Assembly: GCA_947499005.1 (NCBI GenBank)
Contig: CANMML010000001.1
Coordinates: 124,001-188,000, forward strand
Direction of reading: 5' to 3'
DNA length: 64,000 nt
DNA from: an uncultured Aquimarina sp.
GTDB lineage: Bacteria; Bacteroidota; Bacteroidia; Flavobacteriales; Flavobacteriaceae
Shown here piece after piece: positions 1 through 64,000 of this stretch. Every line of letters begins with the position of its first letter. Within the stretch, counting starts at the first letter, position 1. The translations under genes and the position numbers were made by a program. The notes below the pieces were generated by a model, which saw only the letters and a program-made list of their open reading frames with translations, did not search any database and had not been told where the DNA came from.

Positions 1-128
1 AGTTATAGCTATTAACGTTTAGATAATTTCATTGCGTTTTTCGGTGTGAAATTAATAGGACAATTTTTAAATGAAGTGCTATTAAAAGTAGATTTTAATT
101 ATTCAAAAATAAAATTACAATAAATGAC

Positions 129-1703
129 ATGTTAGGAATAATTTCTTTTGTAGGTTTTACAGTACTTGTAGCAGTGATTGCTTGGTGGGCAACTCGAAAA
201 ACAGATGAATCATCTTCAGATGGTTATTTTTTGGGGGGTCGAAGCTTAACTGCTGGTGTTATAGCAGGTTCACTTTTATTAACCAACCTTTCTACAGAGC
301 AAATTGTTGCTTTGAATGGATCCGCATATTCTGAAGGTATCTTGGTTATGGCTTGGGAAACTTTAGCTGCAATTGCTATAGTAATAACAGCAATTTTTAT
401 TCTTCCAAAATACCTTAAAGGAGGTATTAGTACATTACCAACTTATTTAGAAAGAAGGTTTGATGTAGGGGTGAAAGCATTAACTTCAGGTTTATTTTTA
501 ACGGGTTACCTTACTGTTTTGTTGCCAATAGTTTTGTTTACAGGAGCTTTAGGGATAAGTTCTATGTTTGGACTCCCAGAAATGCTAGGTATTAGTGAAT
601 GGGCGGCCATATGGATTTGTGTTTGGGCTATTGGAGTTATTGGTGCTATTTATGCTGTTTTTGGAGGATTAAAAGCAGTAGCTGTTTCTGATACAATTAA
701 TGCAATAGGTTTATTAATTGGAGGTTTGTTAATTCCGATATTTGGTCTAATCGCATTAGGGGAAGGGGATTTCTTCGCAGGAATGCATCAATTGAACACT
801 GCGCACCCTGAAAAGTTGAGTGTTATTGGGGGAGCTGAATCTCAGATTCCTTTTGCAACGATATTTACAGGTATGATGTTAGTGCAGTTGTTTTATTGGG
901 GAACCAATCAGCAAATTATTCAGCGTGCTCTTGGAGCCAAAAGTTTAATTGAAGGACAAAAAGGGCTTATACTTGCTGCATTTATAAAGGTTTTAGGTCC
1001 TATTATAGTAGTGTTGCCAGGGGTCATTGCTTTTCATTATTTTGACGGTAATTTAACGAAGGCAGATCAAGCATATCCCGAACTTGTAGCAGCAGTGTTA
1101 CCTAAGCCATTAGTTGGTTTTTTTGCAGCAGTAATGTTTGGAGCTATTTTAAGTTCGTTCAATTCTGCTTTGAATAGTTGTGTAACCTTATTTGGGATAG
1201 ATATTTATAAACAGTTTATTAATAAAGAAGCACCAGAAATTAAGGTAGTAGCTGTTGGTAAACGTTTTGGGATTGGTTTAGCGATTGTTGCTATGTGTAT
1301 AGCTCCATTCTTATACAATGCGGATAATATTTTTGAATATTTACAAAAACTGAATGGTTTTTATAATATTCCAATTTTAGCAGCTATTTTAGTTGGTTTT
1401 TCAACTAAAAGAGTTCCTGCTATTGCGGCAAAGGTGGGGATTATTTTTGCTTTTGTGTCTTATTTAAGTTTTGTGATTCTTGAAGCTATAGGAGTTGAAT
1501 TTCCACATTTTTTACATGTTATGGCAATCATATTTGTAGTTACAGTAATTATCATGCTAATTATAGGTAAAATGAAGCCAAGAGAAACAGACTATGTGTT
1601 AGAGTATACTAAAGATGTTGATGTAACTCCTTGGAAATATGTTATGCCAGTTGGTATAATTATTACTGTAGTTGTATTAAGTACTTATATTGTATTTAGA
1701 TAA
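129..1703 (+). CDS. YidK-like solute:sodium symporter (SSS/SLC5 family)
   Basis: A 524-residue polytopic inner-membrane protein with about 13-14 hydrophobic segments, the usual size for the sodium:solute symporter family. The N-terminus resembles E. coli YidK (family recalled, not searched): an early membrane segment, a GYFLGGRSL block around residues 32-40 and NLSTEQ at 53-58. It would import a sugar or other small organic solute with Na+; the substrate cannot be read from the sequence. It stands alone, with a strong terminator directly downstream, so it is probably monocistronic. The ATG at 129 is the first in frame and fits the family N-terminus. Confidence 0.85.
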   Translation: MLGIISFVGFTVLVAVIAWWATRKTDESSSDGYFLGGRSLTAGVIAGSLLLTNLSTEQIVALNGSAYSEGILVMAWETLAAIAIVITAIFILPKYLKGGISTLPTYLERRFDVGVKALTSGLFLTGYLTVLLPIVLFTGALGISSMFGLPEMLGISEWAAIWICVWAIGVIGAIYAVFGGLKAVAVSDTINAIGLLIGGLLIPIFGLIALGEGDFFAGMHQLNTAHPEKLSVIGGAESQIPFATIFTGMMLVQLFYWGTNQQIIQRALGAKSLIEGQKGLILAAFIKVLGPIIVVLPGVIAFHYFDGNLTKADQAYPELVAAVLPKPLVGFFAAVMFGAILSSFNSALNSCVTLFGIDIYKQFINKEAPEIKVVAVGKRFGIGLAIVAMCIAPFLYNADNIFEYLQKLNGFYNIPILAAILVGFSTKRVPAIAAKVGIIFAFVSYLSFVILEAIGVEFPHFLHVMAIIFVVTVIIMLIIGKMKPRETDYVLEYTKDVDVTPWKYVMPVGIIITVVVLSTYIVFR

Positions 1704-1725
1704 AAAAAGCATTTTATAAAATAGG

Positions 1726-1763
1726 AAAACTCCTGTAACGAAGTGTTACAGGAGTTTTTTTTG
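1726..1763 (+). terminator. Intrinsic terminator of the symporter gene
   Basis: A perfect 14-bp stem (1726-1739 with 1745-1758), a 5-nt loop and a run of eight T. It lies 23 bp after the symporter stop and separates it from the ATP-grasp gene. Confidence 0.9.
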
Positions 1764-1791
1764 TATCTTAAAGAGGTAAGAGTATTTAATT

Positions 1792-2835
1792 ATGGATAAA
1801 ATAGCAATTCTTTATCAAGCAGAAATGCCTCCAATGATCAATGGCATACAAAAACCAATGAAACCAGGTGGATATTCGGATAGTGGTGCTGATATTGCTG
1901 TTGAGTTAATTAAAAATAATATTAAAGTCATAACTCCAGTAGATCAACCAGATGTTTTTAAAGATTATGATTGGGTATTTCCAGATTCGGAAGAAGGTAT
2001 AATCGAAGCCATCGATAAAGGGGCTAATGTATTTTGGTTAAATACGATTTTATATAAAGGTCACCCTATTGAAAAATATATTGGAGGGACTTTTAGAGTC
2101 ATAGGACAAGATCCCCATGTGGTAGATCGCTTCGATGATAAATGGGAGACCAATTTATTGTTAAGTAAAAATGGCTTGTCAATACCTATTGCTGTATTGA
2201 TAGATGATTTAAAATATACTGTTCCTTCAGAAATGCAATTCCCTTTAGTGATGAAACCTCTTCGAGGGCGTGGAAGTCAAGGGGTTTTTATGATTGCAAA
2301 TGAGAAAGAGTTTCAAAAGAAATTATCGTTTATATTGAATAGTAAAGACTATGGAGATTCGGTTTATGTAGAGCCTTTTTTGAATGGGCAAGAAATAACA
2401 ATTACGTTAATGCCTAAAGGAGAATATAAAATCAAAGGAAAGAGTGTTGAGAAAGAAAGTCCATGGTGTCTGCCTCCAGTAAAACGATTCAATCATGAGA
2501 ATGGGATTGCTCCTTATAATGGCATTGTAGCAGTGATGGAAAACAGTGGTGTTATAGATAAGCAGGAAATAAAGAGCAAGTCAATCAAGAAAGTCATGGC
2601 CGAATGTATAGCAGCAGCAGAATTATTATCGATTAAAGCTCCTATAAGAATTGATTGTAGAGCAGATCAAGCTAGAAAGTATTTTTTGTTTGATGTAAAC
2701 TTAAAACCTAATATGACAGGCCCTTCTAGGGGGCATCGAAAAAATCAAGATAGTCTTTCCTTATTAGCTGCACGGGCTGTTGGTTGGGACTATTACGATT
2801 TACTTTATAATATGGCGCTTCAGCAATGGAAGTAA
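1792..2835 (+). CDS. ATP-grasp domain protein, substrate unknown
   Basis: A 347-residue soluble protein with the ATP-grasp layout: an N-terminal pre-ATP-grasp region, a nucleotide-binding stretch MKPLRGRGSQG at 154-164, and a C-terminal metal-binding DVNLKP at 301-306 (the usual DxN pattern). ATP-grasp enzymes join a carboxylate to an amine or thiol through an acyl-phosphate; D-Ala-D-Ala-ligase-like and carboxylase-like members share this core. Nothing nearby indicates the substrate. The start at 1792 follows a terminator by about 30 bp, so a promoter must lie very close or within the hairpin region. Family certain, reaction unknown. Confidence 0.75.
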   Translation: MDKIAILYQAEMPPMINGIQKPMKPGGYSDSGADIAVELIKNNIKVITPVDQPDVFKDYDWVFPDSEEGIIEAIDKGANVFWLNTILYKGHPIEKYIGGTFRVIGQDPHVVDRFDDKWETNLLLSKNGLSIPIAVLIDDLKYTVPSEMQFPLVMKPLRGRGSQGVFMIANEKEFQKKLSFILNSKDYGDSVYVEPFLNGQEITITLMPKGEYKIKGKSVEKESPWCLPPVKRFNHENGIAPYNGIVAVMENSGVIDKQEIKSKSIKKVMAECIAAAELLSIKAPIRIDCRADQARKYFLFDVNLKPNMTGPSRGHRKNQDSLSLLAARAVGWDYYDLLYNMALQQWK

Positions 2836-2899
2836 TAAGGGAGTTTTAAATTGTAATGGAGATTCTCATTACTTGTTGGTTCATTAAAATATTTAGCAG

Positions 2900-3262
2900 A
2901 TGATTATTTCAGATATATTGATTGGTATTGTTGCCTTATTTCATATCTATATACTTTACTTCGAAATGTTTGCATGGGAAACCAAAGGCCCTAAGATTTT
3001 CAGAAATTTTCCAAAAGATTTATTTCCTAAAACAAAAGCCTTAGCGGCAAATCAAGGCTTGTATAATGGCTTTTTGTCTGCGGGGTTGCTATGGTCTTTG
3101 TTTATACAAGATGGATTGTGGAGCAGTAGAATAGCTTTCTTTTTTCTAGCTTGTGTAACTATTGCAGGTATTTATGGGGCGTTAACGGCTGAAAGAAAAA
3201 TATTTTTTACTCAATCATTACCTGCAATTTTAGCGATGTTGGCTTTGTATTTTGGGGTTTAG
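2900..3262 (+). CDS. DUF1304 family small membrane protein
   Basis: 120 residues with four predicted membrane segments. The conserved features of DUF1304 are visible: an early HIYILYFEMFAW stretch (residues 16-27), NQGLYNGFL near 51-59 and a GIYGALTAE stretch near 90-98. The function is unknown; members are short integral membrane proteins often beside small-molecule enzymes. It starts 64 bp after the ATP-grasp gene on the same strand and may be co-transcribed. Its 3' end overlaps the convergent barrel gene by 4 bp. Confidence 0.8.
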   Translation: MIISDILIGIVALFHIYILYFEMFAWETKGPKIFRNFPKDLFPKTKALAANQGLYNGFLSAGLLWSLFIQDGLWSSRIAFFFLACVTIAGIYGALTAERKIFFTQSLPAILAMLALYFGV

Positions 3263-4512
3263 AAATACTGTCCAATACCAAATACAAAACCTTGTGTTGA
3301 GTCTTCAGTGACTCCAACTCCATAATCGATTCGGAAAGTAGCATTAAAGATTTTTTTATGTGTAAATCGTAACCCTACCCCAGGATAAACACGCACATTT
3401 TGGCTTTGGCTAAAATCTCCAAAATCTCCACCTGGGTTCCTCCACGTTCCTGCGTCAATAAAAGTATTGCTTTGAAGGATGTAGTTTTTCTTTTCCCAAA
3501 GCGTGTGCCTGTATTCGGTATTTAAGACAATCACTCCTGTACCTCTATCAATGGTATTCCCAACGCCACGAATATTTAAGTTGTTATCGACAGCAAAAGG
3601 AGAAAAGGGACTATCATCATTAGTGGCCAAACCAACTCTAAGTCGATTTGCTAAATTTCCTTTTTTTCCAATTCTAAAAAAATAATGAAAGTCATTAAAG
3701 AAAATAAGAAAATCGGGGAGTACATCCTCTGTGCTAATAACACGTTGGAAATTTAAAACACTTCGAAACCCAGAAACGTATTGATAGTAGTAATCGAGAT
3801 TATTGTATTCGTAAATGAGTTTCGTTAAAAACTTTTTAACCTTGAAATCCTGAGGGACACTTTCATCCGTAGCACCAGATAAATACTTGTAATCTTCAGT
3901 GAAGTAATTCCCGCCAATTTCTAATCGATGTTTGGTGTTTAATTGAATCAAAGCCAAAGCTTCGAACGAGGTGTTATTATACTTATAATCTGCGGTACCG
4001 TTATTTAAAAACACAGGTTCTTGAGTAGTAAGGTTACTGTGATTAATAGCTAGACCAAAGCGCTTGTTGAATAAGAAAGGAGCTCTAAAGTTTATTCCAT
4101 AGGAATAAAAAATATCTTTTTGAAGTATTCCTCCTAGGGTGTAATTGCGCCCTAAAAAGTTGTAATCGTATAATCCAACACGATAAGCAACTTCACCATC
4201 ATCTGTACTATAGAAATCAAAAGAAGGGATAATGGTATGATTTTCTTGAATACCATAAACTACTTCATATCCAGTCCCTTTTTTATTCGTTTGGTAATAG
4301 GCATGACTTACTAAAGGAAGTCTTTTAAGTAGGCGGATATCTTTTTCTATTTGGATAGAATCTAAAGGCTGCCCAACACGTGTAGAAATGATTTTCTTTA
4401 GAAAAGACTCCTTAGTTTTTTTGTGTTCTTGAAACCTAATACTCGTTACATTTTTTTGAGCATTAACAAACAATCCAACGAAAAATAATAGTAGTAAGAT
4501 GTAGCTTTTCAT
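3259..4512 (-). CDS. Omp85/BamA-superfamily outer-membrane protein, single POTRA-like domain
   Basis: 417 residues with a signal peptide ending near VNAQ (residues 16-19). Residues about 20-95 look like one POTRA-like unit (RVGQPLDSIQIEKDIRLLKR then a beta strand). The remainder is a barrel of short alternating strands ending in an aromatic (..GQYF), typical of outer-membrane barrels, and FIDAGTWR near 350 resembles the surface-antigen motif of Omp85 proteins. BamA has five POTRAs and about 800 residues, so this is a minimal relative (patatin-barrel or TamA-like class), not the essential BamA. It is convergent with the DUF1304 gene. Confidence 0.7.
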   Translation of the reverse strand: MKSYILLLLFFVGLFVNAQKNVTSIRFQEHKKTKESFLKKIISTRVGQPLDSIQIEKDIRLLKRLPLVSHAYYQTNKKGTGYEVVYGIQENHTIIPSFDFYSTDDGEVAYRVGLYDYNFLGRNYTLGGILQKDIFYSYGINFRAPFLFNKRFGLAINHSNLTTQEPVFLNNGTADYKYNNTSFEALALIQLNTKHRLEIGGNYFTEDYKYLSGATDESVPQDFKVKKFLTKLIYEYNNLDYYYQYVSGFRSVLNFQRVISTEDVLPDFLIFFNDFHYFFRIGKKGNLANRLRVGLATNDDSPFSPFAVDNNLNIRGVGNTIDRGTGVIVLNTEYRHTLWEKKNYILQSNTFIDAGTWRNPGGDFGDFSQSQNVRVYPGVGLRFTHKKIFNATFRIDYGVGVTEDSTQGFVFGIGQYF

Positions 4513-4595
4513 TACTCAAAAATAGTCAAAAGGAAAGCAGTTAAATGAAAAGCCAGAAATAAATCTGGCTTTCATAATATAATTATGTTGTTTTT

Positions 4596-5525
4596 TTAGA
4601 ATAAAAACCTTGCGCCAAGGCTAAATGTTTGGCCTAACCCTTGGAAATTATTTCCTGCTACAAATTTTGAGAATGAAGCTTCTAGGTTAAAAACTCTTGT
4701 CAATTGGTATTTTCCACCAAAGCCTAATAGAGTACCTCTTTGTGAGAAGTTTTCTCCTCCATTAAATTGAGGATTGTCAATTCCAATTAAAAAGGTTTGT
4801 TGTCCATTAATAAATACAGTAGATTTTGATGAAGGGAAATAACTTAAAAAGGCACTAACCGGGAGAAACAAACTCTTACCAGCAAAACGCTCTCCACTAT
4901 TTTCGTCAGAGGCTACATTTTCACGATTATCTCCAAAATTGTATTTTAAATCAACTTCAGTAAATAACTGCCATTTATTTCCTCCAAAAGTACGATCGTA
5001 GAAAAATTTATTATCCCAAGCAAAACTTCGTTGGTCTAAAAAAGCTCCAGGAGCATCTTCAAATACAGGAATAAAAAGAGATGAAGTGATCGAGAAATTA
5101 CCAATGTTTTTGAATGGTTGAACTCTAATAGATGGTGCTATTTGAGAAACACCAAAGCGGCTTGTTTGTCTGTCATTTTCAAGTCTTCCAACACTTAAAG
5201 CGCCTCTGCCGCCAAAAGTATTAGATCTTACTTGTATGATTAAACCAACATTTACTCTAGATGTTTCGCTTATTCCAGTAAAAAATTCATTGGTACTTGT
5301 AAAAAAGTTTTCTCTAGGAATAGATACTGATGATGAGTTTTCATCTGTTCTTTCAGTTTGCGTATACAAACTATTAAAGATTTTAATATCCCATTGACCC
5401 TTCTTTAATAACTTTGAAGGAGTAAAGGTTTGAATATTTGATATACCATCATCTTCTTGTGCATAACTGCTAGATATAATTCCTAGAGTAAGGAAAATAA
5501 GTAAAATGTGTTTTGTGATTTTCAT
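4596..5525 (-). CDS. Outer-membrane beta-barrel protein, unknown role
   Basis: 309 residues. The signal peptide ends near SSYAQ (19-23), then come amphipathic beta strands rich in aromatics and Gly, ending in a terminal strand ..LGARFLF with the C-terminal Phe typical of outer-membrane barrels. No enzymatic motif is seen. It lies 21 bp upstream of nothing else on its 3' side; its 5' neighbour DUF547 ends 22 bp away on the same strand, so the two are likely co-transcribed. It may be a channel or structural barrel; the specific family is not recognised. Confidence 0.65.
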   Translation of the reverse strand: MKITKHILLIFLTLGIISSSYAQEDDGISNIQTFTPSKLLKKGQWDIKIFNSLYTQTERTDENSSSVSIPRENFFTSTNEFFTGISETSRVNVGLIIQVRSNTFGGRGALSVGRLENDRQTSRFGVSQIAPSIRVQPFKNIGNFSITSSLFIPVFEDAPGAFLDQRSFAWDNKFFYDRTFGGNKWQLFTEVDLKYNFGDNRENVASDENSGERFAGKSLFLPVSAFLSYFPSSKSTVFINGQQTFLIGIDNPQFNGGENFSQRGTLLGFGGKYQLTRVFNLEASFSKFVAGNNFQGLGQTFSLGARFLF

Positions 5526-5546
5526 GACGTTTAGTTTGATGTAATA

Positions 5547-6257
5547 TTAAATTTTATTAAGACTCCAGTTATATGGGTAAAAACCTACTTTAGTTTTATT
5601 AGGTACTTTTTCTTTTCTGTATTTATTTACAAAGTCTACATAAGATCCAAATTGCTTGAAGTCTTTAGGGTACCATTCGAAGATTTGCGAAATTTTCAAT
5701 CTTTTTCCATCATATTTGATGAAGTCTGGATTGTTAATCGCTATAGTTGTTTGTCTCTGTAATTGTTTTTCTAAAAGAGTAGGAGTATAAGCTTCATTAA
5801 TAATAGGAGGACAACCTAAACCGGCACATACTAATACAAAATGAAAACGAGGCTCTTTAGAATAATTTTTTCTTAAAATGTTATTTTCAATACCATTCAA
5901 AGTAGTTTTTTGTCCAGCTACGGTATATTTTTTTCCATCAAAAAAACCATTGATGTTTAATGGTGATTTCGTAGGATAATTGTTTACCACTCCTTTAATG
6001 ACTAATAAATTATAAGCATTAATATAAAAGGCTTGGAAATTAGAAGCATTACTTTTAGAAGGCGTAGCAGAAGCTATGTCGGCAATCAAATTATCCAAAG
6101 AAGAAGTGTCTTTTTTGATTTCACTATATTTTACTTTTCCATTAGAAATATAGGTTTTGAAAAATTGATCTGCTTTTGTGAAAAATGAAGCAGGTACTTG
6201 TGCTTGAAGTAACTGAGCACTCAGTAACAATCCTATTATAACTATTGTTTTTTTCAT
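5547..6257 (-). CDS. DUF547 domain exported protein
   Basis: 236 residues with a signal peptide ending around LLQAQ (16-20). The body carries DUF547 hallmarks: FYINAYNLLVIKGV in the middle and a conserved Cys-containing CAGLGCPP stretch near 145-152, followed by a long helix. DUF547 proteins are widespread, usually periplasmic or cell-surface, and of unknown function; the conserved Cys/Asn/His pattern has led to suggestions of a papain-like fold. It is the first gene of a two-gene unit with the barrel protein downstream, and is divergent from the DUF4286 gene. Confidence 0.8.
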   Translation of the reverse strand: MKKTIVIIGLLLSAQLLQAQVPASFFTKADQFFKTYISNGKVKYSEIKKDTSSLDNLIADIASATPSKSNASNFQAFYINAYNLLVIKGVVNNYPTKSPLNINGFFDGKKYTVAGQKTTLNGIENNILRKNYSKEPRFHFVLVCAGLGCPPIINEAYTPTLLEKQLQRQTTIAINNPDFIKYDGKRLKISQIFEWYPKDFKQFGSYVDFVNKYRKEKVPNKTKVGFYPYNWSLNKI

Positions 6258-6390
6258 TTTAATGTTTTTTTATAGAACGCTTGTTCAGTCGTATCAATTT
6301 TAGATTAATAACAACTAACATGGTAATTTGGGTCAAAAGTGGTGCTAACAAGCTGCTTTTAGTAATGAAATTCGGCCTAATAAATAGCCT

Positions 6391-6398
6391 TATCTTTG
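6391..6398 (+). promoter_or_regulatory. Probable -7 element (TATCTTTG) for DUF4286-rsmA
   Basis: TATCTTTG followed by C matches the Bacteroidetes -7 consensus TAnnTTTG, 19 bp before the start codon. A clear upstream TTG at the expected distance is missing (a TTC is found), so only the -7 box is called. Confidence 0.45.
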
Positions 6399-6416
6399 CA
6401 ACATTAAAAAGGTAAG

Positions 6417-6731
6417 ATGTACATATATAATATCACTACGAATGTCAGTGAAGAAATTAAATTCGATTGGTTGTTTTGGATGAAACAAACCTTTATTCCT
6501 GCGATGTTAGCTTCAGGGAAATTTAAAAAAGCGATTATATCACAAGTACTTGTCGATGAAGAAATGGGAGGGGTAACATACAGTACTCAATATATTTCGG
6601 AAAGTAAGACGTTGGTTGATAATTTTATCAAAAATGATTTAGATGAAATTTTAGCAAAACACACTCAATTTAGAGGGAGTTATGTCGATTTTTCTACAGG
6701 ATTACAAGTAATTACTGAAATCGATGGGTAA
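6417..6731 (+). CDS. DUF4286 family protein
   Basis: 104 residues with the typical DUF4286 N-terminus [10 protein letters not shown], a central W-containing helix and a ferredoxin-like alternation of strands and helices. The family is found mainly in Bacteroidetes, and function is unknown. The stop codon lies inside the start of rsmA (8-bp overlap, 6724-6731), so the two are translationally coupled. The coupling suggests a role linked to ribosome assembly, which is inference from context only. Confidence 0.8.
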
Positions 6732-7578
6732 GTATAAATCGAAATATACTAAAGAAGATAGGCTTAAAAATTCTAATTCTCCTGTACGAGCAAAAAAGCA
6801 TTTAGGGCAACATTTTTTAAACGATGAAAGTGTTGCAGAACGCATTGGGAATACATTAACCGGAAATGGATACACCAATATTGTTGAAATTGGTCCAGGT
6901 ACAGGAGTGTTAACCAAATATATTTTAAAGAAAGATTTCAACTTAATTGCCTTAGATTTAGATACTGAATCTATCGAATATTTGAACACTCATTTTTCTT
7001 TAGAGCACAATAGTGCTATTAATAAAATGGGTTCTTTTAATATCAAAGAAGCCGACTTTTTAAAAGTAGATTTAACTAGCCTATTTAACAACGAACCTTT
7101 TGCAATTACGGGGAATTTCCCATACAATATTTCCTCTCAAATTGTATTTAAGGCCATAGAGAATAGACATTTGGTGCCCGAATTTACAGGGATGTTTCAG
7201 AAAGAAGTGGCACAACGAATTTGTGAAAAAGAAGGAAGTAAAGCTTATGGAATTATTTCGGTAATCACTCAAGCTTTTTATGAAGCCGAATATTTATTTA
7301 CGGTTCCGCCAGATGTATTTAATCCACCACCGAAAGTGGATAGTGGTGTATTGCGATTGATTCGTAAAGAAGCGGATACACTTCCTTGCGATGAAAAATT
7401 ATTTATAAGAATTGTGAAATTATGTTTTAATCAACGTAGAAAAACGATTCGTAATGGTTTGAAATCTATGGGGCTTCCCGAAGAAGTAACTTCTAATGAG
7501 GTGTTTAAAAAACGCCCAGAGCAACTTTCGGTCGAAGCTTTTTTCGAATTGACAAAATTGATAGAAACTACACTATAA
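6724..7578 (+). CDS. rsmA: 16S rRNA dimethyladenosine transferase RsmA (KsgA)
   Basis: 284 residues. It dimethylates two adjacent adenosines in the 3' terminal helix of 16S rRNA using SAM, a late small-subunit checkpoint. Visible motifs: [10 protein letters not shown] at 23-32, the SAM-binding [14 protein letters not shown] at 55-68 (motif I), an acidic ribose-binding LDLD (77-80) and the catalytic NFPYNIS at 131-137 (motif IV). The basic N-terminal 20 residues are a short extension before the usual start; the first ATG at 6724 overlaps DUF4286, and no closer alternative fits. Confidence 0.95.
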
Positions 7579-7620
7579 TTAAGGCTTAAATATTTGTAAA
7601 AACAACTACATTCACCACAA

Positions 7621-7647
7621 TTGAGCAAACTTGGTTTTTTATCTTTG
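7621..7647 (+). promoter_or_regulatory. Candidate promoter for mgtE
   Basis: TTG at 7621-7623 and TATCTTTG (TAnnTTTG) at 7640-7647, spacer 16 bp, slightly shorter than usual for Bacteroidetes. It lies 33 bp before the mgtE start, consistent with an independent promoter after rsmA. Confidence 0.4.
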
Positions 7648-7680
7648 TAGCTTGTAGTTTCACTTAATAACGGAAGACTT

Positions 7681-9030
7681 ATGGCATTCGAACTTACCAA
7701 AGACTTTACCGAGGAGATTAAAAATCTTATAGAAGATCAAAAAGAAGAAAAGTTAAGTGAGTTACTAAGTGACCTTCACTTTGCAGATATTGCCGAAATC
7801 CTAGAAAAACTAAAGACAGAAGAGGCAACTTATATAGTTAAAATTTTAGATTCAGAAAAGACTTCCGATGCCTTGATGGAATTAGAAGAAGATTTTCGAG
7901 AAAGTATCTTTAAGAATTTATCGGCAAAAGAGATTGCCGAAGAAATTGAAGAATTAGATACCGATGATGCTGCCGATATCATTAATGAATTGCCTCAAGC
8001 TAAAGCGGAAACAGTAATTTCTGAAATTGAAGATGAAGAACATGCTGAAAAAATTGTTGATTTACTTCGTTACGATGATGATAGTGCAGGGGGATTAATG
8101 GCCAAGGAATTGGTGCAGGTCAATGAAAATTGGACAGTCCCACAATGTTTGAATGAAATAAAAGCACAAGCGGAAAATGTAAAGCGTGTACATTCTATTT
8201 ATGTAGTCGATGATGCAGGGAAGTTAAAAGGACGGTTATCTCTTCGTGATTTAATGGTAGCCCCTCAAAACTTTAATATTAGTAAAATATATATTCCAAA
8301 AGTAGATTTTGTATCGGTAAATACGACTTCCGATGATGTCGCTAGAGTAATGCAAAAATATGACCTAGAAGCGATACCTGTAGTAGATGAAATAGGGAGA
8401 TTAATGGGGCGTATTACCATCGATGATATTGTCGATTACATTAAGGACGAAGCAGAAAAAGATTATCAAATGGCAGCAGGTATTTCTGCAGATGTCGAAG
8501 CCGATGATAGCATTTTTGAACTCACTAAGGCTCGTTTGCCTTGGTTAGTATTAGGATTGTTTGGTGGATTAGGAAGTGTTTACATCATGCAAGGTTTTGA
8601 AGATGCATTGAAACATTTTCCAATACTCTTTTTCTTTACCCCACTTATTGCTGCAATGGCGGGAAATGTAGGCGTACAATCTAGTGCGATTATTGTACAA
8701 GGATTAGCAAATGATAATGTAAAAGGAAGTTTGTGGGATCGTTTGCTAAAGGAAATAGGGTTGAGTTTAATTAATGGAATTGCCTTGGGGATGCTTGTAA
8801 TTCTATTCGGTTTTATTGTTGGACAACCTTCTTTAGTGACATTTACCATTGCATTGTCAATGTTGTTAGTGATTATTATAGCTTCGCTTATTGGGACTTT
8901 TGTGCCTATAATCTTAGATAAAAGAGGTATAGATCCTGCTATTGCAACGGGGCCTTTTATAACAACAAGTAATGATATCTTCGGAATCTTTTTGTTTTTT
9001 TATATTTCTAAAGTAATATTAGGATTCTAA
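7681..9030 (+). CDS. mgtE: Magnesium transporter MgtE
   Basis: 449 residues in three parts. An acidic, helical MgtE N domain (residues about 1-130, with EELDTDDAADIINEL) is followed by a pair of CBS domains (about 135-255) and five membrane helices forming the dimeric Mg2+ channel. The signature TTSNDIFGIFLFF near the C-terminus is present. Mg2+ binding at the acidic N/CBS interface closes the channel when the cytosol is replete, as established for the family. Full length, monocistronic or read-through from rsmA. Confidence 0.95.
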   Translation: MAFELTKDFTEEIKNLIEDQKEEKLSELLSDLHFADIAEILEKLKTEEATYIVKILDSEKTSDALMELEEDFRESIFKNLSAKEIAEEIEELDTDDAADIINELPQAKAETVISEIEDEEHAEKIVDLLRYDDDSAGGLMAKELVQVNENWTVPQCLNEIKAQAENVKRVHSIYVVDDAGKLKGRLSLRDLMVAPQNFNISKIYIPKVDFVSVNTTSDDVARVMQKYDLEAIPVVDEIGRLMGRITIDDIVDYIKDEAEKDYQMAAGISADVEADDSIFELTKARLPWLVLGLFGGLGSVYIMQGFEDALKHFPILFFFTPLIAAMAGNVGVQSSAIIVQGLANDNVKGSLWDRLLKEIGLSLINGIALGMLVILFGFIVGQPSLVTFTIALSMLLVIIIASLIGTFVPIILDKRGIDPAIATGPFITTSNDIFGIFLFFYISKVILGF

Positions 9031-9151
9031 TTGTCAGTTGACTGTAATTAATTGTAGGGTTTAAACTCTCGCGACTTCTGACTTCCAATTAAAATATAAA
9101 GCTATAAACGATAGACCAGAAATACAACTCATCGAATGCCCTCGTGATGCC

Positions 9152-9976
9152 ATGCAGGGAATTAAACCATTTATTCCTACAGAAGAAAAAGTAGGGTATT
9201 TGCAGATGTTAGTAGAGTGTGGTTTTCATACCCTAGATATTGGGAGTTTTGTTTCTCCTAAAGCCATTCCTCAAATGGCAGATACCTCAGAAGTATTGTC
9301 TAGGATTGATCTATCCAGAACAAATACAAAGTTACTAACTATAATTGCCAATGTTCGAGGGGCAAAAGCAGCGGCAGATCAAGAGAAAGTCGATTATTTA
9401 GGATACCCTTTTTCAATTTCTGAAACATTCCAAATGCGTAACACGCATAAAACTATTGCAGAGTCTCAAGAGATTTTAAAAGAAATCGTTTCCATTACAG
9501 CAGAAGCAAAGAAAGAGCTAGTCGTTTATATTAGTATGGGATTTGGAAATCCTTATGGAGAACCCTGGAATCCTAGTATTGTTAGTGACTGGGTTCAAAA
9601 ATTAGTGGAGATGGGCGTTCGTATCATCTCACTGAGTGATACGGTAGGAACCTCAACTTCCAAAACGATCACACATTTATTTGAGACGCTGATTCCGCAA
9701 TATCCCGAAGTTACTTTTGGAGCACATTTGCATACCACACCCAGTACTTGGTTCGAGAAAGTTGATGCAGCATACAAAGCGGGTTGTAGACGTTTCGATG
9801 GAGCTATACAAGGTTTTGGAGGTTGTCCAATGGCAAAAGATGAATTAGTAGGAAACATGCCTACAGAAAAAATGGTCTCCTATTTTACGACCCAAAAAGC
9901 CAATCATAATATCGATGTATTTCGTTTTGAATCTACTTATAACGAGGCATCTAAATTATTTGGTAAATACCATTAA
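9152..9976 (+). CDS. Hydroxymethylglutaryl-CoA lyase family protein; true start probably upstream of the first ATG
   Basis: From the first ATG this is 274 residues of a DRE-TIM aldolase of the HMG-CoA lyase type, which cleaves HMG-CoA to acetoacetate and acetyl-CoA (leucine/ketone catabolism). The metal-binding HLH (192-194) and catalytic-loop Cys in GGCPMAKDELVGN (C225) are present. The frame stays open upstream to 9065 and encodes IQLIECPRDAMQG, containing the family's strand-1 Arg-Asp pair (catalytic Arg and metal-binding Asp). No ATG, GTG or TTG occurs in frame between the stop at 9062 and 9152, so translation must use a rare start (ATA at 9104 or 9122) or the gene has lost its start. Its 3' end overlaps the convergent gene by 21 bp. 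Confidence 0.8.
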   Translation: MQGIKPFIPTEEKVGYLQMLVECGFHTLDIGSFVSPKAIPQMADTSEVLSRIDLSRTNTKLLTIIANVRGAKAAADQEKVDYLGYPFSISETFQMRNTHKTIAESQEILKEIVSITAEAKKELVVYISMGFGNPYGEPWNPSIVSDWVQKLVEMGVRIISLSDTVGTSTSKTITHLFETLIPQYPEVTFGAHLHTTPSTWFEKVDAAYKAGCRRFDGAIQGFGGCPMAKDELVGNMPTEKMVSYFTTQKANHNIDVFRFESTYNEASKLFGKYH

Positions 9977-10972
9977 AGCCCGTTTACTAATTTCTTTAAT
10001 AGATAAAACGTTCACAGGGAATTCCAATATTACGTGTAAAACACTAATGAAAAGCGATACCGTAAACCCTAATCGATAGTCAATAGCATATAACGCCACA
10101 AAGACCATCCATAAGATTATAAGTAAAGAAGTACTTCGAGTGTTCAAATTTTTATGCCAGCCAATTATGGTAGTTTTAGAAAACCAGTTGAGGTAGTGGT
10201 AAAAATAGGCGAAGGCAATGAAAATCTGTAGTTTGATGTCAATGACTTCGTAAAAGAAAAATTTAGACTGATTTTTAACTCCTAGTAATTGCCCCAAATG
10301 GACATTTAAATAATGAAAGCTATTTTGTGTGAATACTGTTTTTACTTTTTCGGTGATTAAAAAATCGAGAGGATTGATAGGAGCTAACCAAATGATAAAA
10401 GGAACCAGTACTATTAATAATATATTAAGCCATCCTATTTTAGCATTCGTTTTTAACGTTCCGTAGATCATAAAAAGACCTGTGAAAAGATAAACATGTA
10501 TTAGCGTAGGTAAGAAAACACCAATCCAAAGATTGTATGATGAAGAAAGTAAATTTAGAATTACAGAAAAAATAATCCCACCTATAATAACGATTGTTCT
10601 GTAAAGTTTGTTTTTGATCAGCAATACAGAAAAAGCAATGATCAAAGCAGAGGATAATACCCAATTAATATAACTTTTCCCTTGAGAGCTCCAAGTATCG
10701 AAAAAGTGGAGGTCTATATTTGGAATTAGTTTAGAAAGAGAAAATAGGTAGGGCAGACAAAAAATAAAACAGAAAAGTAGTGCCAAATAAACCCAATAAC
10801 GATTATTCTTAATAAAGTAATCTTGACTTTTTATCCATTTGATTTCAGTTAAATAATGAAGAGGGCCTAGCGTAGCATAAGCAATCAAGAAAACTTCTAC
10901 AGGAAATAAAAAAGCCAATAATAATGCAATCAGTATTAAGATGGTATTCAAGAAATCAATATTGATTTTCAT
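9956..10972 (-). CDS. Polytopic membrane protein of unknown function with intramembrane histidines
   Basis: 338 residues, about nine hydrophobic segments, no signal peptide. Histidines sit within or at the edge of membrane segments in repeated contexts: GPLHYLTEIKW (about 36-46), FYHYLNWF (about 262-269) and VLHVILEFP (about 313-321). Such a pattern is seen in membrane-bound metal enzymes (fatty-acid hydroxylase or Brp/Blh-type), but the exact family motifs were not recognised, so no function is assigned. It is convergent with the HMG-CoA lyase gene and upstream of nothing on the same strand except the Lrp gene, whose stop is 41 bp from its start. Confidence 0.6.
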   Translation of the reverse strand: MKINIDFLNTILILIALLLAFLFPVEVFLIAYATLGPLHYLTEIKWIKSQDYFIKNNRYWVYLALLFCFIFCLPYLFSLSKLIPNIDLHFFDTWSSQGKSYINWVLSSALIIAFSVLLIKNKLYRTIVIIGGIIFSVILNLLSSSYNLWIGVFLPTLIHVYLFTGLFMIYGTLKTNAKIGWLNILLIVLVPFIIWLAPINPLDFLITEKVKTVFTQNSFHYLNVHLGQLLGVKNQSKFFFYEVIDIKLQIFIAFAYFYHYLNWFSKTTIIGWHKNLNTRSTSLLIILWMVFVALYAIDYRLGFTVSLFISVLHVILEFPVNVLSIKEISKRALMVFTK

Positions 10973-11012
10973 AGTAAGGCTTAATTGGTATTATAATACA
11001 AATTAAGTGAAA

Positions 11013-11474
11013 TTAGATAATAGGCAATAGGTAAGATTGCTTAATCGTTCCCATTACGAAAGTACTGTGAGCACTTCCTATATTTTGAATTTCCCCAAGA
11101 CGATTCAATACAAAATTTTGATATGCTTTCATATCGGCAACTTGAATTTTCAATAAAAAATCATAGTCTCCCGAAATATTATAACATTCGGTAACTTCAG
11201 TTAGCGATTTGATATCTTTTACAAATTGATTTCCGATTTCTTTGGTGTGCTCTTTTAAGGTGATATTACAAAATACCGTAAGCGATTTCTCTAAGAGATC
11301 CGCATTTAAGATAGCGACATATTTTTCTATAAATCCTAGTTTTTCTAGTTTTTTAATCCGTTCGAAAACAGGAGTCGGAGATAGATTCACCTTTTGTGCA
11401 ATGTCCTTATTCGTCAATTTGGCATTTAGTTGAAGTAGATTCAGTATACGGAGATCAATCGTGTCTAAGGTCAT
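11013..11474 (-). CDS. Lrp/AsnC family transcriptional regulator
   Basis: 153 residues: an N-terminal helix-turn-helix (residues about 3-55, LDTIDLRILNLLQLNAKL then LSPTPVFERIKKLEKLGFI) and a C-terminal RAM/ligand-binding ferredoxin-like domain with GDYDFLLKI (about 102-110). These regulators sense amino acids and form octamers or dimers. It is divergent from metE with 159 bp between the start codons, the classic arrangement for a regulator controlling its neighbour; a link to methionine metabolism is inferred. It may be co-transcribed with the following membrane-protein gene. Confidence 0.9.
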   Translation of the reverse strand: MTLDTIDLRILNLLQLNAKLTNKDIAQKVNLSPTPVFERIKKLEKLGFIEKYVAILNADLLEKSLTVFCNITLKEHTKEIGNQFVKDIKSLTEVTECYNISGDYDFLLKIQVADMKAYQNFVLNRLGEIQNIGSAHSTFVMGTIKQSYLLPII

Positions 11475-11633
11475 GCTAGAATATTTTTCTGAAAGTTGAA
11501 TTTAAGATTATATGAAAAGGAATAAATTCTGAATAAAATCAAAATTAAGATTTAAAATCTATTTTTTGAATTAAATGTGGAATATGTGATGAGTGTTTGG
11601 AATTTTGTTTAGAAATTATAACTAAGCAAATAG
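11475..11633. promoter_or_regulatory. Divergent control region between the Lrp/AsnC gene and metE
   Basis: 159 bp of about 75% A+T holding both promoters. No consensus TTG-TAnnTTTG pair could be assigned with confidence on either strand. AT-rich imperfect palindromes such as AAATTAAGATTTAAAATCT (11541-11562 region) are compatible with Lrp binding, which is degenerate. No SAM or cobalamin riboswitch was recognised. Confidence 0.35.
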
Positions 11634-13934
11634 ATGAAAACAAAAGTATTGGGGTTACCCAGAATAGGAAGAAAACGAGAACTTAAAAAAGCATTAGAAT
11701 CCTATTGGAAGGGAAATACTACGATTGATGAAGTCGTGGCTGTTGGTGCAACAATTAGAAAAGAAAACTGGCAGTTGTTGCGAAAACAAGAAATTGATTT
11801 TATTCCTTCAAATGATTTTTCATTTTACGATCAAGTATTGGATATGTCATTAACCTTAGGATGTATTCCGAAGAGATATGAGGCATTAAAAGAAAATCAC
11901 TTTGATCTATACTTTGCTATGGCAAGAGGAGCTCAAAGAGAGGGTATCGATGTCACGGCAATGGAAATGACCAAATGGTTCAATACCAATTATCACTATA
12001 TCGTACCCGAATTCTATAAAGAACAAACCTTCTCTTGGTTTTCAGAAAAAATTATAGACGAGTACAATGAAGCGAAGTCCTTAGGGGTTGATACTACTCC
12101 AGTACTTTTAGGACCAGTAAGCTTTTTGTTATTAGGAAAAGAGAAAGAAGAAGGCTTTCATCGTATATCATTATTAGATAGATTGCTGCCTGTTTATCAG
12201 CAAATCATTACAGGTTTATTGTATAGTGGAGCGACCCATATTCAATTTGATGAACCTTGCTTGGCGTTAGATTTACAACCCGAAGAGAAAAAGGCGATCA
12301 CGCAAACCTATTTTTTATTAGCGGAAAAATTTCCTCAACTAAAAATAGTATTAGCATCTTATTTTGGAGCTTATCTAGATAATCTGCCTACAGTAACCTC
12401 ATTACCTATACATGTGTTACACTTAGATCTATGTGCTAGTGATGAACTAGATCGTGTACTGGATAGTAATTTAAAAAGCGATGTAATACTTTCTTTAGGA
12501 GTTGTAGAAGGAAGAAATATTTGGAAGAATAATTATGAAAAAAGTATTGCTACGATTTATAAAGCGATAGAAAAAATAGGGGAAGAACGGATTTGGATAA
12601 GTACCTCTTGTTCTTTACTACATGCTCCATACGATTTAGATTTAGAAAAAGATCATAAGAAATTACCCGAAGCGGTACTTCCTTGGTTGGCGTTTGCTAA
12701 GCAAAAAGTAGGAGAGCTTCATGATTTAAAATCTATTATAAATAAGACAGAAAACACACTAGCAAAAACAAGGCTCGTTGAAAATAAAAAGGCGTTCAAT
12801 GAGAAAAGTATTTCAGAATGGATTCATAATAAAGCAGTAAAAGAAAGAGTTGCTAGATTGACAGTAGGAGATAGTGAACGAAAAAGCATATTTAAAAAAC
12901 GTCAAGAGTTACAGAGAACCGAATTGCAGTTGCCTCTTTTCCCTACCACGACTATAGGTTCATTTCCTCAAACCAAAGAGGTGCGCTCTTGGCGTTCGAA
13001 ATATAAAAAAGGCTTAGCGAGTGAGGCACTTTATAAAGATTTTATCAAAGAAGAGATAGAAGAAAGTATTCGTTTTCAAGAAGAGATAGGCTTAGATGTT
13101 TTGGTACATGGAGAATTTGAGCGTAACGACATGGTCGAATATTTCGGGGAGCAATTAGAAGGCTTTGCGTTTACAGATTTTGGTTGGGTACAAAGCTATG
13201 GAACTCGATGTGTGAAACCACCAATTATTTATGGAGATGTATTTCGGCCTACAGCTATGACAGTAGACTGGACAAATTTTGCACAAAGTTTGACTACAAA
13301 GCTGGTAAAAGGAATGTTAACAGGGCCTGTCACCATTTTGCAATGGTCTTTTGTAAGAAACGATCAGCCCCGAGAATTGACTACCAAGCAAATTGCTTTG
13401 GCGATACGCGATGAGGTAAGTGATTTGGAGGATAATGGGATTAAGGTGATTCAAATAGATGAACCCGCTTTTCGAGAAGGACTACCATTACGTGAGAAAG
13501 ATTGGAAAAAATATTTAGAAAAGGCAGCAGAGGCATTCAGGATTTCTGCAAGTATTGTAGCAGATGAAACGCAGATACATACGCATATGTGTTATTCCGA
13601 GTTTAATAATATTATTGAAAGTATTGCCGAAATGGATGCAGATGTCATTACGATCGAAACTTCCAGATCAGAAATGGAACTCTTGGAAGCATTTTCGGAT
13701 TTTAAATATCCTAATGAAATAGGCCCTGGAGTTTATGACATACATTCTCCTAGAATTCCTTCAGTATTAGAAATGAAATCACTTATTGAAAAAGCAGGAA
13801 CATTAATCCCTAACGAGAATTTGTGGATCAATCCAGATTGCGGATTGAAAACGAGAGATTGGCCAGAAACAAAAGCGGCGTTAAAAAAGTTAGTTTCAGT
13901 AGCAAAAGAACTTCGCCAAGAAGTTTTAGTTTAA
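11634..13934 (+). CDS. metE: Cobalamin-independent methionine synthase MetE
   Basis: 766 residues, full length for the family. It transfers a methyl group from 5-methyltetrahydropteroyl-tri-glutamate to homocysteine in the last step of methionine synthesis. It is a duplicated TIM barrel: the N-terminal half starts KTKVLGLPRIGRKRELKKAL, and the C-terminal half (from about 435) starts TTTIGSFPQTKEVR. Zinc ligands are visible as H651 and C653 (HTHMCYSEF) and C736 (NPDCGLKTRDW), with a Glu between them. The gene is divergent from an Lrp/AsnC regulator. Confidence 0.97.
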   Translation: MKTKVLGLPRIGRKRELKKALESYWKGNTTIDEVVAVGATIRKENWQLLRKQEIDFIPSNDFSFYDQVLDMSLTLGCIPKRYEALKENHFDLYFAMARGAQREGIDVTAMEMTKWFNTNYHYIVPEFYKEQTFSWFSEKIIDEYNEAKSLGVDTTPVLLGPVSFLLLGKEKEEGFHRISLLDRLLPVYQQIITGLLYSGATHIQFDEPCLALDLQPEEKKAITQTYFLLAEKFPQLKIVLASYFGAYLDNLPTVTSLPIHVLHLDLCASDELDRVLDSNLKSDVILSLGVVEGRNIWKNNYEKSIATIYKAIEKIGEERIWISTSCSLLHAPYDLDLEKDHKKLPEAVLPWLAFAKQKVGELHDLKSIINKTENTLAKTRLVENKKAFNEKSISEWIHNKAVKERVARLTVGDSERKSIFKKRQELQRTELQLPLFPTTTIGSFPQTKEVRSWRSKYKKGLASEALYKDFIKEEIEESIRFQEEIGLDVLVHGEFERNDMVEYFGEQLEGFAFTDFGWVQSYGTRCVKPPIIYGDVFRPTAMTVDWTNFAQSLTTKLVKGMLTGPVTILQWSFVRNDQPRELTTKQIALAIRDEVSDLEDNGIKVIQIDEPAFREGLPLREKDWKKYLEKAAEAFRISASIVADETQIHTHMCYSEFNNIIESIAEMDADVITIETSRSEMELLEAFSDFKYPNEIGPGVYDIHSPRIPSVLEMKSLIEKAGTLIPNENLWINPDCGLKTRDWPETKAALKKLVSVAKELRQEVLV

Positions 13935-13949
13935 TATTGAAAAGTTCAT

Positions 13950-14011
13950 GACTCCTTGGTTATCGCTCGGCGTTCGTTTCTTACCGAATCCTGAGCGATA
14001 GCCCGAAGGGC
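13950..14011. repeat. Hairpin-forming intergenic repeat between metE and the SDR gene
   Basis: ATCGCTCgG (from 13962) is complementary to CcTGAGCGAT (to 13999), and it is followed by the tight hairpin GCCCGAAGGGC (14001-14011). It lies between convergent genes and has GC content well above its surroundings, so it is either a bidirectional terminator or one copy of a dispersed palindromic repeat. Confidence 0.5.
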
Positions 14012-14037
14012 GTGTAAGAAGTTGTTTTTCTGTAAAA

Positions 14038-14880
14038 TTAAGATGTACTCTTTTTAATAATCTGGTTAATTTGTAACATAACAGCTTTATCAAAAATACG
14101 ATCACCAAAATATTTTCTAATGAATACCATGGGCTTTGCAAATTTTCCAACTAGATAACGCGTTTTAGGTTTAGATGCTTTTATGGCTTTAGAAACAGTA
14201 TTGGCTATTAGCGAAACAGGTGATCCTCCTTCTTTTTGATACAATGCTCCAGTAGCTTCAGCTACTGCTTTGGCAAGGTCTTCATAAGCACCGCCTTTGG
14301 ATCTATCGACCATAGGTTGTAGCATGACATCTCCAAATTCAGTATTAATAGCTCCTGGTTCTAAGATCACCACATCGATTCCGAAAGGTGCTACTTCCAA
14401 TCGAAGGCAATCAGACCAACCTTCGAGAGCGTACTTAGTAGCATGATACCAAGCACCAAGTGGCGTATACATTTTACCACCCATGGATGAGGTGTTAATA
14501 ATGAGTCCATTTTTTTGGGAGCGCATATGCGGAAGTACTTTTTGGGTAATATTTGCTAAACCAAAAAGGTTAACTTCAAATTGTCGCCTAGCTTCATCAA
14601 TCTTAATATCCTCTATAGCTCCATATATAGCATAACCAGCGTTGTTGAATAATACATCAATACGTCCTTCTTTTTCAATGATGGTGTCTACTACATAATT
14701 GATATCAATTTCTTTAGTGATGTCCATTTGTATTGGGAATCCACCTTTTTCAGAGATGTCATTCATTTTTTCTACACGACGTGCTACCGTGTACACCCTA
14801 TGTCCTTCCGAAATAAGTTGTAAAGCAGTTGCTTTTCCGATACCCGAAGAAGCGCCAGTAACCAAGATGATTTTTTTCAT
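14038..14880 (-). CDS. Short-chain dehydrogenase/reductase (SDR)
   Basis: 280 residues, classical SDR. The Rossmann cofactor motif TGASSGIG is at 8-15, NNAG near 84-87, the catalytic Ser in NTSS near 130, and Tyr/Lys in YHATK near 144-148. ARR after strand 2 suggests NADP(H) preference. The C-terminal part (about 230-280) is basic and extended, as in oxidoreductases that act on lipid-like substrates; the substrate is unknown. It is divergent from an AraC regulator (292 bp apart), which may control it. Confidence 0.88.
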   Translation of the reverse strand: MKKIILVTGASSGIGKATALQLISEGHRVYTVARRVEKMNDISEKGGFPIQMDITKEIDINYVVDTIIEKEGRIDVLFNNAGYAIYGAIEDIKIDEARRQFEVNLFGLANITQKVLPHMRSQKNGLIINTSSMGGKMYTPLGAWYHATKYALEGWSDCLRLEVAPFGIDVVILEPGAINTEFGDVMLQPMVDRSKGGAYEDLAKAVAEATGALYQKEGGSPVSLIANTVSKAIKASKPKTRYLVGKFAKPMVFIRKYFGDRIFDKAVMLQINQIIKKSTS

Positions 14881-15172
14881 GAGTGTAAATAAACAAGTGT
14901 AAAATTATGCTTTTAGGTTGATTTCAGCATTGATTACTTGCATCTGATTATTAGAGTTTTATGTTTTTTAGCTGAGGATGTAATAAATAAAGAGCCATTT
15001 TAGAAGGGGCGAATTTTAAATATGTCAAAATGCACATCGCATTTTTATTAAAAAAAGGGGGGCGAACTGAATAGATATGCATAAATTCTATCACAGATAG
15101 TATTGATATTGAAATAAATGCGATAAGAAAAACTTTAAGAGCCCTAATTAATCCATTAGCTAAATAGAAACA
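14881..15172. promoter_or_regulatory. Divergent intergenic region, SDR / AraC
   Basis: 292 bp between the two divergent start codons. It contains a run of A then G (15052-15063) and AT-rich sequence. No clear promoter, riboswitch or operator palindrome was recognised; it must hold at least the two promoters. Confidence 0.3.
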
Positions 15173-16099
15173 ATGAATGTCCCGTACAAAACACCCCCCG
15201 TTTTCAATATTTCGAATTTTAAAGATTATTGTAAATGCATGGACTTTGATAGTAACTTTTATATTAGGAAATTCAGTGATCATGTAAAAGAAAATTTATT
15301 TATTGAAGTGCCCCATGCACATGATTTTTATTTAATGCTATTAGTAACCAAGGGTAGCGGTAAGCATTATATCGACTTTAAAGAATATGAGGTACATCCA
15401 GGAGCTATGTATGTATTGGCACCAGGCTTAATTCATCGATGGAATATGAGTTCTGATATTGATGGGTACATTCTTTTTTTTACAAAGCCTTATTTTATGT
15501 TGGATTTCAAGCAAGATAACCTAGCTCGTTTTCCTTTCTTTAGAGCGCAATCAAGCATTCCTCACATCGCCTTAAATAAAAGCGAAACAGAAGAGATTTA
15601 TGGTTTTTACCAATTAATGGACAAAGAATACCATCAAAGAGAATTAGATTATCATGAAATGATAAGAATGTATTTGAACACGATACTTATCAATCTCTCC
15701 AGAAAACTATTAAAGAAGCAGCATCCAGAATATGCCTATAACTATGAAATAGTACAGTTTAACATCTTTAACGATTTGATAGAAAAAAACTTTAAAGAGC
15801 ATCGTCCCTTGAGTTTTTATTGCGATAAGATGAGTTTGAGTACAAAACAGCTTAGTTACTTATGTAAAAAAATAGTAGCGAAAGTACCTTCAGAATTATT
15901 GATGGATCGTATTATTTTGGAAGCTAAACGCTTGATAATTCATACCGATTTATCGATCTCTCAAATCTCAAACGAATTGAATTATAGTGATTCTTCTTAT
16001 TTCGTGAGATTGTTTAAAAAAATGTGCAAACTAACCCCAGATCAGTTTAGAAATTTTAAGTCTCAAACACAGACTAAAAATTTAATTCGACTTTCTTGA
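15173..16099 (+). CDS. AraC family transcriptional regulator
   Basis: 308 residues. The N-terminal cupin-like sensor has HAHDFYLMLLVTKGSG near 41-56 and HPGAMYVLAPG near 74-84. The C-terminal AraC-type double helix-turn-helix (about 210-300) contains LSISQISNELNYSDSSYFVRLFKK (here described only; the conserved pattern is I..I..LnYsd.syF.R.FKk). The start at 15173 leaves a 30-residue tail before the cupin. It is divergent from the SDR gene and convergent with the cyanate operon; the SDR is the more likely target. Confidence 0.9.
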   Translation: MNVPYKTPPVFNISNFKDYCKCMDFDSNFYIRKFSDHVKENLFIEVPHAHDFYLMLLVTKGSGKHYIDFKEYEVHPGAMYVLAPGLIHRWNMSSDIDGYILFFTKPYFMLDFKQDNLARFPFFRAQSSIPHIALNKSETEEIYGFYQLMDKEYHQRELDYHEMIRMYLNTILINLSRKLLKKQHPEYAYNYEIVQFNIFNDLIEKNFKEHRPLSFYCDKMSLSTKQLSYLCKKIVAKVPSELLMDRIILEAKRLIIHTDLSISQISNELNYSDSSYFVRLFKKMCKLTPDQFRNFKSQTQTKNLIRLS

Positions 16100-16740
16100 T
16101 TGAAAAATCAGATAGGAAGTTATAAAATTCAAGAAAGATCTTTATTGACCTCAAGAATGGTTAAAACTATGTGTTTTAGTGTATCTCACTTTGAGTTTCT
16201 AAAAATTTTATCAATGGCTATATACATTAAGCTTTAAGCAGTAGCCCTTATCTAGATTCGTGTAGCTTATGGCTTAAGCCTATAGCTTACATCAATAAGC
16301 TAGAAAAAAGAAAAAGACTTTTAGTCGTAACCAAAACTATGAGTCTTCCAGGTCATAGTGATGCATTTCACTTGAAAATTTTAGGACATAAATTCAGTAA
16401 GAACTTATAGAGCAGTCTCATTTATAATTGGTATTAAGGGGTATTTGGGGTAGACTTTTGTATTTGGATAATACGATGCTTTTTAATTATTCAACCTAAA
16501 TTAAAATTATGCAGTAGAATACTTTTTAAATAGATTTTCTACTGCACAATTCAGGTTAAATACTAATAGGGTTTGAGTCATAATATTTATAAATAAAAAC
16601 TTGAATACAAAATGATGATGTTTAAAAGTCAAGTTTACGTCATATCGAATATGGTTCAAGATTGTTTACACACAGGGAAAAAGTGTGATGAGATGTTGAA
16701 CTAAATTCAAAAGATGCTTTTAATGACTTTTAGTCTTCTA
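16100..16740. other. 640-bp gene-free region between convergent AraC and cyanate-binding-protein genes
   Basis: No convincing reading frame on either strand. It holds the GGCTTAAGCC-centred palindrome (16261-16291) and the long imperfect inverted repeat (16489-16562) listed separately. The remainder is AT-rich with no recognised RNA gene. Confidence 0.6.
16489..16562. repeat. Imperfect inverted repeat, 26-31-bp arms
   Basis: The core arms GCAGTAGAA (16511-16519) and TTCTACTGC (16537-16545) are perfect. The similarity continues outward: AATTaTGCAGTAGAA versus AATTgTGCAGTAGAA, then AACCTaAATT versus AACCTgAATT, with a 5-nt indel. The loop is 17 nt. It may be a bidirectional terminator or the remnant of a small mobile element. 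Confidence 0.55.
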
Positions 16741-18168
16741 TCAATTTGCTTTTGTTGCTTTTATGGCAAAACTATTAATATACTCGTCAGGTTTATTAGG
16801 GTCAAACTCTTTACCCATGATGTAATGCTTTTTGTAAGTAGTATTAGGTGCTTCGTACCCTAATTCTCTCATTTTCTTTCCGCAATCTGTTGCCAAATAC
16901 ACTTTTTCGGCAATGGCTTTGTAGTCAATTTCTTTCTCTACATATCCCCAACGTTTCATTTGTGTTAGAATCCAGACTCCCATAGAATGCCAAGGGAAAG
17001 GATCAAAGCCTATACGATCAGGAGCATTCTTAACATTACCAAGACCATCAGCATATTTACCAGTAAGTACTTGGGCAACAACAGAAGGAGGTTGATTCAA
17101 GTAGTTTTTAGGAGAAATAGCTTCAGCTATAGATTGCCTGTTTTCATGTTTTGAAGAAAATTGTGTAGCATCTATAATCGCACTAAATAAAGCAGCATAA
17201 GTGTTAGGGTTATTCGTAGCAAATTCTTCACTACAAGCAAAAGCACAGCATGGATGTCCTTCCCAAATATCTTTAGTTAGCATATGTAAAAAACCAACAT
17301 TTTCATATACAGCCCTTTGGTTAAAAGGATCGGGAGAGAGGTAACCATCTAAATTTCCTGCTCTAAGGTTCGCTACCATCTCTGGTGGTGGAACTACACG
17401 TATTTGGATATCTTTGTCTGGATCTAGACCAAATTCGGCTACATAGTATCGAAGCAAGAAGTTGTGCATCGAATATTCGAATGGAACTCCAAATTTGAAT
17501 CCTTTCCATTGTTTGGGATCACGTTTATTTTTATGCTTTAGGTGTAAACAGATGGCTTGACCATTAATATTTTCAACAGCTGGCATAATATAAGATGAAG
17601 CTACAGAACCAGACCCAATAGTCATTGCCAATGGCATTGGAGTTAACATATGCGATGCATCGTATTCTTTGTTCAAACTTTTATCCCTAGCTACAGCCCA
17701 ACCAGCAGTTTTGATAACATCGACATCTAGTCCATATTTTTCATAAAAGCCCATTGGTTTGGACATAATAATTGGCGTAGCACAAGTAATAGGAACAAAA
17801 CCAATATTTAGTTTTGTCTTTTCTAGTTTTGAAGTAGTTTTGGCCGAAGCACCACCGTTTTCTACTTTTTTCTTGGTGTCGTTAGCACAAGCTTGTAACA
17901 ATCCCATAGGAAGTACAGATAGCAATGCTGCCTTAAATGTACTTTCGCCGACAGCGTTTATAAACCTTCTTCGGTTCATGTCATTTCCTCCAAACATGGA
18001 TTTAATAACAGCAGTTTCGACTACTCGATTAACGATATTTTCTTCAGAATTGGGAAGGTCATCTGATGAGGTAACCTTAGTAGAACTACAGCTACGACAC
18101 GAGCATCCAGCTCCATGCGATAAATCACTCTCATCGCTATACGGATTATCTAAACTATTGTATGGCAT
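16741..18168 (-). CDS. NrtA/CmpA-type substrate-binding protein, probably for cyanate (CynA-like)
   Basis: 475 residues, a periplasmic binding protein of the nitrate/bicarbonate/cyanate ABC family. From residue 64 the sequence reads MNRRRFINAVGESTF followed by a hydrophobic stretch and LLQAC, i.e. a twin-arginine-like signal with a lipobox Cys. Binding-protein features follow (LNIGFVPITCATPIIMSKPMGFYEKYGL). In front is a 63-residue acidic tail with a Cys cluster GAGCSCRSC (19-27). Either the tail is real or translation starts at ATG 17979. Because cyanase lies 60 bp upstream in the same operon, cyanate is the likely substrate; nitrate or bicarbonate remain possible. Confidence 0.8.
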   Translation of the reverse strand: MPYNSLDNPYSDESDLSHGAGCSCRSCSSTKVTSSDDLPNSEENIVNRVVETAVIKSMFGGNDMNRRRFINAVGESTFKAALLSVLPMGLLQACANDTKKKVENGGASAKTTSKLEKTKLNIGFVPITCATPIIMSKPMGFYEKYGLDVDVIKTAGWAVARDKSLNKEYDASHMLTPMPLAMTIGSGSVASSYIMPAVENINGQAICLHLKHKNKRDPKQWKGFKFGVPFEYSMHNFLLRYYVAEFGLDPDKDIQIRVVPPPEMVANLRAGNLDGYLSPDPFNQRAVYENVGFLHMLTKDIWEGHPCCAFACSEEFATNNPNTYAALFSAIIDATQFSSKHENRQSIAEAISPKNYLNQPPSVVAQVLTGKYADGLGNVKNAPDRIGFDPFPWHSMGVWILTQMKRWGYVEKEIDYKAIAEKVYLATDCGKKMRELGYEAPNTTYKKHYIMGKEFDPNKPDEYINSFAIKATKAN

Positions 18169-18228
18169 GTTTTTATTTTTAAATTAGTTTATGTTGTTAA
18201 ACTTTAACAACTCTCTTATTATGGGGTA

Positions 18229-18669
18229 CTACCATTTTTTATAAGGCAAAAATTTACCCGTATATGTTATTTGTACACGATCCCCTTTTGGGTCTTCAAT
18301 CTTGTCAATTTCCATAGAAAAGTCGATGGCACTCATAATTCCATCTCCAAACATTTCATGTATTACTGACTTAGCTGCAGGCCCATAGACATATGCGATT
18401 TCAAAAAAACGATAGATCAAAGGGTCGCTAGGTACGACTTGGCCTGTTCCCTTCATAGGATATTCGGTTAATGCTTCGGCAACATCTTCACCTAGACCTA
18501 ATTCTTTTACGAAAGCATCTGCTTCGTTTGGTAATAAAGAAGCTCCTGCAAAACAAGCGGTGGCAACACATACTTTATCTAAGCCCGTTGCTTTTCCTAA
18601 TTCATCCCATGTTTTACTTTGCGTTTTTTTGGCTTCTAAAATAATTTCCGTCATTTCAGTTTTAGTCAT
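18229..18669 (-). CDS. cynS: Cyanate hydratase (cyanase)
   Basis: 146 residues. It catalyses bicarbonate-dependent breakdown of cyanate to ammonia and CO2 in the cytoplasm as a decamer. The three catalytic residues of the family are present at a constant offset from E. coli: R87, E90 (YRFFEIAYVYG) and S113 (MSAIDF). The N-terminal helical domain is intact. It is embedded in an ABC importer operon (permease-ATPase-cynS-binding protein), so imported cyanate can be used as nitrogen or detoxified. Confidence 0.96.
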   Translation of the reverse strand: MTKTEMTEIILEAKKTQSKTWDELGKATGLDKVCVATACFAGASLLPNEADAFVKELGLGEDVAEALTEYPMKGTGQVVPSDPLIYRFFEIAYVYGPAAKSVIHEMFGDGIMSAIDFSMEIDKIEDPKGDRVQITYTGKFLPYKKW

Positions 18670-18719
18670 AATGATAAATTTTTATATGAAACTTTATTTA
18701 TAAATAGATCCATTTTATT

Positions 18720-19607
18720 CTAAATGGATATTTTTTGTTCAGGTGGTTTTACATTAGGGAAAGAAACGATATGCGGCATTTCAGAATCGTCAATACTCTT
18801 ATTCTGGATTCCTTCGGCGATCTTCGAAGACTTGTTAACTAAGAAGTCTACGAGGTAGTTTCTGATTAAGTAATAGTTAGGATGATTTACAATTTCTGCT
18901 CTATAACGAGGTTTTGGAATATTGATTTTGACACTTTCAACCACACGAGCTTCAGGACCGTTTGACATTAGCAGTATGCGATCCGCTAAGAGTATGGCTT
19001 CATCGATATCATGAGTTATCATGAAAATGGTTTGTTGTGTTCGATCACATATTTCAACAAGCTTGTCTTGGATTTTTCCTCTTGTTAAAGCATCTAAAGC
19101 ACCAAAAGGTTCATCCATTAATAACAATTGAGGGGACAAAGCAAAAGCACGTGCAATACCAACACGCTGTTTCATTCCACCCGATAATTCGTGTGGCAAT
19201 TTGTTGATAGCGTCTGTTAATTCTACCATTTCTAAAAAATGCAAAGCACGCTTTTCAATAGCATTTTTGTCAAGCTCTTTAAACTTACAAGCAATAGCCA
19301 TTTTTATATTTTTTAGCACACTAAGCCATGGTAACAAGCTGTGGTTTTGAAAAATAACCCCTCTGTCTAAGCTAGGTTTTTTTACATTTTTATTATTCAT
19401 GATAATGTTACCAGACGAGGGAAGGTCTAGGCCAGCTAGGTTGTTTAGAATAGTAGATTTACCACAACCCGAATGTCCTATGATACACACAAATTCTCCT
19501 TTTTGCATTGAAAATGTTACATTTTCAAAAATGGTAATAGATTTATCTTTTTGTCCTTTTACAGGATACCTTTTGGCTAATTTGTTAATTTCTAAAAACT
19601 TTTTCAT
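18720..19607 (-). CDS. ABC transporter ATP-binding protein (NrtD/CynD/SsuB type)
   Basis: 295 residues. Walker A GHSGCGKST (44-52), signature LSGGMKQR, Walker B LLLMDEPFGALD and the H-loop MITHD are all present. It energises the permease encoded just upstream, 13 bp away. A C-terminal extension of about 50 residues beyond the ATPase core ends in an acidic/Pro-rich tail; in cyanobacterial NrtC an extension carries a binding-protein domain, but here it is too short for that. Second gene of the cyanate operon. Confidence 0.9.
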   Translation of the reverse strand: MKKFLEINKLAKRYPVKGQKDKSITIFENVTFSMQKGEFVCIIGHSGCGKSTILNNLAGLDLPSSGNIIMNNKNVKKPSLDRGVIFQNHSLLPWLSVLKNIKMAIACKFKELDKNAIEKRALHFLEMVELTDAINKLPHELSGGMKQRVGIARAFALSPQLLLMDEPFGALDALTRGKIQDKLVEICDRTQQTIFMITHDIDEAILLADRILLMSNGPEARVVESVKINIPKPRYRAEIVNHPNYYLIRNYLVDFLVNKSSKIAEGIQNKSIDDSEMPHIVSFPNVKPPEQKISI

Positions 19608-19620
19608 AAATCTATCTGTG

Positions 19621-20451
19621 TTATTCTTGGTACATAAAATATTTAGAGGATTGAGATATCAGAACATCAAGTCCCATTCCCACAATACCGATCATTAGAA
19701 TAGAAAAGACCACACTGGTTAAATCTAAATTGTTCCATTCGTTCCAGACGTAGTAGCCTATTCCTGTACCACCTACAAGCATTTCAGCGGCAACAATTAC
19801 AAGCCATGAAATTCCCATGGAAATCCTTAGCCCTGTAAATATGGTGGGCAAAGCTGCAGGGAGAATGACTTTAAAAGCCGTTTCAAAAGTGCCCATCTCG
19901 AGAGTCTTGCTGACATTTAGCCAATCCTTTTTAACGGACATTACACCAAAAGCTGTATTGATAAGTATGGGCCATATAGAGCAAATGAAAATGACAAAGA
20001 CAGAGGATAAAATGGAGTCTTTGATTACAAATAGCGCTAAAGGCATCCAAGCTAGAGGAGATATAGGTTTCAGTACTTGAATATAGGGTTGTAATGCATG
20101 ATAAAATACAGGAGACATCCCAATAAGAAACCCAAAAGGAATGGCGATTATTACAGCTAATAAATAACCTGCCATTACGCGAAAGATAGAATAAAACAGC
20201 TGTGTGCCTATGCCTTTATCATTGGGGCCATTATCATAAAACGGATGACTTAATTCTTCAAAAGCAAGAGAAAGTACTTCGGTAGGGCTTGGTACATGAG
20301 CTTGAGGTTCATTTTTTCCCATCAACATCTCGTATTCAGTGAGATTTTTTGAAGTTGTAGTAGTTGTATGGGTTAAAATTTCAGCAACTATAAACCCAAC
20401 AATTAATATGGTAATAGAAAGTACTACGGTTTGAAGTTTTTCTTTGCTCAT
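19621..20451 (-). CDS. ABC transporter permease (NrtB/CynB type)
   Basis: 276 residues with an N-terminal membrane anchor, a periplasmic loop and five further membrane segments of the BPD inner-membrane permease fold. The EAA-like cytoplasmic loop and the motif EMLVGGTGIGYYVWNEWN near 222-239 are conserved in NrtB/SsuC/TauC permeases. It is the first gene of the minus-strand operon permease-ATPase-cynS-binding protein. A hint of a -7 box (AAGCTTTG, minus strand near 20492-20485) lies upstream but departs from consensus. Confidence 0.88.
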   Translation of the reverse strand: MSKEKLQTVVLSITILIVGFIVAEILTHTTTTTSKNLTEYEMLMGKNEPQAHVPSPTEVLSLAFEELSHPFYDNGPNDKGIGTQLFYSIFRVMAGYLLAVIIAIPFGFLIGMSPVFYHALQPYIQVLKPISPLAWMPLALFVIKDSILSSVFVIFICSIWPILINTAFGVMSVKKDWLNVSKTLEMGTFETAFKVILPAALPTIFTGLRISMGISWLVIVAAEMLVGGTGIGYYVWNEWNNLDLTSVVFSILMIGIVGMGLDVLISQSSKYFMYQE

Positions 20452-20602
20452 ATCCTTAATTTTTGTTTAGGATAAAAGTAATATCAAAGCTTCTGCTAGG
20501 TGGTGCACAAAAAAGCCAATTCGTGGTGTAAATTTGACTTTCTTTTAATTAAATAACATTTTAGTTAGATTTTTTTCAATGTTTTTGAAGTATTGTTTCG
20601 TT

Positions 20603-20968
20603 TTATGAAATTCCGAAATTGCTTAGTATTTGATCAATTTCAAGCTGTACTAATGTGCCGCTGATTAAGTCGTCCATGTTAGTTAGCTCGTTATTGTTAA
20701 GCGCAAAACTAACTTGGATAAAGGGGGTTTCCAGTAATTGCTTACATTCATCATTAATAGGACAGTTCTTACATTGTTTAGATCTAAGGTTGGCTGCCTC
20801 GACACACTTTTTTAAGTGTTTCAATTCTTTATGAGTTAGATACAATCCTGTTTCTTTAAACACCACTTGTACCCGATTGCTATTTTGGTTTGTAGTTGAG
20901 TTCATATTCTGTTTCCAAAGAAAGCTGACTCCAAATGAATTCTTGTATATAAGGTGTATATCATTCAT
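20603..20968 (-). CDS. Small cysteine-motif protein, unknown function
   Basis: 121 residues, not recognised. The middle holds a Cys cluster CxxC-x5-C (CKNCPINDEC, about residues 77-86) preceded by another Cys about 15 residues earlier, suggesting a Zn or Fe-S site. The remainder is beta-rich with an acidic C-terminal helix. It lies on the same strand as the cyanate operon with 151 bp between, so it may be a separate unit or the operon's first gene. ATG at 20905 (MNSTTNQ) is an alternative start that removes the poorly conserved-looking first 21 residues. Confidence 0.6.
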   Translation of the reverse strand: MNDIHLIYKNSFGVSFLWKQNMNSTTNQNSNRVQVVFKETGLYLTHKELKHLKKCVEAANLRSKQCKNCPINDECKQLLETPFIQVSFALNNNELTNMDDLISGTLVQLEIDQILSNFGIS

Positions 20969-21058
20969 GAGTTTAATTTTTAAGGTATAATAATCTATTT
21001 CAAGTACGCAATTTTAGGATAGTCCCTTATTGTTACTTCTAAAATTATAAGTATTTAG

Positions 21059-21081
21059 TATTTATTTAGAATAAATAAATA
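21059..21081. promoter_or_regulatory. AT-rich palindrome, candidate metalloregulator box 1
   Basis: Arms TATTTATTTA and TAAATAAATA flank GAA. It contains TTTATTTAGAAT, shared with two sites in front of the DUF4856 gene, and lies 72 bp before the haem-binding protein gene. Confidence 0.45.
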
Positions 21082-21152
21082 TAATATTCAAATATAAAGA
21101 TTTATTACAAACAAGAAGTAATTCCTATTTTTGAAATCCAAATGGATAGCAT

Positions 21153-21590
21153 ATGAAATTTAAAAGAATACTATTAGGAGTTGTGTTAATAGCATTTGTG
21201 ATTACACAATTTATGTTAGATAAGAGTAATGTATCTTCTTATGAAAGCGTTGCGACTTTTGAAAAGCAAGAAGGGGTAGATAATAATTTGAGTACAATTT
21301 TGAAAAACAATTGTTATGACTGTCATAGCAATCATACCGATTATGGTTGGTATGGAAGTATTGGTGTTGTAAACGTATTTCAAAGTCACCATATAAAAGA
21401 AGGGAAAGAGCATTTAGACTTTTCTTCATGGGATACTTACGATACTGCCAAGCGTAAACATAAATTGGAAGAAGTATTTGAAGAAGTAGAAGAAGGTCAT
21501 ATGCCAATCACGATGTATACTTTAATCCATGGAGACCTAGATCCTAATGATAAAGAAGAAATTATCAAATGGGCGAAGAGTAGAAAATAA
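21153..21590 (+). CDS. Haem-binding-domain protein (CxxCH)
   Basis: 145 residues: an N-terminal membrane anchor or uncleaved signal (5-21), then a short domain with CYDCH at 54-58, the covalent haem c attachment motif, and a downstream Met (HMPITMY) that could be the distal ligand. It fits the Bacteroidetes haem-binding domain family often annotated for such proteins. Location: periplasmic side of the inner membrane. It precedes the DUF4856/imelysin/HTTM/TonB genes on the same strand and shares a candidate operator motif with them, suggesting joint control by iron. Confidence 0.8.
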   Translation: MKFKRILLGVVLIAFVITQFMLDKSNVSSYESVATFEKQEGVDNNLSTILKNNCYDCHSNHTDYGWYGSIGVVNVFQSHHIKEGKEHLDFSSWDTYDTAKRKHKLEEVFEEVEEGHMPITMYTLIHGDLDPNDKEEIIKWAKSRK

Positions 21591-21621
21591 TAAAGTCTTC
21601 ATTCTTTATGAGGAATATCAT

Positions 21622-21754
21622 AGAAAAGAGGCCTTAGAAGTCATTCAGTATGTCATCCTGAATTTAGTTCAGGATCTCCTCACTTGTTTCACAACACTTG
21701 AGGAGATTCCGCATCAAGTGCGGAATGACAAATGTAACTTCTAAGGTCTTTTCG
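21622..21754. repeat. Nested palindromic intergenic repeat (REP/MITE-like)
   Basis: The outer arms GAAAAGAggCCTTAGAAGT and its complement frame the element (21622-21645 and 21731-21753). Inside are TGTCAT/ATGACA (21651-21656 / 21725-21730) and three hairpins: TCCTGAA/TTCAGGA (21656-21674), CTCCTCA/TGAGGAG (21676-21705) and TTCCGCA/TGCGGAA (21707-21725). No transposase and no real gene lies inside; the conceptual peptide is the familiar artefact of such repeats. Confidence 0.75.
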
Positions 21755-21787
21755 TTAGGTTTATGTTACGAGAATGTTATAGTTAAA

Positions 21788-21813
21788 TTTTATTTAGAAT
21801 AATTTAATATAAA
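21788..21813. promoter_or_regulatory. Candidate metalloregulator box 2
   Basis: Contains TTTATTTAGAATAATTTAAT and lies directly upstream of the -33 TTG of the DUF4856 promoter. It shares TTTATTTAGAwT with boxes 1 and 3. Confidence 0.4.
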
Positions 21814-21814
21814 C

Positions 21815-21845
21815 TTGTGTAGAATGATTCTTGATAATATATTTG
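21815..21845 (+). promoter_or_regulatory. Promoter of the DUF4856-imelysin-HTTM-TonB unit
   Basis: TTG at 21815-21817 and TATATTTG (consensus TAnnTTTG) at 21838-21845, spacer 20 bp. The start codon is 43 bp downstream. Confidence 0.65.
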
Positions 21846-21862
21846 TGCCTGTAAAAAGATAA

Positions 21863-21887
21863 TTTATTTATATTAAATCTAAATAAA
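21863..21887. promoter_or_regulatory. Candidate metalloregulator box 3
   Basis: A 25-bp inverted repeat with arms TTTATTTA and TAAATAAA; the complement reads TTTATTTAGATTTAATAT, as in box 2. It ends right at the DUF4856 start codon, so it would lie in the 5' leader. Confidence 0.4.
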
Positions 21888-23141
21888 ATGAAGAAACTAA
21901 GTGTAATATTACTGGGAGGCCTAACATTAGGATTTGTTTCATGTGGTAGTGATGATAGTGATGACACTACAGGGAATGATGGAGGATCTAATTTTACAGT
22001 GCCTGATACTTATGTTTTTGAAAGAAATAATGAAAGCTCAGTAAGTTTTTCAGGGCAAACGACTCGTCTGAAGCAAGGTGCTGAAATTTTAGCAGATTTT
22101 ACTGATTTTTCTACTACTGCAGCATCAATAGATAATAAATTCTCTAATGGAGAAGGTTTTGCGGATACTAGTTTAAGTAACGGAAAGGTTATTAAAAGTA
22201 AAGTGGCAGAGTCAGTCGATTATTTTTCAAGTAATTCGGTAGAACAAGCAGAAATTAGAGCCGATTTTGACGGTTACATAACTGATCAAGTAGCAAATTT
22301 GCTATCTCAATATGGTAGCGCAGATGATGTGCCAGTCGCAAATAAAGGGATTGTAGGTAAATTAGGAAGTCGTTTAGTAAATGAAAATGGTTTAGAATTA
22401 AACCAAGCATTTAATAAAGGTTTGATAGGGGCTTTAACGTTGGATCAAATTATCAATGATTATTTAAGCTTAACAGAAGAGCAAAAGTATAGAGATTTAC
22501 ATAATGCAGGCACTTTAGATGGAGATAATGATTACACCTTATTAGAACACTATTGGGATGAAGCTTATGGTTATTTGTATGGAGCTTCAGATGCAGATGT
22601 GTTGGCAAACCCTAATACACGTCACTTAGAAACAGTAGTAGATAAGTTTTTATATAAATATGTGCAACGTGTAGAAGGAGATGTTGATTTTGAAGGAATC
22701 GCCGATGATATTTTTCAAGCATTTAAAACAGGAAGAGCTGCTTTAGTTGCTAAAGATTATGCAGAGTCTGAAAAGCAAGCAGATATCATTCGTTTCGAAT
22801 TATCGAAAGTGATTGGAATTAGAGCGGTGTATTATTTAAAGCAAGGGGCAAAGAAAATAGCTGATAATGGAAAAGATGCAATAGACGATGGTAGTGCTTT
22901 CCATGATTGGTCAGAAGGCTATGGATTTATTTATTCATTAAGATTTACTCAAAACCCAGATACTGGTTTACCATATTTTAACAAGGCAGAAGTAGATGCA
23001 TTTATAGATGCACTAGATGCTGGGGACGGATTTTGGGATTTAGCAGATGATTTAGCTAAAGCAGATAAAATGGCTGAAGATATTGCTGCTCGTTTTGATT
23101 TTACCGTAGCAGAAGCAGAGTCTACAGACGCTGCAAAATAA
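21888..23141 (+). CDS. DUF4856 lipoprotein
   Basis: 417 residues. The lipobox is FVSC with Cys at 19, followed by an acidic/Ser/Gly linker (GSDDSDDTTGNDGG) typical of surface or outer-membrane lipoproteins in Bacteroidetes. The body is helical and acidic, as in DUF4856, with LLEHYWDEAYGYLYG near 215-230. The family has no proven biochemical role; it is repeatedly seen next to imelysin-like proteins and TonB receptors, here too, which points to metal uptake at the cell surface. It is followed by a hairpin that may reduce expression of downstream genes. Confidence 0.8.
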   Translation: MKKLSVILLGGLTLGFVSCGSDDSDDTTGNDGGSNFTVPDTYVFERNNESSVSFSGQTTRLKQGAEILADFTDFSTTAASIDNKFSNGEGFADTSLSNGKVIKSKVAESVDYFSSNSVEQAEIRADFDGYITDQVANLLSQYGSADDVPVANKGIVGKLGSRLVNENGLELNQAFNKGLIGALTLDQIINDYLSLTEEQKYRDLHNAGTLDGDNDYTLLEHYWDEAYGYLYGASDADVLANPNTRHLETVVDKFLYKYVQRVEGDVDFEGIADDIFQAFKTGRAALVAKDYAESEKQADIIRFELSKVIGIRAVYYLKQGAKKIADNGKDAIDDGSAFHDWSEGYGFIYSLRFTQNPDTGLPYFNKAEVDAFIDALDAGDGFWDLADDLAKADKMAEDIAARFDFTVAEAESTDAAK

Positions 23142-23160
23142 ATTAATTAGTAAATGCAAT

Positions 23161-23200
23161 AATAAGCTTTGTTTAACGACTGTTGGCAAAGCTTATTTTT
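23161..23200 (+). terminator. Terminator or attenuator between DUF4856 and imelysin genes
   Basis: An 11-bp perfect stem AATAAGCTTTG / CAAAGCTTATT (23161-23171 / 23187-23197) with T5 after it. A TACTTTTG (23200-23207) overlaps its end and could act as a -7 element for the imelysin gene, but no TTG is at the right distance. Confidence 0.6.
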
Positions 23201-23224
23201 ACTTTTGCAAAAAAATAAACCCCA

Positions 23225-24295
23225 ATGTTGAATAGAATTTTCATAGTACTAGTTTCAAGTATCTTTTTGATAAGCTGTGATGATGATTTGAAGCCTAGCG
23301 ATAATACTATTTTCGATGCCGCGACATTACTTGATAATATTGTAGACCATCATTTGCTGCCAGAGTTAGATGGGTTTGAGGAAAATGTTAATGATTTAGT
23401 CATTTCGAAAAATAGATTTATAGAGACTCCTTCCAATGAAAATTTAGCAGCTTTAAGAGAAAATTACTTTAGAGCATATGTAAGTTTTCAAGCGGTAGGG
23501 AAATACGAATCGGACGTTTCTAGAAATAACAATTATTACTTAAATCTTAATGCACACCCTTTAGATTTAGAAAATATTACAGCTTTTATTTTAGATCAAG
23601 AAAATCAAAATTTTTCTAGTATTCTTAATCAAGATAGACAAGGTTTTCCTGCTTTAGACTATTTATTATATGGTTTAGCAGATAGTGATGATGAGGTAAT
23701 TGCTTTTTTCACAGGAGCAGATGGGGACGATTACAAAGGCTTTTTAAGTAAAGTAACTGATCGTATTGACAGTTTGACTAAAGAAGTTAATAATGATTGG
23801 GAAACGAATTTAGCGGCTATAGTTAAATCAGACGTTCAATTTATAGATCCTATATTCAACAACTATTTAGAATATTTTGAAAAAAGAGTACGCTCTAGTA
23901 AAATAGATTTCCCATCGGGTAAATTTGATGGGACGCCTTCTCCAGAGTCAATAGAGTCTTTATTCGACCCTGAAAACTCAAAAACACTATTAGTGGAAGC
24001 GTTTAATAATATTGAGTTATTCTATTTAGGAACAGAAAACAGTACCTCTAGTTGGTCTCAAGTATTGATAGACTTAGAAGAAGACGGATTAGATGCTAAA
24101 ATTAAGTTAGCTTTTTTGGAAGCAAAGAATGCCATCAATGGATTGGATGATAATTTGAAACTTCAAGTAGAGACTGATAATGCACAGTTGTTAGCTGCAA
24201 GAGATGAAATTCAAGATGTAGTACGTTTGTTAAAAGCCGATTTAGTTTCGAAACTAGGAATTAGCATTACGTTTATTGATAACGACGGAGATTAA
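23225..24295 (+). CDS. Imelysin family lipoprotein
   Basis: 356 residues with lipobox LISC (Cys 18). Two helical repeats follow, as in imelysin (peptidase M75-like, EfeO/IrpA relatives), which bind iron or take part in its uptake; proteolytic activity is doubtful for the family. The GxHxxE-type site appears as GFPALDYLLYG (about residues 139-149): His is replaced by Pro and Glu by Asp, as is common in the IrpA branch. HTTM and TonB-receptor genes follow almost without gaps, so it probably acts with them in metal import. Confidence 0.8.
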   Translation: MLNRIFIVLVSSIFLISCDDDLKPSDNTIFDAATLLDNIVDHHLLPELDGFEENVNDLVISKNRFIETPSNENLAALRENYFRAYVSFQAVGKYESDVSRNNNYYLNLNAHPLDLENITAFILDQENQNFSSILNQDRQGFPALDYLLYGLADSDDEVIAFFTGADGDDYKGFLSKVTDRIDSLTKEVNNDWETNLAAIVKSDVQFIDPIFNNYLEYFEKRVRSSKIDFPSGKFDGTPSPESIESLFDPENSKTLLVEAFNNIELFYLGTENSTSSWSQVLIDLEEDGLDAKIKLAFLEAKNAINGLDDNLKLQVETDNAQLLAARDEIQDVVRLLKADLVSKLGISITFIDNDGD

Positions 24296-24307
24296 CGTAG
24301 CGCATTT

Positions 24308-25675
24308 ATGTATACTCGATATCTAAATAAAACAACGAAGGCAGCCCCATTGGCTGTCTTTCGTATTTTTTTTGGATTAATGATGTTACTTAGTATCATT
24401 AGATTTTGGAGTAAAGGCTGGATAGAGCAGTTGTATATTCAACCCAAATTTTATTTTACGTATTACGGCTTTGAATTAGTAAAACCTCTAGGTGAATGGA
24501 CTTATGTACTGTTTGTTATTTGTGGACTTTCAGCTTTGGGAGTTTGTTTAGGTTGGAAGTACCGTATAAGTAGTATCATTTTTTTTCTCAGTTTTACATA
24601 TATCGAGCTGATCGATAAAACGACTTACCTCAATCATTATTATTTTGTTAGTATACTTAGCTTTTTGATGCTATTTCTACCTGCCCATGTGTATTATTCG
24701 ATTGATGCGATATCTAATAAAAAATTACAAGTAACCTATATTTCTAAATGGAATATTGATAGTATTAAGTTGCTTCTAGCAATTGTTTACATCTATGCAG
24801 GATTAGCCAAGATAAATTCAGATTGGTTGATAGAGGCGCAACCTTTAGGTATGTGGCTTCGAGTTAAAACAGCAGTTCCTTTGTTAGGAAATATGTTTCA
24901 ATATAAATGGGTGCATTATTTTTTCAGTTGGTTTGGGATGTTATATGATGTGTTTATTGTTTTCTTTCTATTGAATAGAAAAACAAGACCCGTAGCCTAT
25001 TTTTTTGTGATTGCTTTTCACATACTAACTCGAATATTGTTTCCAATTGGTATGTTTCCATATGTCATGATTATTAGCACATTGGTGTTTTTCGATGCTT
25101 CATTACATGAAAAAATTATACTTGCATTGCAAAAAGGAATCTCGGTATTATCACGTGGCAAAGTTGTATGGGATTCTAATAAAAGTGATGGAATATACTT
25201 TCAAAAAACAAACAAAATAGTGCTTATAGTTATTGCGGTCTTTTTTACGATTCAATTACTTTTGCCGTGGCGTTATCTCATGTATCCCGAAGAACTATTT
25301 TGGACGGAAGAGGGGTATCGTTTTTCGTGGAGAGTAATGCTTATAGAGAAAGTAGGTATTGCAACCTTTTCAATTGTTGACCCAAGTACAGGGAAAAGAT
25401 TTGAAATACGAAATAATGATTTTTTGACAAGTACACAGATAAAACAAATGAGCACACAGCCCGATTTTATCTTGCAATATGCACATATGTTAAAAGATCA
25501 CTACATACGAGAGGGAATTGCACAGCCCGAAGTGTATGTGGAAAGCTATGTAACACTTAATGGTCGTTTAAGCCAAGCGTTTATCGACCCGACTATTAAT
25601 TTGGTAGGTGAAAAAGAATCATTTGCTCATAAAAAATGGATATTACCATTTCATGGAACGATTAAAGGGATATAA
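24308..25675 (+). CDS. HTTM domain membrane protein (vitamin K-dependent carboxylase-like)
   Basis: 455 residues. The N-terminal half has four or more membrane helices with the HTTM pattern: LAVFRIFFGLMML (16-28), ELIDKTTYLNHYYF (about 99-112) and AGLAKINSDWL (about 163-173). The C-terminal third is soluble with one more membrane segment near 302-320. In animals this fold gamma-carboxylates Glu residues using vitamin K; bacterial members are uncharacterised. Embedded between an imelysin lipoprotein and a TonB receptor, it could modify or assist the acidic surface lipoproteins of this cluster (inference). It begins 12 bp after imelysin. Confidence 0.8.
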   Translation: MYTRYLNKTTKAAPLAVFRIFFGLMMLLSIIRFWSKGWIEQLYIQPKFYFTYYGFELVKPLGEWTYVLFVICGLSALGVCLGWKYRISSIIFFLSFTYIELIDKTTYLNHYYFVSILSFLMLFLPAHVYYSIDAISNKKLQVTYISKWNIDSIKLLLAIVYIYAGLAKINSDWLIEAQPLGMWLRVKTAVPLLGNMFQYKWVHYFFSWFGMLYDVFIVFFLLNRKTRPVAYFFVIAFHILTRILFPIGMFPYVMIISTLVFFDASLHEKIILALQKGISVLSRGKVVWDSNKSDGIYFQKTNKIVLIVIAVFFTIQLLLPWRYLMYPEELFWTEEGYRFSWRVMLIEKVGIATFSIVDPSTGKRFEIRNNDFLTSTQIKQMSTQPDFILQYAHMLKDHYIREGIAQPEVYVESYVTLNGRLSQAFIDPTINLVGEKESFAHKKWILPFHGTIKGI

Positions 25676-28103
25676 ATTATTAGCAATTTGTTTGTTTTGT
25701 ATACAAGCAATACATGCTCAAATTAGTTTTTCGGGAGCTGTAGTAGATGCTGAGACACAGAAAGCTTTGGTGAATACAGAAATCTATAGTAAGTCACTTT
25801 CTAAGACTGTTTATACAGATGTGAAAGGGAGGTTCCAGATTAATTTGGAAGACGAAGAGCAGGTTTTAGTCATCATTAACTATGGATATGAAATTGTTGA
25901 GTTGAAGGTGAACCCTACGATTCAGAATACAGTTAAGGTTTCATTGCAACCATTAGGAGCAAACCTAAATGAGGTGGTGATTAACCAACAGCGTCAAAAA
26001 GTTTTTGGGATCAAGAAGTTAAAAGATGTTGAGGGAACCGCTATATATGCTGGGAAAAAGACCGAAGTGGTATTAATCGATCAACAGGTATCTAATAAAG
26101 CTTCAGGGAATCCTCGCCAAGCATATGCACAGGTAGCAGGTCTTAATATTTATGAAACAGAGAATGCAGGATTGCAGTTAAATATTGGAGGGAGAGGATT
26201 AGATCCTAATCGATCTGCGAATTTCAATACACGTCAAAATGGGTATGACATTAGTGCAGATGTATTAGGATATCCAGAAAGCTATTATTCTCCGCCATTA
26301 GAAGCATTGGAAGAAGTACAAATCGTTAGAGGTGCAGCGTCTTTGCAATACGGAACACAGTTTGGGGGATTAGTTAATTTTAAACTGAAAGAACCTGTAA
26401 AAGACAAAGAATTAGAATTGATTTCACGTCAGGGGATTGGGTCATTTGGCTTATTCAATTCTTTTAATAGTCTAAGTGGTACCATCGATAAATTTAGCTA
26501 CTACACCTTTTTTCAGTATAAAGAAGGGGATGGTTTTAGACCAAATTCTAGTTTTGATTCTAAAAATTTATACGCTTACTTAGGGTATCAATTTAATGAT
26601 AAAACTAAATTGAGTTTTGAAAGTACTTACCTTACTTATTTAGCAAGACAAGCAGGAGGACTAACAGACTTAGAATTTGATAGAAATCCTGATTTTAGTA
26701 ATAGAACGAGAAATTATTTTGATGTTGATTGGATCTTATTGAACTTAAAATTAGAGCATAAATTTTCTGATAAGACAATAGCTAGTGTTAGTCTTTTTGG
26801 GTTGGATGCAGAGCGTAATGCATTAGGGTTTAGAGATCGTAGACCTTCTGCACCAGATAATCTAGAATTACCAAGAGAATTAATATCTGATGAGTTTAAT
26901 AATTGGGGAGCAGAACTAAGGCTTTTAAGTAAATACAAGTTGTTTGGTATTAAAAATATTTCGTTGATTGGTGCCAAGTATTACCAATCACAAAACAAGT
27001 CAATTCAAGGATTTGCAAGTACTAGTCTTGAACCAGATTTCACTTTGAGAAATGAAGAGTTCCCAAATCAACCAGGAATAGAATCCGATTTCGATTTTCC
27101 TAATTTGAATGTAGCATTATTTGGAGAACACATTTTTAAAATAACAGACCAAATTTCTGTAACACCAGGATTTAGATTCGAATATATCAAAACAGAGAGT
27201 GACGGTGAATTTGTTTTTAGACGAGAAAATGGTTTATCAAGTGTTTCTAGAGAACCAGGAGAGAGTAATCGAATTGCAGAAAGAAATATTTTGTTATTAG
27301 GTTTGGGGCTTAGTTACAAGCCATCAAAAGCTTTCGAAACCTTTGCTAATTTTTCACAAAATTATCGTTCAGTTACTTTTAATGATATCCAAATAGAAAG
27401 TCCTAATTTCATTATAGATCCCAATATAGAAGACGAGTCCGGATATACTTTTGATCTAGGAGTTAGAGGTGAATTAGATGATATTATAAGATATGATGTT
27501 AGTGGCTTTGCATTGTTTTATGATAATCGAATAGATGGCACAAGAAATAATAATACATTTAAAATTCGTCGTTCAAATATCGGTGCAGCAAGAATATTTG
27601 GAATAGAATCATTAGTTACTCTTAACCCATCAAATTGGTTGTTGCCTGAAAAAAAGAATTTCCATTGGCAACATTTTTTAAACACTGCTTACACTACTTC
27701 TGAATTTACGGATATCACCTTGGATCCTGATTTTGTTACCAACGATATTAAAGTTGGTAACGAATTACAATTCGTGCCTAAATTAAATATGAAAACAGGA
27801 GTAGAATTAGGATATAAGAATTTTAAAACGAGTCTACAATATACTTATGTGTCTACCCAGTTTACGGATGCTAACAATAGTGCTATATCTGTTGCTCTTG
27901 CTGGAGTGACAGGTGAAATACCAGCCTATGAAGTTGTCGATCTTTCAACAGAATACACCTACAAAAAGTGGAAATTAGAGGCAGGTGTCAATAATCTTTT
28001 AAACGAAAGATACTTCACGCAACGTGCTACAGGATATCCTGGTCCAGGTATTATTCCATCAGCACCACGTAACTTTTATGCAGTATTGCAATTCAAATTT
28101 TAA
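25653..28103 (+). CDS. TonB-dependent receptor, FecA-like, with CarboxypepD_reg domain
   Basis: 816 residues from ATG 25653. This start is chosen over a GTG at 25608 because a signal peptide (..CLFCIQAIHAQ) begins right there; it overlaps HTTM by 23 bp. Domains: carboxypeptidase-D regulatory-like beta sandwich (about 25-105), plug (about 125-245, with VQIVRGAASLQYGTQFGG) and a 22-strand barrel ending in ..YAVLQFKF. It resembles Fe(3+)-dicitrate receptors. It imports an iron chelate or other large ligand across the outer membrane with TonB. Last gene of the imelysin-HTTM-receptor unit. Confidence 0.9.
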   Translation: MERLKGYKLLAICLFCIQAIHAQISFSGAVVDAETQKALVNTEIYSKSLSKTVYTDVKGRFQINLEDEEQVLVIINYGYEIVELKVNPTIQNTVKVSLQPLGANLNEVVINQQRQKVFGIKKLKDVEGTAIYAGKKTEVVLIDQQVSNKASGNPRQAYAQVAGLNIYETENAGLQLNIGGRGLDPNRSANFNTRQNGYDISADVLGYPESYYSPPLEALEEVQIVRGAASLQYGTQFGGLVNFKLKEPVKDKELELISRQGIGSFGLFNSFNSLSGTIDKFSYYTFFQYKEGDGFRPNSSFDSKNLYAYLGYQFNDKTKLSFESTYLTYLARQAGGLTDLEFDRNPDFSNRTRNYFDVDWILLNLKLEHKFSDKTIASVSLFGLDAERNALGFRDRRPSAPDNLELPRELISDEFNNWGAELRLLSKYKLFGIKNISLIGAKYYQSQNKSIQGFASTSLEPDFTLRNEEFPNQPGIESDFDFPNLNVALFGEHIFKITDQISVTPGFRFEYIKTESDGEFVFRRENGLSSVSREPGESNRIAERNILLLGLGLSYKPSKAFETFANFSQNYRSVTFNDIQIESPNFIIDPNIEDESGYTFDLGVRGELDDIIRYDVSGFALFYDNRIDGTRNNNTFKIRRSNIGAARIFGIESLVTLNPSNWLLPEKKNFHWQHFLNTAYTTSEFTDITLDPDFVTNDIKVGNELQFVPKLNMKTGVELGYKNFKTSLQYTYVSTQFTDANNSAISVALAGVTGEIPAYEVVDLSTEYTYKKWKLEAGVNNLLNERYFTQRATGYPGPGIIPSAPRNFYAVLQFKF

Positions 28104-28207
28104 GAAAACGTTAAACACTTTATAAAAATAGTGTGAAAATTCTATTTTTAACATTCGTTCTTCTTAGAACCCTTGCTTAAGGGGTAATTTAGCATAAAAC
28201 AACGCTT

Positions 28208-28723
28208 ATGAAAGAGCTGGATCAATACAGTAAGGCGCTCGAGCAATATCAAAACGAATCGTCAATAGCACTGATGCCATTGGCAAGTTGGGATATTCAC
28301 ATGACCTCCTTCGTCAAACAATCTAATAAACATAAGGACGCTCTAGAGTTAGCTAAGTTGTTAGATAAGCTTTCTATTGATGCGGATCCTGTAGAAGCAT
28401 TGTTGCATGAAAATGCCAAGGTGGTAGTTGTTACAAGTCCGGAACTCGTTATCGAATATGCAAGTAACAATTTGGTAGAAATGTCGGGATATTTGCCAGA
28501 CGATGTTATTGGTAATACACCAAAAATGTTTCAAGGACCAGCTACAGACCGAGAAATAGCTAAGCAAATCAGATATAATGTAGAGCAAAAGGTGCCATTC
28601 GAGGCTGTATTGACAAATTATAGAAAAGATAATTCAACATACGAATGCATTATTAAAGGATATCCAGCATTTAATAAATATGGAGAATTGATTAGGTATG
28701 TGGCGATAGAGCATGCTGCTTAA
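28208..28723 (+). CDS. PAS domain protein
   Basis: 171 residues. Residues 1-65 form helices; residues about 70-170 form one PAS domain (VVVTSPELVIEYASNNLVEMSGY then a GNTPKMFQGPATD loop and a C-terminal strand with NKYGELIRYVAIE). The loop aligns with the LOV flavin site but has no cysteine (MFQ instead of RFLQ preceded by Cys), so light sensing by the cysteinyl adduct is not expected. There is no output domain; it is likely a protein-protein or small-ligand sensor. No obvious operon partner; a terminator follows at 28748. Confidence 0.8.
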   Translation: MKELDQYSKALEQYQNESSIALMPLASWDIHMTSFVKQSNKHKDALELAKLLDKLSIDADPVEALLHENAKVVVVTSPELVIEYASNNLVEMSGYLPDDVIGNTPKMFQGPATDREIAKQIRYNVEQKVPFEAVLTNYRKDNSTYECIIKGYPAFNKYGELIRYVAIEHAA

Positions 28724-28747
28724 ATACTAAATACATAGATTATTATA

Positions 28748-28778
28748 AAAGGTGCTTTTTTTAAGTGCCTTTTTTTGT
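28748..28778 (+). terminator. Intrinsic terminator of the PAS gene
   Basis: 10-bp stem AAAGGTGCTT / AAGTGCCTTT with two G-U pairs, then a T7 run. Confidence 0.8.
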
Positions 28779-28835
28779 TTTCATATTCTAGCCCTGTCAT
28801 ACTAATTCTTATTTTTACATTAAAAGCATTTTACT

Positions 28836-30194
28836 ATGACAGTAGCAAATACCATCCTTGATACCTTAGGGAATACTCCTATGATCAAACTTCATCAGCT
28901 TTCTTCAGTGTTGGGATGTACTGTATTGGTTAAAAATGAAGCGGCTAACCCTAGTCTTTCGATTAAGGATCGTGTTGCTAATTACATGTTAGAAAAAGCC
29001 GAACAAGATCAAAGAATACATGCAGGAGGTACTATAATCGAAGCAACTTCTGGGAATGCAGGCATCTCTTTAGCTTTAGTTGCTGCAGCTAAAGGATACA
29101 AAATGGTTTCGGTACTTTCAGAAAAACAAAGTCAAGAAAAAAAGGAAATACTAAAAGCATTAGGTAGCGAAGTGATTGTATGTCCGTCAGATTTGCATCC
29201 CAATGATGCTCGTTCGGCCTATGCTGTAGCTTCACGTTTGCACGATCGCACCCCAAACTCGTGGTTTGTAAGTCAACATAATAATAGCTGTAATACGCAA
29301 GCACATTATGAAAGTACTGGGCCAGAGATTTGGAGCCAAACAGATGGGAAAGTAACACACCTTATTACTACCGTAAATACAGGAGGGACAATCAGTGGTA
29401 CTTCAAAATTCTTGAAGGAACAAAATGAAAATGTAAAATCATGGGGAGTCGACGCCTATGGTTCAATTCTAAAAAAATATTACGATACGGGTTTAGTGGA
29501 TCTTAATGAAGCTTACCCGTATGAGACCGAAGGAGTAGGAGTACATTTTATTCCAGAAAATTTTGATACTTCTTTAGTAGACGGTATGCAAAAAATAACA
29601 GATCGTGATGCTGCGATGTTAACAAAAAAGCTAGCTAAAGAAGAAGGTTTATTATTGGGGAATAGCATAGGAGCAGTGATCAAAGCAGCTTTAAACTTAA
29701 AAGGAGAGTTTACTCCAATAGATGTAGTAGTACTAATTGCCAATGACCACGGGACAAGATATCTTAGTAAAGTGTACAATGATGATTGGATGCAGCAAAA
29801 AGGTTTTATTGAACAGCCTGCGAGAACGGCAATAGATTTAATAAAGAACCCAGATATGGATGTGATCACTGTAAAAACATCCGAATTGGTGAGTCACGCT
29901 GTTGGGCGTATGCGAAAATTTAAAATTTCTCAAATTCCAGTAGTAGATAAACAAGGATTTGTAGGTTCTATAGATGAGATGTCGCTATTTAGTGCTTATC
30001 TAGATGATCATAGAAAAAGTGATACTCCAATTTCCGAAGTGATGAATAAAGCTTTCCCAATGGTTCAGGAATTTACACCTATTGAAGAGGTGTTGGATTT
30101 AATTAGAAAAGGGAATTCGGCAGTATTAGTCGCATTGGAAAATGAAAAGCATGGTATTATTACGAAGTCAGATGTCTTAGCACATATTCAATAG
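28836..30194 (+). CDS. PLP-dependent cysteine synthase / cystathionine beta-synthase with CBS pair
   Basis: 452 residues. Residues 1-325 are a fold-type II PLP enzyme: NPSLSIKDR with the PLP-binding Lys (about 46), EATSGNAGISLA binding the substrate carboxylate (about 68-79) and NTGGTISGTSKF for the phosphate (about 180-191). Residues about 335-450 are two CBS motifs. The architecture matches eukaryotic-type cystathionine beta-synthase; in bacteria such proteins may make cystathionine from serine/acetylserine and homocysteine, or cysteine from sulfide. The reaction cannot be decided here. Confidence 0.85.
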   Translation: MTVANTILDTLGNTPMIKLHQLSSVLGCTVLVKNEAANPSLSIKDRVANYMLEKAEQDQRIHAGGTIIEATSGNAGISLALVAAAKGYKMVSVLSEKQSQEKKEILKALGSEVIVCPSDLHPNDARSAYAVASRLHDRTPNSWFVSQHNNSCNTQAHYESTGPEIWSQTDGKVTHLITTVNTGGTISGTSKFLKEQNENVKSWGVDAYGSILKKYYDTGLVDLNEAYPYETEGVGVHFIPENFDTSLVDGMQKITDRDAAMLTKKLAKEEGLLLGNSIGAVIKAALNLKGEFTPIDVVVLIANDHGTRYLSKVYNDDWMQQKGFIEQPARTAIDLIKNPDMDVITVKTSELVSHAVGRMRKFKISQIPVVDKQGFVGSIDEMSLFSAYLDDHRKSDTPISEVMNKAFPMVQEFTPIEEVLDLIRKGNSAVLVALENEKHGIITKSDVLAHIQ

Positions 30195-30296
30195 CCTTCG
30201 ATTTAGTTTCTTGTTATGATGATCTTTTTTAGATTTATTAGGGTATTCTTGATCGTAAGAAAAGTAGAGTTATAATTAATGTAAATAAAGTGATCT

Positions 30297-30596
30297 ATGT
30301 CTGGAGGTGATTGGAAATCCATGTTTAAAGCAATTCAGGAAGGAGACTACGAATTGACCGCTTATTACCTAAGACTTGGTATTGACCCAAACTATCAACA
30401 TCCCGAATATATGGCCTCTGCTTTAGTGGAGAGTATTAGGTATAATCACCTAAAAATTACTAAACTGTTATTAGAGAGTGGCGCAGACCCAAGAATAAGA
30501 GAAGTAATGGGCGGAGATACAGCTACTAAAATTGCCCAAATGGAAAACAATCAAACAGCACTTGATTTGTTAAATACTTACTTGGATACAGAGTAG
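30297..30596 (+). CDS. Small ankyrin-repeat protein
   Basis: 99 residues with two to three ankyrin-like repeats: AIQEGDYELTAYYLRLGIDPNYQ, then ALVESIRYNHLKITKLLLESGADPRIR. No signal peptide. Such short proteins act as protein-binding modules; the partner is unknown. It follows the CBS-type enzyme by 102 bp. Confidence 0.7.
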   Translation: MSGGDWKSMFKAIQEGDYELTAYYLRLGIDPNYQHPEYMASALVESIRYNHLKITKLLLESGADPRIREVMGGDTATKIAQMENNQTALDLLNTYLDTE

Positions 30597-30949
30597 ACTT
30601 ATTATATGGATATGAAATGTTAGTAGCTATTAATGTTTATACATCCACGTATTTTGCTTGATCTCAATCTACTATTTCAAAAAAATAAAATCTGATATAC
30701 TGTAAAATTTTTATTAACTGCCAATATTACAGATTAGGCAATCTAAATAAGGAGTGTCTTAGAAGAATTTAATTTAAATATTTGATTAACAATGTATTAT
30801 TGTTGTGTTTGAGAGAATAGTAATACGTGTTGGGTAAAGCACTTTAGCATAATCAAGGCTATTTTAATCGAAATTGCAGTAGTTTTTTCTTTTGTAAATA
30901 GGAAAGGCATCATATTTGCGTTATCTTAAGTGTACCAAATCACGATACC
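30597..30949. other. 353-bp gene-free region
   Basis: AT-rich, no convincing ORF, RNA gene or strong hairpin. Near its end TTG (30892-30894) and CATATTTG (30911-30918) form a near-consensus promoter (one mismatch, 16-bp spacer) for the next gene. Confidence 0.4.
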
Positions 30950-31477
30950 ATGAAAGAAATTAGAAACTGGTTGGTGAATTCCAAAAGATTAGCAGATAAA
31001 GCGCTGGCAAACTATAAAGCTCTTTTCTTAAACGAGTTAGAGATGAGGAGAATTATTGCTAAACATTCCAAAATTACTTCCGATTTTAAAATTATGCCTA
31101 ATCAGGCTACGGGAACCTATAAGATTATGGGGCAAAATCCAGATGTAAAAGACTCTTGTTATATCGGTTTACTCGAAATAGATTTTGTAGAGGGACAATG
31201 GCAAGCTGTTTGGGAAGTTTCGGGAAATACACATTACGGATTTGGAATGCAAGTCGCTCCCAATATACTGGTGTTTAGTTTTTCTTATATAGATACAGAA
31301 GAGAGTGTGCATTCGGGAATGGCTTCATATACTTTTGTAAATGATAACATAATACGAGGAGAATGGATTGAAGATGGGTATCCCGATAAAGGTTGTGAGG
31401 AGCTACGAAAAATGACTGATGATGAAATAGATAATAATAATTTATTTGATGCCAATTATGGGTTTAGTTTAAATTAA
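30950..31477 (+). CDS. Conserved-looking hypothetical protein, cytoplasmic
   Basis: 175 residues, not recognised. There is no signal peptide or membrane segment. A helical N-terminus (1-45) is followed by a beta-rich domain with several aromatic strands (GQWQAVWEVSGNTHYGFGMQ and a matching later strand ending GEWIEDGYPD), reminiscent of lipocalin- or fibronectin-like sandwiches. It starts 40 bp after the long gap and ends 73 bp before the DUF2851 gene. Confidence 0.6.
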   Translation: MKEIRNWLVNSKRLADKALANYKALFLNELEMRRIIAKHSKITSDFKIMPNQATGTYKIMGQNPDVKDSCYIGLLEIDFVEGQWQAVWEVSGNTHYGFGMQVAPNILVFSFSYIDTEESVHSGMASYTFVNDNIIRGEWIEDGYPDKGCEELRKMTDDEIDNNNLFDANYGFSLN

Positions 31478-31550
31478 AAACATAACGGTAAATATAAAGA
31501 TTTTGAAAAATCAAAGCTATATTTAGAGAAATCTAGATATAGCTTTTTTT

Positions 31551-32822
31551 ATGAAGGAAGATTTACTGCATTTTATATGGAAACACCAACGTTTTTCTAA
31601 AAATGAATTAAAAACAGCCAATAATGAATCTTTAGTTATTCATAAACAAGGAATGCATAATCAACATATTGCAGGTCCTGATTTTTTGAATGCACAAATT
31701 AAGATTGGAGAACAGCGATGGGCTGGAAATATAGAAATACATTCAAAATCGAGTGATTGGTATGCGCACAATCACCAAAGCGACCCTAATTATTCGAGTG
31801 TCATACTACATGTCGTTTGGGAGCATGATGTAGAAGTCTTTAATCTGCATGACCAAATAATTCCTGTTATAGAATTGGTTCATTTTATTAATAAAGACTT
31901 GTTAGAAGAGTATGAAAAATTAATAGAAAATAAAAGAGACTGGATTCCATGTGCCACATCAATATCTAATGTTGATGAGTTTACATGGAAAAATTGGTTA
32001 GAGCGTTTATTTATAGAACGTCTAGAGCAAAAATCATTGTTGGTCAAGCAATTATTAGATGATACAAATAATAACTGGGAAGAAGTGTGTTTTGCGCTAA
32101 TTGCAAAATCTTTTGGAGGAAACATCAACGGAGAAGGTTTTCTGAAAGTTGCATTGAGTATCCCGATTTCTATTTTTCAAAAGACAGCAAATAGCGTAGT
32201 ACTAGAAGCTGTTTTTATGGGACAAGCGGGGATGCTTCAAGAAGAAATTGACGAGCCTTATTATAAATTACTCCAACAAGAATACCATTTTACGAAGCAT
32301 AAATATCAATTAAAAGAATTGAGAGATGTAAAGATGAATTACTTTAAGCTACGACCTCCTAATTTTCCAACGATTAGAATTTCACAGTTAGTCAATTTAT
32401 ATACTAAAAATAGTAACTTATTTCATGCCCTTATAAGGGAATCATCTTTAGGTAATTTACAAGACCTTTTAGGTGGTCAAGTAAGTGAATTTTGGAGCAC
32501 ACATTATACTTTCAATAAGTCATCCTCAAAAAGGACAAAAAAAATATCACTTTCAACGATAGAACTATTAATCATCAATACGATACTTCCTTTACGTTAT
32601 GCATTCGAACAACATTATGGGAAATTTGAAGAAGAAAAGTTCATCAGTTTTTTTAGAAGTTTAAAATCAGAACAAAACACGATAATTAAAAAATTCGAAA
32701 TTTTAGGAGTACCTGCTAGTAACGCAATTGATTCTCAGGCTTTAATCCATTTAAAGAAAAACTATTGTGATAGTAAACGTTGTTTGGAATGTAATGTAGG
32801 GTATAAATTATTGTCCGTGTAG
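31551..32822 (+). CDS. DUF2851 family protein
   Basis: 423 residues. Recognisable DUF2851 N-terminus: LLHFIWKHQRFSKNEL, GPDFLNAQIKIG (about 42-53), WAGNIEIHSKSSDW (about 57-70) and VILHVVWEHD (about 85-94). The C-terminal Cys-rich tail holds CDSKRCLECNVG. The family is Bacteroidetes/Chlorobi-specific and of unknown function; the N-terminal part has a nuclease-like look (acidic, GNIEIH), which is a guess. It is complete. Confidence 0.8.
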   Translation: MKEDLLHFIWKHQRFSKNELKTANNESLVIHKQGMHNQHIAGPDFLNAQIKIGEQRWAGNIEIHSKSSDWYAHNHQSDPNYSSVILHVVWEHDVEVFNLHDQIIPVIELVHFINKDLLEEYEKLIENKRDWIPCATSISNVDEFTWKNWLERLFIERLEQKSLLVKQLLDDTNNNWEEVCFALIAKSFGGNINGEGFLKVALSIPISIFQKTANSVVLEAVFMGQAGMLQEEIDEPYYKLLQQEYHFTKHKYQLKELRDVKMNYFKLRPPNFPTIRISQLVNLYTKNSNLFHALIRESSLGNLQDLLGGQVSEFWSTHYTFNKSSSKRTKKISLSTIELLIINTILPLRYAFEQHYGKFEEEKFISFFRSLKSEQNTIIKKFEILGVPASNAIDSQALIHLKKNYCDSKRCLECNVGYKLLSV

Positions 32823-32979
32823 TCAAAAATTAACATTTCGATAACATATCAACGGCTTTTTTGTGTGCTTTATCGATTTACAGTAGGCAATTATGAGAGT
32901 TGTGTTTAATAAATTCTTAAATTAATACATCTTTGAAACATTAAATTTATAATATAATAAAAAAATACATCTAATTGAT

Positions 32980-34239
32980 ATGGATTTAGCAACAATAATG
33001 GACCTTATGTGGGTTGTCATTTCAGGTATCCTTGTTTTTTTCATGCAAGCCGGTTTTACACTATTAGAAGCTGGTTTTACAAGTGAAAAAAATACTGCGA
33101 ATATTGCCATGAAAAATATTGTCGATCTTTTTGTGGGGGCGATCGCATTTTGGGCTGTAGGGTATTCTTTAATGTATGGAGATTCGATTAGCGGTTTTGT
33201 GGGGCGATTATCACTTTTTTACATAGAGCCATCGGATATGCATAATTTGTTTTTTCAAACCGTTTTTTGTGCAACTGCTACAACAATAATTTCAGGAGCT
33301 ATTGCCGAAAGGGCAAAATTCATAACATATGTTCTTTTTGCTTTTGCTTTTACCACTTTTATCTATCCAATCTCAGGACACTGGATATGGCAAACAGATG
33401 GTTGGTTGACACAAATGGGCTTTATCGATTTTGCAGGTTCTACTGCAGTACATGTTATGGGAGGGTTTGCAGCATTAATATATGCAGCAATTTTAGGAGC
33501 ACGACATGGTAAATATAATAGCGATGGTTCTGTAAATGCAATGCCAGGGTATAATAATTTATTTGCGGTATTAGGAGTATTTATTCTTTGGATGGGGTGG
33601 TTTGGTTTTAATGCAGGATCTACGCTAGCCATTACAGGAGAAAGCGCTAGTGCTGTTTCTCTAATTATATTGAATACAAATTTATCTGCGGCAATGGGAG
33701 GTATGTTTGCCTTAATCATTACATGGATTAAATACAAGAAAGCAGATATCGCAATGACACTTAATGGAACATTAGCTGGATTAGTTGGGGTAACAGCAGG
33801 ATGTGCAGTTGTAGAACCAGCAGGAGCCTTAATAATTGGTGGTATTTGTGGTATTGCAACAACGATTGCTGCGGAAGTATTAGAGAAAAATATAAAAGTA
33901 GATGATGCTGTAGGTTCGTTTGCAGTACATGGAGTGTCAGGGATATTAGGAACTATTCTTGTAGGGGTATTTGCAGAGAAGGTAGGTCTTATATATGGAG
34001 GAGGATTCGAGCAATTAAAGGTGCAAGCTATAGGTGCCTTCTCTGTAGCAGCTTGGTCTGTAGGAGTTACTGCAATTTTAGTGTTTTTGTTAAAGTATAC
34101 AGTAGGTATTAGAGTGCCTTTGAGTCATGAGTTGAGTGGATTGGATAATACCGAGCATAATATTCAATTTGATAACAAAGCATTAGAAGTAAAAGAAGAA
34201 TTAGAGCAAGAAGTGACTGACCATAATCTTGTTCAATAA
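32980..34239 (+). CDS. amt: Ammonium transporter Amt
   Basis: 419 residues, eleven membrane segments, without a separate signal peptide. Amt signatures: EAGFTSEKNTANIAMKN (about 27-43), DFAGSTAVHVMGG with the first pore His (about 148-160), GVFILWMGWFGFNAGS (about 204-219), and VDDAVGSFAVHGVSGILGT with the second pore His (about 307-325). The C-terminal cytoplasmic tail is acidic and non-standard. No glnK follows; instead two other genes lie downstream. It takes up NH4+/NH3 and may complement the cyanate system as a nitrogen source. Confidence 0.95.
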   Translation: MDLATIMDLMWVVISGILVFFMQAGFTLLEAGFTSEKNTANIAMKNIVDLFVGAIAFWAVGYSLMYGDSISGFVGRLSLFYIEPSDMHNLFFQTVFCATATTIISGAIAERAKFITYVLFAFAFTTFIYPISGHWIWQTDGWLTQMGFIDFAGSTAVHVMGGFAALIYAAILGARHGKYNSDGSVNAMPGYNNLFAVLGVFILWMGWFGFNAGSTLAITGESASAVSLIILNTNLSAAMGGMFALIITWIKYKKADIAMTLNGTLAGLVGVTAGCAVVEPAGALIIGGICGIATTIAAEVLEKNIKVDDAVGSFAVHGVSGILGTILVGVFAEKVGLIYGGGFEQLKVQAIGAFSVAAWSVGVTAILVFLLKYTVGIRVPLSHELSGLDNTEHNIQFDNKALEVKEELEQEVTDHNLVQ

Positions 34240-34272
34240 ATTTTAAAAAATAACATCCCTAAAGAAAAAAAT

Positions 34273-35124
34273 ATGAAAATGTTTAAACTTTTATCACTAG
34301 GATCAGTAGCATTTTTGATTGCATGTGGAGGAAATACCACAACTAACAATTCACCATCGATCAATGAGAATTCGGCAAATAAAGTAAAAGAGATTCAGGT
34401 AGATTTTTCTTCAATTCCAGAAGAAAAACTATTAAAACATATACAAGCACATTTAGATTTAGGTCAGCTAAAAGAAGGAAAAGAAAAGCTATTGTATTTA
34501 ATGGAAAATCATCCAGATTCTTTAAATGGGGTAGATTTAACAGTGCTTAAAAATAGTTTTGATATTGAATTGGAAGCTGAGGAAAAGAAAAATTTAGCGA
34601 TAGCTGAAGCCGAAGCTTTGAAAAGAATGCCCGAGGCAATAAATAAAATGCGAGTGGTAAAGGAAGGTAAAAACACCTTTTATTATGATTTGAGTAGTCC
34701 TGAATTCAATACGAAAGAATGTTTTTATGCTTATATAAAGAAGGGAACTTATGGACCACAACTTAGGTTTAGAGCTCGATATGTAGGTACGCAATGGATT
34801 AACATGGAAAATGTAATGATGACCATAGATAATCTAGATCATACTTTAAATGGAAAGGTAGAAAAGATAGAAACTAAAGGGAAAAAAGCTTATAAGATGG
34901 AGCTTTTTGATATCCCAGTAGATACAGAGAAAGAAGTGAATACGCTTAAGGCAATAGCAAATGGTAATGAAGTAGTTGCTTTGTACATAGGGGCTGATAG
35001 TTATAAGAAGAGAGAAATTTCTAAAGAACAAAAAGTAGCCATTAGAAATGTCATAGATGCATTTCAATATTTAAAAAAAACAGTAAGTAAGAAAAAGGAG
35101 TATTATTCTAACATAGATGAGTAA
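34273..35124 (+). CDS. Uncharacterised lipoprotein
   Basis: 283 residues with lipobox FLIAC (Cys 19) followed by GGNTTTNNS. A helical stretch (about 50-115, possibly a TPR-like pair with HLDLGQLKEGKEKLLYLMENHPDS) leads to a beta-rich domain with CFYAYIKKGTYGPQLRFRARY. No function is recognised. It lies 33 bp after amt and 34 bp before the next exported protein, so the three may be one transcript. Confidence 0.65.
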   Translation: MKMFKLLSLGSVAFLIACGGNTTTNNSPSINENSANKVKEIQVDFSSIPEEKLLKHIQAHLDLGQLKEGKEKLLYLMENHPDSLNGVDLTVLKNSFDIELEAEEKKNLAIAEAEALKRMPEAINKMRVVKEGKNTFYYDLSSPEFNTKECFYAYIKKGTYGPQLRFRARYVGTQWINMENVMMTIDNLDHTLNGKVEKIETKGKKAYKMELFDIPVDTEKEVNTLKAIANGNEVVALYIGADSYKKREISKEQKVAIRNVIDAFQYLKKTVSKKKEYYSNIDE

Positions 35125-35158
35125 CACTCTTGACATTTTTGCTCCAAAATAAAAAGTC

Positions 35159-36154
35159 ATGGAAAATAAACTACTAATTATTATCAGTCTTGTTTTATCT
35201 CAAATAGTTTTTGGGCAACAAGATGTTTATAAAATAGATCCATTACATACGAACAGGAAATTAAAAGAATTAAACTTCGAACCTGAATTGTATTCTGTGG
35301 TTTTTAAAGATGTACAATTTATCTCTGAAGGAAAAAGACAAAGAGTGTTAAACCCATCATATATTGTATTGAAAAGGGAGATAGAAGAGTTGAATGAGGA
35401 AAATGCTGTACTTCTAGAAGATTTCGAAGAAAAATACAAAAAGTATACAGATGTAGAGAAAATAAAATCATCGATCAATAAATTCATGAGCTCGGAAAGT
35501 GGATTCGAAATAAAGAAGAACTTTTTGATTGAGGCTCAAAAGCTAGCTTTAGAAAACGGAATCAATGAATTGATTTATGCAGATGCATCAGTAAACCCTA
35601 CTAAGAAATCTAAATTTTTGTTATTAAAATTAAATAAATTAGATCTTAAAGTGCATCTGAAAAGGGTTTCATGGAAGTTAAATGCTTTAACAACTTCTCT
35701 GCCATTAAAAGATACAAAGACAGAAGAGTTATTAAAAACCAAACAAAATCAGTTAGAGAATACAAGAAAGTACAATTATATCGAGACAGAAGCGATAAAG
35801 ACCCAGAAGTCTGGTTTGTTTTTAGCTAATAAACTAGAGTCCGTAAAATCCTTGAAAGGAGAGTTTGTATCCGTTGGAGAATATTTTATTCTTAAAGAAG
35901 ATATTCATCACAAATTCAAAAAAGGAGAGATTGTCGATCATGAAGTTGTTATAAGCAATCAATTGATTAACAAAGGAATGGTCGGAGATCCTAAAATGTT
36001 ATTCAAGAATACAATTACAAATGCTGTTTTTTTAGGAAACATCAATTTCTTACGACAATATGCTTTTACAATTAATGGTAAGTTTAATAAGCATATTGTT
36101 AATAAGACTTCGACTGTTAAAACGAATGCAAAATCCCAATTAGTTAGTAATTGA
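35159..36154 (+). CDS. Exported protein of unknown function, paralogue A
   Basis: 331 residues. The signal peptide ends near VFGQ (17-20). Immediately after it, VYKIDPLHTNRKLKEL matches the same region of the gene at 36648, and the C-terminal third (GEFVSVGEYFILKEDI to FLRQYAFTINGKFN) matches that gene too. The centre is a Lys/Glu-rich region that may be a coiled coil (about 80-210) and is largely absent from the paralogue. No cysteines of note, no known family. Confidence 0.65.
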   Translation: MENKLLIIISLVLSQIVFGQQDVYKIDPLHTNRKLKELNFEPELYSVVFKDVQFISEGKRQRVLNPSYIVLKREIEELNEENAVLLEDFEEKYKKYTDVEKIKSSINKFMSSESGFEIKKNFLIEAQKLALENGINELIYADASVNPTKKSKFLLLKLNKLDLKVHLKRVSWKLNALTTSLPLKDTKTEELLKTKQNQLENTRKYNYIETEAIKTQKSGLFLANKLESVKSLKGEFVSVGEYFILKEDIHHKFKKGEIVDHEVVISNQLINKGMVGDPKMLFKNTITNAVFLGNINFLRQYAFTINGKFNKHIVNKTSTVKTNAKSQLVSN

Positions 36155-36647
36155 ATATATTGGGTACGGCAAAAGGTATAATACCCCAGGGCTTGCCCCA
36201 AGATAGTACAAAAAATAAGTTTATTATAGTGTGACGTTCCAAAAATCGTTACAAGATTAATATATCAAAAAGGTAGTAATTTTAAGTTGCTACCTTTCTG
36301 TTTTTTGTAGCTTTTTCTTTCATGCTTTTTTACTACAATCCTATTCTTGCTTTTGAGTTTTTACCTCTACTTTAAAAAAAACAGGTTAAAATGATAAGTT
36401 GATAATTTTTTAAGTTAAAAAAAGAGAAATAGTTAATAAAAAATGATTTTTTTTATAAATAATTCGTGATTTCTGGATTTTGGCATCTAGTTTTTTGTAT
36501 ATCAGTTAGTTAGTTTTTGTTTGTGTGTTTCAAAGCTGTTTTATTGTTAAATAATTGTTTTTCTTTCACGGGTTTGTACAAGGTTTCGACTATTTAATTT
36601 GGAATTTAATTTCTAAATTTAGAGTAACAACTAACAAAACCCAAGTC
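36155..36647. other. 490-bp gene-free region between paralogues
   Basis: It contains the terminator at 36269-36308. The rest is very AT-rich (many T and A runs) with no ORF, tRNA or clear promoter. A longer N-terminus reading from 36555 is possible, but 36648 starts exactly at a signal peptide. Confidence 0.5.
36269..36308 (+). terminator. Intrinsic terminator after paralogue A
   Basis: 11-bp stem AAAGGTAGTAA / TTGCTACCTTT (one G-U), 7-nt loop, then C, T and a T6 run. Confidence 0.75.
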
Positions 36648-37310
36648 ATGAGAACTAAACTATTACCCTTTGTTTTTTTATTGATATCCAGTACTTTGTT
36701 CAGTCAAAATGTTTACGAATTAGACCCCATACATTCTAAGAGAAAATTAAAAGAGATTGACTTACAACCAAAATTGTTTACGTTAGCTTTTCAGAAATTT
36801 GAAGTAACTATTGAAGGGGAAACCATTAAAGTCAAAAATAGAGCTTACACTGCTATTCAAAATAAAATAGCACTTGTAGAAAAAGCGGATACTTTAGATA
36901 CAGAAGCTAAGACATGTAAAGCAGGACCTTTAAAAGCTAAGCTAAAAGGAATTAACAAGTATAAGTGGGTAAAGAAAGAAGATGTTAAGATTGTAAAAGA
37001 AGGCTTTTTTGTCAATAGAGAGTTAAGTACTGTAACCATTTTAAAGGGAGACTACATCGATATTTCTAAATGTTATGTGATTTTAGAAGATGTAAAAGGG
37101 CAATACGCCAAAGGACAAATTATTACAGAAGAAGACGCCATAAAAAACGAAGTGCTAAACAGCAAATTGCTTAGTCGAAAGATGCTTTTCTTTCGGGATA
37201 AAAAAGTGGCAGATAAATACTATCTAGGCGAAGCGAATTTTCTTCAACAGTTCGCTTTTATGGTTAACGGAAGGTTTAATAATAACAAAGCAATTGCAGA
37301 TAGAAATTAA
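36648..37310 (+). CDS. Exported protein of unknown function, paralogue B
   Basis: 220 residues from ATG 36648, chosen because a clean signal peptide follows (MRTKLLPFVFLLISSTLFSQ). The mature N-terminus NVYELDPIHSKRKLKEIDLQPKL and the C-terminal block GDYIDISKCYVILEDV to FLQQFAFMVNGRFN are clearly similar to the gene at 35159. The middle is about 110 residues shorter. The pair probably arose by duplication and then insertion or deletion of the central helix region. Function unknown; periplasmic or surface location inferred. Confidence 0.65.
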   Translation: MRTKLLPFVFLLISSTLFSQNVYELDPIHSKRKLKEIDLQPKLFTLAFQKFEVTIEGETIKVKNRAYTAIQNKIALVEKADTLDTEAKTCKAGPLKAKLKGINKYKWVKKEDVKIVKEGFFVNRELSTVTILKGDYIDISKCYVILEDVKGQYAKGQIITEEDAIKNEVLNSKLLSRKMLFFRDKKVADKYYLGEANFLQQFAFMVNGRFNNNKAIADRN

Positions 37311-37350
37311 CGAATCTTCAATATCAAGCTTGGTGGCAAACTCATTATAG

Positions 37351-37378
37351 TTGCTTATCGTATTTAAAGTTATATTTG
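37351..37378 (+). promoter_or_regulatory. Promoter of the PspC-channel-symporter-HhH operon
   Basis: TTG at 37351-37353 and TATATTTG (TAnnTTTG) at 37371-37378, spacer 17 bp, 33 bp before the first start codon. Confidence 0.6.
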
Positions 37379-37411
37379 TTTACAATAGAGACTTAAATAC
37401 TAAATGAGTAT

Positions 37412-37633
37412 ATGGTGCTAAAGCTTAGGTACTTTTTTGAAAAGCATGGATTTTATGTATGTGCGAGGTTAGCAGACCGCTTAGGTATGCGTACGAAAAA
37501 CGTGCGAGTATTCTTCATTTATGCAACTTGTGCCACTGCTGGAGCTGGATTTATCTTATATCTTATATTAGCGTTTTGGTTAAAACTTAAAGACTTAATT
37601 TATACCAAGAGAACTTCTGTATTTGATATCTAA
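37412..37633 (+). CDS. PspC domain small membrane protein
   Basis: 73 residues. One PspC domain: ARLADRLGMRTKNVRVFFIYATCATAGAGF followed by a membrane segment (about 42-62). PspC proteins sense or stabilise the membrane under stress; this short form lacks the extra C-terminal region of full PspC. It is the first gene of a close-packed operon and ends 2 bp before the ion-channel gene. Confidence 0.75.
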   Translation: MVLKLRYFFEKHGFYVCARLADRLGMRTKNVRVFFIYATCATAGAGFILYLILAFWLKLKDLIYTKRTSVFDI

Positions 37634-37635
37634 CT

Positions 37636-38658
37636 ATGCTTACCAATTTAAAGGATCGATTCTATTTAGCGTTAATACTTCTTGTAAGTGTTTTTTTGAT
37701 TGGTGTTTTTGGCTTTCGATATATAGCCGACTACGATTGGTTAAATGCTGTTTATATGACCATGATTACAGTAAGTACTGTAGGTTATGGTGAACCAGAA
37801 CCTTTAGTTGGAGAGGCCAAAATTTTTGCGATTATTTTAATTTTAGCTAGTTTAGCTATTATTGGTTTTTCTATATCTGTCATAACAGAATATATTTTAG
37901 CCAAAAGCAATCCAAAACTGATTCTTACCAAGAAAATGAATAAAACCATAGCAGCATTAGAAAATCATGTGATCATTTGTGGTTATGGACGTAACGGGAA
38001 AGAAGTCGCCCAGAAAATGCGAATGCATCAAAAGCCTTTTGTTGTCATCGAAAATGTAAAAGAGATTGTCGAAAGGTATAAAGCTTCGGACATCCCCATA
38101 ATTCAAGGAAATGCTATTGATGATGAGGTGTTAAAGGAAGCTAAAATTTATAAAGCAAAATATTTAATTACGGCACTTCCAGAAGATGCAGATAATTTAT
38201 TTATAGTGCTTTCTGCACGTCAAATGAATAAAGATCTGAAAATTATAAGTCGTGCATCTAAGCCTTCATCTTATAGGAAATTGCGTTTAGCAGGAGCCGA
38301 TAATGTTATTATGCCCGATAAAATAGGAGGGGATCATATGGCATCTCTAGTAGTAGTCCCCGATTTAGTAGAGTTTTTAGATAACTTATCTTTAGTGGGG
38401 AAAGGAGCTGTCAATATAGAAGAGCTACCTTCAGAAAAATTAACATTAGGTAAAGCCAATCAATCTATTTTAGATTTGAATGTACGAGCTTATACAGGTT
38501 GTACTATTATAGGATATAAAAATCCAGAAGGAAAGTATACTGTAAACCCCCCAGCTGATCAATTATTAGCTTCAGGATCTAGGGTTATTGTTTTAGGAAG
38601 TGCAGAGCAAATAGAAAAATTAAATGAGCTGTATCATATCTCAGCCAGTTTCGAATAA
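37636..38658 (+). CDS. Potassium channel with RCK (TrkA-N/TrkA-C) domain
   Basis: 340 residues. Two membrane helices flank a pore loop with the K+ selectivity filter TVGYGE at 48-53. A cytoplasmic RCK module follows: Rossmann motif HVIICGYGRNGKEVA (111-125), then a TrkA-C-like region (about 250-335). The layout is that of MthK-like two-helix gated K+ channels, controlled by nucleotide or ions at the RCK ring. Starts 2 bp after the PspC gene and ends 3 bp before the symporter, strongly suggesting co-translation. Confidence 0.9.
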   Translation: MLTNLKDRFYLALILLVSVFLIGVFGFRYIADYDWLNAVYMTMITVSTVGYGEPEPLVGEAKIFAIILILASLAIIGFSISVITEYILAKSNPKLILTKKMNKTIAALENHVIICGYGRNGKEVAQKMRMHQKPFVVIENVKEIVERYKASDIPIIQGNAIDDEVLKEAKIYKAKYLITALPEDADNLFIVLSARQMNKDLKIISRASKPSSYRKLRLAGADNVIMPDKIGGDHMASLVVVPDLVEFLDNLSLVGKGAVNIEELPSEKLTLGKANQSILDLNVRAYTGCTIIGYKNPEGKYTVNPPADQLLASGSRVIVLGSAEQIEKLNELYHISASFE

Positions 38659-38661
38659 TAT

Positions 38662-40272
38662 ATGAGTAAGAAAATAAGTGTTCCAGTATTAATGTTGCTA
38701 TCAAGTATATCAGCTATTGCCCAAGAGAAAGAGAGTGTTGATAGTAAAATTGAAGCTCTTTTATCACCAATAGCAGATATGGTTTTAGGTTTTGTATTAA
38801 CTCCTATAATTATAGCCGGCCAAGAAGTACCCATAGTATTGATGATTTTATTATTGGCAGCTTTGTTTTTTACGATATACTACAAATTTGCAAATATTCG
38901 CTTGTTGCCAGTAGCTATAAAAGCAGCTAAAGGAGACTATGATGAAATAGAAGAAAGGGTAGTCGAAGAGGTTGCGGGGGATCAGACAGATAACGAACAA
39001 AATGTTTTTGAATCTCCGAGAGCAGAAAAAGTAGTTGGAGAAGTGACGCATTTTCAGGCGTTAACAGCAGCGCTTTCTGCTACAGTTGGTTTGGGGAATA
39101 TTGCAGGAGTTGCAGTTGCAATAGCAATTGGAGGGCCAGGAGCCACTTTTTGGATGATTTTAGCAGGATTTCTAGGAATGTCCTCTAAGTTGGTAGAAGC
39201 TACTTTGGGAGTTAAATATCGTGAGGTAGGTGAAGATGGAAAGATTTATGGTGGGCCTATGTATTATTTAAAGAAAGGTTTAGCCGAGAAGAATATGAGC
39301 CTATTAGGTAAAATTCTTGCAGGCTTTTGTGCCATTATGATCGTAGGAAGTTCCTTTGGAGCAGGAAATATGTTTCAGGCCAATCAGGCAGCTTCTCAAG
39401 CTAAGCAGTTACTAGGGCTGGATTCCAGCTTTGGGATTGGAATAGCTTTGGCCATTTTAGTGGGAATTGTAATCATAGGCGGAATTAAAAGAATAGGTAG
39501 AGTAACAGAAAAAGTAGTGCCTTTTATGGGGTTAATGTATGTAGGGGCTGGACTTATTATTCTAATTATGAATATAGGATTGCTACCTCAGGCTTTTGGA
39601 GAAATATTAAAAGCAGCTTTTTCATCCAATGCTGCTTTAGGAGGTTTTGTTGGAGTGATGATTACAGGATTTCAACGTGCAGTGTTCTCAAATGAAGCAG
39701 GAGCAGGTTCTGCCGCTATAGCACATGCTGCAGTAAAAACAAGATTCCCTGCAAGCGAAGGTATCGTAGCCTCTATAGGGCCATTTGTAGATACGGTCGT
39801 TATTTGTACAATGTCAGCTCTGGTTATCATTGTTATGAATATAAAAAACAACCTTTTCAATTTCGGAAAAGAAAATGGTTCGGCAGTAATATTGAATAGT
39901 AATGGAGAGAGTATTGGAGGAGTAGAGTTGACTTCTTTAGTGTTTGATATGGCAATACCTAACTTTTCTTACTTATTGACCTTTGCAGTAATATTATTCG
40001 CTTTTTCAACCATGTTGTCTTGGTCTTATTATGGATTACAAGGGTTTAAATATTTATTTGGTAAAGGAAAAGTTGCCGATTATATATACAAAGGACTTTT
40101 CCTAATTTTTATAGTAATCGGAGCGTCATCCTCTTTAGATTCTGTAATAGCTTTTTCAGATGCAATGTTTTTTGCAATTGTATTCCCAAATATAATTGGT
40201 TTGTTAATATTAGCTCCGAAAGTAAAACATGAAATCCATCGCTATCTAAAAGCGATAGGGCATACGAAATAG
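38662..40272 (+). CDS. Alanine/glycine:cation symporter (AGCS family)
   Basis: 536 residues, about eleven membrane segments. An N-terminal signal-like segment ending near AIAQ (19) is followed by an extra helix. AGCS signatures are ALSATVGLGNIAGVAVAIAIGGPGATFWM (about 132-160), KYREVGEDGKIYGGPMYYLKKGL and FSNEAGAGSAAIAHAA (about 339-354). It imports Ala/Gly with Na+ or H+. A 40-residue acidic loop (about 92-125) before the first core helix is longer than usual. Part of the 37412-40897 operon. Confidence 0.92.
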   Translation: MSKKISVPVLMLLSSISAIAQEKESVDSKIEALLSPIADMVLGFVLTPIIIAGQEVPIVLMILLLAALFFTIYYKFANIRLLPVAIKAAKGDYDEIEERVVEEVAGDQTDNEQNVFESPRAEKVVGEVTHFQALTAALSATVGLGNIAGVAVAIAIGGPGATFWMILAGFLGMSSKLVEATLGVKYREVGEDGKIYGGPMYYLKKGLAEKNMSLLGKILAGFCAIMIVGSSFGAGNMFQANQAASQAKQLLGLDSSFGIGIALAILVGIVIIGGIKRIGRVTEKVVPFMGLMYVGAGLIILIMNIGLLPQAFGEILKAAFSSNAALGGFVGVMITGFQRAVFSNEAGAGSAAIAHAAVKTRFPASEGIVASIGPFVDTVVICTMSALVIIVMNIKNNLFNFGKENGSAVILNSNGESIGGVELTSLVFDMAIPNFSYLLTFAVILFAFSTMLSWSYYGLQGFKYLFGKGKVADYIYKGLFLIFIVIGASSSLDSVIAFSDAMFFAIVFPNIIGLLILAPKVKHEIHRYLKAIGHTK

Positions 40273-40279
40273 GTTTGAA

Positions 40280-40897
40280 ATGCAGTTAAGTGCTTCTCAA
40301 AAAAACGGAATAATTCAACTAGCAGTGCTCATTGCATTGCTTTGTTGTTTTATATATGTTAAGAATAAAGATGCATATCACGATTTTGGTTTGAAACTGA
40401 ATGAAGAAGAGCAATGCTGGATTGATAATGAAAAAACATTGTATGCAGAAAATCAAAAAGAGAAAAAGAAGTATACTTATTATGTCAATAATCTAAATGA
40501 CCATAAAGGGTATATAATAGGTATGAGTATCCAGGAAATTGATAGATACCTTAAATATAAAGAACAAGGAAAATCGATTCATACTCCGCAAGATTTTCTA
40601 CGTGTTACTAAAATGGAACTTAATAGGTTTGATACTATAAAAAATAAGTTGCGATTTTCGTCTAAAAAGAAAGTTGCTCCCAAAGTAGAAAGTCCTAGCC
40701 ATCGTAAGTTTAATTTGAATTTAGTTACACCTCGACAATTGTTGGCTTTAGGGATGTCTAAAAAGATTTCTTATCGAGTTGTAAATTATAGAAAACATCT
40801 GGGGAAATATTCTTCTTTAGATCAATTAAATAAAGTATACGATATTACAGATAAAGAGTTGAAACAGTTAAAATCATCTGTATATTTGAAGAAATAA
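40280..40897 (+). CDS. Helix-hairpin-helix (ComEA-like) membrane-anchored protein
   Basis: 205 residues: an N-terminal membrane anchor (11-27), a charged linker, then two helix-hairpin-helix units (about 75-125, and NLNLVTPRQLLALGMSKKISYRVVNYRKHLGKYSSLDQLNKVYDI region at 146-190, typical of ComEA-type DNA-binding domains). It may bind DNA at the cell envelope. Last gene of the operon, 7 bp after the symporter. No competence genes nearby. Confidence 0.75.
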   Translation: MQLSASQKNGIIQLAVLIALLCCFIYVKNKDAYHDFGLKLNEEEQCWIDNEKTLYAENQKEKKKYTYYVNNLNDHKGYIIGMSIQEIDRYLKYKEQGKSIHTPQDFLRVTKMELNRFDTIKNKLRFSSKKKVAPKVESPSHRKFNLNLVTPRQLLALGMSKKISYRVVNYRKHLGKYSSLDQLNKVYDITDKELKQLKSSVYLKK

Positions 40898-41026
40898 ATG
40901 TTTATTGTTTTTTTAATAACTCTAAACAAAATGCAACACGTCCTAAAAAATGCTAAAGTTGATTCTAAAGATTTGGTTTTAGAAAAATACAGGAAGTGTT
41001 CTAAGAGAAGATTGTAAGATTACCCC

Positions 41027-41034
41027 TATATTTG
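41027..41034 (+). promoter_or_regulatory. Possible -7 element for the acyl-CoA dehydrogenase gene
   Basis: TATATTTG (TAnnTTTG) 33 bp before the start codon. The nearest TTG (41012-41014) gives a 12-bp spacer, too short, so support is limited to the -7 box. Confidence 0.35.
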
Positions 41035-41067
41035 GGGCTCGAAAAAAATAATTAGCGCTTATAGCAT

Positions 41068-42207
41068 ATGAATTTCGATTATTCAGAAACTCAAGTAATG
41101 GCAGGTCAGACTGCTAAAGATTTTTCAGAAAAGTATATCAGACCACATGTAATGGAATGGGACGAAAGTCAACATTTTCCAGTAGAGGTTTTTAAAAAAG
41201 CGGGAGACTTTGGTCTTATGGGGGTGTTAGTGCCTGAGAGTTATGGTGGATCTGGATTAGGATATCATGAGTATATCGCGATTATAGAAGAGATTTCTAA
41301 AGTAGATCCTTCTATAGGGTTATCAGTAGCAGCGCACAATTCTTTATGTACGAATCATATATTAGAATTCGGAAGCGAAGAAATTAAGCAAAAATACTTA
41401 CCTAAGTTAGCAACAGGTGAATTTTTAGGAGCTTGGGGATTGACGGAACATAATACAGGTTCTGATGCTGGTGGTATGAATACCACTGCTGTGAGAGAAG
41501 GAGATCATTATGTGTTGAATGGAGCTAAGAATTTTATTACTCATGGTATTTCGGGAGATGTAGCTGTTGTTGTGGTACGAACTGGAGAAAAAGGAGATTC
41601 TCACGGGATGTCAGCTTTTGTTATAGAGAAAGGGACGCCAGGCTTTACTTCTGGGAAGAAGGAAAATAAAATGGGGATGCGTGCTAGTGAAACGGCAGAA
41701 CTTATTTTTGATAATTGTAGGGTTCCAGTAGCAAATATGCTTGGAGAAGAAGGTGAAGGATTCATACAGTCAATGAAAGTATTAGATGGAGGGCGTATTT
41801 CTATAGGTGCATTATCCTTGGGGATTGCTAAAGGGGCATACGAGGCAGCACTGAAATATTCTAAAGAAAGAGAGCAATTCGGAAAACCTATTAGTAAATT
41901 CCAAGCAATTGCGTTTAAGTTAGCAGACATGGCTACCGAAATAGAAGCTTCGGAACTATTGTTACATAAAGCTGCTTTTTTGAAAAATAAAGGAGGTAAA
42001 ATGACAAAATTAGGAGCTATGAGTAAGATGTATGCTAGTGAAGTATGTGTCAATGTAGCTAATGAGGCATTACAAATCCATGGTGGATATGGGTATATTA
42101 AAGATTATCCAGTAGAAAAATTTTATAGAGATGCTAAGTTGTGTACTATTGGGGAAGGAACTACTGAAATTCAGAAACTAGTGATTTCACGAGAAGTATT
42201 GAAATAA
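41068..42207 (+). CDS. Acyl-CoA dehydrogenase
   Basis: 379 residues, full length. It oxidises acyl-CoA to trans-2-enoyl-CoA with FAD. Family signatures: GAWGLTEHNTGSDAGGM (about 131-147, FAD/substrate), REQFGKPISKFQA (about 269-281) and QIHGGYGYIKDYPVEKFYRDAKLCTIGEGTTEIQ (split here for length; the catalytic Glu is in IGEGTTE near residue 363). Position of the Glu fits the short/medium-chain or branched-chain classes. It lies alone upstream of rpsU and probably serves fatty-acid or branched-chain amino-acid breakdown. Confidence 0.93.
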   Translation: MNFDYSETQVMAGQTAKDFSEKYIRPHVMEWDESQHFPVEVFKKAGDFGLMGVLVPESYGGSGLGYHEYIAIIEEISKVDPSIGLSVAAHNSLCTNHILEFGSEEIKQKYLPKLATGEFLGAWGLTEHNTGSDAGGMNTTAVREGDHYVLNGAKNFITHGISGDVAVVVVRTGEKGDSHGMSAFVIEKGTPGFTSGKKENKMGMRASETAELIFDNCRVPVANMLGEEGEGFIQSMKVLDGGRISIGALSLGIAKGAYEAALKYSKEREQFGKPISKFQAIAFKLADMATEIEASELLLHKAAFLKNKGGKMTKLGAMSKMYASEVCVNVANEALQIHGGYGYIKDYPVEKFYRDAKLCTIGEGTTEIQKLVISREVLK

Positions 42208-42247
42208 CCGCTCTTGTTTTAAATTTAGAGTGTGATTAGAAATGGAT

Positions 42248-42277
42248 TTGCATTTTTATAAAAAGCTTTTATATTTG
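42248..42277 (+). promoter_or_regulatory. rpsU promoter
   Basis: TTG at 42248-42250 and TATATTTG at 42270-42277, spacer 19 bp, 36 bp before the start codon; matches the Bacteroidetes consensus. Confidence 0.7.
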
Positions 42278-42312
42278 CACTCCAAATTCTAAAAGAGAGG
42301 AGGTTAAAGCGT

Positions 42313-42507
42313 ATGTTAATCATTCAGGTTAAAGAAGGTGAAAATATAGATAGAGCACTAAAGCGTTACAAGCGAAAGTTCGATAAAACAGGAACTATGC
42401 GTCAGCTACGTGGTCGTCAGCAGTTCACTAAACCTTCAGTAGTGCGAAGAGCGCAAGTTCAAAAAGCGGAATATATCCAGCACTTAAGAGATCAAGAAAG
42501 TATCTAG
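42313..42507 (+). CDS. rpsU: 30S ribosomal protein bS21
   Basis: 64 residues, small and very basic, with the bS21 core VKEGENIDRALKRYKRKFDKTG at the N-terminus. It binds the small subunit near the anti-Shine-Dalgarno region; in Bacteroidetes bS21 is known to help hide the 16S 3' end, which accounts for the weak SD dependence. A strong promoter precedes it and a terminator follows. Confidence 0.96.
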   Translation: MLIIQVKEGENIDRALKRYKRKFDKTGTMRQLRGRQQFTKPSVVRRAQVQKAEYIQHLRDQESI

Positions 42508-42534
42508 TATATAGATGACTTCTTAAATAAGTAA

Positions 42535-42570
42535 AAAACCTTATTAGCGTTTGCTAGTAAGGTTTTTTTT
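42535..42570 (+). terminator. rpsU terminator
   Basis: Stem AAAACCTTAtTAGC / GCTAgTAAGGTTTT with loop GTTT, then T8. Confidence 0.85.
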
Positions 42571-42796
42571 ATATTGTAAGTGTTGCGCTTATGTTTTCTT
42601 GGATTTGATATTGTGCTTAATTGGTATAATACGATTTTCGGATAAGAATTTCGTATCAATAGATTGATTTATTTTTATTTTTTAACGCAAGAATAGTAGA
42701 AAAAGAAACAAGGTATATGCGAAATTTTTGTTCGCAAATCGTATAAGTATTAGGTTAAGGATTTGAAAAGAACGGGGCTTTATAGAAAAAAGTATT

Positions 42797-43687
42797 ATGC
42801 ATTTTAATCAATTTTTAGAATACCTCCTTTTAGAAAAAAAATATTCTCCATTAACTGCCAAGGCTTATTTGACAGATTTAAACTCATTTGCTCAATTCAT
42901 ACAGTCAAACTATCAAGAGGAAGACGTCGATAGAGTTCATTATAACCTTATTCGTCAGTGGCTAGTAGAGCTTTCTCAGAAGGGAGTAGCTAATAAGAGT
43001 ATTAATAGGAAAACAACTTCTTTGAGAACCTATTTTAAATTCCTTCAGAAAACAGGGGTTATTGATAGTAATCCATTATCAAAGCATAAATCATTGAAAA
43101 TAGAGAAAAAGGTGATGATCCCTTTTTCTAAAGATGAAGTAGAAGGGGTGCTTTCTATGCTTAAAGAAAGCTGTAGGGACTATGAGTCGTATCGTGATTA
43201 TTTAATAGTAGAATTATTTTATGCCTTAGGTCTTCGACGTGCCGAGCTAATTAATCTTAAAGTTTTAGATATAGATTTTTCTAACAAAACGATAAAAGTA
43301 CTAGGGAAAAGAAGCAAAGAGCGCATTATTCCTTTGTTAGATAGTACAATAGAAATGATTGAAAAATATTTTGATTGCTACAGGGAGAAATATGGAATTC
43401 ATAAGGACTCGCATTTATTTTTATCAAATAGAGGTGTTAAAATTTATGAATCTTTTGTCTTTCGTCTAGTTAATGGTTATTTTAGTAAGGTATCTGTTAA
43501 AATAAAAAAGAGTCCGCATATTTTACGTCATTCCTTTGCGACTCATTTATTATCCGAGGGGGCAGAGTTGAATGCGGTAAAAGAATTATTGGGGCATTCG
43601 AGTTTAGCGGCAACGCAGATATATACTAGCAACGACATTGATCAGTTAACTAAGGTATATAAGAAGGCGCATCCCAGAAACCGTTAA
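42797..43687 (+). CDS. XerC/XerD-type tyrosine recombinase
   Basis: 296 residues. The N-terminal SAM-like DNA-binding domain (1-95) precedes a C-terminal catalytic domain with R147 (GLRRAEL), K171, H241-x-x-R244 (HILRHSFATH), H267 (LLGHSSL) and Tyr276 (TQIYTS). This is the full R-K-H-R-H-Y set, so it should be active. Xer enzymes resolve chromosome dimers at dif. The steady position between rpsU and hpf in flavobacteria indicates a housekeeping gene, not a phage integrase; XerC versus XerD cannot be settled here. Confidence 0.9.
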   Translation: MHFNQFLEYLLLEKKYSPLTAKAYLTDLNSFAQFIQSNYQEEDVDRVHYNLIRQWLVELSQKGVANKSINRKTTSLRTYFKFLQKTGVIDSNPLSKHKSLKIEKKVMIPFSKDEVEGVLSMLKESCRDYESYRDYLIVELFYALGLRRAELINLKVLDIDFSNKTIKVLGKRSKERIIPLLDSTIEMIEKYFDCYREKYGIHKDSHLFLSNRGVKIYESFVFRLVNGYFSKVSVKIKKSPHILRHSFATHLLSEGAELNAVKELLGHSSLAATQIYTSNDIDQLTKVYKKAHPRNR

Positions 43688-43729
43688 TTTTAGCAGGTAC
43701 ATTTATTCGTTTAACTTAAAATAATGCTT

Positions 43730-44035
43730 ATGAGAGTAAATGTGCAGTCAGTAAATTTTACAGTAGATCAAAAACTGGTAAACTTCACTAAGAAGAAATT
43801 ATCTAAACTAGAAGGGCACTACAATCGAATAATTTCTGCTAATGTTCTTATGAAAGTCCAGAAGACAAGTGGTAAAGAGAACAAGCAAACTGAAATTTTA
43901 TTAAATGTTCCGGGTCATGAATATGTGGTTAAGAAAACGTATAAAACCTTTGAAGAGGGTGTAGATCAGTGTCTTACTACGTTGGAAAGGAAGTTGGAGA
44001 AAACGAAGGAGCGAAAAAAAATGAAATTAGATTAA
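43730..44035 (+). CDS. hpf: Ribosome hibernation-promoting factor (HPF/YfiA family), short form
   Basis: 101 residues from ATG 43730 (MRVNVQSVNFTVDQKL); a second ATG two codons upstream (43724) is also possible. The sigma-54-modulation/S30EA domain is visible with beta-alpha-beta-beta-beta-alpha order, and the C-terminal tail is basic. There is no C-terminal dimerisation domain, so it is the short form that inhibits translation in stationary phase. It precedes the tRNA/tuf cluster. Confidence 0.9.
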   Translation: MRVNVQSVNFTVDQKLVNFTKKKLSKLEGHYNRIISANVLMKVQKTSGKENKQTEILLNVPGHEYVVKKTYKTFEEGVDQCLTTLERKLEKTKERKKMKLD

Positions 44036-44051
44036 TTTTTTTACCAAAAAA

Positions 44052-44083
44052 TTTGTGAGTAACATACAAACGTTATATATTTG
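44052..44083 (+). promoter_or_regulatory. tRNA-Thr/Tyr cluster promoter
   Basis: TTTG at 44052-44055 and TATATTTG (followed by C) at 44076-44083, spacer 20 bp from the TTG. Strong consensus promoter. Confidence 0.75.
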
Positions 44084-44086
44084 CAA

Positions 44087-44118
44087 CCCGTTAGCGATAA
44101 CGGGCTGCTTTTTTTAAA
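44087..44118 (+). terminator. Hairpin with T-run just downstream of the tRNA promoter
   Basis: Perfect stem CCCGTTA / TAACGGG (44087-44093 / 44098-44104), loop GCGA, followed by a T7 run ending near 44116. It may be the hpf terminator placed after the next promoter's -7 element, or a leader structure of the tRNA transcript. Confidence 0.5.
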
Positions 44119-44134
44119 GCGGCTAAGGTTAAAA

Positions 44135-44208
44135 GCCGATATAGCTCAGCTGGCTAGAGCAGCTGATTTGTAATCAGCAGGTCGTGGGTTCGAGTCCCTC
44201 TATCGGCT
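44135..44208 (+). tRNA. tRNA-Thr (anticodon TGT)
   Basis: 74 nt. Acceptor GCCGATA / TATCGGC, D-arm TAGCTCAGCTGG..., anticodon stem GCTGA-TTTGTAA-TCAGC, T-arm GTGGGTTCGAGTCCC. No 3' CCA encoded; added post-transcriptionally. Confidence 0.97.
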
Positions 44209-44270
44209 CTTTGAAATTTTGATTTTTGAATTGGGTAATGTTCGTAAAGAAATCCCAACATTAAGAAAAT

Positions 44271-44353
44271 GGGGAGATTCCAGAGCGGCCAAATGGGGCG
44301 GACTGTAACTCCGTTGTCTTTCGACTTCGCAGGTTCGAATCCTGCTCTCCCCA
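44271..44353 (+). tRNA. tRNA-Tyr (anticodon GTA)
   Basis: 83 nt, class II with a long variable arm. Acceptor GGGGAGA / TCTCCCC, anticodon loop CTGTAAC, T-arm CAGGTTCGAATCCTG. Confidence 0.97.
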
Positions 44354-44385
44354 CTAATTAATCAAAAAAAATGTTGCGGCAATTG

Positions 44386-44415
44386 TTGTAGATTTGAAAT
44401 TTAGTTTTACATTTG
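44386..44415 (+). promoter_or_regulatory. Promoter before tRNA-Gly
   Basis: TTG at 44386-44388 and TACATTTG at 44408-44415 (followed by C), spacer 19 bp, giving a separate promoter for tRNA-Gly, tRNA-Thr and tuf. Confidence 0.65.
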
Positions 44416-44458
44416 CACGCACAAAAAAATAGAAGTTCAAGTTGATCTTGAATTGAAT

Positions 44459-44531
44459 GCGGGAGTAGCTCAGTTGGTAGAGCGTCAGCCTTCCAAGCTG
44501 AATGTCGCCGGTTCGAACCCGGTCTCCCGCT
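44459..44531 (+). tRNA. tRNA-Gly (anticodon TCC)
   Basis: 73 nt. Acceptor GCGGGAG / CTCCCGC, anticodon loop CTTCCAA, T-arm CCGGTTCGAACCCGG. Confidence 0.97.
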
Positions 44532-44612
44532 CAAGAATATAGAACTATGCCTCGTGTGTAGTTCTATATTTGTGTAAATAAGGGTTACTTATTTGGCTGT
44601 TGTAAAATATTC

Positions 44613-44684
44613 GCCGGTGTAGCTCAGTGGTAGAGCGTTTCCTTGGTAAGGAAGAGGTCACGAGTTCAATTCTCGTCATTGGCT
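44613..44684 (+). tRNA. tRNA-Thr (anticodon GGT)
   Basis: 72 nt. Acceptor GCCGGTG / CATTGGC includes two G-U pairs, anticodon loop TTGGTAA. It lies 67 bp before tuf, the classic tRNA-Thr-tuf arrangement; together with tRNA-Thr(TGT) both Thr decoding families here are covered. Confidence 0.95.
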
Positions 44685-44751
44685 CAAAGTTTTAAATAAC
44701 TATTATTACTTTTACTTATAAAATAAAATTTAGAATTAAATAACATTCATT

Positions 44752-45939
44752 ATGGCAAAGGGAACTTTTGATCGTTCGAAACCGCACTTGAATATCGGTA
44801 CTATCGGGCACGTAGATCACGGTAAAACTACTTTAACTGCTGCGATTACAAAAGTATTAGCTGACGCGGGTCTTTCTGAGGCTAGAGATTTTGATACTAT
44901 TGATAACGCTCCAGAAGAAAAGGAAAGAGGTATTACAATTAATACTTCGCACGTTGAGTATCAAACTGCAAACCGTCACTATGCACACGTTGACTGTCCA
45001 GGTCACGCCGATTACGTAAAGAACATGGTAACTGGAGCTGCTCAGATGGATGGAGCTATCTTGGTGGTTGCTGCGACAGATGGGCCAATGCCTCAAACTC
45101 GTGAGCACATCCTTTTAGGGCGTCAGGTAGGAATTCCTCGTATCGTTGTTTTCTTAAACAAGGTAGATATGGTGGATGATGAAGAGTTATTAGAGTTAGT
45201 AGATATGGAGGTAAGAGATTTATTATCTTTCTATGACTACGATGGTGATAATGGTCCTGTAGTTTCTGGTTCTGCTTTAGGTGCACTTAACGGTGAGCAA
45301 AAGTGGGTAGATACAGTATTGGAATTAATGGCTAAAGTTGATGAGTGGATCGAAGAGCCACCAAGAGATATGGATAAGCCATTCTTGATGCCTATTGAAG
45401 ATGTATTCTCTATTACTGGTCGTGGTACTGTTGCAACTGGTCGTATCGAAACAGGTATCGCTAATACAGGAGATCCTGTAGAGATTATCGGTATGGGTGC
45501 TGAGAAGTTAACTTCTACTATTACGGGAATCGAGATGTTTCGTCAAATCTTAGATAGAGGTGAGGCTGGAGATAATGCTGGTATCTTATTACGTGGTATT
45601 GAAAAGACTCAAATCTCAAGAGGTATGGTAATTACTGCTCCTGGATCAGTAACTCCTCACTCTAAGTTTAAAGCTGAGGTTTATATCTTGAAAAAAGAAG
45701 AGGGTGGACGTCATACTCCATTTCATAATAACTACCGTCCACAGTTTTATGTACGTACAACTGATGTAACTGGTAACATTAGTTTACCTGATGGGGTAGA
45801 AATGGTAATGCCTGGAGATAACTTAACTATTGAAGTAGAGTTAATCAGCACGATTGCAATGAATATCGGTTTACGTTTTGCTATCCGTGAAGGAGGTAGA
45901 ACAGTAGGAGCTGGTCAGGTAACTGAAATCTTAGACTAA
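44752..45939 (+). CDS. tuf: Translation elongation factor Tu
   Basis: 395 residues. Delivers aminoacyl-tRNA to the ribosome with GTP. G-domain motifs: [10 protein letters not shown] (18-27, P-loop), [12 protein letters not shown] (about 81-92) and [10 protein letters not shown] (about 136-145). Beta-barrel domains 2 and 3 are complete, ending [10 protein letters not shown]. Transcribed with tRNA-Thr upstream and closed by a terminator. Confidence 0.99.
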
Positions 45940-45969
45940 TCCTTGTATTAGGCTATTAAAATAAATTAG

Positions 45970-46003
45970 CAAGGTGTTTCTTTTAGAAACGCCTTGTTTT
46001 TTT
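45970..46003 (+). terminator. tuf terminator
   Basis: Stem CAAGGTGTTTC / GAAACGCCTTG (one G-U), loop TTTTA, then T7. The following promoter's TTG lies within the T-run side. Confidence 0.85.
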
Positions 46004-46023
46004 CTAAAAAAGTTATATTTTTG
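45994..46023 (+). promoter_or_regulatory. Promoter of tRNA-Trp-secE-nusG
   Basis: TTG at 45994-45996 and TATTTTTG (TAnnTTTG) at 46016-46023, spacer 19 bp. It overlaps the tuf terminator. A palindrome CCGTAAAATTTACGG (46028-46042) follows immediately, at the expected transcription start. Confidence 0.7.
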
Positions 46024-46066
46024 CAGTCCGTAAAATTTACGGGTGTTTATTGTATAATAAAAATAT

Positions 46067-46139
46067 ACGGGTTTAGCTCAGTTGGTAGAGCACTGGTCTC
46101 CAAAACCAGGTGTCGTGAGTTCGAGCCTCGCAACCCGTG
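46067..46139 (+). tRNA. tRNA-Trp (anticodon CCA)
   Basis: 73 nt. Acceptor ACGGGTT / AACCCGT, anticodon stem-loop CTGGT-CTCCAAA-ACCAG, T-arm GTGAGTTCGAGCCTC. Located 15 bp upstream of secE. Confidence 0.97.
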
Positions 46140-46153
46140 CTAAATAAAACAAA

Positions 46154-46351
46154 ATGGCAGGATTAATCACTTATGTAAAAGAATCTTTTGCTGAGTTAAA
46201 GAACAACGTAACTTGGACTCCTAGAGCTGAAGCTCAGCGTTTAACTATTATAGTTGTTGTTTTTTCAGTGTTATTTTCTTTAGCGATTTGGGGGGTTGAT
46301 ACTGTTTTTAGTAAGGTGATAGAGCAATACTTTAATCTTGTAAAACAATAA
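46154..46351 (+). CDS. secE: Preprotein translocase subunit SecE
   Basis: 65 residues with a single membrane segment (about 36-55) after an amphipathic helix ending ..NVTWTPRAEAQRLT, the conserved SecE pattern. It is the short one-TM form usual in this phylum. It clamps SecY in the translocon. Between tRNA-Trp and nusG, 7 bp before the latter. Confidence 0.95.
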   Translation: MAGLITYVKESFAELKNNVTWTPRAEAQRLTIIVVVFSVLFSLAIWGVDTVFSKVIEQYFNLVKQ

Positions 46352-46358
46352 TTGAGGT

Positions 46359-46910
46359 ATGGCTGATACTAATATAAAGAAATGGTACGTAGTGCGTGCT
46401 GTTAGTGGGCAAGAGCATAAAGTAAAAGATTACATCGAAAGAGAGATAGCTCAGCAAGGATATGAGGATTATGTAGATCAAGTATTAGTGCCTACTGAAA
46501 CAGTAGTTCAAGTTCGTAATGGGAAGAAAATAAATAAAGAACGTGTTTATTTTCCGGGTTATATAATGGTAGAAGCAAATCTTTCAGGAGAGGTGCCTCA
46601 TATTATAAAATCTATTAACGGAGTAGTTGGTTTTTTAGGGGAAACAAAAGGAGGGGATCCTGTTCCGTTAAGAATCGCTGAGGTAAATAGAATGCTTGGT
46701 AAGGTAGATGAACTTGCGGTTAAAGTAGATAATATTTCTATACCGTATACTGTTGGTGAGACAGTGAAGGTAATCGATGGTCCTTTTAATGGATTTAATG
46801 GTTCTGTTGAGAAAGTAAATGAAGAAAAGCGTAAGCTAGAAGTAATGGTGAAGATTTTTGGAAGAAAAACACCGCTAGAGCTAAGTTATATGCAAGTAGA
46901 GAAAATATAA
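46359..46910 (+). CDS. nusG: Transcription termination/antitermination factor NusG
   Basis: 183 residues: NGN domain (KWYVVRAVSGQEHKVKDYIE at the N-terminus) and C-terminal KOW domain (GETVKVIDGPFNGFNGSVEKVNEEKRKLEV). It couples RNA polymerase to ribosomes or Rho. Confidence 0.97.
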   Translation: MADTNIKKWYVVRAVSGQEHKVKDYIEREIAQQGYEDYVDQVLVPTETVVQVRNGKKINKERVYFPGYIMVEANLSGEVPHIIKSINGVVGFLGETKGGDPVPLRIAEVNRMLGKVDELAVKVDNISIPYTVGETVKVIDGPFNGFNGSVEKVNEEKRKLEVMVKIFGRKTPLELSYMQVEKI

Positions 46911-46926
46911 ATTAATCCTTATATAT

Positions 46927-46972
46927 AGAATGATTTTTGATTATGCTTCCTTTTCAAAAATGATTCTTTTTT
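46927..46972 (+). terminator. Terminator or attenuator between nusG and rplK
   Basis: Stem AGAATGATTTTTG / CAAAAATGATTCT (12 of 13 pairs), 15-nt loop, T6 run; it ends 13 bp before the rplK start. Confidence 0.7.
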
Positions 46973-46984
46973 AATTTTATTCAA

Positions 46985-47422
46985 ATGGCAAAAGAAGTAA
47001 GTAAGCTTGTTAAATTGCAAGTTAAAGGTGGTGCGGCTAATCCGTCACCTCCTGTTGGACCTGCTTTAGGTGCTGCTGGTGTGAATATCATGGAGTTCTG
47101 TAAGCAATTCAATGGTAGAACGCAAGATAAGGCTGGGAAAGTATTACCTGTAGTTATTACAGTATACTCGGATAAGTCTTTTGATTTTGTGATCAAAACT
47201 CCACCGGCTGCAGTACAGATCTTGGAAGCAGCTAAATTAAAGAAAGGTTCTGGAGAACCTAATCGTAGAAAAGTTGGATCTATCACGTGGGATCAAGCAA
47301 AAACTATCGCTGAAGATAAAATGCAAGATTTAAATGCATTTACAATCGAATCGGCAATGATGATGATTGCAGGTACGGCACGTTCAATGGGTGTTACCAT
47401 GTCTGGTGATGCGCCTTTTTAA
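46985..47422 (+). CDS. rplK: 50S ribosomal protein uL11
   Basis: 145 residues with the conserved [24 protein letters not shown] stretch (thiostrepton/proline-rich region, shown in short form here) and the C-terminal rRNA-binding domain ending [10 protein letters not shown]. Binds 23S rRNA at the GTPase-associated centre. Located 13 bp after a hairpin that may attenuate the operon. Confidence 0.97.
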
Positions 47423-47435
47423 TTTTTAAATTGTT

Positions 47436-48128
47436 ATGGCAAAGTTGACAAAGAAACAAAAAGAGGCACAAGCTAAGGTTGATGGTAACAAAGCTTACAC
47501 AGTAGCAGAAGCTGCTGCATTAGTAAAAGAAGTTAGTACTGCTAATTTCGATGCTTCTGTAGATTTAGCGGTACGCTTAAATGTAGATCCTCGTAAAGCA
47601 AATCAAATGGTACGTGGGGTAGTTACCTTGCCACACGGTACTGGTAAAGATGTTAAGGTTTTAGCATTAGTAACTCCTGATAAAGAAGAAGAAGCAAAAG
47701 CAGCTGGAGCTGATTATGTTGGTCTTGATGAGTACTTAGCTAAGATTAAAGCTGGATGGACAGACGTAGATGTGATTATCACTATGCCTGCTGTTATGGG
47801 TAAATTAGGTCCTTTAGGACGTGTATTAGGTCCTCGTGGTTTAATGCCTAACCCAAAAACAGGTACGGTAACTATGGATGTGGCAAAAGCTGTTACAGAT
47901 GTAAAAGCAGGTAAGATTGACTTTAAAGTTGATAAAACTGGTATTGTACATGCTGCAGTTGGTAAAGCATCATTTGATGTGGATAAGTTAGAAGGGAATA
48001 TTCAAGAATTGTTGTCAACACTTGTTAAGTTGAAGCCTACGGCTGCTAAAGGAGTGTACATCAAATCAATTTATGTTTCTTCTACTATGAGCCCAGGTAT
48101 CCAAGTAGATGGTAAGTCATTCGTTTAA
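47436..48128 (+). CDS. rplA: 50S ribosomal protein uL1
   Basis: 230 residues, typical length. Two-domain uL1 with [16 protein letters not shown] near 48-63 and the signature [21 protein letters not shown] near 121-141. It forms the L1 stalk and in many bacteria represses its own operon by binding its mRNA leader. 13 bp after rplK. Confidence 0.97.
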
Positions 48129-48143
48129 TTTAGAAATTCAGTT

Positions 48144-48662
48144 ATGACAAGAGAAGAAAAGTCACAAGTAATTGACGATTTAACTGCTCAGTTAGCCGAT
48201 AATAACACTATCTATTTAGCTGATATTTCGGACTTAGACGCTGGTGCTACATCAGCTCTTCGTAGAGCATGTTTTAAATCTCAAGTTTCTTTAGCAATTG
48301 TAAAAAATACATTACTTGCTAAAGCAATGGAGAAATCAGATAAGGATTTTGGAGATCTTCCTTCAGTATTGAAAGGAAATACTTCAATCATGTTTTCTGA
48401 GACAGGTAATGCACCTGCAAAATTAATCAAGGAATTTCGTAAGAAAGCTGATAAGCCGGTATTAAAAGGAGCTTTTGTTGAAGAAGCTGTTTTTGTCGGA
48501 GAAGAAAACTTAGAAACTTTAGTTAACATTAAGTCTAAAGAAGAAGTTATCGGAGATATCATCGGATTGTTACAATCTCCTGCTAAGAATGTTGTTTCTG
48601 CTCTTAAGTCGAGTGGAGGTAAGATCGCAGGGATCCTTAAAACATTATCTGAGAAAGAATAA
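48144..48662 (+). CDS. rplJ: 50S ribosomal protein uL10
   Basis: 172 residues. N-terminal rRNA-binding domain and a C-terminal helix (ending GKIAGILKTLSEKE) that docks bL12 dimers. 15 bp after rplA and upstream of rplL. Confidence 0.96.
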   Translation: MTREEKSQVIDDLTAQLADNNTIYLADISDLDAGATSALRRACFKSQVSLAIVKNTLLAKAMEKSDKDFGDLPSVLKGNTSIMFSETGNAPAKLIKEFRKKADKPVLKGAFVEEAVFVGEENLETLVNIKSKEEVIGDIIGLLQSPAKNVVSALKSSGGKIAGILKTLSEKE

Positions 48663-48722
48663 TTCTCAGTATTTAATTAGTACACACAATTTTTATTTAT
48701 AAACTTTTAAAACGATAGAAAA

Positions 48723-49100
48723 ATGGCAGATTTAAAAGAGTTCGCTGAACAATTAGTAAACTTAACTGTTAAAGAAGTTAACGAATTAGCTGATATCCTT
48801 AAAGAGGAGTACGGAATTGAGCCAGCTGCTGCTGCTGTAGCTGTTGCTGCAGGAGGTGCTGCAGGTGGAGGTGAAGCTGCTGAAGAGCAAACTGAATTTG
48901 ATGTTATCTTAAAAGCTGCTGGAGGTTCTAAATTAGCTGTTGTAAAATTAGTTAAAGAATTAACAGGTCAAGGTCTTAAAGAAGCTAAAGGATTAGTAGA
49001 TGGTGCGCCAGCTGCAATCAAAGAAGGTGTATCTAAAGACGAAGCAGAAGCATTAAAGACTCAATTAGAAGAGGCTGGAGCTGAAGTTGAGCTTAAGTAA
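48723..49100 (+). CDS. rplL: 50S ribosomal protein bL12 (L7/L12)
   Basis: 125 residues: N-terminal dimer domain, Ala/Gly-rich hinge ([16 protein letters not shown] at about 35-50) and the C-terminal factor-binding domain [20 protein letters not shown]. 60 bp after rplJ. Confidence 0.98.
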
Positions 49101-49124
49101 GCTTAAATAAGCAAAATATTTTAA

Positions 49125-49161
49125 GGTTTAGGCACAAAGTGTATGCTTTGTTGCCTAGACC
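49125..49161 (+). promoter_or_regulatory. Hairpin in the rplL-rpoB spacer (attenuator candidate)
   Basis: Stem GGTTTAGGCaCAAAG / CTTTGttGCCTAGACC with small internal mismatches and a TGTATG loop, not followed by a T-run; typical position for the partial terminator or processing site between bL12 and RNA polymerase beta. Confidence 0.55.
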
Positions 49162-49257
49162 ATTTTGTATATATAATTGTTACGTCCTAAGGGGCGTATC
49201 ATTGTCTAGGAAAATTTCGATTTAATTTAATTAAATTTTTATTTTCTGTTTATTTTA

Positions 49258-49290
49258 AAGTAACTGATTTTTAGATAGTTACTTTTTATT
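49258..49290 (+). promoter_or_regulatory. Second hairpin upstream of rpoB
   Basis: AAGTAACT (49258-49265) pairs with AGTTACTT (49277-49284), followed by T-rich sequence; a weak terminator or attenuator 50 bp before rpoB. Confidence 0.45.
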
Positions 49291-49337
49291 GTGTGTGGGT
49301 TGCACCGCTTTTTGTTTAAAATTAAATTCATCCATAG

Positions 49338-52300
49338 ATGTCAGCACTGCAAACTGAAAGATTGAATTTTTCTTCGATTAAGAACATTCCTGCTTATCCA
49401 GATTTACTGGATATTCAGATTAAGTCTTTCCAAGATTTCTTTCAATTAGAAACTAAGTCTGAAGAGAGAGGAAATGAAGGACTGTATAATACTTTCCAAG
49501 AAAATTTCCCAATTACAGATACACGAAATCAATTCGTGTTAGAATTCTTGGATTACTTCGTTGATCCTCCTCGTTATGATTTACAGGAATGTATTGAAAG
49601 AGGGTTAACTTACTCGGTGCCTTTGAAAGCCCGTTTAAAGCTTTATTGTACAGATCCCGAACATGAAGATTTTGAAACTATTGTTCAAGATGTGTATTTA
49701 GGAACAATTCCATACATGACACCAAGTGGTACTTTTTGTATCAATGGTGCAGAACGTGTTGTAGTATCTCAATTACACCGTTCTCCTGGGGTATTCTTTG
49801 GTCAATCGTTCCATGCAAATGGAACTAAACTATATTCTGCACGTGTTATTCCTTTCAAAGGATCATGGATAGAATTTGCGACAGATATCAATAGCGTAAT
49901 GTATGCTTATATCGATCGTAAAAAGAAATTACCTGTTACAACTCTATTCCGTGCTATCGGATTTGAGCGTGATAAAGATATTTTAGAGATTTTCGATTTG
50001 GCTGAAGAGATTAAAGTCTCTAAGTCAGGATTGAAAAAAGTTTTAGGTCGTAAATTAGCGGCTCGTGTCTTGAATACTTGGCACGAAGATTTCGTTGACG
50101 AAGATACTGGAGAAGTAGTGTCTATCGAGCGTAACGAAATCGTATTAGATCGTGATACCATCTTAGATAAAGATCATGTTGAAGACATTCTTGAAAGTGG
50201 TGTAAAAACGATCTTATTACATAAAGAAGATCATGACAAGGGCGATTATGCTATCATACATAATACGCTACAAAAAGATCCTACAAACTCAGAGAAAGAA
50301 GCTGTAGAACATATCTATCGTCAATTACGTAATGCTGAACCGCCAGACGAGGAAACAGCACGTGGTATTATAGATAAGTTATTCTTCTCGGACCAACGTT
50401 ATAACCTTGGTGAAGTAGGTCGTTATAGAATGAATAAAAAGCTAGGTTTGGATATCGAGATGGATAAGCAAGTGCTTACCAAAGTAGATATCATTACCAT
50501 AGTTAAATATTTAATTGAGTTAATCAACTCTAAAGCAGAGATTGATGATATTGATCACTTATCTAACCGTCGTGTACGTACAGTTGGTGAGCAATTATCT
50601 CAACAATTTGGTGTTGGTTTGGCTCGTATGGCTCGTACTATTCGTGAGCGTATGAACGTTCGTGATAACGAAGTCTTTACTCCAATTGATTTGATTAATG
50701 CGAAGACACTTTCTTCGGTGATCAATTCATTCTTTGGAACCAACCAGTTATCTCAGTTTATGGATCAAACGAATCCATTAGCAGAGATTACTCACAAGCG
50801 TCGTTTATCAGCATTAGGGCCAGGAGGTTTATCTCGTGAGCGTGCAGGTTTCGAGGTTCGTGATGTTCACTATACACACTATGGTCGTTTATGTCCGATT
50901 GAAACGCCTGAAGGGCCAAACATTGGTTTGATTTCATCGTTATCGGTATACGCAAAGGTAAATTCAATGGGATTCATTGAAACTCCTTATCGTAAAGTTG
51001 AAAATGGACGTGTTGTTCTTGAAGAGACTCCAATTTACTTAAGTGCAGAAGAGGAAGAAGGAATGAAGATTGCGCAAGCAAATATTCCTATGTCTGAAGA
51101 TGGAACCATTACAGCTGAGCGTGTAATTGCACGTGAAGAAGGTGATTTCCCAGTGGAAGACCCTGTGAATGTAAATTATACGGATGTTGCACCTAACCAG
51201 ATTTCTTCGATATCAGCTTCATTAATTCCATTTTTGGAGCATGATGATGCCAACCGTGCATTGATGGGATCTAACATGATGCGTCAGGCTGTACCATTAT
51301 TACGTGTAGATGCACCGATTGTAGGAACAGGATTAGAGCGTCAAGTAGCTTCAGATTCTCGTGTATTAATAAATGCAGAAGGAGAAGGAGTTGTTGAATA
51401 TGTTGATGCAAACAAGATCACGATTAAATACGATCGTACTGATGACGAACGCTTAATTAGTTTCGATGATGATTCTAAATCTTACGACTTAATTAAGTTT
51501 AGAAAAACGAATCAAGGTACTTCAATTAACTTGAAGCCTATCGTTAAGCCAGGAGATAGAGTATCTAAAGGACAAGTATTATGTCAAGGTTATGCAACCG
51601 AAGATGGTGAATTAGCTTTAGGACGTAACATGAAAGTAGCTTTCATGCCTTGGAAAGGATACAACTTTGAGGATGCAATTGTGATCTCTGAAAAAGTAGT
51701 TCGTGAAGATATCTTTACTTCTATCCACATCGATGAGTATTCATTAGAGGTTCGTGATACTAAATTAGGAAACGAGGAATTGACAAATGACATTCCTAAT
51801 GTTTCTGAAGAAGCAACTCGTGACTTAGATGAAAACGGAATGATCCGTATTGGAGCAGAAGTGAAGCCAGGAGATATTTTAATAGGTAAGATTACTCCAA
51901 AAGGAGAATCGGATCCTACTCCAGAAGAAAAATTACTTCGTGCGATTTTCGGTGATAAAGCAGGAGATGTTAAAGATGCTTCTTTAAAAGCTTCTCCATC
52001 ATTACATGGAGTTGTAATTGATAAGAAATTATTCGCTAGAGCAGTAAAAGATAAGCGTAAGCGTACTCAAGATAAAGAGGATATCGCTAAGTTAGAATCT
52101 AAATATGCTACTAAGTTCGAAGAATTAAAAGATCAATTAATTGACAAATTATTCCAATTAGTTGGAGGTAAAACTTGTCAAGGAGTTTCTAATGACTTAG
52201 GAGAGGAAGTATTACCAAAAGGTAAGAAGTATACCTTGAAAATGTTGAACAGTGTTGATGACTTTTCTCATTTAAGTACTGGTGTATGGACTACAGATAA

Positions 52301-53150
52301 TGACTTGAATAAATTAGTTGCAGATTTAATTCACAACTATAAGATCAAAGAAAATGATCTTCAAGGAAATCTTCGTCGTGAGAAATTTACGATTTCAGTT
52401 GGTGATGAGTTACCAGCAGGTATCTTGAAATTAGCTAAGATTTATGTTGCTAAGAAGCGTAAGCTGAAAGTAGGAGATAAGATGGCGGGACGTCACGGTA
52501 ACAAAGGTATCGTAGCACGTATCGTTCGTCAAGAAGATATGCCATTCCTAGATGATGGAACACCAGTAGATATCGTATTGAATCCACTAGGGGTACCATC
52601 GCGTATGAACATCGGACAGATTTACGAAACTGTATTAGGATGGGCAGGTCAAAAAATAGGACAAAAATATGCTACGCCAATCTTTAACGGAGCAAGCTTA
52701 GATCAGATCAATGAATTGACAGATCAAGCAGGTATCCCAAGATTTGGTCATACATACTTATTTGATGGAGGAACAGGAGAGCGTTTCGATCAGCCAGCTA
52801 CAGTTGGAGTGATTTATATGCTGAAACTGGGTCATATGGTTGATGATAAGATGCACGCACGTTCTATCGGTCCTTACTCGTTGATTACACAACAGCCACT
52901 TGGAGGTAAAGCTCAATTTGGAGGTCAGCGTTTCGGAGAGATGGAGGTTTGGGCTCTTGAAGCCTATGGAGCATCTAGCACATTACGTGAAATTTTAACT
53001 GTGAAGTCCGATGATGTTATTGGTCGTGCTAAGACATACGAAAGTATCGTTAAAGGTGAGCCAATGCCAGAACCAGGAATTCCTGAATCATTCAACGTAT
53101 TGATGCACGAACTTAAAGGACTTGGTCTAGATATCCGTTTAGAGGATTAA
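49338..53150 (+). CDS. rpoB: RNA polymerase beta subunit
   Basis: 1270 residues, full length for Bacteroidetes. The rifampicin region reads [34 protein letters not shown] (abridged description: the Asp, His and Ser of the drug pocket are all the sensitive-type residues). C-terminal anchor to beta' ([20 protein letters not shown]) is present. Follows rplL by 237 bp and precedes rpoC by 89 bp. Confidence 0.99.
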
Positions 53151-53239
53151 TCAAGAACTCGTTTTTAGTCTTTTGTCCGAATGTAGTATTCGGACAAAAA
53201 AAGTAACAACACATTAATATTCTTAAGTCCTATTTTATT

Positions 53240-56200
53240 ATGGCTAGAAATAATGATAAGAATCAAATAAAGAAATTTAGTAAAATTTCTATCGGTTTAG
53301 CTTCTCCAGAGTCGATTTTAGCAGCGTCTAAAGGAGAGGTTTTAAAACCTGAAACCATTAACTACCGTACACACAAGCCAGAGAGAGATGGGTTGTTTTG
53401 TGAGCGTATTTTTGGTCCTGTAAAGGATTACGAATGTGCCTGTGGTAAATACAAGCGTATTCGATATAAAGGAATCGTTTGTGATCGTTGTGGAGTTGAA
53501 GTAACAGAAAAGAAAGTACGTAGAGATAGAGTTGGTCACATCAATTTGGTGGTGCCTGTAGCTCATATCTGGTACTTCCGTTCTTTACCTAATAAAATTG
53601 GATATTTATTAGGATTGCCTTCGAAGAAATTAGATATGATTATCTACTACGAGCGCTATGTGGTAATTCAACCAGGTATTGCTAAAAACGAAGAAGGAGA
53701 ACCTGTACAAAAGATGGATTTCTTGACAGAAGAAGAGTATCTAAATATTTTAGATTCTTTACCTCAAGAAAATTTATACTTAGACGATGATGATCCTAAC
53801 AAGTTCATCGCTAAGATGGGAGCAGAGTGTTTAATTGAAATCTTAAGACGTATTGATTTAGATCAATTATCTTACGATTTGAGACACAAAGCTAACAATG
53901 AAACTTCTAAGCAACGTAAAGCCGAGGCATTGAAACGTCTTCAGGTAGTTGAAGCATTGCGTGATGCTAATAAGAATAGAGAAAACAAACCAGAATGGAT
54001 GATCATGAAAGTGGTTCCAGTAATTCCACCAGAATTACGTCCATTAGTGCCTCTAGATGGAGGACGTTTCGCGACTTCTGATTTGAATGATTTATATCGT
54101 CGTGTAATTATTCGTAATAACCGTTTGAAGCGTTTGGTTGAAATCAAAGCTCCAGAGGTAATTTTACGTAATGAGAAGCGTATGCTACAGGAGTCTGTAG
54201 ATTCACTTTTCGATAATACCCGTAAGTCATCTGCTGTTAAGACAGAAAGCAACCGTCCATTAAAATCTTTATCTGATTCATTAAAAGGTAAGCAAGGGCG
54301 TTTCCGTCAAAACTTATTAGGTAAGCGTGTGGATTATTCAGCACGTTCTGTAATTGTTGTAGGGCCAGAATTGAAATTATTCGAATGTGGTTTACCTAAA
54401 AACATGGCAGCTGAACTTTACAAGCCATTCGTAATTCGTAAGTTAATCGAGCGTGGTATTGTAAAAACGGTTAAGTCTGCTAAGAAAATCATAGATAGAA
54501 AAGAGCCAGTAGTATGGGATATCCTAGAAAATGTATTGAAAGGACATCCAGTATTATTGAACCGTGCTCCTACGCTTCACCGTTTAGGGATTCAAGCGTT
54601 CCAGCCAAAATTAATTGAAGGAAAAGCAATTCAATTACACCCATTAGTATGTACGGCATTTAACGCCGATTTCGATGGGGATCAGATGGCGGTTCACTTA
54701 CCATTAGGCCCAGAAGCAATATTGGAATCACAGTTATTAATGTTAGCTTCTCATAATATCTTAAACCCTGCAAATGGATCACCAGTAACGGTACCATCTC
54801 AGGATATGGTATTAGGGCTATATTATATGACAAAAGAGCGTAAATCTACTCCAGACTTAGCTGTTAAAGGAGAAGGATTAACATTCTATTCTGCAGAAGA
54901 AGTTGTAATCGCTTATAATGAAAAGCGTTTAGATATTAATGCAGGAATAAAAATTCGTACGAAAGATTTCAATGAAGCAGGAGAATTAGTTCTTCAAATT
55001 ATTGAAACTACTACGGGACGTGTGTTGTTTAACGAGCATGTACCAGAAGTTGCAGGATATATTAACCGCGTATTAACGAAAAAAGCACTTCGTGATATTA
55101 TTGGAGATGTATTAAAAGTAACTTCAGTTCCAGAAACTGCTGAATTCTTAGATTCAATTAGAACTTTAGGATTCAACTTTGCATTCCGTGGAGGGTTATC
55201 ATTTAGTTTAGGGGATATTATTATCCCTGCTGAAAAGCAAAAAATGATTGATGATGCTAACGAGCAAGTTAAAGGTATTGTAGGAAACTATAACATGGGT
55301 CTTATTACCAATAACGAACGTTATAATCAGGTAATTGATATTTGGACTTCTACGAACTCTCAGTTAACAGACTTGTCGATGAAGCGCATTAGCGAAGATC
55401 AACAAGGATTTAACTCGGTATTCATGATGCTTGATTCTGGAGCACGTGGATCGAAAGAGCAGATTCGTCAGTTAACAGGTATGCGTGGTCTGATGGCAAA
55501 ACCGAAGAAGTCAGCTGACGGAGGTGGAGCTATTATTGAAAACCCGATTATCTCTAACTTTAAAGAAGGTCTTTCTATTTTAGAGTACTTTATTTCTACT
55601 CACGGTGCGCGTAAAGGACTTGCGGATACGGCATTGAAAACAGCCGATGCAGGATACTTAACACGTCGTTTGGTAGATGTTTCTCAAGATGTTATTATCA
55701 ATGAAGTTGATTGTGGTACTTTAAGAGGAGTTGAAGTTCAGCCATTAAGAAAGAACGAAGAAATTATAGAATCTTTAGGAGCTCGTATCGTTGGACGTAC
55801 ATCATTAAATGATGTTATCGATCCAGTATCGCATGAGACCCTAGTAGAAGCAGGACAACAGATTGGACCCAATGAAGTTGCATTAATTGAAAATGCAAGA
55901 ATTGAGTCTGTTGAAGTGCGCTCTGCATTAAGTTGTGAATCGAAACGTGGTATTTGTCAAAAATGTTACGGTCGTAATTTGGCAACAAATAAAACGGTTC
56001 AAATTGGAGAAGCAGTTGGTGTAGTAGCAGCTCAGTCCATTGGAGAGCCAGGTACACAGTTAACATTACGTACATTCCACGTTGGAGGGGTAGCAGGAAA
56101 CATTTCTGAAGAGAATAGTCTTAAGGCTAAGTTTGCTGGTATTGCTGAAATCGATGAATTGAAAACGGTTAAAGGTGAAAATTCTGAAGGGAATGCAGTT

Positions 56201-57541
56201 AATATCGTAATTTCTCGTACTTCTGAAATCAAAATCATGGATTCAGAAACGAAAGCGGTATTAAGTACAAAATTAATCCCTTATGGTTCTGAATTATTCA
56301 TCAAGAATGGTGACAAGTTAAAGATTGATGATTTAATCTGTCAATGGGATCCATTTAATGGTGTAATTGTTTCTGAATTTTCAGGAGCTATCAAATACGA
56401 AAACTTAGAACAAGGAATTACATATCAAGTTGAAATCGATGAACAAACAGGTTTCCAAGAAAAAGTAATTTCTGAATCTCGTGATAAGAAGAAGATTCCT
56501 ACTTTATTAATCGTAGGTAAAGGAGATGAAGTTTTACGTTCTTATAACTTACCTGTTGGAGCTCACTTAATGGTGAATGACGGAGATAAGATCAAAGAAG
56601 GTAAAGTGTTAGTTAAGATTCCTCGTAAATCTTCTAAAGCAGGTGATATTACAGGGGGTCTACCTCGTGTAACTGAGTTGTTCGAAGCGCGTAATCCTTC
56701 TAACCCTGCGGTTGTTTCTGAAATTGACGGTGTTGTTTCTTTTGGAAAAATCAAGCGTGGTAATCGTGAAATTATTGTAGAATCTCGTTTAGGGGATGTT
56801 AAGAAATACTTAGTAAAGCTTTCTAACCAGATCTTAGTACAAGAGAATGATTTCGTACGTGCAGGTATGCAATTATCAGATGGTGCTATTGCACCAGTAG
56901 ATATCTTGCGTATTCAAGGGCCTTCAGCGGTACAACAGTACTTAGTAAATGAAGTACAAGAAGTATATCGTTTACAAGGGGTGAAAATTAACGATAAGCA
57001 CTTTGAAGTAGTAGTACGTCAAATGATGCGTAAAGTACAAATCCAAGATCCAGGAGATACTATTTTCTTAGAAAACCAATTAGCACATAAAGCAGATTTT
57101 ATTGAAGTAAATGATGCGATTTTTGGTAAGAAAGTTGTTGAGGATTGTGGAGATAGTTCTAACATTCATAATGGACAAATCGTTACTGCTCGTGATCTTA
57201 GAGATGAAAACTCTTTATTACGTCGTGAGGATAAGCAGTTAATAGTGGCGCGTGATGCGCAACCAGCTACAGCTACACCAATCCTTCAGGGTATTACAAG
57301 AGCTTCGTTACAAACGAAATCATTTATCTCGGCAGCATCCTTCCAGGAAACAACTAAAGTATTGAACGAAGCTGCGGTAAGCGGTAAAATAGATTCTTTA
57401 GATGGACTGAAAGAAAATGTAATTGTAGGTAAGAAGATACCTGCTGGTACGGGTATGCGTCGTTACAATGATATTATCGTTGGGTCTAAAGAGGAATACA
57501 CAAGTATGACTCAATCTAGTGAGAAAGTAAATTTAATGTAG
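53240..57541 (+). CDS. rpoC: RNA polymerase beta' subunit
   Basis: 1433 residues. Zinc site 1 [19 protein letters not shown] (about 68-86), the catalytic Mg2+ motif NADFDGDQM (about 472-480) and zinc site 2 with [11 protein letters not shown] (about 898-908) are intact, with the bridge/trigger helices in between. A strong terminator follows, closing the block. Confidence 0.99.
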
Positions 57542-57573
57542 TAGTATAATACATACATTAAATTAATTAATAC

Positions 57574-57620
57574 AAAGGAGGATTGATGTAGTTAGCTACA
57601 CTTTCCTCCTTTTTTATTTT
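57574..57620 (+). terminator. rpoBC operon terminator
   Basis: Outer stem AAAGGAGGA / TCCTCCTTT with an inner TGTAG / CTACA hairpin, then T6. Confidence 0.85.
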
Positions 57621-57824
57621 AAATGAATAATTTTATCTAAATTGTCAGACTTCGACTATGTTCTGCCTTTATGCTAGTTTTGATATAAAATGAAAATTAT
57701 TTTGAGGATAATTTGATATTAGAAATGGTTCTAATATATGCTGAATAAGGCAATAGATGAAGAATGAATTTAGATAATAATAATACTATTAACAGGAGGT
57801 AATCCGCAGGAAATATTTTATAAA

Positions 57825-58139
57825 ATGGCTGAAGAACAAAAAAAAGAAACTCCAGGAGTGAATATCGAAATCGATGAAAAGATAGCAGAAGGGATTTATA
57901 GTAATTTGGCAATTATCAATCATTCTACTTCTGAATTTGTAGTTGATTTCATCAATATCATGCCAGGGAACCCTAAAGGGAAAGTGAAGAGTAGGATTAT
58001 ATTAACACCTCAGCACGCAAAACGACTTGTACAAGCGATGTCGGATAATATTCGAAAATTTGAAAAGGAAAATGGTGAAATTAAAGACCATGAAAAGCAA
58101 CCTATTCCTATGAATTTTGGTCCTACTGGGCAGGCATAG
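57825..58139 (+). CDS. DUF3467 family protein
   Basis: 104 residues, acidic and soluble. DUF3467 signatures: INIEIDEKIAEGIYSNLAIINHSTSEFVVDF-like pattern (residues about 13-44) and RIILTPQHAKRLVQAMSDNI (about 57-76). Function unknown; regularly found downstream of rpoC in Bacteroidetes (recalled), perhaps a stress- or transcription-related accessory. A GGAGG-like sequence at 57795 is too far (about 25 bp) to be a conventional ribosome-binding site. Confidence 0.85.
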   Translation: MAEEQKKETPGVNIEIDEKIAEGIYSNLAIINHSTSEFVVDFINIMPGNPKGKVKSRIILTPQHAKRLVQAMSDNIRKFEKENGEIKDHEKQPIPMNFGPTGQA

Positions 58140-58237
58140 ATATTCGTACTTGATTAGAGGAAGAACCTTTCGCTTTTAGCGAAGATCTTAGTCAGTCTTG
58201 TTTTTCTAGTCGTATTTTGTCAATCTATTTAAGTAAG

Positions 58238-58269
58238 AAGGGGCTATCTGTTACAGATAACCCCTTTTT
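58238..58269 (+). terminator. DUF3467 terminator
   Basis: Stem AAGGGGcTATCTGT / ACAGATAaCCCCTT (13 of 14 pairs) with T5. Confidence 0.85.
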
Positions 58270-58275
58270 GGAACC

Positions 58276-58307
58276 TACTCTATTTGTTCCCCCAAACAAA
58301 TAGAGTA
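58276..58307. repeat. 13-bp perfect inverted repeat
   Basis: TACTCTATTTGTT (58276-58288) and its exact complement (58295-58307) around a 6-nt C-rich loop. It lies between the convergent DUF3467 and creD-like genes; no T-run on the plus side, so it may be a minus-strand terminator or a protein site. Confidence 0.6.
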
Positions 58308-58443
58308 CATCATTATGGAAGTCAAGTAATATGTTCTAATAATATTACAAGACATACTAAGGTTCCAGAAAACAACACTAACTAATTTTTTGGATTTATT
58401 CTTTGTGTACTTACATAGGCTAGTTCATTTTTTAAAGACCAGA

Positions 58444-59769
58444 TTATTTTTCATACCAATTTACATTTCGTGTTAAATACATTGTCAATGCTAAAGTGAT
58501 GACTAGCCCAACCGTTCCAATTAGTAATGCATAGGCCGTTAATTGAAGCGTAACGAAAATGAAAGCATATACAGAGGCAAGCACAAACATGGTAACAAAA
58601 GCAATTGACTTTTGTTTTTTAAATAGATGCAGACTATAGGCTGTTGTAATTAATAGAATTGTAGCACTTGAAATTAGATAAGCAATATTGAAATTAGAAT
58701 GTTCGGAAATAGATATTAATAATAAGTAAAACAAACAAAGCCCTCCCCCTATAAGTAGCAATTGAAATGGATGTGTTTTAATTTTACTGATTAATTCTAC
58801 CAGAAAGAATACTAAAAAAGTGAGTCCTATGGTTAATATTCCATATTTAATACTTCGAATGGTCTTTTGATAATCATCAATAGGTAATCTCAAGTCGATA
58901 CCAAAAGTACTTTCAGATACAGCATTAAAAGGTTCACTTTTATTCCATATTTGTGGAAAGCTCCTATTGAGTTCAAGCACTTCCCATTCGGCAACAAAGC
59001 CGTTATTATCTATTTTTCGTTTTTTAGGTAAGAATTGACCAAAAAAGCTTGGGCTATTCCAATTAGAATTAATACCAATTTTTGTAGTTCTTCCTAGTGG
59101 TACAAAATTAATTTGTTGACTTCCTTTAAGGTCTAAATCCAAGGCAAATGAATGTGGTTTTTCAAGATCAATGGCTGTTAAGTCTATAGGAAATGTCACT
59201 CCATTTGTAAGTATATTCCGAAGAGAATAGTCTATACCTGCTACGGGTATAATTTCTTTTTCATTAAATGTTAACTGCAGTTTTGTAGAGATCCCTTTTA
59301 AATCTTGAATTTCAAAACTAGCTTTGGCCTTTTCCCATAGAATAGTGTATTCATTGCTATGATACTCTTCCATACTGGGCAATTTGAAAAAACCACTAGT
59401 ATGTAAATCGGCTTCATATACCACAATATTGTAAATCCCTCTCTTAAGGTTTTCAGGATTTATTGATCCATTTATATTAAGCTCTTCGGGCAATATATGA
59501 ATGTATTCTTTTGATGGGGCTACATCTTTTATAGAAGACTTTTTAAGTATAGGAATGGTAATGATAGGGCCACTTATTTTTTGAATACCAGCCCATTTTT
59601 TATTGGTTTCAAGAATGGCTGTTTCTCTTAACTGATTGCGTTCCTTGATCGTGTTTTTAATCATTGATAAAGGGATCAGTAGCAATAGTACAATGATCGC
59701 TGTACCAAGAGCTTTTACAATGATTGGGTTTTTTAAAGGAGATCTATATTCTTTAATTTCCGTATCCAT
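58444..59769 (-). CDS. CreD-like inner membrane protein
   Basis: 441 residues. One N-terminal membrane segment (about 15-32), a large extracytoplasmic domain with NKKWAGIQKISGPIITIPI (about 45-63, the CreD signature region), and five to six C-terminal membrane segments (about 310-430). In enterobacteria CreD belongs to the CreBC regulon and affects envelope integrity and colicin tolerance; here no CreBC is nearby. A 17-bp palindrome ACTTTGAAATTCAAAGT sits 18 bp before its ATG, shared with two neighbouring units, suggesting control by the local winged-helix regulator. Confidence 0.85.
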   Translation of the reverse strand: MDTEIKEYRSPLKNPIIVKALGTAIIVLLLLIPLSMIKNTIKERNQLRETAILETNKKWAGIQKISGPIITIPILKKSSIKDVAPSKEYIHILPEELNINGSINPENLKRGIYNIVVYEADLHTSGFFKLPSMEEYHSNEYTILWEKAKASFEIQDLKGISTKLQLTFNEKEIIPVAGIDYSLRNILTNGVTFPIDLTAIDLEKPHSFALDLDLKGSQQINFVPLGRTTKIGINSNWNSPSFFGQFLPKKRKIDNNGFVAEWEVLELNRSFPQIWNKSEPFNAVSESTFGIDLRLPIDDYQKTIRSIKYGILTIGLTFLVFFLVELISKIKTHPFQLLLIGGGLCLFYLLLISISEHSNFNIAYLISSATILLITTAYSLHLFKKQKSIAFVTMFVLASVYAFIFVTLQLTAYALLIGTVGLVITLALTMYLTRNVNWYEK

Positions 59770-59786
59770 AATGTTATTTTTAAAGT

Positions 59787-59803
59787 ACTTTGAAATTCAA
59801 AGT
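59787..59803. promoter_or_regulatory. Operator 1 (ACTTTGAAATTCAAAGT) before the creD-like gene
   Basis: Perfect 6-bp half-sites ACTTTG/CAAAGT around AAATT, centred about 26 bp before the start codon. Same position relative to the start as operator 2. Confidence 0.7.
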
Positions 59804-59842
59804 GTGTAGTTAAAAAAATAGTTACTTGTTCTTTTTAAGTGA

Positions 59843-60607
59843 TTAAGTGGTGAGATTTAAAATGGATCTTTTCATATTCTTTGGGGTTATTGTGGTGTGC
59901 GAGTGTATATATTTTAGAGTATTGAAATACTTATAGCACATTTGCTTCATAAAACTAGTTTTATTCAATTTACCAGCGATAAAGGCTTTTTTGTGTCCAA
60001 ACCATACTGTATGGATCGTTAAAAAGAATAATATGCTATACCCTATCAAGCTCAATATTTTTGAATAAAATGTCTTTTGATTAAAGATGATATGCAGTCT
60101 TTCATTTTGAAATTTTATATGATGCGCTTCATCAATTAAGATGTCTTTACAAATGCTTTTCAATAATTCGCAATTTGTTGCTTGTTCTAAAGACTTGTAA
60201 AATAATTGAGCTGCGGATTCTACAATAATTACTGTAATCGTCCAAAGTTCCATATTGGTATTGAAATATCTTATTTTTCTAAATAAGGTATCTCCCCAAT
60301 CTTTTGACTTTCTAGATTCTCCTATAAGATCAATATACTTTCCTAGATTACTTCCGTGCTTTTGCTCTTCTTTGATAAAGAGCTTAACGGCTTCTATATA
60401 TTCTAGATCATTGATTTCATGAGCGTATTTAGATGTGGCTTTAAGTAAGTGACTGCCATCACTTGTTTCGCCCAGCTGCCAGGCTTTTAATGAATACAAT
60501 ATTTGTGTTTTTTCATGTTCCGTGATATTAGGGTTAATGCCCCAATCTATCCTTTGGTTTTTTAAGTTGTTTTCAAAATGATTTTTCCAAAATAACGAAG
60601 TATGCAT
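59843..60607 (-). CDS. Membrane-anchored ferritin-like diiron protein, unknown role
   Basis: 254 residues. Four helices carry the full carboxylate-bridged diiron set: E47, E81-x-x-H84 (EEQKH), E130 (IIVESAAQLF) and E160-x-x-H163 (DEAHH). This E...ExxH...E...ExxH pattern is shared by diiron oxygenases and oxidases (RNR R2, COQ7, AurF-like). After it comes one membrane segment (about 185-203) and a basic C-terminal tail. The exact family was not recognised. It has its own operator (60625-60641), identical in placement to that of the creD-like gene. Possible role: oxidation or detoxification at the membrane; this is inference. Confidence 0.7.
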   Translation of the reverse strand: MHTSLFWKNHFENNLKNQRIDWGINPNITEHEKTQILYSLKAWQLGETSDGSHLLKATSKYAHEINDLEYIEAVKLFIKEEQKHGSNLGKYIDLIGESRKSKDWGDTLFRKIRYFNTNMELWTITVIIVESAAQLFYKSLEQATNCELLKSICKDILIDEAHHIKFQNERLHIIFNQKTFYSKILSLIGYSILFFLTIHTVWFGHKKAFIAGKLNKTSFMKQMCYKYFNTLKYIHSHTTITPKNMKRSILNLTT

Positions 60608-60624
60608 GTCATAAATATTAAAGT

Positions 60625-60641
60625 ACTTTGAAATACAAAGT
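60625..60641. promoter_or_regulatory. Operator 2 (ACTTTGAAATACAAAGT) before the diiron gene
   Basis: Half-sites ACTTTG/CAAAGT; flank AAGT upstream is shared with operator 1 (AAAGTACTTTGAAAT). 18 bp before the start codon. Confidence 0.7.
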
Positions 60642-60657
60642 ATATGTTTAAAAATTT

Positions 60658-60948
60658 TTATTTTAATAATTCTTCAATCGCTTTTAAGTGTTTTTTAAAA
60701 GCAATTTTGCCTTCCTGTGTTGCGGAATAAGTGGTTTTAGGTTTTCTAGATTCAAAAGTTTTTTCATAGGTGATGTACATTTTATTTTCTAAATATTTCA
60801 AGTGACTGGCAAGGTTACCATCGGTAACACCGAGAATTTCTTTAAAAGAATTAAAGTCATAGCGATCATTTACCACAAGAATGCTCATGATACCTAATCG
60901 AATTTTATTTTCGAATGCTTTATTAAAATTGGATAATAAATTTTTCAA
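60658..60948 (-). CDS. Winged-helix transcriptional regulator (ArsR/MarR-like small HTH)
   Basis: 96 residues, almost only a winged helix-turn-helix: NKIRLGIMSILVVNDRYDFNSFKEILGVTDGNLASHLKYLENKMYITYEKTF, followed by the wing YSATQEGKIAF and a short helix. It has no sensor domain of its own. Starts 4 bp after the stop of the membrane-protein gene, so the two form an operon. Likely binds the ACTTTG-N5-CAAAGT palindromes at 59787, 60625 and 61568. Confidence 0.85.
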   Translation of the reverse strand: MKNLLSNFNKAFENKIRLGIMSILVVNDRYDFNSFKEILGVTDGNLASHLKYLENKMYITYEKTFESRKPKTTYSATQEGKIAFKKHLKAIEELLK

Positions 60949-60951
60949 AAC

Positions 60952-61557
60952 CTATGGATATTTAACCTTCATAATAATTCCATAAACGATATGGAGTACA
61001 CCAAAACCTAGAGCCCACAAAAATAAGCCGTAACCAGGGAAATATATTCCAACAAGACCTAGAATAATTTCTAGGACTCCTAGACTTTTTAATTCTTTAA
61101 GAGTGTATTTACTAGCATTAATTAGTGATAAACCATAAACAACGAGCATCATAGGAGAAATCAAAAGCATATAGCCTTTTATGTAAAAAAGGGGTATTAT
61201 CATTCCTCCAAGTATTAGAGGGAGGGCAAAATTAGAAATGAGCTGTTTGCTTTGTGTATTCCATGTAGTCGTTCCTTCTTTTTTTGCTTTCTTATGAGTA
61301 AAAATATATCCTAGTAATAATGAGATTACAAGAGTAAGAGCAGCTACTAAAGCCAGATTAAAGTGAAGTTTTGCTGTGCTACCATACCAACCTAATGGTG
61401 ATGTGAAGACAATAAAGTGTGTAACAAAAGCAGCTACTAAAGCAATACTACCAATTGCAATACCTGACCAACCACTCAAAGACATAAATCTTGAAGATTG
61501 ATTCATCATACTTTTGATGTCCTTTAGGTCGTTTATGTAATCTATTTCTTCTTTCAT
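60952..61557 (-). CDS. Polytopic membrane protein cotranscribed with the winged-helix regulator
   Basis: 201 residues from ATG 61557 (MKEEIDYINDLKDIKSMM); a TTG eight codons upstream would start inside the operator palindrome and is disfavoured. Six membrane segments follow a cytoplasmic helix of about 35 residues. No family recognised beyond resemblance to short bacterial membrane proteins adjoining HTH regulators, where they are suspected to act as signal partners of the regulator. The operator 61568-61584 lies 10 bp upstream of the start. Confidence 0.65.
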   Translation of the reverse strand: MKEEIDYINDLKDIKSMMNQSSRFMSLSGWSGIAIGSIALVAAFVTHFIVFTSPLGWYGSTAKLHFNLALVAALTLVISLLLGYIFTHKKAKKEGTTTWNTQSKQLISNFALPLILGGMIIPLFYIKGYMLLISPMMLVVYGLSLINASKYTLKELKSLGVLEIILGLVGIYFPGYGLFLWALGFGVLHIVYGIIMKVKYP

Positions 61558-61567
61558 TTTAAAAAGA

Positions 61568-61584
61568 ACTTTGTAATTCAAAGT
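61568..61584. promoter_or_regulatory. Operator 3 (ACTTTGTAATTCAAAGT) before the membrane protein-regulator operon
   Basis: Perfect ACTTTG/CAAAGT half-sites, spacer TAATT. Suggests the regulator controls its own operon. Confidence 0.7.
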
Positions 61585-61749
61585 AAAAGTAAAACATTTT
61601 TTTTAATTCGAACCTTTGTAAGATAAAAAACTCTCAAGCTTACTTATCGTCGATAAATAAAAAGCTTTCAACAATTAGTTGTAAAGCAGTATAATAAATA
61701 CCTAATAGTAATGTTGTTAAGGTAACAATTAATCAATAACATAACAACT

Positions 61750-64000
61750 ATGAAATTCTGTAAAAAATTACAGAGGCTGGCTTTATTGCTAGTGCTCTGT
61801 AATCTCAATGCTTTATGTTTTTCAGTACATGCTCAACGTATTGGAGATCCTAATTTGAGATTTGACAATTCTAAAAATGACCCAGCCTATCCCTACATGA
61901 GTGAATGGCAAAAAGCAGGTGTACAAGGCGGTATTCCTTTTAGATCTACTAGCCCTATTAAACGTAGGATAGACCCAACAAATTCAGATGGTATTCAACG
62001 TGCGATCGATCAAACGAATACGGATGGAAGGCCTGCGGTAATTCTTCTTAAGCGAGGAACGTATACGATCAATAAATCTATAAGAATGAAATCGAATATC
62101 ATTCTTAGAGGAGAAGATAAAAATGCAGTTAAATTAAATGTTACCATTCGCTCAGATGGAGATAGATCTCGTACTGCTTTAGAATTTAGGAATGTCTCTA
62201 AAGCCGCTTTAGAAGATATGAGTTTCGAATATATTCCGCCCAAATCAATAACGCTTTACGACGATAGAAATGTTGATAGGAATAAATTTTGTGGCGATCG
62301 GTGCTTTGGAAACAACCCAGGAGGAGAGCGTAACATGTATGTCTCATTTTTAAAGATGGATAGAGGTACGAAAAACTGTTGGGTAGACAATTGTAATTTC
62401 AAAAATTCGGGGACAGACCCTTTTGAGATTAGTGCAAATAACAACACCTTTAGAAGAAATTTTGTAGATGCTTGTTTCAACAAAGGAGGGGGAGGAAATG
62501 GATATTATGATATCAAAGGAGATTATAATTTAATAACTGATGAAAGAGTAAGACGTATTCGACATTTTGCGATTCAGAATGGGGCAAAATACAATGTCGT
62601 TATTGGCTGTAATTTTGAAGTTGATGTCAATTTTCATAATGGAGATGATGGTTTTAATTTAGTTGAAGGTAATGTTGTCAAGAGTGAGCGTTGGAGATCA
62701 TGGGGGGCTTTTGCATCTGGAGGAGCTAGATTTGGTCATGATAGACCTGGGAATAACAATATTATATTTAATAATGAAAGTAGTGGAAGAGGAAGCTCTG
62801 CTGATTTTTCAAGTGATAGGAAAGTCTTTGTTTTTGATCAATATAGCGAACCAAGATTACTAAATAATAATCCACCACGAGGGAATACTTTCTATCCTGT
62901 TATTTTAAATGGAGGAGGTTCAACTCCACCGCCACCACCGCCACCTTCTGGAGGAGGAGATTCTGGGAATTCTAATGATTTGGCTCGTGGTAAATCAGCC
63001 TTTCAATCGAGTACATATTCTTCAAATACAGGTGCTGATAAAGCTGTAGACGGAAATGAGAGTACATTTAATCATACTCAAAAGGAAAACAACCCTTGGT
63101 GGGAAGTTGATTTGGGAAGTATAAAGAATATCAAGGAAGTTAAAATATGGAATAGAGGCGATTGTTGTCAAAATCGTTTAAGCAATTTTGATATACGTAT
63201 TTACAATAGCCGTGGAGGAAATCAAGTGAAATCGGTATCTGTATCAGGGCAACCTAGTGCTAATGGAAGTACATATCAAATCAATGCATCTGGACGTGTT
63301 GTTAGAGTACAGTTAAGAGGAAATGATAGATTTCTCCATATGGATCAAATTAGTGTTATCGAAGGCAGTGCTTCAAATGACAATAATAATGATGATGGAG
63401 CTCCTTTTGGTAAGGTAATATCATTAAAGAAATCGGGAGGAGATAAACGTTATGTTACTGTTGAAAATAATAATGAATTAGTTGCCAATAGAACTAGAGT
63501 AGGAACTTGGGAAAAGTTTCGTGTAGACCAGCATCCAAGTGGCGGTGTAGCTTTATTCTCACTAAAAAATAATAAATATGTGCAGTCTAATGGTACAAGT
63601 ACTAGCAGTGCTTTACGTGCTCAAGGAAATAGTCCTAGAGGTTGGGAACGGTTCCGTTGGCAAAGTAAAGGAGCAGGAAAAGTAGCTTTATATAGTTACA
63701 CGGTTAAAAAATGGGTGCAAGCCTCATGGAGAACAGATAACGCTAAAGTAATTCCTAGAGGAAATGAAGATCGAGGTTGGGAAACATTTGAATGGAAAGA
63801 GGTTTCGGGTAAATTGACAGAAGATGCAATTACAGATATTTCGTTGTTGGCATATCCAAATCCTGTATTAAATGGATCAGTAACTTTAAAAGGGCTAACG
63901 GAAGGAACTATTAGAATTATAGATGTATCGGGGCAAATGATTCAGGAAATTCCAGTAGAAAATTCACAGTTGGTATTGGATGTTAGTAATTTTCAATCAG
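61750..64000 (+). CDS. Large secreted beta-helix protein with F5/8C, fascin-like and T9SS domains (3' truncated by the window)
   Basis: Open from ATG 61750 to the window end: 750 codons without a stop. Signal peptide (1-29, ..CFSVHAQ). Residues about 45-385: right-handed parallel beta-helix, pectate-lyase superfamily type (DGIQRAIDQTN, repeated RNVSKAALEDMSFEY-like and NCWVDNCNFKNS rungs). A GGG/poly-Pro linker is near 390-405. Residues about 410-540: F5/8-type C (galactose-binding/CBM32-47) domain, DLARGKSAFQSS then AVDGNEST..WWEVDLG. Residues about 553-690: fascin-like beta-trefoil with KVISLKKSGGDKRYVTVEN. The start of a T9SS type A sorting domain is at about 695-750 (LLAYPNPVLNGSVTLKGL). 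Probably a surface or secreted polysaccharide-degrading enzyme, substrate unknown. Confidence 0.85.
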   Translation, partial: MKFCKKLQRLALLLVLCNLNALCFSVHAQRIGDPNLRFDNSKNDPAYPYMSEWQKAGVQGGIPFRSTSPIKRRIDPTNSDGIQRAIDQTNTDGRPAVILLKRGTYTINKSIRMKSNIILRGEDKNAVKLNVTIRSDGDRSRTALEFRNVSKAALEDMSFEYIPPKSITLYDDRNVDRNKFCGDRCFGNNPGGERNMYVSFLKMDRGTKNCWVDNCNFKNSGTDPFEISANNNTFRRNFVDACFNKGGGGNGYYDIKGDYNLITDERVRRIRHFAIQNGAKYNVVIGCNFEVDVNFHNGDDGFNLVEGNVVKSERWRSWGAFASGGARFGHDRPGNNNIIFNNESSGRGSSADFSSDRKVFVFDQYSEPRLLNNNPPRGNTFYPVILNGGGSTPPPPPPPSGGGDSGNSNDLARGKSAFQSSTYSSNTGADKAVDGNESTFNHTQKENNPWWEVDLGSIKNIKEVKIWNRGDCCQNRLSNFDIRIYNSRGGNQVKSVSVSGQPSANGSTYQINASGRVVRVQLRGNDRFLHMDQISVIEGSASNDNNNDDGAPFGKVISLKKSGGDKRYVTVENNNELVANRTRVGTWEKFRVDQHPSGGVALFSLKNNKYVQSNGTSTSSALRAQGNSPRGWERFRWQSKGAGKVALYSYTVKKWVQASWRTDNAKVIPRGNEDRGWETFEWKEVSGKLTEDAITDISLLAYPNPVLNGSVTLKGLTEGTIRIIDVSGQMIQEIPVENSQLVLDVSNFQS

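Follow-up and report, generated by a model that had tools for sequence, protein, structure and literature searches.

A predicted self-regulated envelope regulon of an HTH_34 winged-helix protein and its conserved three-part operator in Bacteroidota

In the window, a 64,000-nucleotide stretch of DNA from an uncultured Aquimarina sp., three minus-strand units are each preceded by a copy of the same operator-like element, and one of these units encodes a membrane protein together with a small winged-helix regulator of the Pfam family HTH_34. Judging from sequence comparison, we consider it highly likely that they form a self-regulated envelope regulon, with the HTH_34 protein as an autorepressor whose operator would cover the -7 element and the start point of transcription. 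Through this predicted three-part site, the regulator and the membrane protein very probably repress both their own gene and a group of cell-envelope genes. The system recurs in many families of a phylum that is very likely Bacteroidota. The features of the locus are listed below.

58444..59769, minus strand: CreD, an inner membrane protein (PF06123, E=2.9e-138)
59782..59803, minus strand: operator 1 (creD), ACTTTGAATTTCAAAGTACTTT in gene direction, an exact match to the phylum-wide 22-mer
59812..59818, minus strand: T-tract upstream of operator 1, at the same position as the T-tract conserved in target promoters
59843..60607, minus strand: ferritin-like, diiron-oxidase-like protein with a C-terminal hydrophobic helix and the predicted ligands E47, E81/H84, E130 and E160/H163
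60620..60641, minus strand: operator 2 (ferritin-like gene), ACTTTGTATTTCAAAGTACTTT, an exact match to the phylum-wide 22-mer
60650..60654, minus strand: T-tract upstream of operator 2, placed on the same basis as that of operator 1
60658..60948, minus strand: winged-helix regulator, Pfam HTH_34, 96 aa, TTG start (PF13601, E=5.1e-28)
60952..61557, minus strand: membrane protein co-encoded with the regulator, 201 aa, with a long N-terminal helix and further helices
61563..61584, minus strand: operator 3 (membrane protein and regulator operon), ACTTTGAATTACAAAGTTCTTT, with all three half-sites present

The first-pass annotation of this DNA had described three identical palindromes, at 59787-59803, 60625-60641 and 61568-61584. 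The sequences were found at these positions and their arms are identical, but the 5-base centres differ (AAATT, AAATA and TAATT). The spacing of 18 bp given for creD and the ferritin-like gene was off by one: 17 bases separate the site from the ATG in both cases (ATG at 59769 and 60607), and 10 bases separate it from the ATG of the membrane protein (61557). The assignments of the creD and regulator genes held in profile searches. The flank AAAGT, which had been noted as shared by two of the sites, reads ACTTT in the gene direction and proved to be a third half-site kept in nearly all relatives.

In the direction of the gene, ACTTT follows the palindrome at sites 1 and 2 and TCTTT at site 3, and the operator is a 22-bp element, CTTTg-N6-AAAG-NN-CTTT, whose third half-site points toward the gene. 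Operator 3 has TTCTTT where the 22-mer has TACTTT and is therefore an inexact match to the latter. Flank profiles were built at 88 loci from 84 sites that precede the membrane protein and 86 that come after the regulator; these sites were chosen by the exact 17-mer only, so that invariance of the arms is there by construction. The third CTTT was conserved at 95-100% and the preceding A at 90%. A second set consisted of best-hit sites with up to three mismatches, obtained at 105 of 106 loci (L228 and L229 had been excluded beforehand). Here CTTT at positions 1-4 and AAAG at positions 12-15 were invariant, and the third half-site (positions 18-21) showed C, T, T and T in 105, 105, 104 and 102 of the 105 sites, respectively; AAAAGT replaced CAAAGT in five sites. 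From this conservation of CTTT, AAAG and CTTT we concluded that the operator is tripartite. The 17-bp palindrome proposed earlier is a real site, but in its plain form it is incomplete. An additional contact or an additional dimer is suggested by the third half-site; a tripartite site is not simply derived from one dimer, and this counts against our preferred reading.

In the assembly (4,163,503 bases, 190 contigs), the pattern ACTTTG-N5-CAAAGT is matched exactly three times, each time inside the same 1.8-kb stretch, and the reversed-pattern control has no match. Base composition predicts about 0.46 exact matches per assembly, and the 18 one-mismatch matches predict 0.50; that at least three should fall within any one stretch of 1.8 kb has a probability of about 6e-9 to 8e-9. 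When the third half-site was included and one mismatch allowed, there were 25 matches in the assembly: the three exact ones are the sites in the window, and the remaining 22, each with one mismatch, are at background level (control 23). A shuffle test allowing three mismatches (6 matches versus 7.0 expected) was uninformative at that tolerance. Random frequency of the motif genome-wide, which the first-pass annotation had named as a refutation of its own idea, was not what we found, and the idea survived. Three exact sites in one 1.8-kb stretch, with about 0.5 expected in the whole assembly, also rule out chance repeats. Mobile or REP-like repeats were rejected because the sites stand at a constant position in front of the same genes across many genera, and because the source genome contains no further exact copies.

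Co-occurrence of the site with the regulator was examined in 149 genomes of the family of the window (taken as Flavobacteriaceae) and in a draw of 395 genomes of the phylum (taken as Bacteroidota) that partly overlaps the former; all counts ignore shared ancestry. At least two exact sites were present in 70 of the 75 family genomes with the membrane protein versus 2 of the 74 without it (Fisher 1e-33, genomes being counted without correction for shared ancestry), and 68 of the 75 have two or three sites. The HTH_34 regulator was detected at E<=1e-20 in 75 of the 149 genomes, each with at least one exact site; these are the 74 genomes with an intact membrane-protein locus plus G119, which has the regulator but not the membrane protein and carries one site before the regulator. 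The element lies directly upstream of the membrane protein at all 74 intact loci, exactly in 70 cases and with one mismatch in 4. At 71 of these loci there is a second exact 17-mer after the regulator, the exceptions being L089, L122 and L134. In G121 the site is missing at the locus, the membrane-protein gene has four internal stops and the regulator is reduced to a fragment; this is a natural loss, which we count in favour of the proposed regulon. Site and winged-helix neighbour, which the earlier annotation had suggested looking for in related genomes, therefore co-occur across genera. The same was seen when the motif played no part in the choice of loci: at 13 of 13 named-genome loci chosen by the regulator protein (Aquimarina, Agaribacillus, Mucilaginibacter, Cytophagales and others), one site precedes the membrane protein and another follows the regulator. 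At L045, the closest named locus, which is from an uncultured Aquimarina, the regulator is 95% identical to that of the window and the three-site layout is the same; the family and phylum given for the genomes compared were taken from this locus.

Some sites occur without the system. G013 has two sites, with centres that are not A/T-only, and neither the membrane protein nor the regulator. G034 has two sites without the membrane protein; one, about 1 kb from a gene that neighbours the regulator locus elsewhere, is perhaps a relic, and the other looks like a chance match. At L166 (position 6045), in a genome without the system, a lone 17-mer lies about 1 kb from a gene adjoining the regulator locus in many relatives and is a possible relic operator.

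Across the phylum, 80 of the 395 genomes contain the exact 22-mer and none contains its reversed control. Of these 80, 75 encode the membrane protein and the other 5 the regulator. By eye, the 22-mer is at the membrane-protein locus in 66 of the 75 and only elsewhere in 9. Among the 5 genomes with the regulator only, four have it no more than about 1 kb away from the regulator gene, and in the fifth (G161) it is on another contig, a plain 17-mer lying about 0.7 kb from the regulator. The membrane protein is present in 122 of the 395 genomes, 47 of which have no exact 22-mer, and the distant loci that we inspected suggest variants of the element there rather than its absence. Among 20 loci chosen by the membrane protein and hand-picked to span distant families, 18 have the element with at most three mismatches in the stretch tested, a level reached by 0 of 400 shuffles. 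These 18 include a weak homologue (L237), whose element has three mismatches. The other two loci have exact sites nearby, at the operon head (L228) and just inside a mis-called start (L229). For L231 the gene start was set by hand just after its site, as the called ORF began upstream. The regulon, described earlier as private, is so inside the source genome; the system, like its operator, nevertheless extends across the phylum.

The regulator scored 97.5 bits against PF13601 over the full length of the profile (1-80; curated cut-off 27) and is a member of HTH_34. The recognition-helix motif TDGNLASH is invariant in 8 aligned regulators; some distant regulators have TDGNLATH. In a second regulator consensus the invariance of this motif is partly built in, as the search pattern held the recognition-helix core; the 8-sequence alignment is free of that. 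For the membrane protein, the profile search gave no Pfam family over its cut-off. Its predicted structure (pLDDT 83) consists of the long N-terminal helix and further helices, and a search with this structure gave no PDB fold match at E<=0.001. The only other PF13601 match in the assembly (C6:118872) is a PadR-family gene, with a score of 69 on the PadR profile, so that a second HTH_34 regulator in the assembly was ruled out. Directly after this true PadR gene (C6 at about 118.9 kb; L164 1384-2405) comes the gene of a membrane protein for which no Pfam family exceeded its cut-off, and the pair makes up a second dyad of winged-helix and membrane protein in the source genome.

By sequence, the nearest solved structure of the regulator is PH1061 (1ub9; E=1.3e-7), which has a related DNA-binding domain. 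We know of no operator or target of PH1061, whereas the regulator in the window has a predicted operator and a predicted target set. Small winged-helix and membrane-protein genes are likewise combined in one operon in the reported dyads of PadR-like proteins with HAAS-domain proteins (PMC11237479), in the Listeria PadR repressors LstR and LltR of membrane-protein operons (PMC6624303) and in BC4206-BC4207 of B. cereus, a pair described as induced by a bacteriocin (PMC2774856). As far as these descriptions go, self-regulation (here predicted) and a link to the cell envelope are common to them and the system in the window, in which we saw the same gene order and a conserved operator-like site at its own operon. 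The defining domains differ: the regulator reached just 17.7 bits with the PadR profile, below the cut-off of 27, and the membrane protein gave no HAAS match at E<=0.01. A further difference may lie in the operator, which is here tripartite and phylum-wide. By analogy, the system probably works like the PadR-HAAS dyads but lacks the domains that define them.

Placement of the operator relative to the promoter was judged by reference to other flavobacteria. Promoters of F. johnsoniae are reported to carry TAHHTTTG at -12 to -5, together with AT-rich stretches at -18 and -28 (PMC6847099); in F. psychrophilum the median leader is 24 bp long, and a TAnnTTGY motif occurs more rarely (PMC9723704). 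If the TTTG in the first half-site is placed at -8 to -5, the operator would span about -10 to +12. TTG was present in the -33 region of 49 of 84 membrane-protein sites (shuffled 8%) versus 4 of 86 second sites (shuffled 6%), and a tract of at least five T at -17 to -8 of the site was present at 78 of 86 second sites (shuffles 1.3%) and 5 of 84 membrane-protein sites (shuffled 4%). The T-tract would thereby lie at about -27 to -18 and TTG at about -35 to -33, a predicted placement that fits the published flavobacterial promoter map. As the upstream elements differ by site class, one operator appears to be fused to two promoter types; site 3 of the window itself has no TTG element. Among the membrane-protein sites, 16 of 84 have the full TAHHTTTG, in which TTTG is fixed; among the second sites, 11 of 86 do. 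Since the consensus A at -11 of TAnnTTTG is mostly missing, the exact register of the -7 element is inferred and uncertain. Use of the third half-site as the -7 box was ruled out by eye, the expected G being G in at most 3%. The comparative data thus favour a placement of the operator over the promoter, as had been proposed from its overlap with a possible -7 element.

Genes behind the operator are mostly of envelope type. CreD scored 461.8 bits with PF06123 and 446.6 bits with the equivalog NF008712 (cut-off 275), and belongs to both. It is encoded in 48 of the 149 family genomes, and in 45 of these creD is in the regulator locus, on the same contig as the membrane protein and at most 3.4 kb away; all 45 have the regulator, and creD is outside the locus in G016, G053 and G109. 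In E. coli, CreD is governed by the CreBC two-component system. There too it is a regulated inner membrane protein, whereas a putative one-component repressor operator precedes creD in the window. A Stenotrophomonas homologue is reported to confer antibiotic resistance in E. coli.

The 59843-60607 product has no Pfam match. Its ligand columns E, ExxH, E and ExxH are invariant in 4 aligned sequences, and the predicted fold, with a helical core (pLDDT 81), is nearest to R2-like ligand-binding oxidase (E=2.3e-4). It shares predicted fold and diiron ligand pattern with this oxidase and with aldehyde-deformylating oxygenase, at about 12-17% identity and TM-scores of about 0.5-0.7, and on these models it qualifies as a ferritin-like diiron oxidase with predicted metal binding. 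A score of 17.6 bits with the NCBIfam R2lox model (cut-off 194) places it outside the R2lox family. The gene recurs beside the regulon in L045, L046, L047 and L227.

After the 86 second sites, the next gene encodes CreD (44), a Coq4-like protein (16), DUF4153 (11), the small membrane protein family c9 (3), an MpaB-like protein (2), the diiron-like protein (2) or others (5), and in 3 cases no gene was called within 120 nt; most of these sites therefore precede CreD or other envelope-type genes. SanA/DUF218, DUF1361 and DUF2809 are encoded further downstream at some loci, the SanA match being below the NCBIfam cut-off and DUF218 above the Pfam cut-off. Pfam names rest on one representative per cluster, and ORFs around loci and unlinked sites are mechanical calls. 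Unlinked 22-mer sites gave a similar picture. Twenty were hand-picked from 32 listed (counted by eye), and 16 of them are within 160 nt of a called gene start. Ten directly precede a family that the regulator locus also encodes, namely c9 in six cases, Coq4-like in two, and CreD and DUF2809 in one each; two precede a C92 amidase-like gene followed by Coq4-like genes, one precedes a DoxX/MauE-like gene (below cut-off), and four, as judged by eye, precede a family of 110-aa membrane proteins, L205 at 201 nt. Four of the 20 are without a called gene start within 160 nt, and at L204, L207 and L213 there is none within 390 nt. The 110-aa family was seen after the operator at L202, L205, L208 and L210, and the member scanned (L202) has no Pfam match. 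The c9 family, with a motif like VPLVAMQFTxEVNW, is found repeatedly behind the 22-mer away from the locus (L203, L209, L211, L212, L215 and L217); its member at L215 has a weak likeness to HAAS_TM (E=0.012, below cut-off). The earlier proposal of an envelope or metal/oxygen response thus fared unevenly: the envelope is the common theme of the site-adjacent families and is favoured by the comparative data, while a metal/oxygen response is weakly hinted at by the diiron-like, MpaB-like and Coq4-like genes.

Based on these comparisons, we infer that the HTH_34 protein, probably as a dimer, binds the 22-bp operator through CTTTg, AAAG and CTTT. Bound over the -7 element and the start point, it would block RNA polymerase at its own operon, shared with the membrane protein, and at the operons of its targets, here those of creD and the diiron-oxidase-like gene and elsewhere those of DUF4153, DUF1361, DUF2809, Coq4-like, SanA/DUF218, MpaB-like and C92 amidase-like genes. 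Half-sites about 10-11 bp apart would place a winged-helix dimer on a single face of the DNA, above the -7 element and the start point, which argues for repression, including self-repression; the self-regulation proposed earlier is likewise favoured by the comparative data. The membrane protein accompanies the regulator in 74 of 75 family genomes and is a natural candidate for sensing the signal. It would most likely act as a sensor or as a regulator of the HTH_34 protein and lift repression upon disturbance of the envelope. More tentatively, the system may be an envelope-stress switch of Bacteroidota that needs neither kinase nor sigma factor, in which the membrane protein responds to damage of the membrane or of lipid carriers by retaining or freeing the HTH_34 repressor, and the latter reads an ancient, almost invariant operator fused to the core promoter; we regard this as a possibility rather than the probable outcome.

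Three other explanations were weighed against an HTH_34 autorepressor. The motif occupies the place of a -7 box and might itself be the core promoter of an alternative sigma factor, for example of the SM5 type (TAnnTTGY) of F. psychrophilum, whose promoters are reported to serve LPS and gliding genes, among others (PMC9723704). TAnnTTGY is present in 57 of 84 membrane-protein sites; since the fixed operator leaves two bases of it free, this count argues weakly for a sigma factor, and the sequence is present in only 16 of 86 second sites. Moreover, genomes with the membrane protein mostly have two or three sites (68 of 75), site presence follows the HTH_34 gene, and the conserved bases reach about +12 with dyad symmetry. 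We therefore think a sigma-factor promoter improbable. To much the same degree, it is unlikely that the site is the operator of a regulator encoded elsewhere and the HTH_34 gene merely a target: a gene in a regulon may itself encode a regulator, but the sites track the HTH_34 gene genome by genome, and the site persists in G119 without the membrane-protein gene.

The inverted repeat might instead act as an RNA hairpin in the 5' leader and control translation, as its arms could pair in RNA and the site is usually about 10-20 nt from the start codon. Among 105 sites, however, 14 arm pairs vary, with 0 compensatory and 12 broken; with the start inferred near operator position 10, the left arm would be untranscribed, and the third half-site is equally conserved though it lies outside the hairpin. 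The lack of compensatory changes led us to reject the hairpin, whose probability we consider very slight indeed.

We found no description of this operator or regulon in the literature searched, which was mostly outside subscription journals. To our knowledge, little of the local control of transcription in Bacteroidota has been mapped beyond sugar utilisation. With an HTH_34 autorepressor, a regulator, its operator and its gene set become predictable from one locus and traceable through the phylum; CreD gains a candidate regulator in the family of the window, where creD is in the locus in 45 of 48 CreD-bearing genomes; and DUF4153, DUF1361, DUF2809 and the unnamed membrane protein can be grouped in one testable envelope programme. 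Constancy of the operator across families offers a simple reporter handle for finding the signal. If the stress-switch proposal were true, CreD, SanA/DUF218, DUF4153, DUF1361, DUF2809 and the oxygenase-like proteins (Coq4-like, MpaB-like and R2lox-like) would belong to one barrier-repair programme, and several unknown families would share a function.

A divergent gene at 61750-63999, cut by the end of the window, encodes a secreted protein with a pectate-lyase-like part (below cut-off), an F5/8 type C domain and a Por-type C-terminal sorting domain.
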